DNA of 64,000 nt. It comes from Tigriopus japonicus. Lineage: Eukaryota; Arthropoda; Copepoda; Harpacticoida; Harpacticidae. The stretch lies in contig CM021318.1 of the NCBI GenBank assembly GCA_010645155.1, positions 6,409,481 to 6,473,480 on the forward strand, written 5' to 3'. The position numbers and the translations under genes are program-made. Shown here in pieces: positions 1-64,000 of the stretch. The stretch's first letter is position 1; every line of letters begins with the position of its first letter. A model generated the notes under the pieces. The model was not told the DNA's origin, did not search any database, and saw only the letters and a program-made list of their open reading frames with translations.

Positions 1-347
1 TTTGTGCCAACTAAAAAGCCAAGCATTTAAGTGATTTTTCAGATGGATGGAACATCAAAGATTTTGCTTACGCAACCCCCAATTAAAGTGTAGGTAGAAA
101 AAAAGCCAAGAGCCATATCTACAAAATTGATACCAAATATTTATTGCAATATAAATGTTGGATGTTAACTGGCCTCATTTAAATGCCTTGAATATTTCAA
201 AGGGTAGTAAAATAACCATGTTCGAGTTTAGTCTTAGTACATAAACTGCGTTAAGAAAATAGCTTTTGTTCTAGGATTACACTGAAGCATAGTATTGCTA
301 GTGATGGCCCGAAAGAGCTTTCAACCAAAATTCGGGTTAGTTATGCC

Positions 348-790
348 AAGAAGCACTGGAATCATGGAGTGGGAGGCTAGCACTGAGAATTATGATTTCC
401 AGTAGAAACGAGTCAATACCGCTCTTCTGCAAATGAGACCTTTCTTTTGTCGAGTAATCTACGTACGTTTTGAGCTCGACCAAACGTCGGAGACAAAAGT
501 TATGCCCTCTCAAAGCTCAGTGCAAATCCTACCGAGAATGAATGAACTAGGCCTTTTGTGGTAATCGTTTTATCACAAAAGGGCGAGTTCATTCATTCAA
601 TGCTCTCTTCAGTACATAAGTTTGCGAAGGCATAACTTTTCACTCCGGCATTCGATTGGGCTGAAATTTGAAATACGTGTTCTTCTCAATGCAAGCCAGG
701 TCTCATTTGCAGAAAAACGCAAAAAGTTTGTTTCTACTGGAAATCATAATTTTCATTGCTAGCCTCCCACTCCATGATTCCATGCTTCTT
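348..790. mobile_element. Foldback MITE, family N copy 1
   Basis: Two arms of roughly 215 bp are near-perfect inverted repeats around a centre near 570. The termini read AAGAAGCA...TGCTTCTT. The element is flanked by the direct repeat GTTATGCC (340-347 and 792-799); counted as 9 bp there is one mismatch. There is no coding capacity. A second copy with the same length and termini is at 57010-57458. A 9-bp duplication with long TIRs would suit a Mutator-like (MULE) foldback, but no transposase is seen, so the superfamily is a guess. Confidence 0.75.
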
Positions 791-1397
791 GGTTATGCCT
801 CCCGAAACTGAAATCAAAAGCAGACATGATCTATTAGAAATGGAGTTTGAAGACGAAGTCCATTTTTTGGGTCCGAAAACCTTTGAAATTCAATTCTTCG
901 AATTTTTCAAAAATTTAGAATTGTCCAACGTTGTGCCCATGATCAATTTTAAATTTCAAAGTGAACTTTGCATTTATGTTATTGTTTTGTCACCTACTTT
1001 CGATTTCGGTTACGGTTAAGGCTTCTTTCAGCAGAAACTTTCTGTTTCAGTTAAGAACCCTTTCGGTCTATCTCTAACGTTTCCTATGATTTAATATACA
1101 ATAGAGCCTTTTGAACAAGTGTTATTAACAGTCTACCTTAAATCTTTGCTATCCTTATTTAGAATGGAATACCGAGGACAATTGATGATTGATCAATAAA
1201 CTATCGTGCACTGGTTTTCAAATTTTGCCATAACATGGTTTTATGACTTTCAAGGATACATAAATAATGTCATAAATAGCAATAGCAATAAATATGGATT
1301 GAAATAAGACGCGGCTGTCCAACTATGGCAATCTCCCCTCCAGGATTAGAGATCGTTTCCTTAGGGGCATTTTGGTCGGGAAAGGAAGCACATAGTC

Positions 1398-3297
1398 TTA
1401 AAAGTGCCCAATACCACCTCCCACCTGATGGTCGGCATACACGCAACTCAAGGTTTGCTCGTCGAAGTAGCTGTCATAACCGCAGTTTTGGATCCTGGGC
1501 TTGTTGTACACGCACACGATGTAAGCACTCTTGTCATCAGGCAAGGGAAATCGTGGATAGGGCAAGAATCTACAACAAAAAATCCCTTCGTTAATAAACT
1601 CAAAGCCGTTTGACACAAGTTAATCTCAGGATAATGATAAAATATTGGAGTCGGTTACTTGAACGCAAACTCAGTTATTTCAGTTATGTACTTAATAGTT
1701 CCATCTGCCATCAAAAGATGGCGCTGCAATCCTCACAAAAATGAATACAATTACGCTCAAATTATCAATTTTATGAACATCAATATTTTTTTTTCTTTAA
1801 CTCTCTGTTAAAAAAACTCAAACTTAGTCTCAATTTATTAATATTAAGCACACCATCTACGTCATGTGACACTATGCAATGGTTCAAACTAGTACACCAT
1901 GATAAAACAGTCCAGTCATAAAGTGCGCCATCTCGTGTTTTTACGTGGTTACTGTGCACATTTTTTCAAAAACCTTTGCAGGTGTATTTGCAAGCCCCAA
2001 TCAACATTCGAAGCAATTTAGTCTGCATCAAACTAAAAATACGGATGATCATTGTCATCTGATCAGCAAATACATTTGTTTCACGGAAAATGTGAATTGA
2101 TACCACATAAAATCCACTAGGTGGCGCAATTCGTGACTCCTGTCTTCTCAGGACGAATTACAGAAATACAGCTTAAGGCCTGGCATTGTACTAAAATGAG
2201 AGGTTATTTCAAAGCAGTAAATGTTCCGTTGAATTTTCATTGTAGTAACTCGGCCTTAAGTGGTATTCTGTAATATATCCTTCGTTGAGTCATCCTTGCT
2301 CCTGTCTTTTGCACTAGTTCACAGTGGTGCACTCTAATAAAATTGTTCTACTTCAAACCAAAAATTTGCATCTGCGCTCTCAGCGCGAGCTGTGCTTAAA
2401 AGAAGTTATATCTCTTTCTTCAACCTTAAAGGAGTGTTATGTCCATTCTGCAAAAAATGATTACCGTCGGGCCACGGCATTTGGGGGAAGTTCATGGGCG
2501 TCAGGACACTTGAATCCCACCACAGATTCGCTCAAATCCTCACATCCGGGGGTCTCATCAGGATATCCGCAACTGTGGTATTCATTGTTGTACACGGTTC
2601 CTCTTTGGCAAGGGGTTTCATAAGCAACACCAGCGGCGCACTATTTACAAAAAAAAATATTAACTCAACTAGTTCTCGGCAAATATTTGAACAAATACCT
2701 TGAAAAAGGTCTTTTGGCATCCCTCGCCAACAGGGTAGATTCCATATTGGTAGAGACATCCTGGCGATGAGATGGGCGTATCGTCGTAGATCCTCTTTCC
2801 GCAGTCTACTTGCCAGTTGTAGTTACAATGATTATGGACATGACCATGACCATCGAACACGAGGCCATTCTCACAGGTCTCTTCAGTGAAGGTACCATTG
2901 ACACACTAAAAAAGAAGAGGGAGAATGAGTTATCTTCCGCCTTTTTTATTAAGCTCAATTTTGGCCTCATTTAGCCATGTATTAATTATCCCTTAGAGCT
3001 TTTGGAGGAGGCCCTTTATACCGGAAGTACTAGTAACAAAATAGTTCGTGTTTCGCTTAAACGCATTGAGACTTTGAAGTTTCCGAAATTCAGTTGAGCC
3101 GAATTCGATTTGATTTGACCTACTGAGCTCAAGGTACGTCGTTGAAATCTCCAGGCAAAGATGAATCTTACCAGGTAGAATTTATCACAGTATTCTTCAT
3201 GAGGATAGGTTTGAACTCCATAACTTTCCGGACAGCCTTGAGCCAAGGCTCCAACCACGAAGGTGGACGCAAGTCCCAACAGAACAAAGAAGACCAT
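1398..3297 (-). CDS. Obstructor-like chitin-binding protein (three CBM14 domains)
   Basis: Four minus-strand exons join to a 226-residue secreted protein: 3297-3172, 2905-2699, 2640-2465 and 1569-1398. All introns are GT-AG and the total of 681 nt stays in frame. The start was chosen because MVFFVLLGLASTFVVGALAQ is a clean signal peptide. Three type-2 chitin-binding domains follow. Domain 1 has Cys 22, 37, 43, 53, 69, 77 and domain 2 has Cys 92, 105, 112, 122, 135, 144. Domain 3 keeps only Cys 156, 189, 199, 212. Words such as CDKFYLCVNGT, VHNHCNYNW and PYPRFP match arthropod obstructor proteins, closest in my memory to obstructor-E/B. Those proteins bind chitin and organise cuticle outside the epidermis. 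Intron 3 (1570-2464) carries two MITEs. Not all obstructor subtypes can be separated by eye, so no symbol is given. Confidence 0.93.
1913..2138. mobile_element. MITE remnant, family M, in an obstructor intron
   Basis: The ends are inverted repeats: GTCATAAAGTGCGCCATCTC on the left, answered by a GGTGGCGCAATTCGTGAC-type end on the right. The same AGTGCGCCATCTAG terminal word starts and ends the better copy at 46611-47078. It lies wholly inside the last intron of the obstructor gene. No coding capacity and no clear TSD were found. Confidence 0.55.
2151..2284. mobile_element. MITE, family P copy 1, in an obstructor intron
   Basis: A 134-bp palindromic element with arms of about 48 bp (GGACGAATTACAGAAATAC... 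answered by ...GGTATTCTGTAATATATCC). A second copy, in the opposite orientation, lies at 60207-60338 in an intron of the sulfotransferase gene. Both share an internal GTTGAATTTTCATTG word. Non-autonomous; superfamily unknown. Confidence 0.6.
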
Positions 3298-5860
3298 GAT
3301 GGTTCTCACTTGAGAAAAATGAAGCCAATGGTGGATATAGCACTTGAACTCTAATACTCTCGTCAACTCACGGATAACTGTGCGTGTCAGTGAGCGAATG
3401 TATCTGAGAGCGCTTTGGAACACTACTCGGTTATCTATCTGGTATCTCGTTACTTTTGGCTCCTTCTTGGCCGACTGCCTTCAATATCGTCCTACAGGGT
3501 GCTATAATGGCACCTTCTGCTCTTTTGTTGCCCGGCACCACCCGTTTCAGGCAGTTAGTTGGTCGTTTTCCAAGGAAGGCAAACCAAAAGGTTTATTCAT
3601 GGACGCCTTGACAAGTGGACAGGGTAGTCTAAATTTGAGTGACCCAATTTTTTTCGGTTAGTATGGCAAAACTAGCAAAGAGCCAATGTTCAAATCATGT
3701 TTATCGAGCATTGTTCCAGAGATTGATCTTTTCGTGAGTTAAAAATGAACACATTAGAGCATAATTTGTACGATTTAAAAAAACGTCATTTCAATTATTA
3801 ACATGCATCTTTTTAGACCACAAACTCTAGAAGCCGAATTTCATGATTAACATACTTTTAGCACCAAACTTTTCATTGCGATAGTTATTATGCAAAGAGA
3901 AACATGCACCACCAACGATAAATCTTAGAGAATAAGTTTTTAGGAAAATCAAGGAATTATGGAAAAATATGTGGTTTTGAAAAGAAGCAAAACATGTTTT
4001 AGCTTCATCAAATAAGACATGCGATCATATTCCGGTCATTTGTACCCACTTATATAATGCAAATGGGCATGAAGGTCACGTCCATTAAAACATCATAATT
4101 CGTGTCTAAAACCCAGTAGTTGTTTTTTATTGTTGGTCCGTTCGACAAGGTTGGAATACATGACTGTTTCAAGTTGGATTAAGTTGTAAAAAAGCCAATT
4201 TTCTACCTGACCGTTCTCGTCCAAGTTTGAAGACGTTCTTGGTTTATTACCAAAAATGATCAAGTGTCACCCGGTTTGTCACACAGTAAGGAGATCTTGG
4301 TTGCTTGTCAGGTCGAAGGTTTTCAATCAGATCATTTCCTCCTTTTGTCTCAAACTAGCATTGCACTCTTTGGTAAGTGCACGCCATACATGCACACAAG
4401 TAATTCCGGTGATTCACTTCCTCAAACTTTTACCGTGACCTTTGATACCATCAAACTCTAAAATAGCCAGGGTCTACTTCAAATCAGTCAAGAACTTTTA
4501 TATTTATTCAGATCAGGTTGAACTGATCTATGGCATCAGAGATCCCTTAAGCAAGGTGTGCTCGAGCTCATACTAGAGGGAGTGTCCAACCAACCATCAG
4601 GCAACCAAAGACGTTGGGTGGGCATACTAAAGTAGTAGGTTGGAAGTTGGCTCTGGGCACAACCACAACCAATATGTGTTGAACTACTTCCACACTTGAA
4701 TCCACTCTGCCTGGATGGAAGTGTATGTGTATGGAAGTGCAGGATAGGTCAAATGGCTTGGCTTGCCAACACCAATGTCCTGCAATAAGAGCAACTAATT
4801 GAATTCAAGGAACGGCTACTTTGAAAAATGGTTGTGTAAAAGAAGAATGGTTTTTGTTCAACATTTCAGCATGTGCTTTTTTGGAAGGGATTCGACACTA
4901 GGGTTTGGCTGTGTAAAACGACAATGATGTTAAAAACGCCACGGTCTTCAATATCAAGTGGCTCCTTTGAAAAAATAAACAATTGCTGGAAGCCGATTTT
5001 TTACTCAAGACGGTCACATTGAGCATTTAAAGTGTTCAAAATTTGTTAAATAACAGGACAGACTCGTTAAAATTCTGAACAACTCCCACAACTTAAAAGT
5101 GATCCAAAAAACATTTCTTAGAATACACATTTACTCGGTGGGTTATATGGCATTATATCAAAAAAAGAGGTGTCCTAATAAATGAAATGAAATAGGTTTC
5201 ACTGCTTTATATATTTTTGCTAGTGATTGCACTGAATAAGAGAATATTATAAGTTTGCATATACAATGTTCAATGAAGGACATTCTTACAGAAATAGGCT
5301 TTACTAAAAAATCAATAATTCTAACTGAACGTTCTCTGATTATTAATTCTGTCCTTTGGGTCCAATGATTCAATCTCATTATTGGGACGAATCTCAAGAT
5401 CCTTAATCCAACCAAAAGTGTCAAAACATATGTCGTGGCCGTCCAAACATTTAATTTGAAAACAGATAAAATTAAAAAAAATAATCAAAATGGCGTTTTT
5501 AAATGTAAGTAAATGCATTTACTTAATTAATATGCCAAAATATAAGCTCAAGGTTCATCGAAGCCTTGCAAAATAACTTGGAACATATGGACCACCCCCA
5601 TTGGACATACTCTTTGATTTGCATTATTGTAGGAAGGTAAAATTTTCTTGGCCAATTTAGGCAAGTTCAGCAACTATTCAAAATCTTTCGCGTGTAACAG
5701 AAACCTTTGTTGACTTTTTGGGTCTCAATTTCACAAATCTTGAGAGAGCTTATTCAAATTGAATATTTGACGCAAACTTTTACACAAGAATTCAAGAGGG
5801 TAAAATGTTTGTATTTCTTTATTCCAAAATTTTTTTCCAATGCTGAAATGTGTACGAATG
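3298..5860. other. Intergenic region upstream of the obstructor gene
   Basis: No ORF here looks coding, and no repeat with clear ends was found. The stretch just above 3297 should hold the obstructor promoter. TATATCC read on the minus strand near 3332-3340 is a possible TATA box but is too close to the start codon to be convincing. Confidence 0.4.
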
Positions 5861-8800
5861 CATTAGCAAACAAGCTAAAAGTAAAAGAGGTGACACACTT
5901 GAGATGACACTATTTTGCCCAGAATAGAGAGGTACAATTGGTTAAAAATGGCATTTTTACGTCAGAAAATAGCAACTTTTATCCATTAAATTGTGTGCAA
6001 CTTTTACAAATCAAAATATAGCAACTTTAGGGCTGAAAATCTACAACTTTTACAATTAAAAAAAAAACACAGCAAACGGATCCAATATTTCCTTGTGCGT
6101 GTTTCTGAGCCATCCACGTGTGACATCCAATTGTAGTCATGGTTTTGAATTTAAATTGAAGAACTAAATGCTCAAACACAATGAGGATGGTTTCAGATAC
6201 ACGGAGATCCATGAGGAGTTCTTGATCCGGTGTTGCTAATTTATTGGAGCTTGACTGGTCCAGATTTTGGCAATAGACCAGTGATTGACCCACAGGGGGG
6301 CCCTTAATTGAAAGCAAAATTTTCTCCTGAGCAAAGGTTCAAATGAAACTTCAAGTGGAGAAAATACCTGGCAAATAAAAGTTTCTCCTTAAAATTATTT
6401 CTCATTTTGAGAGATGAGAATGTAAATGACTAACGTTTCAAAGTTTGAATTTTTGCAAGTGATGGATTTTTGAGACAATCCGTTTTCCTTTTCAAAAATC
6501 TATTCATACACTTTGAGTTCTCAAAACCAAGGAAATCCTCTGCCACTTTTGCCTAAAATGGCAGAGGATTTGGCCACCTGGCAACCCTACCATCCCCTAT
6601 GATGTAGGAAATTCAATTCACATTTTTGCTTAAACCAATGTCAAGTCAGTAAATATGCCGGGAGTGTTTTGAAATGTCTAACTCTATGAATGGCTCGACA
6701 ATATCATCATCTTAACAGCTAAATCAAAAGTCACCCTGGATTGGGAATAACATTTTAGCCAAGCTATTAAAAGTCCCTTTGCAACTTTGCATTGCATCAA
6801 GGACTAGAGAAGTTGAAGAACTAACAAGCTTCAAAGGAAGCCTACAAATAAATTGAGTATATCTCAAGAAGGTTCCCCATACACGGAAATCTTTAGTAAA
6901 AGGCGAAAGATTTACACGGTCTGTAAGGAGAATTTGAGTTGGTTGAAGATCATGTCCAAACATTGAACCAACTCCCCAACAAAATCTTACTCTGGTGATG
7001 AAAACAATCTGGCATTATTTGACAACTTGCAACGTTATTTCAGTGAACTTGGACACAGTTTACAAATCATTTGCACTTTTCTGCAACCCCATATTTCCCC
7101 ACACACACACCATTGACCAACTTTTCAAAAATTCGTCATTTTTATAGCTTTAACTATGTATCTCAGCATGTATTTCAGCATTGATGAAGGAATAAAGTTG
7201 CTGTGGGTTATTTTTGGCAAAAGCTGCTACTTTTTTAGCCCTAAAACCAAATGTATATCTCAATTGTGGACAAAAAATTGTGATATCAAACAAACCTTTG
7301 GCTTCCTTAAGAACACAGTTTAGCTTTGTACAAATTATTTGAGAAGCAAAACATAGAAATAAAAACCTTTTACATTTCCATGAATAGTTTTTGGTAAAAG
7401 TGCGTGTCTATATAATACACAATTCGAACAAGTTCTCACAAGATTCACGTAATTGAGACTCAAAAATGCCAAACGTGGCTGTTTGATGCGTCAAAAACAC
7501 AAGAATTGAAAAGTTGCTGAACTTGCCAAAAATGGCCAAAATTGTCAAGTTTTTTAGTGCAAGTTGCATTTTGTAATCGTGCCCGAGCCCTGATAATAAT
7601 CATATAGGCAGGAGTGCTGAAGAGTATGAGATTTTGGGTTGAATGTGAATTGTTTACACTAAACATGTACATGCTGCAGTCATCAGGTGCACAAGTTCGT
7701 TCAATTAGAGAGGGGATCCCGTCCCCAAAACTGAGACTCATCCAACCAACCCTCCACAGGTTTTGACCTCAGCTACCGTTGAATCAAACTCTTAATAAGT
7801 ACAAGATTATAAACAGGGGATTAGCGCGGACGCAGATCCCCCACTACCATAAATTGTGCGCTCGAGTTACCCTCATTTGGGGTAATCGCAAGGGTCAGCC
7901 TGTCCGAAGTGCAATGAACAGGCCTCACCTTGGAGGAACTGCCTTGGTGATCACAGTTGATCTCTGCGCCAGGTAAGTATGAGTGAGCAGTGGAATGCAA
8001 ATCAACCCATCCAAAAAGAAATTCTTTCTTTGGTGATCACATTTGTCTGGATCAATGGATTAAGGACTGCTAAAATGATTGAAGGCATCAGTAACAGCAT
8101 TGCGCAGCAGTTTTTCTGAACTGAACCAAAGGCGTTTGCAACAACTTTGAGCATAAGGGCCCTCAAACTGGAGCTGATTCAGTCAAGGGCCCACCAAATA
8201 GAGACTGACGACCGCAAAAGACCACAGAGCAGTGGGCTCATCTCCACAGCCCTTTGGATGGCTCTGTAGGCCACCTTTTGGGACTTGCCTGGATGCCTTT
8301 GGGCCCACCAAAAATACCAACCCCTACACTACAGGAGTTGTTTATCTTGCTCTCGGCTATAATCTTAATGCCGATTTCCTGAGGTTGCGTGATCTATTTC
8401 TTTAAAACTGAAATTAAGTTAGGTTGGATTACATTCTATTGTGTTAGATTCGGTTAGGTTTTAAGTTAGGTTAGGTTAGGTTTTAAAATGGAGTCACGCA
8501 ACTTAGGATTTTTTCAATGTGAGATAATAGGTAAGATTTATCTTGCTTGTTCGTTAGTTTGCTGTTTCAATCACGCACTCTGTTTATCATGAGTTTTGGT
8601 GCAGAGAGGGCCACCACCCAGGGTTGCCAGGTCCTGGAGGAGCGTCTCGGGCACTTTTGCTCTGGAATGTGGCCACGTTTGGCCACAAAATAAAACATTA
8701 TTTCTCACCTAAAAATGGCGTTTTCAAACAAAACTAAAATCAAGTCATCAAAATGCAATATTTTCCCGGAAAAAGGTTCAAAACAGTTCTTGAACATTGC

Positions 8801-11332
8801 CAAACATTTAATTTTTGGCCACAAAAACATTTTGGAACCTTAAATTTAGAAAATAGTGGTATCACAGTAACGCAAATTCCAATATCCCTATTCAACATTT
8901 GGTGCAGTCTATTAAACATCACCATTTCGTGGCATTTTGTATTAAATCAATAGACAGCATACCACAATGGTTTGAAGAAAGAAAAAAAAATATTTTTCAT
9001 TCAAAATAATTCTTGCAAAGCTAAAATGCGTAAGATAAGAACGTATTAGCAAACAAGCTAAAAGTGAAAGAAGTGACACACTTGAGATAACACTATTTTG
9101 CCCAGAATAGAGAGGTACAATTGGTTAAAAATGGCATTTTTTCGTCAGAAAATAGCAACTTTTATCCATTAAATTGTGTGCAACTTTTACAAATCAAAAT
9201 ATAGCAACTTTAGGGCTGAAAATCAAAAACTTTTACAATTAAAAAAAAACACAGCAAACGTATCCAATATTTCCTTGTGCGTGTTTCTGAGCCATCCACG
9301 TGTGACATTCAATTGTAGTCATGGTTTTGAATTTAAATTGAAGAACTAAATGCTCAAACACAATGAGGATGGTTTCAGATACACGGAGATCCATGAGGAG
9401 TTCTTGATCCGGTGTTGCTAATTTATTGGAGCTTGACTGGTCCAGATTTTGGCAATAGACCAGTGATTGACCCACAGGGGGGCCCTTAATTGAAAGCAAA
9501 ATTTTCTCCTGAGCAAAGGTTCAAATGAAACTTCAAGTGGAGAAAATACCTGGCAAATAAAAGTTTCTCCTTAAAATTATTTCTCATTTTGAGAGATGAG
9601 AATGTAAATGACTAACGTTTCAAAGTTTGAATTTTTGCAAGTGATGGATTTTTGAGACAATCCGTTTTCCTTTTCAAAAATCTATTCATACACTTTGAGT
9701 TCTCAAAACCAAGGAAATCCTCTGCCACTTTTGCCTAAAATGGCAGAGGATTTGGCCACCTGGCAACCCTACCATCCCCTATGATGTAGGAAATTCAATT
9801 CACATTTTTGCTTAAACCAATGTCAAGTCAGTAAATATGCCGGGAGTGTTTTGAAATGTCTAACTCTATGAATGGCTCGACAATATCATCATCTTAACAG
9901 CTAAATCAAAAGTCACCCTGGATTGGGAATAACATTTTAGCCAAGCTATTAAAAGTCCCTTTGCAACTTTGCATTGCATCAAGGACTAGAGAAGTTGAAG
10001 AACTAACAAGCTTCAAAGGAAGCCTACAAATAAATTGAGTATATCTCAAGAAGGTTCCCCATACACGGAAATCTTTAGTAAAAGGCGAAAGATTTACACG
10101 GTCTGTAAGGAGAATTTGAGTTGGTTGAAGATCATGTCCAAACATTGAACCAACTCCCCAACAAAATCTTACTCTGGTGATGAAAACAATCTGGCATTAT
10201 TTGACAACTTGCAACGTTATTTCAGTGAACTTGGACACAGTTTACAAATCATTTGCACTTTTCTGCAACCCCATATTTCCCCACACACACACCATTGACC
10301 AACTTTTCAAAAATTCGTCATTTTTATAGCTTTAACTATGTATCTCAGCATGTATTTCAGCATTGATGAAGGAATAAAGTTGCTGTGGGTTATTTTTGGC
10401 AAAAGCTGCTACTTTTTTAGCCCTAAAACCAAATGTATATCTCAATTGTGGACAAAAAATTGTGATATCAAACAAACCTTTGGCTTCCTTAAGAACACAG
10501 TTTAGCTTTGTACAAATTATTTGAGAAGCAAAACATAGAAATAAAAACCTTTTACATTTCCATGAATAGTTTTTGGTAAAAGTGCGTGTCTATATAATAC
10601 ACAATTCGAACAAGTTCTCACAAGATTCACGTAATTGAGACTCAAAAATGCCAAACGTGGCTGTTTGATGCGTCAAAAACACAAGAATTGAAAAGTTGCT
10701 GAACTTGCCAAAAATGGCCAAAATTGTCAAGTTTTTTAGTGCAAGTTGCATTTTGTAATCGTGCCCGAGCCCTGATAATAATCATATAGGCAGGAGTGCT
10801 GAAGAGTATGAGATTTTGGGTTGAATGTGAATTGTTTACACTAAACATGTACATGCTGCAGTCATCAGGTGCACAAGTTCGTTCAATTAGAGAGGGGATC
10901 CCGTCCCCAAAACTGAGACTCATCCAACCAACCCTCCACAGGTTTTGACCTCAGCTACCGTTGAATCAAACTCTTAATAAGTACAAGATTATAAACAGGG
11001 GATTAGCGCGGACGCAGATCCCCCACTACCATAAATTGTGCGCTCGAGTTACCCTCATTTGGGGTAATCGCAAGGGTCAGCCTGTCCGAAGTGCAATGAA
11101 CAGGCCTCACCTTGGAGGAACTGCCTTGGTGCTCACAGTTGACCTCTGCGCCAGGTAAGTATGAGTGAGCAGGGGAATGCAAATCAACATATCCAAAAAG
11201 AAATTCTTTCAAACTGGAGCTGATTCAGTCAATGGCCCACCAAATAGAGACTGACGACCGCAAAAGACCACAGAGCAGTGGGCTCATCTCCACAGCCCTT
11301 TGGATGGCTCTGTAAGCCACCTTTGGGGACTC
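5861..11332. repeat. Recent tandem duplication, unit about 3.18 kb
   Basis: Sequence from about 5861 to 8290 recurs from about 9044 to 11332 at an offset near 3183 bp. Across roughly 6130-7960 only a handful of bases differ; the left edge is more diverged. Copy 1 contains about 137 bp (8034-8170) missing from copy 2. The spacer 8292-9043 is unique. Short minus-strand ORFs (6027-6317, 6724-6963, 7460-7741) recur in copy 2 but match nothing I recognise and have no start or splice context, so I do not call genes. The unit is rich in GCAACTTTTA-like words, which may be subterminal motifs of an embedded transposon. Confidence 0.85.
8378..8507. repeat. Small inverted-repeat element carrying TTAGG repeats
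   Basis: CCTGAGGTTGCGTGATCTAT on the left is answered by the complement of ATGGAGTCACGCAACTTAGG on the right, giving about 20-bp ends. Inside are three consecutive TTAGG units (8465-8480) and further GTTAGG words from 8418 on. TTAGG is the ancestral arthropod telomere repeat. The tract is too short to be a telomere and is best seen as an interstitial tract inside a MITE. Confidence 0.45.
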
Positions 11333-11371
11333 TCTGGTTGGTTGCAGATTTTTTGCCAAAATCTACAAGAA

Positions 11372-11402
11372 ATGTATGTATGTATGTATGTATGTATGTA
11401 TA
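11372..11402. repeat. (ATGT)n microsatellite
   Basis: About seven perfect ATGT units just downstream of the second copy of the tandem duplication. Confidence 0.9.
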
Positions 11403-11596
11403 TTTTATTTCAGGAATATTTTGTTTCGTTCATGTCATGATTTTAGCGGAAATAGAAAACAATATTTTCCCAACGCAGATCGATGTCATGAAAGTATATT
11501 CCTCAGGTTCAGGATAAGCTATCGCTTGTTTTCACCAGAACCTGGGCGGAAAAATAGGGATTCAGTGCTTGAGGAGCCAACTTGAGCACTGTGTTA

Positions 11597-11690
11597 AATA
11601 AATAAAGAAGTAAGAATAAATAAAGAAGTAAGAATAAATAAAGAAGTAAGAATAAATAAAGAAGTGAGAATAAATAAAGAAGTAAGAAAA
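11597..11690. repeat. 18-bp minisatellite, five units
   Basis: The unit AATAAATAAAGAAGTAAG is repeated five times with almost no change (one A to G). It is a simple expansion and is not coding; an overlapping minus-strand ORF is only its translation. Confidence 0.9.
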
Positions 11691-11815
11691 GATTGAAATT
11701 AGAGAGAGAAATAAGTCACATTTCAGATTCCAATTGGATTGTTTTAATTTAATTGAGCGGAGTGTGTGCATTTCCAATTGAGTGCATGAAATGCCAAGAT
11801 TTGAAGAATGCTGAT

Positions 11816-12148
11816 TTAAGCACTTTGCTTGCAAACAAAGCAGTCTTTCAAGTTGCAATGGTCAGTGGGGTACTTTTGAATCAGAACGCCCTGAACTCGT
11901 TTGCCAAACTGTCTACGTGGTAAACCTATGTCTGGTGTGCTAAAATTATTCCATTCATGAGGAAATGCATAATTTGGCAGTCTTTGCAAGAAGACGGATT
12001 TTGCCACTGGAGTAATGGCTTTCCATCCTCCAAGCCGAGGATTGTTTTTCCACTTATACACGTTAATGCTGGGTGGGAGGTTTCTCAAGTAAGCTTGTCT
12101 CATTTCTAATATCACCCTTTGAGTACGTAAGTCTGCAAGTTTCAGCAA
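11816..12148 (-). CDS. Unidentified 110-codon ORF, possible exon or TE relic
   Basis: An uninterrupted minus-strand frame with protein-like composition. It contains words such as INVYKWKNNPRLGGWK, FPHEWNNF and a C-terminal HCNLKDCFVCKQ cysteine cluster. It stops in frame at 11816-11818. Upstream on the minus strand, just before the ACTTACG at the front of the frame, is AAACTTGCAG, which could be a splice acceptor; the frame could then be a terminal exon. It lies immediately 3' of a LINE relic on the same strand, so transposon origin is also possible. I do not recognise the family and assign no function. Confidence 0.3.
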   Translation of the reverse strand: MLKLADLRTQRVILEMRQAYLRNLPPSINVYKWKNNPRLGGWKAITPVAKSVFLQRLPNYAFPHEWNNFSTPDIGLPRRQFGKRVQGVLIQKYPTDHCNLKDCFVCKQSA

Positions 12149-12239
12149 ATTTGTTCTGCTATATAATGATATAAGAAATATGATTCCTTGTGAACAAGGA
12201 AATCATTCAAATTGTTCTTACAATTATCCTACCTTCGAA

Positions 12240-13295
12240 ATTTGGTCTACCAACGAGTCTCTGTTGCAGAGCTCGACAACCCTTGTCGAGTGGGTCGAGG
12301 AGCAATAGTATTTTTGAAAAAAAAAATATCTAACCTTGCCTTTAAAAGCTGTTAGGGGACCAGCTCCTACTTATTCCCGACGAAGATTGGAGGGCAACAA
12401 ATTGAACAATGAAGGAGCCCGATAGAGGAGACAGGAGGACTTAATGAACAATAGTTCAAACTAGCCTCAATTCCTATGGGATTTGGAGGAGCTCTCATCG
12501 AATTTTCCATCATCTTGGATGACAACTCTTAAATCCTTCATGAACGATACTTGCTCAATATCACAACCTCCATTGTCGTTGAGTGGTAGAGCTAATTTCG
12601 ATGTTCTATTCGTCATTTCATGCGGATTTTCATCCCGTTTGCATGGCTTTGCCATATTACTCTTTGCAACCCAAGAGTAGACATAAACTAGATTTTTTGA
12701 ATCCTGACCCTTCCTTCCTCAGACTATTTTTGTTTCATCAGCATATGGAGAAATAATGGCTTTTGTTATGTAAGGGGACGTGGTGTCATAGTTACTGCAG
12801 TTTCATAAAATGCGAAAGGTCTCAGGTTCGATTCTTCTCCCCCAACATTTCTCAAGGAAAATTTTAGAGGTTGATCATCTATCCCCACGTATGAAGTTTT
12901 ATTCTGGTACCCTACTTGAGATTGCCTATTGGAAAAACTTTGGACAATGTGATGGGTGGCTTCACTGGCGGACGAGGTTCAACCTTCCGACTCTACTTCT
13001 AACAATCAGAAAAACATTAAAACTTCAGAAGAGGAGCTATGAAGAGAATAAATACGAGCGGACCTAAAATTGAACCTTGTAGAAGACCTGAATTGACATC
13101 ATAAATGCCACCAAAAGATCCTTCAACCTGAACCATTTGCTTCCTTTCACTCATGAAACAATCAATCCCATTCAGGATCCCAAACTCTTTGAGTTGCTCG
13201 AGCAAAAGATCATGATCTACCGAATTTATTTGGCCAAAAGTGTGATTAATTACAATGACTTGGCCCAAAAATAGAATTGATCTAATCACAAGCAA
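12240..13295 (-). mobile_element. Non-LTR retrotransposon (LINE) reverse transcriptase relic
   Basis: Minus-strand translation of 13260-13019 gives RT-domain words: VDHDLLLEQLKEFGI, then SGLLQGSILGPLVFILFI. After the inserted SINE the frame resumes (12776 down to 12467) with PYADETKIV at the catalytic YADD box, then MTNRTSKLALPL and DLRVVIQDDGKFDE. A KARLD-like word near 12330 marks the C-terminal end. The catalytic box reads YADE, stops and frameshifts are present, and the 5' part is missing, so it is dead. A related fragment is on the plus strand at 48530-48990. Clade is uncertain (CR1/jockey-like). Confidence 0.85.
12776..13018 (+). mobile_element. tRNA-derived SINE, family 1, inserted in the LINE
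   Basis: The head resembles a tRNA promoter: a GTGGTGTCATAGTTACTGCAG box A region, then AGGTTCGATTC as box B about 35 bp later. The body (CTCAAGGAAA..., CTTGAGATTGCCTATTGG) matches the minus-strand copy at 42765-43027 over about 240 bp. It splits the LINE reverse transcriptase frame, so it is younger than that relic. Confidence 0.75.
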
Positions 13296-14548
13296 TTGGA
13301 ATTAGAATTACGTTACAGTAATATTATAACTACAATTACTTCCAATCCCTGCACCTGACAAAGCCAAAAAGTAAAAGTTGAAATGGGACAAAAGTTAGGT
13401 TCTGAGGATGTTTTGTTATACTTTGCGAGGGGATTTTGCCATCGAAAACTAATTTCATCTTTAAAATCGTGGGCGTCGATGCATGTGAACAATTCCACCA
13501 GAAAAAATGACAAACCATTGCTCTCCTAGTTTTTGCCATCTGTTTCTATGTTTTTATTAACTTAAATTAGGGACAGCACTATGTTGCTAAGGTACGGGAA
13601 AGTTTTGTTTGGAATTTTCATTTGGTCCGACGAAAAAAGCAACAACTTTGATATTAATATCAGAATCTAATAAGCTAACAATTCTTTTTTACCAAATTTT
13701 GGTTGCATTTTAGTAACAAAGCAAAATTAATGTGCTTTTTCCACGTTTTTTGTCCGTAAAAGCTCTTCCGTCATGAATCTTAGATCTAGTCAAACTTAGA
13801 TGTAACAAAGTTGTTTGTCAGCACCTACAGTAAGTTTTAGGTGGGTAAAAACGACATTGTGTTAAGATTCATAACCTGTGCAAATTTTAGAAAATAAAGA
13901 TATTTCCTTCGTTGCTTGGGCATTTATGGTCAATAGCAAAAATAAAGGATAAAATATGCCCTTCACAAAATTTTGGTACACGGAATTTTTTTTTGCAACT
14001 TTCCAAAAATGTGAAAACTAATATTTTCCTCATGGAGATAGAAGAAATAATTTAATTATTGTTAATTAAAGGCAATTCTTGACAAAAATGGATTGTTTTT
14101 GCCAAAAATGGCTATTTCTATTTGTAAAACAAATCTTGGGAAACCACCTTTTCCATTCATTATCGTTTCTTCATCAATTTCCAAGTCAAAGAATTTCTAT
14201 TTTTGCCCTATCTTAAATCATGATATTTTTTTCTCAAATCAAGAATTCTTTAATCCAACCTTGCCTGAATATCAATCAATGCGACAAATTGAATTTTTAT
14301 CTTCCTTCTTTTCAAAGAAGCTCAAGGGTTGTTTTCAAAAACTATTGATCGACAGAAAGGTTCGATCGAAGTCGAAACCAAAAACTTACAATGCATGTCT
14401 GCTTTCGGTTTCGTTAGTCATAAAAGAAACTAGCAATAACAAAATCTTTTTCATTTCTTGGAAACGATTGAAAACACTTCCTGAATTTGATGCAAAATCA
14501 TCTGTTCAACATTTTTTAAGTCGATGACTAAGCAAGGTCAAAATTAGC
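13296..14548. other. Gene-free AT-rich stretch with a B-family fragment
   Basis: An open frame at 14093-14527 reads through low-complexity AT-rich DNA. It also crosses a fragment near 14380-14425 (TGCATGTCTGCTTTCGGTTTCG type) that belongs to hAT-like family B, so it is not called a gene. Nothing else is supported. Confidence 0.4.
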
Positions 14549-15441
14549 CAGGGTTGGTCTGGGGGATTATCCCCTCCGAAAAGAGTCCCGTTTATCCCCC
14601 TTGGGATAAACGGGATTTTCCTTCAAGTAGTAAAAGGGATAAACGGGATTTTCCTACTTTTCAAGCTTTTTTCTTACTTTTCAAGCCTTTTTTCTTACTC
14701 TTCAAGCATTTTTCCTACCTCACAAGCAATTTTTCCTACGTTTCAAGCATTTCTTCCTTATTTCTATAATTATTCACAAATCTCCTTAACACTATATTTC
14801 CCACAAAATCTCACTTTTTTCAATTCAAAAAGTCCCACACAAAAATTATTTCCTTTAGTACAATGAAAACTCCTAGGTTTTTAGCTTTTATTTGTTTGTG
14901 TTTCCGAAGTTAAAACGGAGCTTCGTAGCTGCAATCTGATAAAGGCTGTTTGCTCAGTAGGAATGTTGTAGGGTTAGTTGGTGGACTATCTCAACCATAA
15001 AGCGTCCCATTTATTGGGATAAAGGGGATTTCTCCCTTTTTCAAACATGTTTCCCTAATTTCTAGAAATAAGTTCATTTTTGTGTCTCTGTATTACATTT
15101 CCTGAGCATGAAGTTTTCTGACTCAAATAATCTTCAACATAGTATATTTACTGAGTATTGTAAGTATATTTTATTAAAATTTATGTTAAACCTTTAGTTT
15201 GATCGGATACTTTCAGGGATGCCAAAAATTATTCAAACATGTCAAAGTCGGACCAATATTGGCTTTATTTTGTTTATCTACCGGTTCATCCCGTTTACCT
15301 CCCCATTTATCCTGTTTATCCCTCCATTTATCCCGTTTATCCCCCCATTTATCCCGTTTATCCCGTTTATCCCCCAATTTATCCCGTTTATCCCCGGGTA
15401 AAGGGGATAAATCGAAAAAGTTGATCCCCCGACCAACCCTG
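14549..15441. mobile_element. hAT-like element, family G (GGGATAAACGGG arrays)
   Basis: 893 bp flanked by a perfect 8-bp duplication, AAATTAGC (14541-14548 and 15442-15449). The termini are CAGGGTTGGTCTGGGGGAT and its complement. Subterminal arrays of GGGATAAACGGGA on the left and TTTATCCCGTTTATCCC on the right face each other. A degenerate second left end occurs inside near 14980-15050, so this may be a nest of two copies. There is no transposase; ORFs over the arrays are artefacts. Confidence 0.88.
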
Positions 15442-16361
15442 AAATTAGCCCACCATAAATGGACGAAGGCGTTTCCAAACCACTTGATATGCAGCAATCG
15501 ATCCCCAAAAGAGTCCAATCCCATTAAATATCCATCAACAAATCCTCAAGTAAATAGTGCAACATACTCTCAGTTCTTCCCATTTGTAATTCGCAAGTCG
15601 TGATTGCACATATTTGCGAACATGTAATCAGAACAATCATGACACCGTCTTATCTGTTACCGGTCAATTAAGTGGATGGCAAATAATCTGACATTTGCAG
15701 GGAACAAAAGTTACCGTTTCCGAATCGCACGATTCTTCATGGATTGGCAACCAACAACAAACAACAACACTTCCAGGTGCTTGAGACAAATTGTAAAGGC
15801 CAACCAACGCCCATTTTCTCCAACCTGAGGGTAAGTTTTGTGCTTTTTTGAAACAATGGGGTAGTATTCATTTTAAGATCAAAGAGAAATGTGTTTGATC
15901 GCGCTTTTTTTGGCCGCCATGCGGAATCTGAAAATGTTCAATGAGTACAAGAAATTTTTGCAAGTCATGGAGATTGCAAAAGTTGTGATGTGGTATCAAG
16001 CTGAAGTCGTTCAAGTTGTCATCATCGGATTTTGAGGACGTATAAATTGTACTGCATTTACATCTGAATTGGGTTGAAATAAACTTTTCACATTCATCTC
16101 TATCGTTTTTTACGTGTAGTTCAAGTTTTTGTTGACTTCTTGCAATTTTTTTTGACCGACTGAGATGTAGAATTCTATTAAATGGATGTTAGGTGCAAGA
16201 AAAGTGTCCTTGTTATATTAATAAAATATATCTTTAGATTTTAAGACACATTCTTGTCCATTCAAAACTTTGACAAAAAATTGGGTAGCTTAATTTTACA
16301 ATATTTATTTCATGTTCACTCAAGACACTGGTCGGGTGTAAAAAGAGTTTAGGATGATAAG
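15442..16361. other. Gene-free spacer
   Basis: No convincing ORF, splice pattern or repeat with defined ends was seen in this interval. Confidence 0.4.
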
Positions 16362-17637
16362 TAGGGACGGGCAGAAAGTGCAAATAATCTTACCCTTTTA
16401 GTTACCAAAAGTTGCAAAAAAATGTGCCCAAAAGTGCAAAACAAAGTGCAGAAAAATGTTGAAAGTGCAAATAAATGTCAAAAAAGAGCAAATAGATGTC
16501 GAAAAAAGAGCAAATAAGTGTCAAAAAAGAGCAAATAAATGTCAAAAAAGTGCAAATACATGTTAAAAAGAGCAAATAACTTGCATTTGGACTTAAAACG
16601 TCATTCATGGAGTACCCACGGCTCCCAATTGAGCAAGAGAAGTCATTTACAAGTTCTAAAGACATTTGAGACCAGTTTGAGGTGAAGAGACAATGCCGCA
16701 CAAGTAATAGAGTTCTATTAACAAGGTCACTAGCAAAAAGGATGTTGAGTCATGAAAAATACTCTAGTCAACATTCTTCTGAATTTTTTCATTCCTAAGG
16801 TAGTCTCGTGGATGTATGTACCTAAAATATTGTCGAAATATATTTAGCAATTGTTTTATATGGCTTTACATCACTCCAATTTTGTCCTTCAAAAATAGAC
16901 ATTCAAAATTGAACAGAAAAATACCCACGTGTGCCTAACAATTAGATAAAAGAAAATAGTCATAAATGTGTTTTAAGCATGTTTTTAATGGCATTACTTC
17001 AATATTTGACCCATGGCCTAATTACCAGAACTCAATTTCAAATGTGGCATTCATTGTCTCATCACATCAAAACTGTTCTCAAATACTTTTGGAACTTAAA
17101 AGTAATATCTTCGAGTCAATTAAACAATGTGTACTGCTACATTGATGTATCCTTAGCTTGATGATTTTAAGTTTATAACGGACGGCCCTTTTTAGAAATA
17201 GCGATCTTTGTAGGCAGCAAACCTAATTCTGCAATCTTTATTGTTAGTAGATCCTTCCATTACCAAAACATGAGTTTCTTTAGGTTTGCTATTTGTTGGT
17301 TGCATGCAATGAGATTCTTTTGTCTAATCTTTAGTTTAGTAAACAGGATGTTATAGTTAAAGCAAGATGGTGAATAAAGTGTGAGGTTTGCGTCTGAAAT
17401 GCACATATTTCTTCAAGGTGCTAAGAATGGTTGATTGCAAATGCAAACTTTTTCGACTAGTTCAAAATTTGATCTTAAAACTAAAAATTCTTTCAAAAGC
17501 CACTACATTTTCTTAACAATTTGTCAATTTTGGCCAAAAACGTAAATAAAAAGTGCAAATAAAGGTGAAAAGTGCAAAAGTGCGGAAAAATGGGTTTATG
17601 TTACCAAAAATCTTTTTACCATATTTGCCCGTCCCTA
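16362..17637. mobile_element. hAT-like element, family A (AGTGCAAATAAA arrays)
   Basis: 1,276 bp flanked by a perfect 8-bp duplication, ATGATAAG (16354-16361 and 17638-17645). The termini are TAGGGACGGGC and GCCCGTCCCTA. The left 200 bp is an array of AAAAGTGCAAATAAATGTC-like units; the right end has fewer units in the same orientation. No transposase ORF is present, so it is non-autonomous. Confidence 0.9.
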
Positions 17638-17825
17638 ATGATAAGATATGAAAAAATTAAAACTAGGATTGGAGACAATGGAGGAAAAAAACGACCTAAA
17701 ACAAAGTAATATTGCATACAATGACGTGTCGTCCAGGTGAATTTTCTTCATGGCTTAGTTTGAAAGCGATTTATGAAGGTTGATTTAGGAACCGGATTTG
17801 AATGTGAATTCACGTCGAAAAAGCT

Positions 17826-18478
17826 CAATGAGAAATGCAGGGGGAGGTTTGAGTGATCTCTTCAAAAATCTTATCGCGGGCGGATGAAAGAAGAGAAAAG
17901 GCTTGTTTGGCAACAGTGGATGGCTCGTGAGAATTTGGGCAGTTTAAGGCTTTTCGCAATTTACAGACCGCCCTTGTGAATTAGATGCCATGAAAAATGT
18001 CGAATTGTAAATTTGAACACCTTTGGTTAGGATTTTGGAAAAAAATGCACACTTTATTTACTCGTTCTTGCACGAGAAAATTCTCAACAAAAGGCCACTT
18101 TTTTGGGCAAGTACAAGTGTAAGTGATGTTATAAGCACTGATTTGTATTGTAAAGCTCCAAAACCATCAAGGTACCAAACAAAATGCCGTGTTTTGTACG
18201 TGTTTCTCTTCAATATCACAAGTCTTTTTTAAGTGTTTGCCATTTTTTAATCAAAAGAATTATTTTGCAAATTCTAACAAAACCGAGAGTCAAAATGTCC
18301 AAACTTGCAATTTGACATTTTTTTGTAGCATCTAAGTCATTAGGGCGGTCTGTAAAACGCGAAAACCCTTGCACTGACCAAAATCTTACATTGACGAACA
18401 AGCCTTTTCTCTTCTTTCATCCGCCCGCAATAAGATTTTTGAAGAGATCACTTAAACCTCCCCCTGCATGCCTCATTG
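17826..18478. mobile_element. Long-TIR foldback element, family F copy 1
   Basis: 653 bp with inverted ends beginning CAATGAG...ATGCAGGGGGAGG. The first 75 bp or so are almost perfect inverted repeats, and pairing continues inward past a CAGACCGCCCT word to about 230 bp. Copy 2 at 51506-52157 is in the same orientation and highly similar throughout. No TSD could be fixed. No coding capacity. Confidence 0.82.
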
Positions 18479-18650
18479 TCCTTCAACGAACAACTGACTA
18501 GGAGGTCACCTTACCAATGCATCTCCTAGAATTGAACCGTGACGCAAAAGTGTGACCCATCGTCGAACTAAAGTATATTTAATGGAAACATGAGACCATA
18601 AATTTTGTGTCTCAAAATAAAGAGCTCCAAATAAAGCTCAGAGATTGCAT
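18477..18650. mobile_element. Degraded family E element
   Basis: Starting at TGTCCTTCAACG and including GACTAGGAGGTCACCTTA, TGTGACCCAT and AAATTTTGTGTCTC, this stretch aligns with E copies at 32869-33081 and 49763-49975. It abuts the right end of the family F element and lacks a readable right terminus. Confidence 0.6.
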
Positions 18651-20574
18651 TTTTTTTTGAAAAAACTATAAATAAAAGCTTGTTTGCTATGATGGCAAAG
18701 CTTGATGGTTGACTTGCAAGTTTACTTCAGAGTGTGTTTGCCTGGTTTTCTCCATCAATTTGGCTTTTCTCAAATGTGACGGTCTGTTTTGATCTCGAAA
18801 TTCCCCAACATCTATGATTGTTCATTCGCCCACTTTCAAAGCCGTCACCTCCTGATTTCAGCTACCCCACATTTCTCCTTTTGTCTCTTCCTGGCACCCT
18901 TTTCAACCCCGCGCTCAAGAACAGGTTAGGGGGCGTGCAATTTTTGACAGAGAATTGGAAGAAACACTGAAAGGAAGTTTGCTTGGAGTTGGTTTGATCA
19001 GTGTTGAAGTGTTCAAATGGGAATGCTTCAACAATGCCAGAGAACTTCCCTCTTTGCATGCTTCCAGTCATGCTTCTCGTGGATCAAGCCTCATGTTAAG
19101 GTCAAATAGTGAGAAGGTTTACTTGAAGTTGACTTGAAGTCAATGCTACTAGCACCCCTTGGCGCACGCGTAACATACCAGCTATATTCTGCAAAAATGA
19201 TAGTTTAACACAGAAATAATGGAAATGGAAATTTAAATTTTTTGCTTAATGCAACTTGACAAATTTCAGATGATGAAATTAAACAAAATTATTTGTTTGA
19301 AGCTAAGTTAAATTCAATATAGATTGCAACAAGACACAATAGCAGGTTAAATGCGTTCATTTTATGTGAAAAGCAAACTCACTTTTATATCCGGTCTCTA
19401 ATTGAGGAAATGAAAGCGTTAAATTTCGTTTCTAATTAATTTTTCTCAGGTAAATTTGGGGCACAAAGTCCCGTTCAAATTCCCTAAATATTTCCAAAGC
19501 ACTCAAACCAAAGAAATCGGCATTAAATGCACTTACGGAATGTGCGTACTTCAACCCTCTTTGTTGATTTCATTTGAATTTAATTTGAGACGGACCATTC
19601 TGCCCACCATTGAAACCAATATGAGCAACCAGACCTTTAAATGTCACAAGATTGCAATATTTCAATCACTCTTATCGAAGTGCATCACCTTTGTGATGGA
19701 TTGATTGGCACCATTGAAAAATCGCAACTTTAGTCATCTCATCTCTAAGAGGCTTCGAATTTCCTCCATTTTTCAGAATGCTAAAGGCACCAAAGATCTT
19801 GTAGCTCTGATTTAAAGCTTTGTCCCTCTATAATATTTATTCAATTAAAACCGTTCTACAAACTAAGAATAGTTAATTTACCTTTTGAAGCAAGAAATAT
19901 TCGTATTTGTCGCTAGTATTGAATAAATAAATACGAGTAGACACCACGCACGTCATTCATAAGATATCATAAAAGGGCTATTCACAAAATGTCACAAAGA
20001 GGGTTCCACAAAAAACTTAGGTAAATTGTAGACACTTATAAAACTCAATTAGTATTGAAATAAACGATTGATCAAACATCATGAATGGAGGATAATTCTC
20101 AGAGTGAACTTTTTTAATGGAAATTGATAACCTCGTAAGTTAAATCAAATGCAAGTGTCAAGAGGCATTCAAAGCAGTCTTTTATCTTTTAATGATGCCA
20201 CTTTGGCAAAAATCTCATGATACAATTATCTGTAACTGGAATGAAAAGCTCACACAATACGTTGCTTGGAAGCCGGTTGTTCGCATGGAAATTACAAAAT
20301 TGGCATGCGACTTCAAGTGCTAATGCAGTTCCCTGATTCAAAGGACAATTGAGAACCACGATGTTAGTCATCAATCCACTTCAAAGGTGTGTCTTGCTGT
20401 ACTGTCTCTCTTAAACTAATAGAGAGGAATGCCAATCGGGTTCCACCAGAATACATATCGTCTATGATTTTGTCAACGAGGAAAAAGAATTGCATTCTAG
20501 GGTACAGAGGATGGTGTAATATGGACCTCTGAAAACTACTGGACGGGAAAGGCTCGAACATTGGGCCTGAAGAT
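18651..20574. other. Gene-free spacer
   Basis: No supported gene. Short frames around 18860-19140 and 19456-19704 have no splice partners and no recognisable domain. Confidence 0.4.
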
Positions 20575-20920
20575 TAGTGATCACCGATTAGTGATGACCG
20601 AAAGGGCTCATAACCGAAACCGAAAGTTTCGGCCGAAAGAGGGCTTGACCGAAACCGAAACCGAAAGCAGGTGACTACAAAATTGTGTAAATGCAAAATC
20701 CACCTTAAAAATTAAATTGCTCGTGTTCGATGTTGGGTAAGGCGGATATTTTGAAAAATCGGGATACTTGAATTTGAGTGGTTATTGGACGAAAAATTTT
20801 TCGATTTTATTGTAAAACTCCGTCCTTTATAGTGCATGTCTGCTTTCGTTTTCGGTAGGCATAACCGAAACCGAAACCGAAACCGAAATTTCGGCCGAAA
20901 GCGCTTTCGGTCCATCACTA
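20575..20920. mobile_element. hAT-like element, family B copy 1 (CCGAAA arrays)
   Basis: 346 bp flanked by a perfect 8-bp duplication, CTGAAGAT (20567-20574 and 20921-20928). The right terminus is CTTTCGGTCCATCACTA. The left end carries a duplicated start (TAGTGATCACCGAT, then TAGTGATGACCGAAAG). Both subterminal regions are packed with ACCGAAACCGAAA and the palindrome TTTCGGCCGAAA. Other copies are at 29085-29401 and 49355-51024. Confidence 0.92.
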
Positions 20921-21234
20921 CTGAAGATTAACATTCTGGACTTGCCCACATCAAAAGGTTGGAAAGTTAGTATGAGACAAGATAACTTCAAATTGTAATT
21001 TGGGCTCAAAGACATAAAATGTTGTCAAAATTAATGAGACTGGCTGGTGTGGTACTGTGATAACTCAATTTGTTTCTTTTTTGATACTTGATGATTTCAC
21101 AAAACATAGCAGAACAAAATTTGCTTATTGCTTTTCCAAAATGAAGGGTTTATAATTTACTAAATGATGGATGTAATGCTAGCTTTATATCCATTAAAAA
21201 ATTGTGAATTGTAAAGAGAATGGTTCTCTCTCTT

Positions 21235-21336
21235 GCTGAGGCTGTGGGTAAGTGTCTAAAAGTTTCCTTTGAGGCGGAGAATCAAACCCAGGACCTCTCT
21301 CATACAAGGAAACTGATCTAACAATAACTTCTCCCC
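21235..21336 (-). mobile_element. SINE family 1 fragment
   Basis: Read on the minus strand it has GTTATTGTTAGATCAGTTTCC followed by AGGTCCTGGGTTTGATTCTCC, the same box A/box B head as the SINE at 12776-13018. Its body is truncated after AAGGAAACTTTTAGAC. Confidence 0.65.
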
Positions 21337-23689
21337 TTTCAACCAATAAAAAGAAACCGAATATTGTTCCGCTACTTTGGCAATTTTTGCATATTAACTA
21401 TTTCTTCATTTCTTCAAGCGGCTAGTCATGCATGATTTTTTTCTGAAAATCCTAAAATTGTCTCTTGCCATAAATAAAAAACCATAATAATTGTTCAACG
21501 TTGCTAATTTTGTTTGTCCTTATCAAATTTAAAGACGACCATTTTAGCCCCTTTGGGTCGCTTCCTCACCAAACAACGTTAGAGGTCCCTCAGAGAGTGA
21601 TTGCCAATTTATAAAGATCGTCGTACAAGACAACGTTCGTTCAGAGGCGGAAAGTACAGAAACTCCTCCCTCAAAAGTACAGGAACGTTGGAAGATATTC
21701 CCGCTTGTCCCCGTCTTTTGTTCTCTCATTAATCGTTGTAGGTCTATCAAAAAGTAAGAAGGAAATGGCTCAAGAGGGCACTTAATTTCCTGGTCAGAAA
21801 AGTCTCAGGCATTCGTATGTGCAATTTTCCAGAAATATTAAGAGAACAATTCAAACACATGTACAATGCCAAAAGTATTTCGATGTAAAATCCATGGGGT
21901 TTTCTCTCAAGGTTGCATCAATCGAAATCCGAAATAAACTGCAAGTCTCAGTCTCTAAACTGTTTCTTGAAGTAGGCATGGCTTTATTTTAACAAGTCAT
22001 GCCCGGCTTTATTTCATTTGCACTTCCCAAATTGCAATTTCCTGCAGCAGATTTTCCTTCGGACAAAAGCTGTTGTCCGATAAACCGGAGATTGTACTTT
22101 TTGGTGGCACGACGTGAGGTAAATCGTGACAAATTCGACCAAAAATGGTTCATGGGTTGCTTCCCCGACGCATTCACATGTTTATCTTTAGGCCATTTCC
22201 TCGCTTCTCAACAATCCCTGCTCTAAACCAAAGTTCCCCATCATTTGTGGGGATTTTCTCGGCTCATTTAGTGCAAAGACGGCAAGGAGGGTTTTTGGGA
22301 CCCCAAAAACTTATTACGACAAGGCAATGAGGATCAATCATGGATGATGTGATAATATCTTAGAACGACGCACCATCGACAATCGACCATATGGTCAATT
22401 TCCAGGTCCCTGAAGCTATATGTATTCTTGTTTCCCAGTATTGGGATTGTTTTGTACCTTAGTAATAGACATCGACATTTCAGGTGATGATAAGATAATT
22501 TTATGATCATGTCATGCAAAATATGACAACTCCTTTGTGCTAAGTGATACGCCAAAAAGGCTGTTTGTTATGTGAATTTAAAATGATACACATATATGTT
22601 TCCTAAAAATTTCAATTACCAATGGGATAGAGGAGTTAAATAGAGAAGATAATTCTTGGTGCATGTCTTCTTTTTGTGAACAAATCACTTTCTGTCACCC
22701 TAAATGTGTTACAGGTTACTTTGAATAATTAAATAGCTTGGTACTAAATATTCATCATAATAATTTCGTGTTATTTTAATGAAATTATGTCAATCTAATT
22801 TGATAACAGCCCGTTCAAGTTTTTCAGTGATATAGTCATGAGGTCAAAACTCGAAAGTAACAAATTTGATGGCCGAAAACTTGTTTTGAAGTTTTTTTTG
22901 TGAATAGCCGCAAAGAGTCTTTGCTTGTCACTTTTAATCAAGGTCAATATTAGAATACTGGATCCAAGAATAACTCATCAAGGAATATTTGTTGCTGAAC
23001 GAAAAACATTATAATAATTTTTATTAAATAAGAATAACGTCGCTAGCTAGGAACAGCATTCTAATATTCAGATTTCTTGTACTGTTATTGTTGTTGTTGT
23101 TGGAAAATTGCACTAATGTCTCGAAAAAGTTTGATTTTTTCTTCTATCCAGTTTTGCCATTAAAAATTGAATTCCCCCTGCATTTTTGACGATATTTCTA
23201 AAGTGCAATTTTGGGTTGAAAATATTGTTCAACCCTGCTTCACAAAAAGTAGTTTTGTGGTTCGACCTAAGGAATATTTTGAAGGTTATTCTGACTTAAA
23301 CAGTCTTTGACCTAAAAAACAAGTAAAGATAGTTTTTTCTGCTCAGTTTTAAGAATAAGTTCCAATTTCAATTCTCACATTCTAAGTTAATGTTCGTTTT
23401 GGTTCATAGCAACGTACATAGATTCATCCCACCGCATTTTTTATGGAAACGAGTTGAACATTCCCAAAACAAGATACATCATGCCCTAAGGACTTCCATC
23501 TAAAATTGAGCACCAGTTCAAAAATGGCTTCATCAGAACAAGTTTATCCTCCCATTTTGGGGCAACGTACAACGAAGAAAACAACGGTATTGTGGGCAAG
23601 ATGTAGGATGGGCCGAAATTCAAAATACTCAGATTACCGTGTTAGCGACTAGGCCAAAGTACGATGAAGCCCTCGTACATTTTTTTCTG
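21337..23689. other. Gene-free spacer
   Basis: A few frames of 60-75 codons occur on both strands near 22000-22330, without introns, domains or codon bias that would support a gene. No repeat with defined ends was found. Confidence 0.35.
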
Positions 23690-24080
23690 GTGATATGTTT
23701 CTTTTTGGCATAGTTTTGCCATTTCGGGCCTTTTGGGTCAAAAAGCTTCTCAAAAGGCACGAGACCTAATCTCACAGTAAAATATGGCAACACTGCCAAC
23801 TCAAAGTCCATCAGCAGAAAAACTACTGATTTAACTTTTATTTCCTTATTTAGGTTGTTGGGTGAAAATCTTACCACAATCAATTTCTTTGTAACGCATG
23901 AACTCTCAGTAAAAAAATGACATCACTGACAACTGGAAACACTCCAGTAGTGGGCATTAATGGTGTTTTTCTAGTTGGATATTTAGCCAAGAATTTGCCA
24001 TATTGGTCCTTGTTTATTGTGGGTTCTCGAAGAACACCTTGTCAAAAATGGAAGCACTACCAACTCAACCATATTCTAAT
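23690..24080. mobile_element. Family C hAT-like fragments
   Basis: Contains family C words: TTTTGGCATAGTTTTGCCAT, GGGTCAAAAAGCTTCTCAAA, AAATATGGCAACACTGCCAA. There is a right terminus near 23949 (ACTCCAGTA). A second partial C segment (TTGCCATATTGGTCCTTGTT) follows to about 24080. No intact pair of ends or TSD. Confidence 0.6.
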
Positions 24081-24997
24081 AATTAATAATTCTTTCTCGA
24101 ACGTGTAAGTTGTTCAATATTTGGCGCAGATCCTATAATTGGTTTACCTTTGGCTGGGGTTTATCGAATGTTGAAAGATGACATACCAGATCAATCCTTC
24201 ACTCTAATACAGTTCTAACCTGCCAACTCTAATTAGTGGGTAGACAATGTTTTTGGGGCTTGGACTCTTCCTTCAAATGCACTACTTTGTTTTTCAAAAC
24301 TGGTTTCGGCATGGGGATGAAAAACTGCAAGGCTAATTTCAATACTTATAATGAGCACTGTACGTACATTGAGGAAAAACTGAACGAAATCGCAAGCATC
24401 CATTTTAAGTTTAAGTCGATATTTGATTTTTTACACTGCGAACTTTGTTGATTTGCAACGAGATTTTTGGAGCAAATTTGTGAAACATTTGTTTTTGCCG
24501 AAACCCACGAGTTAATTGTGAGGTAATCGATTTTTTAAGAAATTTTACAAGTATATTTAATGGGCCAAGTTTGGTCCAAAATTGTGCCGATCGGCAAATT
24601 TCATTGCTTCGTTGATGAATAAGTAAAGTTCTTGAAAATCAAGTTAAGTGAAGAACGTAGGAACTTTCCCAAAAGGTACCGCTTCAATTTCAACGAACAG
24701 TTTTTTTTCCTCTGGTGAAGATTAAATTGATAGCGTTTTATGTGGTATACTCTGTAATAAGATTGCCACTGAAACTAACAAGTAAAAGCTTATGGTAAAT
24801 AAAGAGCAGACGTTGAATATTGGAACATTGGAAGCCATCTACTCCCGCTAAATCAAACCACATTTTCCAAAGCGCAACGAATTGAAAGGCGTGTTTGAAA
24901 TTTCGCTTTGCTGGGTGACATTTTTGCATGTCAGATTTCTCAAGTTCAACGGTGTTTGTGCGTCTACAAAATCAATCGCTTGTGGACAAAGGACACG

Positions 24998-25775
24998 TAC
25001 ACGGTCATACGGGGTCTCTAAAATGTGGCCATTCCTAGTGCACTAAAGAAAAAGAGTACAGGCCCTTGCGCATTCGGTGTATTTGAAAGGATAAGAGAAC
25101 ATGATGCTAATGTATTTGTTGATGCCAACCGTCATACATCAGTTTTGGACAAACTAAATTGCCTTTGATGTTAATTAGACCTTCAATGATTTCTGCTTGA
25201 ATTGATAGTTAAAACACCTTCAAGATTGTATGAAGAGCCTTAAAAAGAAATTTCATGTATGATCCATGCCAAGATTGAGCTGAGAACACTTAAAGATCCA
25301 TTTGGAGTTACTTCATCAACATTTTAGGGGCAATAGTTAGTCCAAAATTGACCTTTGCTATCTGCAAATACTTGAATATCATGGAAAGTGCGAGCTTTTG
25401 CACTAGCAGACCTGTGATGTAATTGTAATTGCAATTACATTTTCAAGTTATTGTGATAAATTTCATTTGCGACCAAAGTAATTGCAATAGTCATCAATTA
25501 CAATGCAACCCATGAAATTGAGGTTTTTCAGTTACAAACTGTAATTACATTTTTTTCTACGTGACAAATTTTTGGATCACACATTTCACCCGGATTTTTC
25601 ATCATGTCTGACTGCAATTATTTTTTACCGCTACAAGGAATGGGATTCCCTGAAAATTACATTTTTCAAAATAAAGTAATTGCAATACATATGTATCAAT
25701 GTAATTGTTATTAATTATATTTTCAAATACACAGGACACAGGTCTGTGCACTAGATGGCGCACTTGAAAACTCTA
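24998..25775. mobile_element. Family M foldback MITE, split by a family K element
   Basis: The inner arms CATCAGTTTTGGACAAACTAAA (about 25137) and its inverted partner near 25317-25362 match the better copy at 46611-47078. The right terminus TTGCACTAG|ATGGCGCACTTGA is interrupted after CACTAG by the element at 25407-25746. Removing that insert restores the CACTAGATGGCGCAC end seen in the intact copy, which makes the order of insertion clear. Confidence 0.7.
25407..25746. mobile_element. hAT-like element, family K (GTAATTGCAATTAC motifs)
   Basis: 340 bp flanked by a perfect 8-bp duplication, TGCACTAG (25399-25406 and 25747-25754). The termini are CAGACCTGTG and CACAGGTCTG. Subterminal DNA is dense in TAATTGCAATTA motifs. 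It contains a 26-bp word starting ACCGCTACAAGGAATGGG at 25628 that recurs at 32103. Weaker K-like AT-rich patches occur near 41258-41390 and 55870-56010. Confidence 0.88.
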
Positions 25776-27990
25776 CTCTTTTATTACAGCGCCCTAGTCA
25801 TTCCAAGCATCATCATCATGATCGCCATACCACCCTCTGACAAAAGAGCCGAAGAATAGATTACTAATAGCTTGTATAGCGTAACAAAAGGGTATTCATA
25901 GGCACCTTTCAGCATCTCACTCACTCACTTGCGTACGTTTCACAGTACATACTATGTTATACATAGTAGCAATAGCTCATTGCAAATTGACCTAAGGCTC
26001 AATTCAGACATTTCCAGATCATTGTCGGTCCTTAAATTCTGGTGGCCAGATTGCCTACTCTGATTGGCCGTGTACTGACTTCTCGGCGAGATTGAGCGAG
26101 GATTTGGATTTGGTTTCTAAGTAGGAAGCAAAAATGAAATGTAGTACAATCTGGGCCGAGCAATTTGCACTCGATTCTTTGAGCACTCATTGTCCGGCAA
26201 TGATGACGACTCATTCGTTGGCAGATTGATCACTCCCCAGACATGCATGTGACCTATAATTCACTTGCGGAATTGGCTTCATTTTCCTCCTAACGAGAAC
26301 AAAAGCGCTGGATCAATGAAAAGTAGAGTGCTCGCATGGAATGGGCAACAATTTTGAGCTACTATATGCGACAATAGTTTGGTGTTTTTCAAGGTTTGCT
26401 TCAATCTTATTTCAAAAGTTGGCCGCACGTATGAATTGAAAATAAGGTACAGACCCGTTAAAAAGTTTTTTTTTTCGGGCGAAGCCACCAAAAATTGATT
26501 TCAAAAGTTTTAACTAATACTGTTTAATCCTCGATGTACTGAAAAGCCGTTTCAGCACTTGCAATAACCAAAAATGAAGTCATGACAACCTTAAAGAGAC
26601 TTTTGACTTATCAAATTTACCAATGGTATACTATTGAATAATACTGTTCCTGTTGTTGTATAATTGTTAATAACTTAGTATCATGTGTTTATTGACTCGT
26701 TTGCTGATTTAACCCAAGGTTATTGAAACCTTGCCCACTTGATTAAATTGGTGCACATTTTTATTTGCATTGGCGACCAAAAGGTGCTTTAATAAATTAT
26801 AAATATACGATGAGTCTTTACGGCCAAATTCGAAAGTAAAAAGATATCTTTTTAGATTACAGTTGTCAAATAAAGCCAAAATGCCAATGACAAGTTTCTG
26901 CAATAATAAAGTTTTGCTTACCTTTGCTTACCTTTGAATTTGAAGGAAAACCATCCACTTTTCAAAATTTATTTGCTGACTTGCTACTGAATAGAATCGA
27001 TGCGTCAGAGTTAATCATAGGTTAATTAAACTGCAGGTTTATAAGCAATTATGTCCAAAGAAGTTTTTGATTTGATAGCTTGTGGTTTACAATCCGGATT
27101 GAGCTTGTACGTTGTACAAGACACACTTGAATGACCCAATAATCTCTGTTCCATAATTCGGAGTATAACAATTTGTCCGTGAAGTCAACCATCTCGTCTA
27201 TCAAAATTATTGTTCTCATTTTCGGTTAAAACTAACGTTCAAATGCGTCAAGTATCCATACCATATTTAATTGCCCCTGAATTGCATGCAGTTTTGCCAC
27301 ATAAATTCTCCTTTGATAGGTTTGAACGGGCACACCTTGTCTAGAATCCTCGCGTTGAACGTTGATTGTAGTACGTCGCTTATTCAGGGTTGGTTCGGAG
27401 AGGACATTATCAGGTTCTTAAATGATTTCAGGTTTAGCATGAAAAAGTGTATTTTAGTGTCAAAATGGAGAGTTTGAGAAATTCTCAAATACTTTTCCAG
27501 ATCAAACAACTAATCAAAGGTTGTCCAAATCTGTTGACTGCACATCCAAACTGGTTCGTTAAATGTAGTATGTAATACATATGAATGTAAATGAACGTTA
27601 ATGCATAACTGCATTTATAGCTGATTTATTTACATGGGATCCTATTTCTTGTAGCACTAAAAACATGGCCAATCCATAAAAGAGCTTAGAATATATGGTC
27701 TTATAAAAATAGGATGTTTATTCAACATTTCATCATTTAAAAACTGTGGATTGATATTCATATATTTTTTGTTGCTTTGATGTACAAAATCTAAGTCTAA
27801 CTTTTTTGGGCCATAACATAGTTTTTAATGTGATTATGATTGTTTTTAAGACTCTTTCAGCCCATCAACATTTGAATTGTTCTTTTACAAACTTATGCAA
27901 AGATAACACAATAAAGGATACATTACAGAATATCACCCCATGTGGTGTTGTTTCAACAAAGAAAGTTCACTGGTAAATCTATTCGGTTGA
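25776..27990. other. Gene-free spacer
   Basis: AT-rich DNA without supported genes; short ORFs on both strands show no domain or splice context. Confidence 0.35.
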
Positions 27991-27996
27991 AGGTTG

Positions 27997-28260
27997 AAAT
28001 AAGTTTGTTTGTTTGTTTGTTTTCGGGAGGCAGAATGCAGCTTCACAACTGTGATGTGGGGGATATTGCTGCTCAAACAAGAATTAATTACCACCCCACC
28101 TTCAAGAATGACCACAGCTTTACCCATTTAAGGTGTCAAATCTGTGACTTTTGCATATAAATTAAAATCACAGGCAAGACTGGCAAGCCTGGGATTTGAA
28201 CCAGGAATGTTGTGGAAAGTTGACAAATGCTCAACCCTTGCACTTTGATTGCTTTTCTCG
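27997..28260 (-). mobile_element. SINE family 2, copy b
   Basis: On the minus strand: a box B-like CCTGGTTCAAATCCCAGGC, then a body (AAATGGGTAAAGCTGTGGTCATT..., GTTGTGAAGCTGCATTCTG) and an (AAAC)n tail. It aligns with the 3' part of the complete SINE at 38134-38606. The 5' tRNA-like head is missing or degraded. Confidence 0.75.
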
Positions 28261-28269
28261 GGAGTTAAA

Positions 28270-29084
28270 CTCTATTTCTGTAATTCTCATTGAGATATAT
28301 AACGGTTCTTGACTTTTGTATACATTAGACCCAAAGACATCAATCAGGCTATAGGTTTTAGTCAACCCTGCTTTGTTTTAAAAATACTTTTTTTTTTTCA
28401 AAATTACGATTTTTAATTCTGATCAATTGAACCAAAAGATGTGAAGTCAGAGTTTCAAGGAATTCTAATGAAGTTAAGTGCACAACTTTTTTTTGTACGA
28501 GAATTGCACTTCGTCTGACCCTTAACTTGAGTACTTTCAGCGAATTCCGTGTCCACAAGCGCCACAAATTAGTCCAATGTTGTCGCTTCTAGACGTCCAA
28601 GGTCAAAGTTTTTCTTGGATAGATTTGGAACTGTCACCTGAATCTCTGAAGAACAAAGTGCTTTAAATGGAAAGGAGTGTTTGACTTTCAGGACTTGGTA
28701 ACTAACCAACCTCTTTCTTATCTGTGTGCATTGAATTTTGAGGAAGTCAGTTTCGTTAGGACCCTCTCTCTCTCTCGCTCGTTGAACTAAATGGACAAAG
28801 TGGACAAAGGTGTTCAATGATCGTGTTAAAGCATCAAAGAATCGCGCATGAATTTGAGTTGATCTTTTCAAAACAAATAGATCTAATTCAAGTCTGAATG
28901 GACTCTCTGCACCTTGGCAAAACCAGGAAAACACTCATTCAGATCGCTCCTTTAACGCCAATCTGACCAAAGATGTACTTTGCTAAGATTTATTATCTGT
29001 CTAAACCCAGGCTTGGTTAAATTAGTTCACATTGGAGAAAAACCATCCATGGAAAGATTTATGGATAAGTGGATTTGTTAAAAT
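28270..29084. other. Gene-free spacer
   Basis: A 121-codon minus-strand frame (28569-28934) is the longest here. It resembles no family I know, has no introns or signals around it and crosses a CT-rich microsatellite-like patch, so no gene is called. Confidence 0.35.
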
Positions 29085-29401
29085 TTGTGATAGACCGAAA
29101 GGGCTCATAACCGAAATCGAAACTGAAAGTGGGTGACAATAAAATATTTGAAATATACATGTATATTTCAAATGTTTATGACAAATTCACTTTACAAGTT
29201 TAAATTGTTCACGTGTTTTATGTTGAATACGCGCAAATTTAAAAATAAAAATCAAAAACTTTAAAAAAAGTTGAAAAGTTTTTTGGATCTAAAATTTTCT
29301 TATTTTGTTTTCAAACTCCATTCTCTTTAGTGTATATCTGCTTTTTCGAAACCAAAACCGACGTTTTGGCCGAAAATGCTTTTGGTTAGTTAGAATCATT
29401 A
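29085..29401. mobile_element. hAT-like element, family B copy 2
   Basis: 317 bp flanked by a perfect 8-bp duplication, GTTAAAAT (29077-29084 and 29402-29409). The ends TTGTGATAGACCGAAAG and ...TTAGAATCATTA are diverged versions of the family B TIR (consensus TAGTGATGGACCGAAAG). The CCGAAA arrays have decayed, so this copy is older than the one at 20575. Confidence 0.85.
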
Positions 29402-29409
29402 GTTAAAAT

Positions 29410-30420
29410 CTAACATTTGAACCTGTTTAATGGGGCTAACATGTGCTTGTAGTAAAACAAGAAATGCCATCAAACAAGAACAATGTTTTTCTTTCTTAAA
29501 ATTGCTTTAACTTTAGCTTTGACAGACAGAGTTGTTATTTCATATAATCAAGCCCATATAGTTCTACTGTAAATGACTGAACTTTTAAAATGTTAAGTGA
29601 AAACATTTCTAAAAACTTAGTTGGAACATGGAGTAAATATAAAATAAAAGAAGGATGCCCAATCGTTCATCCATGGATTCTGTGTGGATTATCAACTGGA
29701 GATAGATGTTTGCGAAACAACCTTGGTCTCACCCTATAATGCATTCTTCTTTTACGGTTTACAACTCTTAACTAGTTAGAGGAATGAACCAATAAAATGC
29801 ATCCGCATATTTAGGGGATGTAGGACGACAACTTGAGACTTGAGACCCAATCAAAAAAAACGTCCAGCCGTCAGATCGCTCATCAAATCCGCGGACTTTT
29901 TTATGCCATCAAATTGTTTGGAATCCTTTGCCAAAATCTTAAATTGAAGGGGAAAACGTGTATGAAGTCAAAAGAAAAAAAAACTTAGTGTCATCGCCCA
30001 CTTTTGGTTGCAATTTTCCCCCGGCCTCATGTTGTCACAGAGGTTTCATACTGACCATTACTTCAGCCAACTTCAAGGTGAGGCGTTGCCTTTGATTCGT
30101 AATTAGTGGTTTATTAAAGCAGTATGTGTGCATGGTAATAACAGCATAATTCTTTGTAGATCCGCCAGACGCCCTTATTTCCTCGAATATTTGCTGTATG
30201 TACGTTTAGTACCACAAAGTACGGGGGCAAGCGAGCACATGGTGACTCCAATTCTCATTTCCTTGGTGTCCTAGTTGGTGTGAGGTTTGCAAAATCTTCA
30301 ACCTGAGCTGTCAGACAGAAGCCTGAAGCTCCTATGAACGGGGAAACATCTTGGACAAAGTTGGTATGGACCTCTGAAACATAGGGACATATTGTTGACA
30401 TTCATGAAGAGCGTTGCAAG
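29410..30420. other. Gene-free spacer
   Basis: No supported gene or repeat with defined ends. Confidence 0.35.
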
Positions 30421-30730
30421 TACTGATGGATTTCGAGTTCGTATTTTGCTATACTTTTGCCATTTTGGCCCTTAAGGGTCAAAAAGGTTACCACGACTAA
30501 ACTTCTCAAAGGGCAAGATTTACAAATCCTCAAGTAAAATATGGCAGCACTGCCAACTGGAAATCCACTCTTATTGCTGCCGATGGAACTCGAACTCGAT
30601 TTAGTTCGAGTGTTGCCATATTAGTCCTTGTTTAGGTCTTTGGTCAAAAAGTTTATTACAACCCGCCTTTTTTAAGCAATTAAACTTCGCGTAAAAAGTG
30701 GCAACACTGCCAACTCGAAACCCCTCACTA
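30421..30730. mobile_element. hAT-like element, family C copy 1
   Basis: 310 bp flanked by a perfect 8-bp duplication, GTTGCAAG (30413-30420 and 30731-30738). The termini are TACTGATGGATTTCGAGTT and CCAACTCGAAACCCCTCACTA. Internal words TATGGCAGCACTGCCAACT and CGAACTCGATTTAGTTCGAG are imperfect palindromes. This is the reference copy for C fragments at 23690, 47694, 49592 and 56066. Confidence 0.9.
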
Positions 30731-30738
30731 GTTGCAAG

Positions 30739-32868
30739 GGTAATAGTGCACTTTAATTTGAAGAGTATAGCCATTGACGAACTGCATCTAGTGAGGCTCC
30801 TTCACCTAACTTGACATTTTTTTAAAAGCTAGTCAAATATGAGTTGGGATTGTTTACTTGTAAATCTGAATGGGCAGAAAAGACCTTAAATTGTTTTCAG
30901 AATTGACCAATTGTCTTGAAACTAACAATTAAATTTTCAAATTGAAACTTTTTTAAACTGACAAATGTTCCTTGACATGTAAATTATGTTAATGCAGCCA
31001 AATTCTGCTTGAAGAAATATTTGTTGTAGACCCTGCCATTTTTTTCTTGATACGTTCTGAAAGTGTGAATAAAGTTTCTTGAAATTGCTCATTTTTGAAA
31101 ATATCACGTTTTCCTGAAATTTAGAATTTTTTTAGAATAAAATTGACCAAATGAATTATTTGTTATTCATTGTTTTCTTTTTAAAGATTTAGATATAATA
31201 GTTAATGATATTCGTCCTTCTAAAACACGGAGAACCGATAGTAATGTTTTCTTTTTCAATTTTTTGGAGGAGGGGAAGCGCAAAAAGTGGAACTGGAAGG
31301 ATACCTTATACTCTACGTAGTTTTTTTTTTTATAAAGCTGAAGAAAACAGTTTTTACGTTATGGTATACGTTCTGCCTCAATTTTAGGAGAAAACTTGGA
31401 ATACTTTGGCATGTTTAGTAAAACAAAATATTTTCATGTTCAAAAAGTTTCTCATTTGTTCTGTCTGTGGAGAAAACGGATAAAGAGACGGAACTTGAAT
31501 CGCGATATTCACCACGGAACCTACCATACCTTATCTTCAAAGACAGACTCGAAATCGTTCAAACTTAATCAAACTTTTTATATTGATAGAGTTATTCTCC
31601 AGTCAAGATATGTTTCGTGTTATTCTTGATGCTCCTAGTTCCTTTTTTAATATGTGAATGTGTGCTGGACTTCATTGGAGATAGGGCGAACTTGTTAAAC
31701 ATATTTGTTCCAACCAGTTCGGAAATGTGTCTGATTACATCCCCAGAAAAAGCTATTATTCATTTTTTGTTTAAATAAGGTGACAGAAGAGTGACAGTTT
31801 ATGAATAACGGAAGCTTTCATTTTTCATGAACCATTCTCCAAAATATTTTTTTTATTGCTAATGTCACGGTTCCTTGTTTTTTTTTTGCCAGTGTTTAAT
31901 GTTTTTTACGTTCTTTACTACGGTACTTGGATGGCCTTATTTGTAACTGGCCTATATCTTGTTTCTATCATCTTTTTACTCAATCTTGAGCGTGGTTTGG
32001 GATGCGCTAAGTGTTTTAGAGTTGTAATACATTCTACAAGGTCATTTCGGATATGCGTTCGAATATGTTTTTTTTTTGGGGGAGGGGGGCGGATTTCCTA
32101 ATACCGCTACAAGGAATGGGATTCCCTGTAAAGAGAGTTAATGATTAATATAGTTTATATAATTACCGTTTATATGAAATTTGATCTACCAGTTTTACTT
32201 CCAGAATTATTGCGAAAATAGAATTACTTTTCACAGCTTTTTTGTTGGCGTTGCTGAGACTTTTTCGCATTTTCCAAGCTGCTTAAATATGTCATTTGTC
32301 CTTTTGATTCCTTCGATAAACCTCCTGGGGCAACAATACGAATTCACGACGGTTTGAAATTGAGTTAAATGGTTCGTGCTTCTCAAGAAAGAGCTGAGTG
32401 CTTGAATATTCCGGAGTAAAATGACGTGGTCTGATGGAATTGATAATTACGTTATTGCATTGCAATCAAGCCAGGATCATCGTAAAATGCTTCTTAGCAT
32501 TCTCATCGACATAAATTATGATACTCAAGGATTTTAAAGATTCAAACGCTTGTAAAATCAGATTTCAATCTGGCTTGCCCCAAAACACCAACACTATTTT
32601 TCTATTTGATTTATCTGTTTCTGTCTTCCATTTATACAAATATCATTCCTTTTCCAATTTTTGTGTGGCTGATTGATAGTGTAAAAAATAAATTTCTCAA
32701 CTTTGCATGAACGTCAAGAAAACCTTTCTCAACTTGTCTCGTAGTTTTGGCATAAAATGTCAAATAAAGGAACTCATGGGAAGAAGCATAAAGTTGCGGG
32801 CTTTTCGAAGCTTCATAAATTTGCTGTTTTTACAATCAAAGCAGGATGTTCAAGTTAAAACGGACGTG
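30739..32868. other. Gene-free spacer with one shared word
   Basis: No supported gene. A 26-bp word beginning ACCGCTACAAGGAATGGG at 32103 is identical to one inside the family K element at 25628, so a K remnant or another dispersed repeat is likely here. Confidence 0.35.
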
Positions 32869-33081
32869 GGTCCTTTAGCGAGCAGCTGACTGGGAGGTTA
32901 CAGTACATAAGACTGGGAGGTCACCTTAGTAATACAGCTCCAAAAATTCCACCCTGACACAAACGTTTGACCCATTTTCGAACTTTTAAAGGTATATTGG
33001 ACATGTAAGAACAGAAATTTTGTGTATTAAAGCTCAAAGGTTGTACGTGTTTTCCATTTCATTGGCTGCGCTTAAAGGACC
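32869..33081. mobile_element. TIR element, family E copy 1
   Basis: 213 bp with ends GGTCCTTTA(G)CGAGCAGC and GGCTGCGCTTAAAGGACC, which are inverted repeats of about 17 bp. The interior (GACTGGGAGGT repeated twice; TTTTGTGTATTAAAGCTCAAAG) is highly similar to E copy 2 at 49763-49975. I could not fix a TSD. Confidence 0.75.
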
Positions 33082-36000
33082 CTGAAATCGCAAACTAAGA
33101 AGTGTCTTAGGCCCTTCTGTCGCCATTTTTTCGGCCGAAAGAGACTATTGACTGCATTTTTTTCTCTTGTTCTTCTAGATTAGTTGTTTTTTTCTTTTGA
33201 AAATTTACATTTAAACTGCCGTCCTAGTGTAATGTTGATGTGTCTTTCCTAAAGGGTTCTTAAGTGTTTGGTAGTAAGTTCATATGAAAGTCGCAAAAAT
33301 AGGAGCGAAAATTTAAGACGGTTTTTCTAAGTCAAATAATGTTTCCATCAACTGTGTTTTTACTTTCGTGGATAACTTTTTGGGAGATCTTTATAACCAA
33401 GATTGTTCAAAGAAGAAATGAAAATGGGAAAATAGACAAAAAGTGGCAATGGTTGAAAAAATATTTGGATCTTTTAACTTGTAGTTTGAAGCAGTTTTTT
33501 TTCTAAAAAAGATGGAGAGCACGTGAGTGCAGTGTTATTGCATGAATAGAGGCTTAAAATTCAAAATTTTGACAAAAGCACCCAAAGCTATAAACGAAAA
33601 ATTTGCAAAAATGCAAATAAATCAGAGCAAAAAGAAGATGAATGTATTTTCAAGAAATGTGCTTCCAACTTGGTGCCCTCTTCCTAAGCCTTCATTTGCT
33701 TTTATATTTTATATTATAATTATATTTATATTGCTTTTCATAAGCTTTTCATTGAGAATTTGGTTTGACTGAAGGCGTTTGGACTACTGATGGGATTTCT
33801 GAAGCTATCAAAGGCTTCAATTTTTCAAGCCAGTCTTACTCCTAATCCAGTTACCTCAAACCAAAGTAAGCACAAATCCTTCGTTTGAAATCCACAGGTA
33901 TTGACAGATACGACAAACTATTGAGTTTTGAAGGACAAATGGCAGCTGTAGATGAGAAAAGGTTGTTTAAAAAATCGCTGAATTTCCGAAGAGTCAGTAG
34001 GTCCAAAAACAATAAAATTATTACACAAGATTCGTGCTTGCATACACTGGATCCTCAGCTGTGACTGAATCCTTTAAAACAACAATCAGTGATTTGTCCT
34101 TCAAAATAAAACACTTGCCCAACACAATATGTCATATCTGCTGATATCTGTTTTTAAATCACGCTCACTCAAAGTTAGGCAAGGATGTCCCTGATTTAGG
34201 TGTCCATATTTAGGGGCTCAAATTTAATGTCATCATAACCATATTTTATGTTGCAAACCCGAAGGCTTTTTGAACCATGATTACACTTAAATCGAAGTCT
34301 TCTTTTGGTAAATTTAAAATTAGGTAAATCCGTTGGCAAGTTTACAAGCGTTTAAAATTTGCTGCTTGACCCAAATTCTTCTTCTAGCTGAAGTTCCCAT
34401 CAGTATTTTGGAAAGCTCTCACCCAAACGAACAACAAGTTGAGAGAGTTCAATCAGAATTGGAAGGAGGTCGTGACAGTTATGGGCGCAATGACACCGAA
34501 AAAGGACCTTCATTTTCATGGCTTAAAGATAACCAACAAAGGAGAATTTACGCAACTGGACACTTCAACTAGCCAAAACACCGTTATGATTTTGCCTATT
34601 AGTGAAGCTTTCAGATTGGCCAGTTGCACTTCTTGGTGGCAACGTTTTTAGACCTAAATGGTATTGGTGTTTATTTAAATTTCTTAAGACTATTTTCTTC
34701 ACAACAACCTCACTGCCTTTTCAGTCTTCAAATTCAACTTTATAAGAATGCATTCCCTTTCTTTTCTCTGATTTATCCAAAAAACAGCCCTATTGGTTTT
34801 CGAAAATCGTAAGTGATTAATCTGTCTTCGGCTTAAATAACAAGGAGGTTACTAATGTGATCGACTTCAAAGCCGGCATGCGCCTTTAGGTATGGAATAT
34901 TCTTCGATTGCTTACCCATGAAGGAAGGAATGGGCGATACCCTTAGATCTATAGATCTAGACAAGAGGCTCGGAATGCACTTTGGTTAATCAACAGTAAT
35001 TTGCCCTGGAGCCTTAGGCCTATTCATTGTCAACAATTGTGGTTAGTTGTTAAATCCGCAACATGATCGGAATAAAATGCCCTTTTAGGCCGTGTCTATT
35101 TTACCCCTTTCAATGGCATTCAAGCGTTGGGTCAATGGCAAAATGTACTTCAATCCAATTGCCAGAGGCATGTTATGGTTCAAAATGTCAAGAAGTGGTG
35201 TAATAAGTGCGAACACCATAGATGATTTTTTGAAGAGATTGTTATTTACTCTTTCTTGCATGTAAGTGTATTAATGTAGATCACTTTAGTCTTTTTCTGT
35301 CTTGCACTGTTTGTGCTTTATCGACAATGCTCACACAGATCACTTCTACATTTTTTAGTTTAAAAAAATCACGTACCGTAAAGTAGATTTCTGGCAAATA
35401 AAGTTTGAGCCCAAAAAACGTTTTCCCCGTGCTATTTGCCTTTTTTAATGTTCTTAGTAGATCTTTTTTTGTCAAAAACTAGTCGAGATAAGAAAAATTG
35501 CGCTGTGAAAACTCGTTCCAACAAGAATCCCAACATAAACCAGATCAAAATTAACTATGGCCATTTTGTTTGGAGGCTTTTAGCTTATTATTTTCTTTTC
35601 TTTCTTTTATTGTTAATTTTCTGTACTAATATGGTGATTTTATTTTTCGGTTTGGAGCTTAAAAGGCTCTGTCAAAGCTCTGCACCCTTAATTATACCAT
35701 TAAACAAATGAATTTGTGGTCTTTTTAGGTTATCAAAAGTGGGTAAATGTATGCGTTATTAAACAAACCCATTGAAAGAAGAATGACAAATGAAGATCAA
35801 AGAGTTTCAACTTTTCATACTTTTGTGTAAATATTTGATATTCATTTTTTTGAACCGTTCTTCAATGACTTAACAAAATCAAAATTTCTGGAAGTGACTG
35901 AACCACTTTTAATGCAAACGTCAAACGTAACTTGATACAGCCATGATGAGAGCAATTCTTCAAGCCAATCGATCCATGGGTCCTCAATGATTTTGAAATT

Positions 36001-36181
36001 GATGATTGCATCTCACATGAGGAATTGAAACAACTTTCAGTTGACCAATCTTCTGATTATCTTCAAAATAATCTGGTTTCAATCTATCAACAGGGAGACC
36101 CACAAATTTGGTGCTCAAAAGCTTCACATGCATTTGGAAAGTAATAACGATGTTTATTGCCATAGATCTTTGTATCGAAAG
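33082..36181. other. Gene-free spacer
   Basis: Overlapping frames at 34333-34812 and 35436-35711 have no domain, conserved word or splice structure that I can defend. No repeat with defined ends. Confidence 0.35.
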
Positions 36182-36338
36182 AAGGGCTGCACATTTCATG
36201 AAAATGAATTATAATTCAATTTTTCCCATTTTTATGCATTTTCTTCATTATTTTGGTTAATTCGCATTTTTTGGCATTTTCGTTGCATTTTTTGATGCAT
36301 TTTTGGTGTTTTTTATTTGCATTATTTGTGCAGCCCCA
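36182..36338. mobile_element. hAT-like element, family I short copy (ATGCATTTT arrays)
   Basis: Ends AAGGGCTGCAC and TTTGTGCAGCCCCA face each other. The interior is an array of TGCATTTTTTGG-like words. The flanks ATCGAAAG and ATCATTAG match at 5 of 8 positions, a decayed TSD at best. The longer copy is at 54285-55383. Confidence 0.65.
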
Positions 36339-37479
36339 ATCATTAGACATGGTTGCATGGCATCAATTTTTGATAAGGATTAAGAGAAAGATAAGAGGTA
36401 TTAATTAGATGAAGATATTGAAGACCGAGTTCTATATAAAATTAATGGACGTAGAGGTTGTCCTTTTGAAATATTGTCTGTTAAAACAAAAAGTTTTATA
36501 ACTGTTAAAAATTACAAGCAACACTTTATAATTCCAAAGGGTTGCCTATCATAGACCACAATAGCACTGGACAGTGATGACAGCAGTAAAATTTATTATT
36601 TTTGTTCAAAAAATATGAACGCTTTGTGTGGATGTAAAACAGAATTCCTAATTGTCCTGATGACCGTCTGAGTCCTTCTTTGACGAAGTCCTCTGCCTTT
36701 ACATAAAAATAATTCTCAATTTTACCTTTGCAAAGGAATCATTCAATAAGGGTGCAAATATTAGGGGTACGAAATCTGATGGGCCTCCCTGTATGTACTG
36801 TGCAAGTAAGTTTGATTCGTGACTCTGCTCAAAACTGGGGTACGCGAAACGTTACCTATAGGCTAAACCCCCGATAATCTTCATTGACGAGGACGGGTTT
36901 ATGACATTTTGGGTGGTGGTGTTTATGGTTTACGGTGGTAGCAATGAATATATTGTTCTTCAAACTAAAAGCAAACATTTTTCGAAAACGTGGGTCAAGA
37001 AGCCACGACAATTTTCGCATTTTTCGAGTTTTACGCTTGCCATGACAAAATGATCTTAAAAAAGTGTTTTGATTGTAACCCTCCTAAGTTGAGCTAATCT
37101 GACCCTTATCTGAAACCAAAATATACACTCAAAATATTCACTTTAATCATTGAGTCTTTTGACTTTTGTGGTTATGTCAACATTGGATGAGTTTAACGAT
37201 CCAAAAATGTTAAGAAAATACCAAGTGGTTCTCACATATGACATTTCAAAGCAAATAGTTCTCTTCAAAATCACTAAAGTAAGACTATGAAATCAAACAA
37301 AACTTAACCATGAAACTGCAAAGGAAAGCAATGGACTGAATGAAGCTTGAGCCACTGAAAACAACAATGTCAGTGGAAAAGTAACATCAAGGAAAACAAA
37401 AGGTAGTTTTGGGTTGTCTTTCCATTGTGGGGCATCCAAGCTGTAGGTAGACTGCGCCTGTAATTTGTTAGTTCATACA
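36339..37479. other. Gene-free spacer
   Basis: No supported gene or repeat with defined ends. Confidence 0.35.
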
Positions 37480-37855
37480 ATTTATGGATTTATGCCAGAA
37501 GTCGAAATGAAGATTTCTCTCTTGTGAGCTGGTGCAATTATATAAATTTTGTTGCCATACAAACTTGTTTAAACTTATAATTCAATTAGATAAGGTATGT
37601 TGGGCGACCCCCCTAAAGATGAGACATCTTGACTTTTAAAGGAAAGGAAAAAAAAACTTTTTTCTTATCAAGTTGCTTGCTATTGACACCTGTTTTCTAT
37701 GTATACACGGGTTGCCCAACATACCTTATCTAATTAAATCATAAGTTCGAACAAATTTGTAAAACAACAAAATTTGTAAAATAATACCTGCTCACAAGAA
37801 ATAAATCTTTTTTTTATATTATACATAAATCCAAAAATCATGCATTGAAACGAGT
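37480..37855. mobile_element. Palindromic foldback MITE
   Basis: The two halves are inverted repeats over at least 110 bp. AATTAGATAAGGTATGTTGG (about 37586) is answered exactly on the right near 37714-37734, and pairing extends outward through CTTGTGAGC and GGATTTATG words. The loop is about 65 bp. Outer ends are approximate and no TSD was fixed. It is the only copy in the window. Confidence 0.7.
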
Positions 37856-38133
37856 TCCAAGCCCAGTATACCTCTAGTCTGGATAACCTCCGTATTGTAT
37901 CATATCATTATCAGTATTATTAATTTTTTAAGAGAGTGTAAAAGTATTGAATGTACCTTTCAGTCAGCGGAAAAAATGTTGTTATAGCCTAAGTTGTTTT
38001 ATTATCAAATTTTCTCACATCCAGCTTCGATTTTTAAAGTGCATCAATTTTTGAAGACAAAAAATCGACATTGTTGTCCGTTGTTTTCTTTAGAATAAAA
38101 AGGAAAAATTGCTCCTTATTAGTTGATGGGGCA

Positions 38134-38606
38134 GGGGGTGAGGCATGGCGTAGTGCGTACTGCGTCGGTTTGTCGTGCAGATGGCTGGGGTTCGATCCCG
38201 GCTGACTGCCACCCTCAAAACTCAACTCTTCGGAGTCAAAATTTAGCATTTGAACCGTCTTTCAAATGCAACACACAACTTTCCAAACTCAACTCTTCGG
38301 AGTCAAAATTTAGCATTGAACTGTCTTTCAATGCCAAATACTAGGCAAGCCCCGGTTCGATCCCGGGCTTGCCGAGTCCTAGTGACCTGTGGTATTAAGT
38401 TACATGCAGAAGTCACGGCCCTTGACGGCTTAAATGGGCGAACCTGGGGTCATTCCCGAGGGTGAGGTAAAAATTAATGCTTGCTTGTTAGCTTGTCCAA
38501 GTGGAGCGGCAATATCCCCATATGGCGGACAGCCTCTATCAGATCGCAGTTGCGAAGCTGCGTTCTGACTCCTCAACAAACAAACAAACAAACAAACAAA
38601 CAAACA
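38134..38606 (+). mobile_element. Complete SINE, family 2 copy a, two box B motifs
   Basis: 473 bp flanked by a perfect 13-bp duplication, AGTTGATGGGGCA (38121-38133 and 38607-38619). The head has GGCGTAGTGCGTACTGCG (box A region) and GGGTTCGATCCCGG (box B). A second tRNA-like arm, GCAAGCCCCGGTTCGATCCC, lies near 38345. Between them a word of about 50 bp (CAACTCTTCGGAGTCAAAA...) is duplicated. It ends in an (AAAC)n tail of eight or so units, as expected for target-primed insertion. Confidence 0.9.
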
Positions 38607-38878
38607 AGTTGATGGGGCAAAAAAGATGTATTTGTGTATTTGATTGAATCAAACCATAGTACTCTAAAACCCTTGATTGCCAAGGGATTAGAAACGAACA
38701 CACACAGAACTTGAACAAACTTAAAATCACGAAAGATCCGTGGCTTTTATCATTCCTTAAACGATCTTGTCTTATTTTCTACTCATTCTCAAGGCAAGAT
38801 ATCATCAAAAATAATATGAAAAAGATATCTTCAAGATAATATTAGCATTGTAAGAACACCTCTCCGTCTATTTTCATG

Positions 38879-39154
38879 CGTGAATGGAGCTTCATTCGCG
38901 CTCAAACAGGACGACCGCATGACAAACCGTTCGCTTCTCAAGAAGTCAGTGGTTCTCAAGTTGCTGCTACACTTTCGTTCGTGCATGATTCGCAATTCGC
39001 ACCCTCGTTTTAGCAACACTTACCCCCACCGGCAACCATCCGACCAATCATCGATCCTAGGAAGCGACCAACAAAGCTACCAAGCCAGATCCTTATCTCG
39101 TGCTCGATTTGACATTCGTCAATAAATACCTGATGCTCTATGATCATTTCATCA
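38879..39154 (+). promoter_or_regulatory. Promoter of the first repeat-protein gene
   Basis: AATAAATA (39121-39128) serves as TATA element and ATCAGTTTGATC (A at 39154) as arthropod-type initiator, 33 bp apart. The region is conserved with the paralogue's promoter: words such as TTCGTGCATGATT, CACCCTCGTTTTAGCAACACTT and CTCGTGCTCGATTTGACATT recur at 52520-52660 with identical TATA-Inr spacing. Upstream conservation starts around 38920. Confidence 0.8.
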
Positions 39155-39242
39155 GTTTGATCCTGGAGCTTGCTCAGTGCAGTTGGAAACAAAATTTGTT
39201 CCATCCATTTGATCTTGGATTCAAGTCCAGTCAAAACTAGCT

Positions 39243-40276
39243 ATGGTAAGAGCAGAACTGTGTTTGTTAACTATAAAAAACGGATGCATTGCAATGGGAA
39301 CCAATAATATCTTTTGCAGATTAGCTCCAACTTTTTGGCCTTTGGGTTGATCCTCTTGTTGGTAGCGCCTTTCAATGAGGCGTTCTTTAACAAGGGCGGT
39401 GGTCGTCGTCGTCCCCGCATCCATTGCACTACTCACTATGAGACCACATATGTGACCACTTACGAGACCATCTACAAGCCTGAGTGCTCCACCACTTATG
39501 AGAATGAGTGTTCCACCACTTACAAGACCGAGTATGAAACCACTTACGAGCAGCAATGCAGTACCTCATACTCAAACGAATGTAACACCGTTTACGATAC
39601 GTCCTACAAATCGGAATGCGATACCAAATACGTCCAGCAATGTTCCCCAACAACCAGCACCGTCTATGAGCAACAATGCGTGACCAGCTCTAAAACGGTG
39701 TGTGACCAATCAGGAGGAGGTGGCGGTGGAGGAGGAGGTGGATCCGGCTATGATGCCCCTTATTATCAATCAAGCTACGGTGCCCCGCAAACGCCCGTGT
39801 GCCACTCCGTGCCAACTCAATCTTGTAAACAAGTCCCCAAGCAAGTTCATAAGCAATCCTGCTCCAGCGTTCCCAAACAAGAATGTCGTCAAGTGCCCGT
39901 CCAGGTGCCTAAGCAATCTTGCAAGCAAGTGCCCAAGCAGAATTGTCAACAGGTGCCCAAACAAGTTCCTAAGCAAGTGCCCGTTCAATCTTGTCATGAG
40001 GTGCCCAGAGAATCTTGTCATGACGTGGCTGTTCAGGTGCCCAAACAAGTGCCCCAACAGACCCCTCGGCAAATCTGCAGTGGATATGGCAGTGGCGGCG
40101 GGGGCGGCAAAGGTGGTTTTGGAGGAGGCGGTAAAGGTGGTTTTGGAGGCGGAGGCAAAGGAGGATTTGGAGGAGGTGGTGGACATGGTGGTGGACATGG
40201 AGGCGGTGGTGGTGGCGGATATGGCCACAGCAGCGGAGGCTATGGTCCTCCTTCCTATGGTTATGGTCACAAGTAA
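39243..40276 (+). CDS. Secreted tetrad-repeat protein, paralogue 1
   Basis: Exon 1 contributes only the ATG (39243-39245). A 74-nt GT-AG intron follows, and exon 2 (39320-40276) encodes the rest; 319 residues. Residues 1-22 are a signal peptide. Residues 34-129 are 24 tetrads ending in Tyr or Cys (e.g. ETTY, EQQC), with nine Cys. Residues 130-158 are a Gly/Tyr linker. Residues 159-254 are 24 tetrads ending in Cys or VP (e.g. KQVP, KQSC), also with nine Cys. Residues 255-319 are a Gly-rich tail with KGGFGGGG repeats. The Cys spacing of the second domain mirrors the first exactly. I know no named family; a secreted structural, cuticular or adhesive protein is the best inference. The frame opening at a TTG at 39314 is not the true start; the splice acceptor TTTTGCAG lies there. 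Confidence 0.92.
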
Positions 40277-40409
40277 ATGGCATTCCTGACGACTTATTTA
40301 TTTATGATATAAAAGATGTATCACCATGTCAATGTGAGCCAAAATTGGACAACTTGCCACTTGAACAGGGTGTTAATGCAGCTTATAAAACAATTTATCC
40401 ATTTTCTTG

Positions 40410-40415
40410 AATAAA
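40410..40415 (+). terminator. Poly(A) signal of paralogue 1
   Basis: AATAAA 134 bp downstream of the stop codon, the first one on this strand after the gene. Confidence 0.7.
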
Positions 40416-40929
40416 ATCATTAGGATGGTGCAATTTCATATTTGGCAAAAACAGGTTCTTTGTACAAACGTTGTCACTCCATTAACCTGTTTTGTGATTT
40501 TTTGTTATCAATGTTAAGTAAAGTTAAGAAATATCAATATTAAGTAAAAGTTGTCAAGCTCTCTTGATGAAAATTGCAATACTGATCCTGATTATCTCAG
40601 AGAAGGTTTTTTCAAATTTATGTTGTTCTTTTTTCAACAGGATCCCAATTTCTACTAAAAATGTCATGGAATATCATTAGGAATTTTTCCATCATTTTTT
40701 ACTCTGCATATTATGTATCAGTTTAATCCAAAACACACTTTTTGTATTTTCACTGGTAAATACAATGAAGCACTAATTCGATCAAGGACGAGGCTTGTTT
40801 TGACAATTGTAAATTTTCATAGGAGCAAATCAGTGCCAACACTCAACAAATGAAACATGCCTATGAAAGCTTTGTCTTCAAGAGGCCATAAAAAATGAGC
40901 TCACATGTTTGCAGTAAGAATTACAAGAT

Positions 40930-41185
40930 TGGTTTAATCGTTCTGTAGAGGCCACAGATTGACAACCGCCTTTGGGGGTCAAGGCCCCACCAAATTTCAA
41001 TTTGTGTAGTCTGGGCCGCATCAAACAGATGTTGGAAGGTTTATGGGCCCAAAAAACAATGATCAAAGAGCTCTGGGCCCACGAGTTCAGTACCACGAAG
41101 GCTCTCAGGACCATTATTTTAAATTTTCCATGGCTCCTGGGTCCACCTAAAATCATTCCAAGGCCCTCATGAGGGCCCTGACTCA
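40930..41185. mobile_element. GGGCCC-rich repeat related to the duplicated block
   Basis: Clusters of GGGCCCACNA words (TTGACAACCGCC, AGGCCCCACCAAATTTCA, ATGAGGGCCCTGAC) resemble 8150-8320, where AGGGCCCACCAAATAGAGACTGACGACCGC occurs in part. Ends are not readable; probably another decayed DNA transposon. Confidence 0.4.
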
Positions 41186-42290
41186 GCAGGTTGCCAACTC
41201 GTGGTGTGGGGTTTCATTTCTGAGATTTGAGCATACGTGTAGTTGAGTCAAGTACAGAAAAAATGTAATTAATTGCAATTGCCATAACTTGGCCGAGACA
41301 TGTAATGTTTTATAATTAGATTTCGATTTCATTTAATTAAATTATATCACATTTTCTGACATTAAAATTGATTATATTTTTTTGGTAATGGTGACGATGT
41401 GAGATCCAGACGAAAGAGCGAACTAGTGTTACCAGAACTTTATGAACCAATCATGCCAAACAATATCAAAAAGTGGGTCAGATTTGGCTAGATGGAAGCA
41501 AATTGTTACGGTCATGCTTTGGCATTTCAGCAAACAAATTTGAAAACCAAATAAGTAATGATTTAAAGCAATTCAGATGTTCTACATAGCATACTTTAAT
41601 TGCAAGAAAGAATTTCACATCAAAAATATTTATTGGACCAATGAAAATTTTCCTTTGGGTACTATCTTAAGACGTTTTTTCTTCTGTATTGAAAGTGGAG
41701 CATATTTTAAATGAAAGGTAAGTGTTTTCTGTATATTGGCATTTGCCATTATTTAACTTGAAACTACTGATTTTGCAATATCTGGCAACACTGCCTTGTT
41801 GTTCTTTCGTCCGGACCTCACATCGTCACCATTACCAATTTTTGTTCATCCTTTTCAATCTTTTGCTTTGGCAAAACAATGAAACAAATACATTTGATAC
41901 ATTTGAGGAAATAACGGACCAACTAATATTTTACAGTGACAAGTAAAGTAATGTTTAAACAAAACCAAAAGCTTTTGAACGGACTAAAATGTCAAAATCA
42001 TTACTATGCCATTAATAACAAAACATTTTTTTAGGACTTTCACATTTCAGTAGACAAGAAAAAATGTTTTGAGAGACATCTGAAAAATTTGCTCTCATAA
42101 AACCTTACATCAGTATCTCAGTTTCAATAAAATGAAGATTTGAAGAATGAACATGAATGAGGACATTTTCATCGGTTTTCTTAAATTGACCCTTGAAATC
42201 AGGGAATCAGGAAAAATAATCTTGAGAGGCAAAAGATATAATACATAACATTTTAAAATTGTTGACAGATGTACAAGTGACAGAATACAT
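41186..42290. other. Gene-free spacer
   Basis: AT-rich, with a weak K-like patch (TGTAATTAATTGCAATTG) near 41264. No gene supported. Confidence 0.35.
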
Positions 42291-42764
42291 TGCTTATGAG
42301 GGTTCCAAGTTCTAGAGCTGTGCATCAGATCCGACCGGTCCCCAAAATTCAATCAGAACCTGACTTTCATAATCCGAATCCGAATCCGAATCCAACATCT
42401 TCCAATCAATCCGACAGCATCCGAATCCGAAAATTTGCTGCTCAATCCTAACGAATCCAAATCCAAAAATTTGTTGCCCAATCTGAACGAATCCGAATCC
42501 AAAAATTTGTTGCCCAATCTGATGAAATCCGAATCCGACAGCCTCAAATTAATTCGAACTAATCCGATTCCGAAAATTTGCTGCCCAATCTGAAAGAATC
42601 TGAATCCAAAAATTTGGCGCTTAATCCGAAAAAATCCGAAAATTTGTAGGTAAATCCGACATTAATGCGAAAATTTTCGCTCAATCTGACTTGATTCTGA
42701 TTACTTTTTTTGGCCTATATTGGAAGAACCATCACTATTTCAACTTAAGTAGATGACTAGTAGG

Positions 42765-43027
42765 GCCCTGCACAATGTTTTTATCTTTTTATTTTTTGGA
42801 TTGTTGATGTTAGGGTCGGAGAGTTGAACATTGCCCGGCCAGCGGAGCCAGCCATCACATCGTCCAAATATTTCCGATAGGCAATTTCAAGTCCAGTATC
42901 AGAATGGTTATCCGTCTGTGGGTGTGGATTTTACGTCTATAAGTTTCCTTGAGAAAGGTTGGGAAGGATAATCGAACCCGGGACCTCTCACAGTAAAGGA
43001 AACTGCATTAACCACAACACCACGTCT
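42765..43027 (-). mobile_element. SINE family 1, full-length copy inside element H
   Basis: On the minus strand: CGTGGTGTTGTGGTTAATGC (box A region), AGGTCCCGGGTTCGATTATCC (box B), then the body shared with 12776-13018. TSD not resolved. Confidence 0.8.
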
Positions 43028-43267
43028 CCTCCCAATATATAAAATATTTTAAAATGTTTCCCCACTTTTCACGATTTCTTTAATATTTTGGCATTTTCTA
43101 GGCAAAAAAAAATATTTTCAGGAAAATTGGAATGAATAGTCGGGCAGAGTAGGGCATACACATAATGAACCAAATTTGATGAAATGTCTACAAAAGGGCA
43201 TTTGTACTAAAATTACACATTCACAACCATAACATCAATATGATATTTACAAATAATATGTAATAAC

Positions 43268-44857
43268 TAGGGACAGGGGTTTTAGACGAATAAAACAGTA
43301 AAAACAAACGAAAAAAGACGCTGAGAATTGCCTGATTAGACGAAAAAGACGAACAGAATTGACCAATTAAACGAATAAAAAACGAATAAAAGTTCACATA
43401 AGACAAAAAAACGAAAAAAAAATGCTTATAAGACGCAAAAATTGAACCAAATGGATTTCCCAAAAGGGCAAATGAAACGGTTTGACAAGAAGGAAAACAA
43501 CTTAAGTGCCCGTACAACCCACACCCAAGTGACAACTACACTATACAAGTGGGCACCATTCGCGCAAAGCGCGAGCCCTTAGCATGGACAAGTGGCCACC
43601 ATTCGCACAAACCGCGATTCCATAGCATACAAGTGGCCAACATTCGCTCAATGCATAACCCCCTTAGAATGGACAAGTGGCCACTATTTACGCAAAGCGC
43701 CACCCCTCAACATGGACAAGTGGCCCCAATTCGCGCAAAGCGCGACCCCTTAACATGGACAAGTGGCCACCATTCGCGCAAAGTGCGACCCTTTACCAGT
43801 GGCAAGTGGCCACCATTCGCGCAAAGCACGACCCTTAAACAGTGACAAGTGGCCACCATTCCTTCAAGGCGGGCCCTGTACCACGGACAACTTTCCACTC
43901 TTTGGACCCGGTCCGCGGCTTCCACAGGCTCAGGAGACAAAAACCGTTTTTACAACTCATACTCGGAATTTTTTTTGCAATAATATGGCTAAACCATTTT
44001 TTCTTGAAATTTTTTTCACCGACACACTTGGCGCAAAGCGCCACATCCATTGGTGCGAAGAGCCACCGCTGGGGCCTAGATGGCGAAGCCAGCTAGTAAG
44101 ACGTAAAAGTCGAACCAAATCGATGCCCCAAAAGGCAAATGAAACTATTTTATAAGAAAGAAGACGAATGAAGTGCCCGTACAGACAAAAAAAGACTTTT
44201 GAAACTGCATCCACAGACTAGATGATACCGGGGAAAAATCTGTCTGCTTTTGCAAGAACGGCGAAATCTAGAAAATTTTAAAAGGAAAGTAATTGATCGG
44301 CAAAAGATTTTTTGTAGTACATATGCCAAATAAAAACCAATAGTTCAAAACTGCCTCTTTTTAAGGCGTGTTTTCTGTTGAGCTGAAGTCAGATCTGCAG
44401 ATACATTGATTGTTCTCATAACCAGAAAGCTTTTTCAACCCAAAGGTAATCTTTTCTTTCTGTGTCTGTTGAGCAACACTACTAGTGCAAGTTAATTTTT
44501 AAGTGCGGATTGTATTTTGTTGATGCAAAACCGCAACTGACAATCATACTATTACTTTGGCTTAAGCTTTGGCGTTGAACTTTCTTTGAAGTTATCATTT
44601 GCTTGAAAAAATGAAAACAACGCTTAAAGAGCTTGAAATCCAAGCAAACCCAAGTTTTTGGCCCATCAAACGAGTAAAGACGAATAAAATTGCCTGATTA
44701 GATGAAAGAGACGAATGAAATCCAAATAAGAAGTAAAAAATTTCGCGACAAATGAAGGTAAAAAAGACCAAAAAATTAAAAAAAAAAATGAATAAGTTTA
44801 TTCGTCTTTATAAGTTCGTTTAGACGTCGTTAAGACGTTTACAGGTTCTTGCCCCTA
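43268..44857. mobile_element. hAT-like element, family D copy 1 (GACGAATAAA arrays)
   Basis: Termini TAGGGACAGGGGTTTTAGAC and GGTTCTTGCCCCTA; flanks GTAATAAC (43260-43267) and AAAATAAC (44858-44865) agree at 6 of 8 positions. Subterminal arrays of GACGAATAAA occur on both sides. The centre holds a 43-bp minisatellite bracketed by a direct repeat of about 87 bp (43426-43515 and 44098-44184, both ending AAGTGCCCGTACA). Inserted within element H. No transposase. Confidence 0.8.
43545..43885. repeat. 43-bp minisatellite inside element D
   Basis: Eight units of 41-44 bp beginning CAAGTGGCCACCATTCGC, each with an internal GCGCAAAGCGCG near-palindrome. The unit length is not a multiple of three and the long frames across it on both strands are artefacts. 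Confidence 0.9.
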
Positions 44858-46610
44858 AAAATAACAAATAGTTAAAAAATATAGACAAAAACTGCGCCCG
44901 CCATCAGATGAGTCTAATTGAAAATTCTAGCTTTAAATCAGTCTGGTTTCAAGCAGGCTTCCAAAAACAACCCATTACATTAAACTTACCAAAAATATTT
45001 GGGTAAATTGGTGTAAACAGAAAAATTACTTAGTAGTGGATGGCTATTACTACATACTATCAAATACTATTATATATTTGGTAAAATATGAAATATTCAA
45101 AGTCCTTGTAGAGTCTTTAAAAATATCAAAGTGGAAAGCCGGAAATTGCATAAGGTTTCAAAATGGAAAAGTAAACTAAAAAGTTTGGATTGGTTTTGGA
45201 TTATGTAGGATAGATTTGAACAAATTTTTTGCATATCCGAATCCGACAAGCTTAGACGAATCCGAAAATTCGCGCTAAAATCCGAACAAATCCGAATCCG
45301 AAAATTCTTGCGTCAATCCAAATCCAATCGGATTTGTATCCGATTGGTTCCGAAAAGTCGTATCCAATGCACAGTTCTAGTTCCAAGACAACTCGACCCA
45401 GCAGACAACTCGACACAGCGGACCACTCGACCCAGCTGACAACTCAACCCAGGACAACTCGACCCGAAAGACAACTCGAACCAACGGACTAGTTCTTGTC
45501 CAATAGACATGTTTTCTTTTTCCGGTTGTCCGTTGGGCCAAGTCAAGGAGGACTGTATTACATGGAGGGGGACCAAGCAAGGGCGCGTTACTGCGTTGGT
45601 GTGAATTTTCCTGCGTGATAGCTTGGAGTTAATGAAGAAATGTAAAATAATTTGGATTAAGGTCATGTTATTGACATAAGTCATAAAACAAAAGTGTACA
45701 AAGACTCAATGAGCAATCATTTGAAGCCCAATTGATGTATCTAAAAGAATTGAAATTGTGGTATTTCATTGTATGACGTCAAATATCTTCTAACACCTAA
45801 TCTACTGACTTGCTTTTTGATAACGAATGTCCATCTTTTGTTGAAAGCAACATTGTTTTTATCATTGAGATAGTTCTAGGGCATTCTTCCCTTTGAACAA
45901 TGATTTAAATGTTCTTCTCTGTCTTTTTTCAGCACTTAATTGGGGTTCTAAAGACAAAAGAAGATTGTAAAATGTTGAAAATAGATACAAAGAAGACTTT
46001 TTAGCATTCTACAAAGGGACAAATGCCCTTAAACAATCCCAATGATAGGAATCATGTTGCTTTCAACAAAAGGTGGACAATCACAATCACAAAGCAAGTC
46101 AGTAGATCAGGAGTTTGAAGAAATTTGACTTAACACAATGAAACTACACAGTCTTAATTCTTTGAGAGACATCAATTGGGCATCAAATGATTGCTCATTG
46201 AATCCTTGTGCACTTTTGTTTTATGGCTTATGTCAATAAAACGACCTTAATCCAAATTATATTGCATTTTTTCATTAACTCCAAGCTATCACGCAGGAAA
46301 ATTCACACCAACGCGGTAATGCGCCCTCGCTCAATCCCACTCCACGTAATACAGTCCTCCTTGGCCAAGTTTGTCCTGGGTTGAGTTGGGTGGATCATTT
46401 TAGTATTACTTCCCTCAAACATTCGTAGAATGTAATTCTTTATTTTGCGCCTGTTAAAGTTGGACCGAGTTGTCCACCGGGTCGAATTGTCAATTGGGTC
46501 GAGTTGTCCTGTCACTGCTTATGAATTATGACCATATATGAAAAATATAATCATATTAGTATTACTTCCCTCAAACATTTATAAGGTGTGATCATATTTG
46601 AGGAATAGTT

Positions 46611-47078
46611 CAGAGCACTATCATAACTAACAGAGTACGGTCATAAAGTGCGCCATCTAGTCGATTTCATGCAGCAACAGCTCGCAGTTCCCATGATTCA
46701 CATATTTTTGAAGATTGCAACGGTCAATCATCAGTTTTGGACAAACTAAAGTATCTCAAATGTTGACTGAGTATTGTCAATGGACCTGTGGTGTTTTTTG
46801 TTGAAATTATTGGTAAATTCCCTTTCAAATTGGCACGGAAATCTGACTATTGAAAAGGTAATTCAGGCATGATCTATGCCAAAATTCATCAGAAAAACAC
46901 TTTAAGTTCTATTAGGAGATCCGCCATCAACATTTTAGGCACTTTAGTTTGTCCAAAACTGATGAATGACCGTTGCAATCTTCAAAAATATGTGTATTAT
47001 GGGAATTGCGAGATGTTGCCACATAAAATCCACTAGATGGCGCACTTGATGACCGTACACTGTTATCATTGTGCTCTA
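46611..47078. mobile_element. Foldback MITE, family M best copy
   Basis: Arms of about 150-190 bp: CAGAGCACTATCATAAC...GTACGGTCATAAAGTGCGCC on the left, mirrored by GGCGCACTTGATGACCGTAC...GTGCTCT on the right; loop about 150 bp. Relatives lie at 1913-2138 and 24998-25775. Just to the left a word of about 23 bp (TAGTATTACTTCCCTCAAAC...) is repeated at 46403 and 46555. Confidence 0.8.
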
Positions 47079-47693
47079 GAATAGTTTGTCTTTTCCCTAT
47101 CATATTCATAGTCCACAATTTCTGTTTAATTTATAGTTTGTAAATTCCTTGTATTCAACCAAAAGTCTTCTCCTAATAATGCGATGTAAGCACTGCCATA
47201 TGGGCAACACTTAGGTTTTTCCGAAACACGGTTCAATAGACACCGCGCCCATTCTGGCTTTCTTTCTTGTTTGATTCTGAATGTTCTGTAGAGTTAAATG
47301 CACATCTTTTTATAGTTTATCGAAATTTTGGATACGTCTTTTAATTTTCCTATTTATTGTTTATTGTTGAGTCCACTCAAGCATCGTCAAGATGAGATAG
47401 AGTATTGGATAGAACCGGGATAATGGATAGTCCAATTAATGATGAATGAAAATTTAGAACAAGGTCAAGAAAATGAAAAGATCACAAGCGATTAATCAAG
47501 AAAAGTACTACATGAATACAAAAACATCCACTAATTAAAAGACTTGATTGGTCAGGCCTTGCTTGAAGGAACTCACGGTTCGCACACTTCTGAGAGCAAG
47601 GGGTAAGACGTTCCAGAGACGAGCCATTCGAATAAAATCGAAAAAACGAATTTCCGGTGCCATTTTTTCAAAAAAAAATTGAAAGGTAGAGTC

Positions 47694-47982
47694 TACTGAT
47701 GTGTTTTGAGTTGGATTTTTGGCAGAGTTTTGCCATTTTGGTTTTTAGGGTCAAAAATCTGACCACAACTAAACTTTTCAACAAGCAATAGACCTTATAG
47801 CACTGCCGACTCGAAATCCATTTTTATAACTATCGATGAAATTCGAAATCGAACTAGTTTGAGTGTTGCCATTTTGGTCCCTGTTAGGTCTTTTCAAAAA
47901 GTTCAATACAATCTGCCCTTTTTAACAGCAAGAAATTTCCGAGTTTAAACTGGCAGGACTCTTGGTTCGAAACACATCACTA
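47694..47982. mobile_element. hAT-like element, family C copy 2
   Basis: Ends TACTGATGTGTTTTGAGTT and TTCGAAACACATCACTA match family C; the interior aligns with 30421-30730. Flanks do not show a clean 8-bp duplication, so the copy is old or rearranged. Confidence 0.75.
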
Positions 47983-48529
47983 ATAGTAGTCCGCCTTGAC
48001 TCTACGTATATCTGGCAAAAGCTTTGGAGTCCTGCAACCTCACATGAGAGGTTGCAGAACTGGAGTCACCAATTTACGTCAAAAAAAGTATTTTTCTCCC
48101 TCCGATCCACCTTTGCTTAAAAGCATATTCTTTATCTCCAGAACCGCCATGTTTCTGAAGTATTTTTATGACTCGCAAGTTTTCTATTCCCAAACCAACC
48201 TGTACAGTACAAAAAGGAGGAGGTCACAGAAATTACCAAAACACGCTATTTCACAACAGTTTTGAAAATTGCAAAGTTGTGGAAAATCTTCGGGAAATTT
48301 AATTCAAATAAAAGAGGAGAGTTTTTTGAAGAGGTCAAGAAAAGTGGTTATTTAAATCTGCAAATGTTATTGTTGAAATTGGACCATTTAAACTTAAATT
48401 GCTCAGCTCCTAATTAATAAATTTTGATTTCCTTTCAATTCACCCGACAACTTAATGCATTGATGTTCTTTAAATATGCGCACAGTCTTTTCCACAAACG
48501 AATCTCGCGGTCGGAAGATCTTTTTTTAC

Positions 48530-48990
48530 GTCACTAGTTATGACTCTCAGACAATGGAGGTTGTGATGTTGAGCAAATATCGTCCATGAGGGATTTAGGA
48601 GTTGTCATCCAAGATGATGGAAAGTTTGATGAGCATATCCAGTTAAAAGTGGGGTAGGCATTTCAAACATGTGGCTGGATCTATATCACTTTCAAGTCCA
48701 GAGATAGAATTACGATGCTAACTCTGTACAAGTCGATTGTTCAGCCTCATCTTCCAATGAGTTCGGCAGATTTGCAAAAGGTCGAGCAGGTTCAAAGATA
48801 TTTTAATAGGAACATCTCAGGAATGACAGGAGTCTCGTAGTAGGAGAGACTCCAGAAGTTAGGGTTGTACAGTACTCACAGAAGATATGAAAGGTATCTG
48901 ATATTGTATGTCTTCAAGAGCATTCATGGCTCTCTCCTAACCCACGATTTGAGGTCAGCTCTATGTTGAACTTTTAAATCAACCAAAGCT
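48530..48990 (+). mobile_element. LINE ORF2 C-terminal relic
   Basis: Plus-strand translation gives MRDLGVVIQDDGKFDEHIQL, then AFQTCGWIYITFKSRD, LTLYKSIVQPHLP and RRYERYLILYVFKSIHGS, typical of the region after the RT domain of non-LTR elements. In-frame stops are present. It is related to the minus-strand relic at 12240-13295 (shared QDDGKFDE block). Confidence 0.82.
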
Positions 48991-49762
48991 CGATTTTCAT
49001 AGTATACTAATTAGTAAGCTTAGAAGACAAAAAAGGACATCTATACTCGCCTAAACAGTTCATACTTCCTCTAAATTTTTGTTGGTCACAAAATTTTGAT
49101 CCTCAAACATTTCTTCCGAATCCAACATAAAATAAAAAAATGCCTTGTTGTTCCGCTGCAAATGGATTACACTGAAGAATTCTTTTTAACGTTAGTGCTG
49201 TTTGTGGCTCCATCGGACAACTTGATATTTCTTTGACTTCTATTAATTGCTGGCGTTAAAATTTCTACTTTAATTGCTGAAAGTGCTAGAAAGCCATCCA
49301 CCTGGGTGACCTAAAAAGACTTGAGAAGAAATTTGAAACAAGAACTAATGTCATTACTGCCAAAAGAGAAACCAAACCGAAAGTTGCCGCCAAAAGAGGG
49401 CTTAACTGATACCGAAACCGATATCACTTGACTACAAAATTATATGGATTCATAATTCACCATGAAATTGTGTTCCTGATGTGTTTGAAGTTGATAAATT
49501 ATTTTTTTTTACTTGGAAAAATTCAAAGATTTTGTAAACAAGAAAATCTTAAATTTTTCTTTCAAACTCCATTCTAGCAGTGCGTGCCTGCTACTGATGT
49601 GCTTCGAGTTCGCTTTTTGGAATAGTTTTGCCAGTTTGTTCCTTTGGGGTAAAAATCTTTCCTCAACTAGATTTCTTAAATGGCAAAAAACACCCAATCT
49701 CCTCGTAAAATATGGCAACATTGCCAACTCAAAGTACATCAGTAAACTACTTATAGTTATTG

Positions 49763-49975
49763 GGTCCTTTAAGGAGCAGCTGACTGGGAGGTCACAGTAC
49801 ATAAGACTGGGAGGTCACCTTAGTAATACAGCTCCAGAAATTGCACCATGACACAAACATGTGACCCATTTTCGAGCTTCTAAAGGTATATTGGACAATT
49901 TAGAACAGAAATTTTGTGCATCAAAGCTCAAAGGTTGCACGTGATTTCCATTTCACTGGTTGCGCTTGAAGGACT
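49763..49975. mobile_element. TIR element, family E copy 2
   Basis: Ends GGTCCTTTAAGGAGCAGC and GGTTGCGCTTGAAGGACT. The 213-bp length equals that of the copy at 32869-33081, and most bases are identical. It sits inside the family C element. Confidence 0.75.
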
Positions 49976-49978
49976 CAA

Positions 49979-50864
49979 TAGGGACAGGAACTTTAGACGA
50001 ATAAACGTATTCGTCTTTTTTACCCTTATTCGTCGCGACAAATTTATTCGTCTAATTTGGATTTTATTCGTCTTTTTTCGTCTAATCCGGCAATTTTACT
50101 CAATTTTTTTCGTCTGATTAGTGAAAAATGGAACAATTTCTTGGATTTTAAGTTTTTTTCTCAAATTTTAAATTAAGTAGACACTTCCAAAAAAGTTCAA
50201 CGCCAAAACTTGGGCCAAAGTAAAAGTTTGATTGTCAGTTGCGTTTTTGCTCGAACAAAATATGATCCACACTTAAATTTTAACTTGTAGGGTTTCCTGA
50301 CAGACACGGAAAGAAATGGCCACTATTGGTTTGAAAAAAGCTATCCGACTATGCGAACAATTAAGTGTCAGCAAATTTGCCATAAAATATTGCTCAACTA
50401 AAAACGTTGAAAATAGGGCGATTTTGAACTCTTTTTGAACAGGTTTTTTTTTTAATTGATATTTACCACTGACCATTTCTTGCTCATTTGGCACTTTTCC
50501 TTCCTTTCTTTTGTATATTTTGTCGTTTTACACAGAGCAGGTGTTTCCCCTCAATTGGGACACACTTTTCGTCTACTTTATGGGCAGCAGTTTAAGGCTC
50601 ATTGTAACCTCTTTACAGGCAATTCGTTAGTTTTTTTTACCGTGAAAGACAGTTTTTTTTTTCGTTAAATGAAGCCTTTTATTCGTCTTTTTTCGTTTCA
50701 TCGGGCAATTTTATTCGTCTTTTTTCATTTAGTCGGGGAATTTTATTCGTCTTTTTTCATTTAATCGGGGAATTTTATTCGTCTTTTTTCGTCTAATTGG
50801 TAAACTTTATTCCTCTTTTTTCGTCTAATTTGACAGTTTTATTCGTTTAAACTTCCTGTCTCTA
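49979..50864. mobile_element. hAT-like element, family D copy 2
   Basis: 886 bp with ends TAGGGACAGGAACTTTAGAC and TTTAAACTTCCTGTCTCTA. Arrays of ATTCGTCTTTTTTCGTCTAAT occur on both flanks, the complement of the motif in copy 1. No minisatellite. It abuts element E and has no clean TSD. Confidence 0.8.
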
Positions 50865-51505
50865 CTTATAAAACAACCTTCCTTTTTGAATAGGAATTAA
50901 ACTTCGAGGCAAAAATGGCAGCACTCCCAGATCTCTAAACCACTCTAGTCTGTACTTCAGAAGCACAACCGAAGCCTAAATCGAGACCAAATTTTCGTCC
51001 GAAAGCGCGTTTGGTCCTTCACTACATGACAGTGATGTAGGGCTCTTGAGACCATTTAGAAAAATTGTTTATACTTCATTGTTTAAATCATCGAGCATTA
51101 AATTGATAATATATTGTAGGTTGAGCAAAATGAAGGATGTAATCCTCAAGTATATTTACCATATTTAAGTCGAACTTTTTCAGAGTAATCACCCACGTTA
51201 TGTTCAAGGACCATACTAAAAATCCATTTTCTGAGACTCTTCCATATTGCACAGTACGCCACATAATTAGTTCAGGTATCCTTATTCAGGTACTTGGAGT
51301 TTACTAAAATCAAGTTTGATTACCATTATTCAAATTTAAATACAATTAGGCAATCATCTGCATTTGCGTTATGTCAACTGCGCTAAATTTCCTAGGTAAT
51401 TCGTTTTATATTTAAACTTTTAGCTTTCACTCTTTGGTGGAAGAATTACCGCTACCATGAATCTTAAACGACAAATAAGTTACTCATTTTTTGGTTGATG
51501 GTGTT

Positions 51506-52157
51506 GCAATGGGGGATGCAGGGGGAGGTTTGAGTGATCTCTTCAAAAATCTTATCGCGGGCGGATGAAAGAAGAGAAAAGGCTTGTTTGGCAACAGTGG
51601 GTGGCTCGTGAGAATTTGGGCAGTTTAAGGCTTTTCGCAATTTACAGACCGCCCTTGCGAATTAGATGCCATGAAAAATGTCGAATTGCAAGTTTGAACA
51701 CCTTTGGTTAGGATTTTGGAATAAAATGCACACTTTATTGGCTCGTTCTTGCACGAGAAAATTCTTAACAAAAGGCCACTTTTTGGGTAAGTAAAAGTGT
51801 AAGTGATGTTATAAGCACTGATTTGTATTGTAAAGCTCCAAAACCATCATGGTATCAAACAAAATGCCGTTTTTTGTACGTGTTTCTCTTCAATATCAAA
51901 GGTCTTTTTTAAGTGCTTGCCATTTTTTGATCAAAAGAATAATTTTGCAAATTCTTACAAAACCGAGAGTCAAAATGTCCAAACTGGCAATTCGACAATT
52001 TTTGTAGCATCTAAGTCATAAGGGCGGTCTGTAAAACGCGAAAACCCTTGCACCGACCAAAATCTTACATTGACGAACAAGCCTTTTCTCTTCTTTCATC
52101 CGCCCGCGATAAGATTTTGAAGAGATCACTCAAACCTCCCCCTGCATCCCCCATTGC
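51506..52157. mobile_element. Long-TIR foldback element, family F copy 2
   Basis: 652 bp, ends GCAATGGGGGATGCAGGGGG and its complement CCCCCTGCATCCCCCATTGC. Inverted pairing extends about 230 bp inward. Closely similar to copy 1 at 17826-18478, which implies recent activity. It lies about 0.5 kb upstream of the second repeat-protein gene's transcription start. Confidence 0.85.
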
Positions 52158-52439
52158 CGAAGATTTGGACAAGGGCTCGTTTTTGATATTTGTTGTACCT
52201 AATAAGGGTTTAAATTATCTCTCAGTTTTGTCCTTTTGGAAAATAAGCTTAGTGTGAATCAACTGGACTTCGCGCAATCGAGATCTTTCAATTTTGCAAA
52301 TTTCTGCTATACACCCTAATTCCCTTTAATCTTACCTACAAATTGCTATATTTCAAAAACCTTTCTGAATTCCATTTTCTCAATGAGCCAAAGCCTGTGA
52401 AACCACCCCAAGCATCAATAATGCTCTAATAGTGTTTCA

Positions 52440-52694
52440 TTGGAGGGTAAAAACCATGAAGCCATGACGAACCGGTCAGTTCTTAAGAAGCCAGTCCCAC
52501 CCAAGCTCTTGCCACACTTTTGTTCGTGCATGATTTGCAATTTCACACCCTCGTTTTAGCAACACTTGCTACCAACCACCGTCAAAAACAGGGGAAGGAA
52601 GGAACTAAGCGAGCAACCATGCTGCCAGATCTTCATCTCGTGCTCGATTTGACATTCGTCAATAAATACCTGATGCTCTTTGCTCTTTCTATCA
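52440..52694 (+). promoter_or_regulatory. Promoter of the second repeat-protein gene
   Basis: AATAAATA (52661-52668) and ATCAGTTTGATC (A at 52694) are spaced 33 bp apart, exactly as in paralogue 1. Conserved upstream blocks: TTCGTGCATGATTTGCAATT, CACACCCTCGTTTTAGCAAC and CGTGCTCGATTTGACATTCG. Confidence 0.8.
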
Positions 52695-52781
52695 GTTTGA
52701 TCCTGGAGCTTGCTCGGTGCAGTTGGGAACACATTTCTTTCCGTTCAATTGATCTTGAAATCCAGTCTAGCCAAGGCAGAT

Positions 52782-54079
52782 ATGGTAAGACATGAACTCA
52801 ATCTCTTTCTCAAGGTCTTGGACTCTATTCAATGTTCTTCATTTGGTGCGCTAATTGAATTTGAACAATTGAATGGAAACTTTGTACAAAGTTTGATTGA
52901 TTGATTGAGTTGTCTCGTGCAGGAATCATTTACGAATCGTGACATTTAAGAGGAACTGTTAGCTATAAAATTGATTTAACTCAAGCTATCCCATGCTTTA
53001 CAACACTTTACAACAATTTTATCACTATGGAAAAGTTCAGACTGACATTCCAGGGAAAAACTGACCAGAATCTGTTTTTGCCAATCTGACATTTTTCCTA
53101 GCATTTCCAACTTGTTTCGTCGGAAACTTAACAACATAACCTTATCTAGAGGGACGTTGGTCAAGGTTTCAAAAATAAAGTACGGTATTTTTTGTTTCCT
53201 TTATAGATAAGCTTAAAACCTTTGATTTTTGGGCTTGTTCTCTTCTCATGGGCGCCTTTCAATGAAGCCTTGTTCAACAAGGGTGGTGGCCGCAGCCGTC
53301 CTCGTGTCCATTGTACAACTCACTATGAAACCACATACGTGACCATTTATGAGACCATCTACCAGCCAAAATGTTCAACCACTTATGAGGATAAGTGCTC
53401 CACCACTTATGAGACAGAGTATGAGACCACTTATGAGCAGCAATGCAGTCTCTCTTACTCTAACGAATGCAACACGGTTTACGACACCTCTTACAAATCT
53501 GAATGTGAGACCAAGTACATCCAAAAGTGTACGCCTACCACTAATACTGTCTATGAAGAGCAATGCCTCACAAGCTCCAAAACTGTATGCGACCAATCTG
53601 GTGGGGGCGGTGGGGGATCAGGATATGACGACCCTTACTCTTACGAATCAAGCTATGGTGCTCCCCAAAAGCCCGTGTGCCGGTCCATCCCAACTCAATC
53701 CTGCAAACAGGTCCCCAAGCAAGTTCACCAACAATCCTGTTCCAATGTTCCTCAACAGGATTGTCATCAGGTGCCCGTCCAGGTGCCCAGACAAGAATGC
53801 AAGCAAGTGCCCCATCAAAACTGTCAACAGGTTCCCAAACAAGTTCCCAAGCAAGTGCCCCGGCAATCTTGCCGAAAGGTGCCCAGGGAATCTTGTCATG
53901 ACATAGCTGTTCAGGTGCCCAAACAAGTGCCCCAGCAGACCCCTAGGCAAATCTGCAGCGGATATGGCAGTGGCGGTGGAGGCGGCAAAGGTGGTTTTGG
54001 AGGCGGAAAGGGATTCGGGGGAGGCAGTGGGGGTGGCGGTGGATATGGTCCTCCTCCCTATGGTTATGGTTACCATTGA
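52782..54079 (+). CDS. Secreted tetrad-repeat protein, paralogue 2
   Basis: Exon 1 supplies only ATG (52782-52784). A 422-nt intron with donor GTAAGA and acceptor TTTATAG follows, then exon 2 (53207-54079); 291 residues. Layout equals paralogue 1: signal peptide 1-22, Tyr/Cys tetrads 34-129, Gly/Tyr linker 130-155, VP/Cys tetrads 156-251, Gly-rich tail 252-291. Every cysteine is conserved in position, while linker and tail are shorter by 3 and 25 residues. So the two 96-residue domains are held fixed and the Gly-rich parts vary. Family unknown to me; probably an extracellular structural protein. It is 13 kb downstream of paralogue 1, on the same strand, with transposons between. Confidence 0.92.
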
Positions 54080-54218
54080 AAATCAATTTAACGCATCTAT
54101 TTATTTAAGATATATAAAATGCATCACCCTGTCATAATGTCGCGTAATTGCTCAAACCTAGTCAAGTGATTAGGGACTCTGATGACATTTGCAATATGTT
54201 TTACTACTGCTTTTTAAA

Positions 54219-54224
54219 AATAAA
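54219..54224 (+). terminator. Poly(A) signal of paralogue 2
   Basis: AATAAA 140 bp after the stop codon, at nearly the same distance as in paralogue 1. Confidence 0.7.
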
Positions 54225-54284
54225 CACCATCACCTCAAAAAATTCATCCTACAAAAGAGTTGTTTTTGGTAGGTGTGTGGTGTG

Positions 54285-55383
54285 TAGGGCTGCACAAATA
54301 ATGCAAATAAAAACGCCGTAAAATGCATCAAAAAATGCAAAAGAAAATGAAAAATTGTGCACAATTGAGGAACATTTGGACTAAATTAGATATCATTTGT
54401 TGAATTAAAAAAAATGAAAGGTTTGACAATTGTCAAAGAGAAACCTTTAAAAATAGAAGTTTTCCCCCATGGTGCTCAAAATGTCCTTCTTTTCCTTTCT
54501 GGCAATATATCTTTCAACCAATCAAGGAATTGTACTTGAGGTGTGAATTGATGTGATTGGTCCATTGACTTCTATTAATGCTAGACGGAGTGTAAGCCTA
54601 AAAATGCTAAAACTGTGTCTCCAGTCGCCAACTGTTGAGCGGACAAAAGTGCGGGAACATTTGAAATGAGTGACCAGGCAAATGTCAACTATGAAATTGA
54701 TGAATCAAAGGGGAAATTGAGTAATAGTTTTGGGTCATTTTTCGGTATAGCTAGTGGTCACTTTCTCTGAAGAACCGAAGACGTCACTAAGTGACCATAC
54801 CTTGGATTTGAATACTTCAACTTGGAACTTTTTTGCCAATACATTGAATAAGTCATTGGTAGGAAGAACATAAATTTAAGCTTCTGCGTTATGTAGGATT
54901 GATCAAATGCATATATGGACAAAAACTAACTTGTGGCTTCAAGAACAAGTTTAAAAAAGTTAACAAAGTGAAACACTAACTGTCCGCTCAACAGTTGTGA
55001 TGGCGACATTTTCCTCATAAATTCAACGCAGCCAGACTAAAGCTGGCACGCTATCTAGTGATTATAATTGATCTAAGGATTGGTCATGAAAACGTTAGCT
55101 GAAAAACAATTTCAGCCAAGCATTCCAAAGGGAATAAGAAAGAAAAGTTGTTAAATTTGGAGAAAAATGTCAAAGGCAAGAAAATATTAACGTTCTCTAA
55201 GAACCATTTCTGGAAAAAAACACATAATTTTGACAGTAAGGCCAAAAATGTAATTAAACAGAAAAAAATGCCAGAAAATGCACCGAACTTCAATAAAAGC
55301 GCCAAAAATGCATCACAACCAAAATAATGAAAAAATACAAAAAAATGGAAAGAGTGAAATAAAATGCAGTTTCATGAGCCCTC
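54285..55383. mobile_element. hAT-like element, family I long copy
   Basis: Left end TAGGGCTGCACAAATAATGC, right end TGCAGTTTCATGAGCCCTC, a diverged inverted partner. AAAATGCA words fill the first 90 and last 150 bp. TSD weak (5 of 8). An inner pair GTCGCCAACTGTTGAGCGG (54624) and its complement (54981-55007) looks like a further 0.38-kb MITE inserted inside. Confidence 0.62.
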
Positions 55384-56065
55384 TTGACGTGAGATACTGC
55401 GAAAAAGGTGGGCAGCCATTGGAGAAGAAACTACATATGTGCCCTAGGCTGAGATGAGAAATAATTCTAATCGTTATTATAATTACGTGAGTTTAATTAA
55501 AAACATTAATTACAATAAATGAACAAATACTTTCAAACAGTATTACTTCAAACTGATAATAAGGTCTATTGTCTTTACAATCAAGATAGGCACACCTAAG
55601 CCATATAGCGTTTATTATCACTTGTTAACCATCAGAGGTCATTGAAGCTTAAAAATATCTCTTTGCGATCCAAGAAATCTACTTTCCTCAAGTGGGAAAA
55701 ATATTGATTAATGCGTCATGTTCTAAGAATAATGGCAACAACAAAACACGTTCAAAAGCATCTGGTTTTGCTGTAACTCTGCTTTATTTTAGCCTTTCAA
55801 TACATTTAATACATGGCAGGTGGGTCCATTGCAACCTGAAAGTAGAAAGAATTTCTTGGCTTTGAATAAGCAAATGTGACATTACAATTTGAGAAAACAT
55901 GCTATTGTCACATAATTGACATGTATTTGACAAGTAACTGTAATTGAAGTTAATTATATTTTTGACTCTGTGATTGCGATTAATTACATTTTTTCACTCA
56001 ATAAATTGAACCTTAAGTTAAAACTGAGTGCTGAGTAACTGAACTGACACAGACCTAAACAAGGA
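55384..56065. other. Gene-free spacer with K-like AT-rich patches
   Basis: TAATTGAAGTTAATTATA and GATTAATTACATTTTTTC words near 55940-56000 resemble family K, but no ends are readable. No gene supported. Confidence 0.35.
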
Positions 56066-56259
56066 CCAATATGGCAACAATCGAACTAAATCGAGTTTGA
56101 GTTCCACTAACAATGGACTTCGAATTGGCAGTGCTGCCATCTTTTATTGTGAGATTAGATATCTTGGCCTCTGAGCAGTTTACTTTGGGTAAACTTTTTG
56201 ACCCTAAAGGACCAAAATGACAAAACTATGGCAAAATTCGAATTCAAAATCCATCAGTA
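56066..56259. mobile_element. Truncated family C element, reverse orientation
   Basis: Reads as the complement of 30421-30650 (AATATGGCAACAATCGAAC; GTTTGAGTTCC; AACTTTTTGACCCTAAAGGA). It ends with the C terminus ATCCATCAGTA at 56259. The other terminus is missing. Confidence 0.7.
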
Positions 56260-57009
56260 TGTGAAATGACTTCTTGGGAAAGATACAAGATCTTAGTCAT
56301 TTTTTTCTTGAAGAGGATTTCTCAAAAGGCACACTTTTAAGCCAAGTTACAAGGTAAGCGGCCTAAGCATGGACTCCTTAAAAGTGTTCTTTGCATAGTA
56401 ATTTTGTACTGAATTTGCTTTTAGTATTTCCCTATCGGTGTCCTTGGGAGGGCTGAGATTATAGTAAAGGTGAGGAAATAGGAACAGTTGGTAGTGCCTT
56501 GATCTTGTCCTTCAAGGGGGGAGGGAAGAATTTTAAGGTTAAAATGATCGGCCTCATGTCCCTCCAAGCCTTGATTTAAAAGGTTTGCCGAATAAAAAAG
56601 TTTATGAACTTGAATTTGAAACACACACCATTTATGTAAAAAACGCCAAAGTCTACACTTGACCTACACTAACCTACACTTATTGTTTTTATCAACCACC
56701 TCCAACCGCATGTTTCACCAACGGTAATACAATTTATTGACAAAGAAAACTACATTTGGATCATTCATTCAACGTTTTCGCTATTACAAAGGTTTGTGAA
56801 TGAGTTAGTGTTGTTGAATAAATTACATCATATCCTTCTCTTGTTCGAGTTGTCCTTGTTTATTACACAGACTTCAAAGAAAACACTGAAAACTCCATTA
56901 TACTTGTAAGGCAATTTTCACAAATAAAGCTAATTATTGAGTAATTAATATGCACATGGCCATAAAGGATAGTGTAAAGTCATTCTGTACACAAGTCTTG
57001 GGAAAATCC
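56260..57009. other. Gene-free spacer
   Basis: No supported gene or defined repeat. Confidence 0.35.
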
Positions 57010-57458
57010 AAGAAGCACTAAATTTCTGGAGTGGAAAGCTAACGATGAAATGTTTTATTTCCAGTAGGATCAATACAATTGCATTCTTTTGCAAACAAGA
57101 CCTTGCATGTATTGAGTAGACTGCGCATTTCAATTTTCAGCTCAATCGAATTCCGGAGTGAAAAATTATGCCTTCTCCCACTTTTGTACTGAAGAAAGCA
57201 TAGAATGATTGAACTCGTTCTTCTGTGGTAACGCTATTAACAGAAAGGGCTAGCTCGTTCATTCTCTGTAGGATTTGCACTGTGCTTTAAGAAACCGTAT
57301 CTTTTCACTCTAACGTTCGAATGAGCTGAAAATCGAAACATGTATTCTTGTCAATGTAGGCAAGGTCTCATTTGCAGGCGACCGTAATTAATGTGTTCCC
57401 ACTGGAAATCATAATTCTTCTCGCTCGCCTCCCAGTCCAGAGAAATTCAGTGGTTTTT
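57010..57458. mobile_element. Foldback MITE, family N copy 2
   Basis: 449 bp, foldback arms similar to 348-790 (AAGAAGCACTAAATTTCTGG; AGGTCTCATTTGCAG; CCACTGGAAATCATAATTCT). Flanks GGAAAATCC (57001-57009) and GAAAAATCT (57459-57467) agree at 7 of 9 positions. It ends 157 bp before the GT11 start codon, so it may contribute to that promoter region. Confidence 0.75.
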
Positions 57459-57615
57459 GAAAAATCTCTTTATATCATATATGCGTGCTTATTGTTATCT
57501 CGCAACTTTGGACGACTTTGATCACGCAACTTATCCAATTACAAAATGACGAGTAAGAATTACCTGCAATGCCAAACATAAATACATTGCCTGCCTAAGT
57601 GTTCTCAGTTACAAT

Positions 57616-59375
57616 ATGATGAAGGCATGGGATGGTCTCACATTCCCATTGGTGATACTGTTTTTCTTGATTGATGTTTCTGGAGTGTTGTCGACAGATT
57701 TTTGTGAAGCTGACAGTTGTGCCTCTGAAGAAACACAATGTGAACATTTTAATCCACTTACATTTTCTCCATCAAATCAATCTATATTCCTTGTGGCTGC
57801 CAAAGGCAGACTTGGAAACCATCTAATTGCTCATGCGCTTTCAATATCTATTGATAAAGCTATCGGTATCAAGCCATACCTTTCCCAAGAGACTCATGAT
57901 TTCTTGTCACAATATTTTGAGGACATTCAAGTGCCAATTTTGCAGGATAAATTCTGTAATTGGAACGAAATCAACTTCAAAGTGTTTAATAAAGGAGTTG
58001 AGGATCTCATAAGTAATCCAACCTTAAGAAAAGGTCATCTTCTGGATCTGTGGTCAACTGGTTACATGGTAGGGTGACTAAATTGTGCAATTCTAAAACT
58101 TGATAAAAATTTCCCCAACCTATATTTCAGACAGATGCTACTGTGTGTTGTCCTGCTCAAGAAATGTTCCATTTCTTCAATCAAAATGGCCTTTCCTCGA
58201 TTCGCCAAAATCTCAGGTTCAGGCCAAAGTTTAAAGATTACGCAAATGATTTCAAGATGCGAGCCGCAGCCAAAAAAAATATTCCCGTGAACAAAATCAC
58301 ATTTATAGGCGTTCATAATCGTCGAACAGTAAGATCAAAAGCCAATTCCATAAAAGAATATGCACTGTTACCTTCTATGCTAATTTTTATTTTAGGATTA
58401 CATTCCTTACATGCAGAAGATGTTCAAGATGGAGAACCCATACAACAAGAAATTTTTCTATCATGCAATGGAATATTTTCGAGAGGAATATGACAACGTA
58501 GTGTTCTTTTTCGTGTCAGATGATATGGAATGGGGGAGGAAAAATATAAAGAACAAACATAAAGATCTCTATTTTGTGGGTAAGTTTTCGCTCCAAGAAC
58601 TTTTTTTATGATCACAAAATTGGTTGAAATAGGAAATTTGAATAAATATAATAAAAAAAATTACGAAAAATGTAAAAAAAATGATGTTTTCCAAACATGA
58701 TGAACGAAGTTATTAAACCATGTGATTAAGAAGTTTACACACCTACAAAAGATGAACAATATGAATAATATAAAACAGATGTCTAAACATATTTTTGAAC
58801 AAAAAACAGATGATAAATGGAGTTCAGACCATTAGAGGAAAAAGATTATAAAAGCATTAAATCAAAACATTAGCCCGATAAAAGTGATAGGAGGAATCTT
58901 AAAATTGATTGAGCACGTTCATTAAATTGTAACTCTCAAATCATGGACCAACATTGTTTTTAAACATACAATTTAGAAAATGTGCCTAAAAGTGGTGAAT
59001 ATTGAATTGAGTGAAAAATATAATTCAAAGTAGTAGAAGTAAAACCACTCTTGAAAATATCCAGTTTGTCAAGACAAAGTGTTTTATGAGTATTTTTGTC
59101 CTTATAGAATAATGTTCATTTAAATAAAATCGACCAAGAACTAAATACGACTCTTTAATCAAATTTTTACAGGGCAAGGCGATACTGATTCCCCCGATGC
59201 AATTGGATATGACTTGGCTTTACTTGCTTCATGCAACCACACAATCATCACTTGGGGATCATTCTCTATGTGGGCTTCCATACTAAGTGGTGGAGAATAT
59301 TACTCAGAATATGGTGTGATTGTTCCCGGAGATATCCAATATCCAGAGAAGAAAAGGAAGAAATTCCGACACTAA
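57616..59375 (+). CDS. GT11 family fucosyltransferase (alpha-1,2-type)
   Basis: Four exons, 57616-58068, 58131-58328, 58396-58579 and 59173-59375, join in frame to 345 residues, the usual size for the family. All introns are GT-AG. An N-terminal hydrophobic stretch (about residues 8-25) suits a type II Golgi membrane protein. Motifs: GRLGNHL at 64-70, the GDP-fucose-binding HNRRTDY at 213-219 (HxRRxDY), VSDDMEWGRK, and GQGDTDSPDAIGYDLALL, followed by TIITWGSFSMWASIL near the C-terminus. The family transfers fucose from GDP-fucose to glycans, classically alpha-1,2 to galactose; the acceptor here is unknown. HNRRTDY has Asn where vertebrate FUT1/2 have Val. The next gene starts 105 bp downstream on the same strand. 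Confidence 0.93.
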
Positions 59376-59399
59376 CTTTGTCAAACCCTTCAACAACGA

Positions 59400-59480
59400 A
59401 ATAAAAACAAAGTACTTAGTTTCACGCAACCTCTTCAAAGACCTGAGGGTTACTCATGATTTTTTTACTTTAGTGCAAAA
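59400..59480 (+). promoter_or_regulatory. Operon-like junction: poly(A) signal then splice acceptor
   Basis: AATAAA at 59400-59405 lies 25 nt after the GT11 stop. The pyrimidine-rich TTTTTTTACTTTAG ends at 59473, only 7 nt before the sulfotransferase ATG (59481). The acceptor could receive a spliced leader (polycistronic transcription) or a cis-spliced 5' UTR exon. No promoter motif is obvious in the 105 bp. Confidence 0.5.
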
Positions 59481-61996
59481 ATGACGGTATTTTCAATGGA
59501 TCAGTGGTTCCTTGATCTTGGAACTGTTTCACTCAAAAGAACGTGTCTTAGGTGTTTCACTTATGTTTTATTGGTGTTCAGTGTTTTAATATTAGTCATC
59601 AAGTCGTTGGAGTCGAACTATAACCAGTTTCAAGCCAGCAATAATCAAACGGACGAGAAAGACTACGAGTTTCTAAGACAGGAATTTCGCGCTAGAAATG
59701 AATATTTAAGCCAACAATGCCAAAAGTATCCTCATTTAATCCCTTTTAAGCCGTTAAATCAAGCTAAATTCTTTTACCTGAAACAACCGGATGTGATGGT
59801 TTGTATGATCCCCAAAGTTGCAAGTACATCACTGTCGTCATTTTTAATCCAATCCCACCAGCATTTTAAAACCCGTAAGATCTAGCATTTCTTTAACTTG
59901 AACTTGGGTTTCATTAATCTCTATGTGTGTGCAGATAATGGGTTGACCAACATTGGATTTCCAACGGGGAGTTTAAATGACTCCTTTCACGATACCTACA
60001 AAATCATGGTAGTTAGACATCCGTTAGAGAGACTTCTCTCAGCGTACCTCTACATTTTTGTCAAAGAAGTCCGAGGTAAGTGTTTTGGATCAAAGACTGT
60101 AACACTTTGGTTAAAACTTATCAATAGATGAGTAATATTATATATATCATATTATAAACAATACCAACTTGAATACTCTTGGTTAAACCAAGGATGACTT
60201 AAACCAGGATTACTTTCAAAATGCACACTGAGTCCGATTAGTGCAATGAAAATTCAACGGAAAAACATATTTGTTGCAAAAACCCTCACATTTTAGTACA
60301 ATGATTGGACCCAGCGTGTATTTTTGAAATTCGTCCTGAAGAACAGTGGCTCTTAGTTAAACAAGTACTACAAGGAAACTAAATTTCACTTGGGGTCGTC
60401 TGAGAAGCCTGAGAACCTTAAAAAGACCCAAAAGAGGAGATCTCTAAATACAAAACATATGACCTATAAGTGGTGAAACTTATTATCATCCCTTGTAAAA
60501 ATGATTTGGTCGGCAAACATAATTCAAAGATGGGGAATTTCCACTTCTTTCAGATGACTTGAAACACACCAATATGTATTCTAATTTGACTCATCTGTTA
60601 GCCACTCATTATCGGGGATCTCATTCATGGGATGAAAATCCCCTCCTCACATTTCCTGAGTTTGTCAGATTTGTCGTCAATGGAACCAAGGAACACATTC
60701 AAGGTACAGTTTAAAGGTACATTTTAGTTATAAGTGGTCAATGCTACTAATAATGTGGCATTATTTCACAAGTGGGCGAAAACCGGTGTCGGTGTCGAGG
60801 GGTCGACACTGACTTTTCCGGTTTGCAGTGTCAGTGTCGACACCTTTCAGGTTTCGGGATTTTTTTCAAATTAAAAAAAAAATACTACAGTAACACTTTC
60901 ACTGCCAGTGTCGGTGTCAGTGTCAATGTCGACTTTGATGATTCGGCCAGTATCGGTGTCGGCGTCGGTGCCAAAAATGCCGTTGTAACGCATCCCTAGT
61001 CAATGCTTCAAATTTTCTTGTTAGCCCTGTTGGGTCAGAGCAAGGATCACTAAACACCTGGATGCCTCGGCTACCGGCAAAAGCCATTTTTTCGAATTTT
61101 GTGTTAGACAGAGAAAAATCTTATCAAACCAAGTGTTTGATTGGTAATGCAAAGCTCACATGCTTAATTTCAACTTGATCGACTGAAACTTGTGGCAGTT
61201 AGAGTAATTTGAAACGTAGAGCATAGCGCGCTCTTCCGACCGAACATTTGCACCTACAATCGTCCAAAAGGACGATTGTAGGGTCAATTTTTCTCTCGTT
61301 TCCGTGCGTATGTATTGCGACTGTAGCAAATTTAGAAACGTTGTTTCTCGTGGATGCAGTAATGTACCATGCTGAAATTCAGCAAACGACATCCCTATAT
61401 GATTGTTTAATCATTCTTATCAAAACAAAGTCATTTACTTGAATGGAATTCGATTTATAAAAAATCCACAACTGAACGCTTGAGCGGAGGCTTCCATGTC
61501 TTACGATTTCCTTGGTCAGAGTGACAGACGTTCACTTTTTTTCAGGTTCATGGGACGGATTATCGGATGGAGGGTTTGTGTTTCATCCAAATTTAAACTC
61601 TCATTGGGAACCTTATTGGAAGATATGCAGCCCATGTCAGACCATGAACCATCCCAACATTATTCTTAAGTTGGGCAAAAACTTCAATCACGAGGCAAGG
61701 CACTTAATTAGTAATTAAGCTTAAGAAAAAGCTTAAATTGTTTTAACTGTTAACTTCAGATCCAATATGCGTTCAAGGAGAGTGGAATTTTGGAACTGTT
61801 TGCTCAAAAGGTGCATCCAAAGTTCCAAGGAACACTTCAATGGAAGAATTCTGGCCACCGAACAGAACTATTGGAGCAATCTTACTTTTCTCAATTGTCC
61901 AAGGCCGAAGTTCTTCAACTATACCATGTCTACCAGATTGACCATAACCTCTTTGGATATGACATCGAGCCATATTTATCGTTTAGTCATGAATGA
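59481..61996 (+). CDS. HNK-1-family carbohydrate sulfotransferase
   Basis: Five exons, 59481-59874, 59935-60075, 60554-60703, 61546-61694 and 61760-61996, give 356 residues in frame. Intron 4 uses a GC donor (CACGAG|GCAAGG). A membrane anchor lies near residues 24-41 (type II, Golgi). PKVASTS (111-117) is the 5'-phosphosulfate loop and RHPLERLLSAY (159-169) the 3'-phosphate-binding motif of the Sulfotransfer_2 (CHST8-14) family. HWEPYWKICSPC and a C-terminal QLYHVYQIDHNLFGYD are also family hallmarks. These enzymes move sulfate from PAPS to sugars such as GalNAc or glucuronate; the substrate here cannot be told. Introns 2 and 3 carry MITEs. The family usually has RDP where this has RHP. Confidence 0.93.
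60207..60338. mobile_element. MITE, family P copy 2, in a sulfotransferase intron
   Basis: Palindromic, ends GGATTACTTTCAAAATGC and its partner TTTTTGAAATTCGTCC. Reverse complement aligns with 2151-2284 across most of its length. It is located in intron 2. Confidence 0.6.
60745..60998. mobile_element. hAT-like element, family J (GGTGTC arrays), intronic
   Basis: 254 bp flanked by a perfect 8-bp duplication, GTCAATGC (60737-60744 and 60999-61006). The right end is GTTGTAACGCATCCCTA; the left end (TACTAATAATG) has diverged. The interior is made of GTGTCGGTGTCG and its complement on both sides. It lies in sulfotransferase intron 3, at least 40 bp from the nearest exon. Confidence 0.82.
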
Positions 61997-62026
61997 GAGG
62001 CGGTGGATCATATTTTAAAATCAGCT

Positions 62027-63429
62027 TTAATATTTATCCCCTGTCAACAGGGCTTTCACATCATTTTTGAAAAGTGAGTAAACAATGCCAAAAAGTAGAA
62101 TAAAACAAAAGGTGCCCAAAAGAAAGACTCCCCTTAGGTATTCATCAGAGCCTATTTTCCAGCTGGCCCAAGGAAGACTCTCAGAATGGAGACATACTTC
62201 GACTTGATCTTGGAAAAACATCCATTGAACAGGGTTGGCAACCACTTGGTGGGATTGCGTTGGTTCATTCAGCCTTTTACAAAGGTTACAGAAACCGGAT
62301 TTCTGGAAAAAAATCATTGGAATAATGGCCTAGCAGTTTATTTGAAGGGTTTTCAATTCCTTTAAACTACATACAGTTGCTTGATGCTTTCGTGGGAGAA
62401 AAAATGGCAATATAAACAAAGGAAGTTGGGCCACCATAGCATTACTTTTTTCCACTAAAATGAATCTCTGACAGGTTTGGCTACTTAAAGTTAGATTCGG
62501 TTATTTTAGATAAACTTTATTAGAATCTTGCAACTTGGCTTTTTTATGCATGCAAAAATAAGAGTTTTTGGCGGTTTCTTAGAGATTCTATGCAGGTTAT
62601 TTTTTTACTTACAATAAAAACAAATAGCATTTGTTCTACTTTTGGCGTTTTTAAATTTTTGAGTTCAATCGGTAAAAATTTTTAGAGTGAAGTAGCTTGA
62701 CGTACAATTTCGCTTAAAAAGGCCCTGAAATACTTACAATATGTTGCGATACAATGCAAGGACACAAAACCCGGTATTTTGCCATTTTCTCCAACTAGTT
62801 CAACCTTTTTCGTTACCATTTCGCCGTTTTTAATTATTTTCCTGTTCATTTTCTTCTTTTCCTCTTTTTCTAATTTTCCTCAAATTAAAATCCGCCCCTT
62901 AGTCATTTGTCATACCAATTATTGGGAAGAGCTGAAAGATCTCAAATTGTTAATAATTGAGCAGATTTTTTAACAAAATTGAAATTTTGATTATTGAGAA
63001 ATAAGGTTTCCTCATGCTCACCCAACTAGAATATTGCGACACCAGGTAATGATCCTTCCACCAAAAATATTCTAGATACTTGTCCGGATTATCATCCAAT
63101 TCCAGAAGATAATCGGCAAGATCTTGAGGGTTTGGAAATTCCTTGGCGTCAATGACAGAATGTGGGGGAACAATATCAGCATAATTTGCTCCTCCTAAAA
63201 CAAAAGTTTATAGATTGAAAAAAAAAACCACGACCACAAGAAGATATTGCATACCCAAGACAATTGGAACAATGTCTTTTGACAGAATTGAGAACAACTT
63301 CTCTGTGACATAATCAGAGCATAAAGCATTTTCGAAGCTTAAGTAGAATTTGTATTTATTGTAGGCGTTTCTATCACAATCTGAGCCTCTCTCGCATCCA
63401 GACATTCCACAAGATCCATAAATATCCAC
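62027..63429 (-). CDS. GT10 alpha-1,3-fucosyltransferase, C-terminal part
   Basis: Three minus-strand exons: 63429-63255, 63194-63022 and 62302-62027 (stop). All junctions are in frame. Exon 1 gives VDIYGSCG, YKFYLSFENALCSDYVTEKLF and DIVPIVLG, the GDP-fucose-binding core of GT10. Exon 2 continues GGANYADIVPPHSVIDA...DLADYLLELD...YFWWKDHY. The last exon gives SGFCNLCKRLNEP, matching the family's C-terminal CxxC. The last 40 residues add a hydrophobic span, GVFLLGTFCFILLFGIVYSLF, not usual at this end. An upstream splice (…NADDK before 63475) is possible, but I cannot find the N-terminal half within the window, so the gene is partial or 5'-truncated. It is convergent with the sulfotransferase; their stop codons are 30 bp apart. 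Confidence 0.88.
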
Positions 63430-63896
63430 CTAAAACGATTCATGATCCATGTTAATATGCAAAATGTTTTCTCACCTTATCATCAGCGTTGGTTTTGAAT
63501 CCTTTCAATAAAATTAAATGACAATGGAGGTGGATGTATCCTTAGCATTGACGGCTATTCCATGAAAATGACTTCCTTTTAACAAGGGCTCGGATAAAGT
63601 TGTTATTTTTTGGTCTGAAGTTGGATTTTTATCAACAAAGTTGCAATTACTTTTACCAAAAGTTTCAGTTGATTTGACGAAAATTGGTAAAAGTTCCTGT
63701 TATTTTGGAAATAAAATATTGCTTTTCGCCGTAAATTTGAGAACTGGCCTGAAAATGTCAAAATTGGCCGAAAGTATCATTTTTAAAATGTAATATAACA
63801 AATTCTTCAAAAATACAAAGAAATGAAAAATCTTAAATCTGAGTGTACATATAAAAATCCAAGGATTAATCGGGCCAGTATTTTTCGTTTTCAAGT
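63430..63896. other. Upstream flank of the GT10 exons
   Basis: A donor-like AAG|GTGAGAA on the minus strand at about 63475 would close an exon 47 nt above the first recognised one. Its translation (LKGFKTNADDK) does not look like the usual GT10 sequence before VDIYG. No other exon is recognisable. Confidence 0.3.
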
Positions 63897-64000
63897 TAGG
63901 GTCGATTCAGTAACTTTTCGGATCGGATCAGTTCAATTCCAAACCAAATCCAAATTTTGGATCCGGATTGGTGCGAATCCGGATCGAGGCGGATCTGATC
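63897..64000. mobile_element. Left end of a hAT-like element running off the window
   Basis: TAGGGTCGATTCAG followed by repeated GGATCGGATC and ATCCGGAT words, the same design as family H but with a different motif. The right end is outside the window. Confidence 0.5.

Follow-up and report, generated by a model that had tools for sequence, protein, structure and literature searches.

Mirrored cysteine spacing suggests long, disulfide-zipped two-stranded beta ribbons in copepods and predatory bacteria

In a 64,000-nucleotide stretch of Tigriopus japonicus DNA (the window) we analysed W1, the gene at 39243-40276, and its relatives. The two arms of the W1 protein are very probably the strands of one very long antiparallel beta hairpin. 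The family as a whole probably represents an undescribed architecture, present in copepods and predatory Bdellovibrionota, of giant disulfide-zipped two-stranded beta ribbons which obey a residue pairing code, evolve their arm lengths and rungs in matched pairs, would form stalks measuring from tens of nanometres up to perhaps 200, and also occur as metalloprotease and amine oxidase fusions. An earlier note, made from the DNA letters, had proposed that the two domains of W1 pair in antiparallel fashion, and spacing covariation, a rule of proline placement, a charge diagonal and an AlphaFold2 model all support that proposal.

The W1 product is 319 amino acids long (stop excluded) and is presumably secreted (Table 1). 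When we re-derived both arms from the translated sequence, each again divided without a gap into 24 tetrads, and a recount matched the earlier one exactly, with Cys ending tetrads 1, 6, 8, 12, 14, 17, 19, 22 and 24 of the first arm and 1, 3, 6, 8, 11, 13, 17, 19 and 24 of the second. Tetrads of arm 1 mostly end in Tyr or Cys and those of arm 2 mostly in Pro or Cys, two second-arm tetrads ending in H and A. The exact mirror of Cys spacing likewise holds, as all nine pairs (18 Cys) give i+j=291; the predicted bonds are 37-254, 57-234, 65-226, 81-210 and 89-202, followed by 101-190, 109-182, 121-170 and 129-162. The odd tetrads SPTT and KQVH also stand opposite each other in this register. A tandem repeat (40103-40176) lies inside the tail, and no Pfam family scored above the curated cut-off for W1.

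Table 1. Parts of W1 and position of its tandem paralogue W2 (window coordinates)
Feature	Position	Strand	Basis or remark
W1 exon 1, start codon alone	39243..39245	+	ATG, then GTAAGA donor
W1 intron, phase 0, GT..AG, 74 bases	39246..39319	+	TTTTGCAG acceptor precedes ATTAGC
W1 exon 2, remaining coding sequence and TAA	39320..40276	+	open frame
W1 likely signal peptide, residues 1-22	39243..39382, intron within span	+	inferred from hydrophobic run
W1 first arm, residues 34-129 (24 tetrads, 9 Cys, Tyr-ending tetrads)	39416..39703	+	sequence, model strand
W1 Gly-rich linker, predicted hairpin loop, residues 130-158	39704..39790	+	sequence; low model pLDDT
W1 second arm, residues 159-254 (24 tetrads, 9 Cys, Pro-ending VP tetrads)	39791..40078	+	sequence, model strand
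W1 nine predicted Cys-Cys rungs	39425..40078	+	i+j=291 for each; bonds inferred
W1 Gly-rich tail, residues 255-319 (GGGKGGF repeats, Tyr-rich end)	40079..40273	+	sequence
W2 main exon	53207..54079	+	84% identity to W1; arms within 53306-53956

The earlier note had set the W1 mirror against 840 possible orders of its gaps. The count itself is right but, for W1 alone, the odds drawn from it are overstated: 840 assumes that any order is possible and, because every other gap is 8 residues long, the odds are about 1 in 24 (12 orders of 12, 12, 16 and 20 multiplied by two phases, by our own arithmetic). The Cys spacing of W2 equals that of W1 and hence adds little to these odds. Differences between the two genes are mostly silent, with dN/dS of about 0.03 in arm 1 (dS 2.06, which is near saturation, and dN 0.071) and 0.17 in arm 2 (dS 0.55, dN 0.095), and the protein is therefore under constraint. 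A DNA-level palindrome was rejected as the cause of the mirror, since the domain pair (39416-40078) holds no inverted repeat of 14 or more bases, which also speaks against the duplication history considered below. Two tandem arrays lie between W1 and W2, one of a 43-base unit in 7.4 copies (43545-43861) and one of a 36-base unit (42407-42640), and open frames at 57550-58077 and 59460-59885 resemble single exons of other genes and have no Pfam match.

The W1 mirror is beyond chance only when the family is taken in. A search of the genome (195 Mb, 158 contigs; the window is on contig C4) gave 62 matches, the best candidates of which were scored, and 21 genes were read, namely W1, W2 and 19 fetched regions (L031-L049). 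In 14 of the 21, a count that leaves L039, L040, L047 and L049 unassembled and L048 incomplete, Cys spacing is mirrored along the whole shorter arm, the outermost cap Cys of L031, L035, L038 and L043 apart. Mirrored Cys pairs number nine in W1, W2, L033, L036, L037, L042 and L046, 11 in L041, 22 in L045, 27 in L038, 34 in L031, 35 in L035, 42 in L032 and 73 in L043. Counted from the linker towards the arm ends, the unbroken series of matching gaps is 72 long in L043, 41 in L032, 34 in L035, 33 in L031, 26 in L038 and 21 in L045. Read by itself, at its reduced odds given gap alternation, W1 could still be taken as a low-complexity protein whose pattern arose by chance or was picked out post hoc. 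The gaps of L043 and L031 have 6.7e11 and 1.4e12 possible orders, respectively, other residues covary as well, and the family-wide mirror rules this explanation out, leaving it a negligible probability. L034 matches in 5/5 gaps of the exon read, and L044 is mirrored in its outer part only. An intron splits the last arm-2 gap of L036, L037 and L042; the mirror predicted 20 residues for this gap, and reading on into the following exon showed that length exactly in all three. The L037 domain is, by eye, nearly identical to Tigriopus californicus TCAL_12911 (P0005). The arm ends of L035, L038 and L043 carry a recurrent cap, in which spacings of 4 and 6 are followed by outer gaps of 12 or 13 on arm 1 against 3 on arm 2; bacterial arm ends have cap gaps of 11 or 12 against 13.

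The earlier note had suggested looking in relatives for covariation of Cys at mirror positions, and this is what we find: spacings differ between relatives and shift on both arms together. Outward from the linker, both arms read 8,12,8,12,8,16,8,20 in W1, 8,16,8,12,8,16,8,20 in L033, 8,16,8,12,8,12,8,16,8,20 in L041 and 8,16,8,12,8,16,8,12 in P0016. Both arms of P0067 interrupt a run of 8 with a 6, and both arms of L045 contain a 4. In the small GYGYD subfamily, the two arms each read 8,12,20,16 in P0002, 8,12,16,16 in P0014 and P0017, 8,20,16 in P0037 and 8,12,16 in P0050. Among 29 proteins with 29 distinct spacings, arm 1 fits a foreign arm 2 exactly in 0/812 combinations, although lengths also differ between proteins. 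The own-pair score of 29/29 follows from the procedure itself, which retained nothing but the matched run, and the zero count of Cys facing another residue is likewise built in; what informs is the reach of the runs, the 0/812, the proline rule and the charge test. In P0067 and P0056 alike, the 6-residue gap of one arm is matched by a 6-residue gap at the mirror position of the other. The Cys spacing of P0112 is a nearly nested palindrome, perhaps of four strands in series, with 14,8,16,16,16,8,6, then 46, then 6,8,22,8,6, then 27, then 6,8,22,8,6, then 49 and finally 6,8,16,16,16,8,15.

C-x7-C modules are repeated inside each arm, a recurrence that would suit a different reading, in which each arm is a separate disulfide domain whose bonds join adjacent Cys, eight residues from each other, and in which the mirror is a record of duplication history. 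That reading leaves the exact mirror order in many spacings unexplained, as it does the odd gaps of 4, 6, 7, 9 and 10 residues that are mirrored at the same place; the odd Cys counts per arm (9, 73) and the proline swaps described below also tell against it, and we consider it highly improbable.

Parallel (same-order) pairing of the arms was rejected, as none of the 29 matched runs is identical in a parallel reading. A shifted parallel fit still places 8/9 Cys in L033, L036, L037 and L042 and 10/11 in L041, and because it is nearly complete these members alone cannot settle orientation; the same fit places 6/9 in W1 and W2, 3/5 in P0002, 20/34 in L031, 30/42 in L032, 24/35 in L035 and 48/73 in L043. 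In the shift control, Cys:Cys rungs make up 251/584 in the true register, 3/572 at a shift of +/-4 residues and 175/560 at +/-8.

Residues other than Cys also covary across the rungs. The 584 rungs, taken from 12 proteins, comprise the 251 Cys:Cys pairs and 333 other tetrad-end pairs, mostly Tyr:Pro (140) or Asn:Pro (90). In 15 non-redundant proteins we counted 376 non-Cys rungs, 69 of them without any Pro; where Pro is on arm 1 (20 rungs), Pro faces Pro in 0/20 against 13.5 expected, the minimum in 20,000 within-protein shuffles being 5. Six of the 15 proteins lay outside the first proline test and gave Pro:Pro in 0/9 against 4.5 expected (p 0.001), two of these six (P0016 and P0067) having been inspected by eye beforehand. 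Pro can change sides, as when RNVP stands opposite STVQ in L043, SQVP opposite KTTY in L035, RSVP opposite REEY in P0067 and QQVP opposite KDVY in L034. W1 shows both marks of the paired-arm family: its Cys spacing is mirrored, and none of its non-Cys rungs holds more than one Pro.

Charge was examined in nine proteins at eleven even offsets and three positions (33 combinations), with shuffles confined to classes of equal rung context. Covariation stands far out at diagonal K+2, position 1:1, with an observed value of -224 against -150.8 (sd 7.7) and a z of -9.5, where the background reaches about |z| 3.8; paralogues and repeats lack independence, so the z values are not to be read as probabilities. 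The signal is negative in 9/9 proteins, weakly so in L037 (-0.4), P0002 (-1.3) and L033 (-1.4), and there is no charge signal at diagonal K-2. Position 2 does not rise above background (z -3.8 in the true register, -3.7 four residues off), and position 3 at K+2 exceeds it slightly (z -4.5). A one-sided charge diagonal would be the expectation from the twist of an antiparallel ribbon.

Structure prediction, one of the checks that the earlier note had named, gave two paired 93-residue strands in the Cys register. The AlphaFold2 model of W1 (mc73cf54436ad; residues 34-254, with a shallow alignment of 13 sequences) has strands at model residues 5-97 (residues 38-130) and 128-220 (residues 161-253), and the strand ends sum to 225, which is the Cys register (291-66). 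pLDDT is at least 90 in 120/221 residues and 70-90 in a further 69, falls below 50 in the loop (model residues 99-111 and 113-124), and pTM is low at 0.30. A model of the bacterial protein P0155, also built on a shallow alignment (10 sequences), has strands at 52-174 and 181-305 and a low pTM of 0.45; the inner strand ends sum to 355, again the Cys register, and the outer ends to 357. pLDDT in its ladder drops to about 50-60 near mid-arm, and the outermost Cys of arm 1 stands opposite a partner that is one residue off.

The mirror and the covariation, taken alone, fit pairing within one chain and pairing between chains equally, such that arm 1 could zip to arm 2 of another chain to form antiparallel dimers or long polymers. 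Long loops between the inner Cys, of 33 residues in W1 and 104 in L043, would suit such interchain pairing. In some relatives, among them L033, P0002 and L052, the inner Cys lie as little as 5 or 9 residues apart, which favours a turn, and both models, which were computed as monomers only, fold as a single chain; we regard interchain pairing as unlikely. Our preferred reading remains the single-chain hairpin, with its Cys rungs probably oxidised and paired within the chain.

Could the long hairpin instead be a membrane-inserting stem, as in beta-barrel pore formers? Lysenin, epsilon toxin, aerolysin and phage tail proteins contain long hairpins, and structures of these proteins are among the nearest Foldseek entries to the W1 model in the PDB. 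What the W1 model has in common with them is a long two-stranded hairpin element; none of the 50 matches listed, out of 137, exceeds a TM of 0.20, and on this measure W1 has no structural match that would place it among pore-forming stems. T, E, K and Q are abundant in both arms, and we know of no disulfide ladder in beta pore formers, so that a pore stem has very little probability. By sequence, the best 60 of 172 PDB matches to W1 include no convincing relative by score (best E 0.0015, an ARID-domain protein, followed mostly by scFv chains); against the PDB, the three matches to A5 were weak (E 0.05-0.08) and lay around its C-terminal domain, and L045 gave none.

The hairpin family extends beyond the T. 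japonicus genome. Of the 134 relatives detected with a profile, the best 120 were listed and include T. californicus, Tk06363 (which we take to be T. kingsejongensis), the transcriptome entry GFUD01126578 and many metagenome or merc entries. A search with L035 found at least 107 proteins, bacterial ones among them, named cases including Bacteriovorax sp. HI3 (P0171) and a Bdellovibrionales MAG (P0220); the link between copepod and bacterial proteins rests on this sequence search, in which repeats of like composition could score. P0171 has gaps of 9,9,10,9,10,8,9,10,8,9,10,8,9,10 on both arms, P0183 mirrors with gaps of 7 and 8 when read by hand, and P0155 has exactly one Pro in 10/10 eight-residue rungs. 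In 32 bacterial proteins, three so named and the rest assigned by similarity with close relatives included, Pro faces Pro in 2/201 eight-gap rungs against 21.9 expected (minimum 13 in 5,000 shuffles), and rungs without Pro number 49 against 68.9 expected. In the bacterial 10-residue intervals, Tyr stands opposite Pro at constant i+j in 26/38.

A genome scan gave nine loci (L050-L058), seven titled Bdellovibrionales, Bdellovibrio, Bacteriovoracaceae or Oligoflexia and the remaining two Nitrosovibrio and Proteobacteria. Eight of the nine mirror outward from the linker, and L057, read by hand with its middle gap as the loop, mirrors in 6/7 gaps. In the phylum of the L052 genome, a profile that includes the C-terminal domain matches 61/290 genomes. 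Among 15 further loci (L059-L073), several of which are the same places as earlier loci, 12 have mirrored runs of at least six gaps, L061 has two and L064 three matching gaps, and no Cys-rich frame was found in L063; Pro faces Pro in 0/61 of their eight-gap rungs. Bacterial members carry an extra C-terminal domain. Mirrored runs also occur beside enzyme domains, one of 8 gaps with a reprolysin-type metalloprotease domain in P0129 and one of 14 gaps with a flavin amine oxidase domain in P0131, where they perhaps serve as stalks; P0132 and P0148 are less clear cases. Pfam returned no family for P0005, P0006, P0171, P0155, P0134 or P0210, and in P0010 a Mucin-like match is confined to the tail (residues 375-440).

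The mirror has exceptions. The earlier note had named a one-sided Cys change in relatives as evidence against its proposal, and such changes do occur, in a number of merc sequences and in the third module of P0123 and P0125, where 6 stands against 8. Within the GYGYD subfamily, which is small, 17/23 sequences, all of them merc, are unmirrored (with unequal arms) or truncated, and 6/23 are consistent as far as the sequences reach (4/4 ENA contigs and 2/19 merc entries). These merc entries may be assembly chimaeras, since they have 5' ends in common but differ in their middles, and one of them seems to be permuted. P0012, P0013, P0034, P0036, P0049 and P0109 likewise lack an intact mirror, and P0091 is mirrored in its outer part only. 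An automatic test of proteins with at least 10 Cys, with 48 proteins below that number outside it, found a mirror in 32/74 and 68/104; many of the failures are short or cut sequences, and the test overlooks Cys-containing loops, P0133, P0158 and P0183 being mirrored when read by hand.

Theta-defensins, gomesin, protegrin and tachyplesin resemble the predicted ribbons in that facing Cys pairs join antiparallel strands on one face. Antimicrobial hairpins of this type are short peptides with a cystine ladder of two or three disulfides, whereas the copepod and bacterial family has 4 to 73 mirrored pairs, coevolving spacing, Pro rungs and a loop. The facing-Cys register of a cystine ladder is seen in W1, in 13 further genes and in the two models; a theta-defensin is an 18-residue cyclic peptide, and W1, at its length and with no Pfam match, falls outside that family. 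Keratin-associated and cuticle proteins are structural proteins of short repeats rich in Cys and Gly/Tyr, a composition they share with W1, and we know of no mirror order or arm-to-arm covariation in them.

We found no description of long coevolving cystine ladders in the open PMC library; neither PMC12750041 nor PMC12842719 appears to concern the W1 family. The earlier view that the design belongs to no described class thus holds in so far as no description was found, but W1 is not a single protein of its kind, its family being large and including bacteria.

These observations suggest the following model. Every tetrad of arm 1 would face one tetrad of arm 2 at constant i+j, and each rung would be either Cys:Cys (a presumed disulfide) or a non-Cys pair, usually with exactly one Pro, mostly against Tyr or Asn. 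Cys:Cys rungs would lie on one face of the two-stranded ribbon and salt bridges on the other, charged residues pairing along one diagonal, and Pro would interrupt one free edge at each non-Cys rung. Because a rung needs both arms to match, tetrads and Cys would be gained and lost pairwise, and spacing and residue type would coevolve in the manner of base pairs. Such a ribbon may be stiff and protease resistant, and that of W1 would be about 32 nm long if fully extended (96 residues x 0.33 nm); on the same arithmetic the long member L043, with 594 residues per arm, would reach roughly 200 nm at most. The Gly/Tyr-rich tail of W1 may anchor or cross-link the rod in a matrix such as cuticle, and in fusions to enzymes or to the bacterial C-terminal domain the ribbon may act as the stalk. 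An extracellular rod or stalk function is put forward tentatively, at slightly under even probability.

Coevolution normally shows up at individual residue positions. In this family it is the complete spacing patterns of the two arms that shift together, and the fold and the register of up to 73 rungs would be readable from a single sequence. The family may offer a clear test case for the evolution of matched insertions and, to materials research, a disulfide rod that occurs in nature and can be genetically encoded. Homology between the bacterial and copepod proteins would point to cross-domain transfer or to a very old design; without homology, they would represent a striking convergence.
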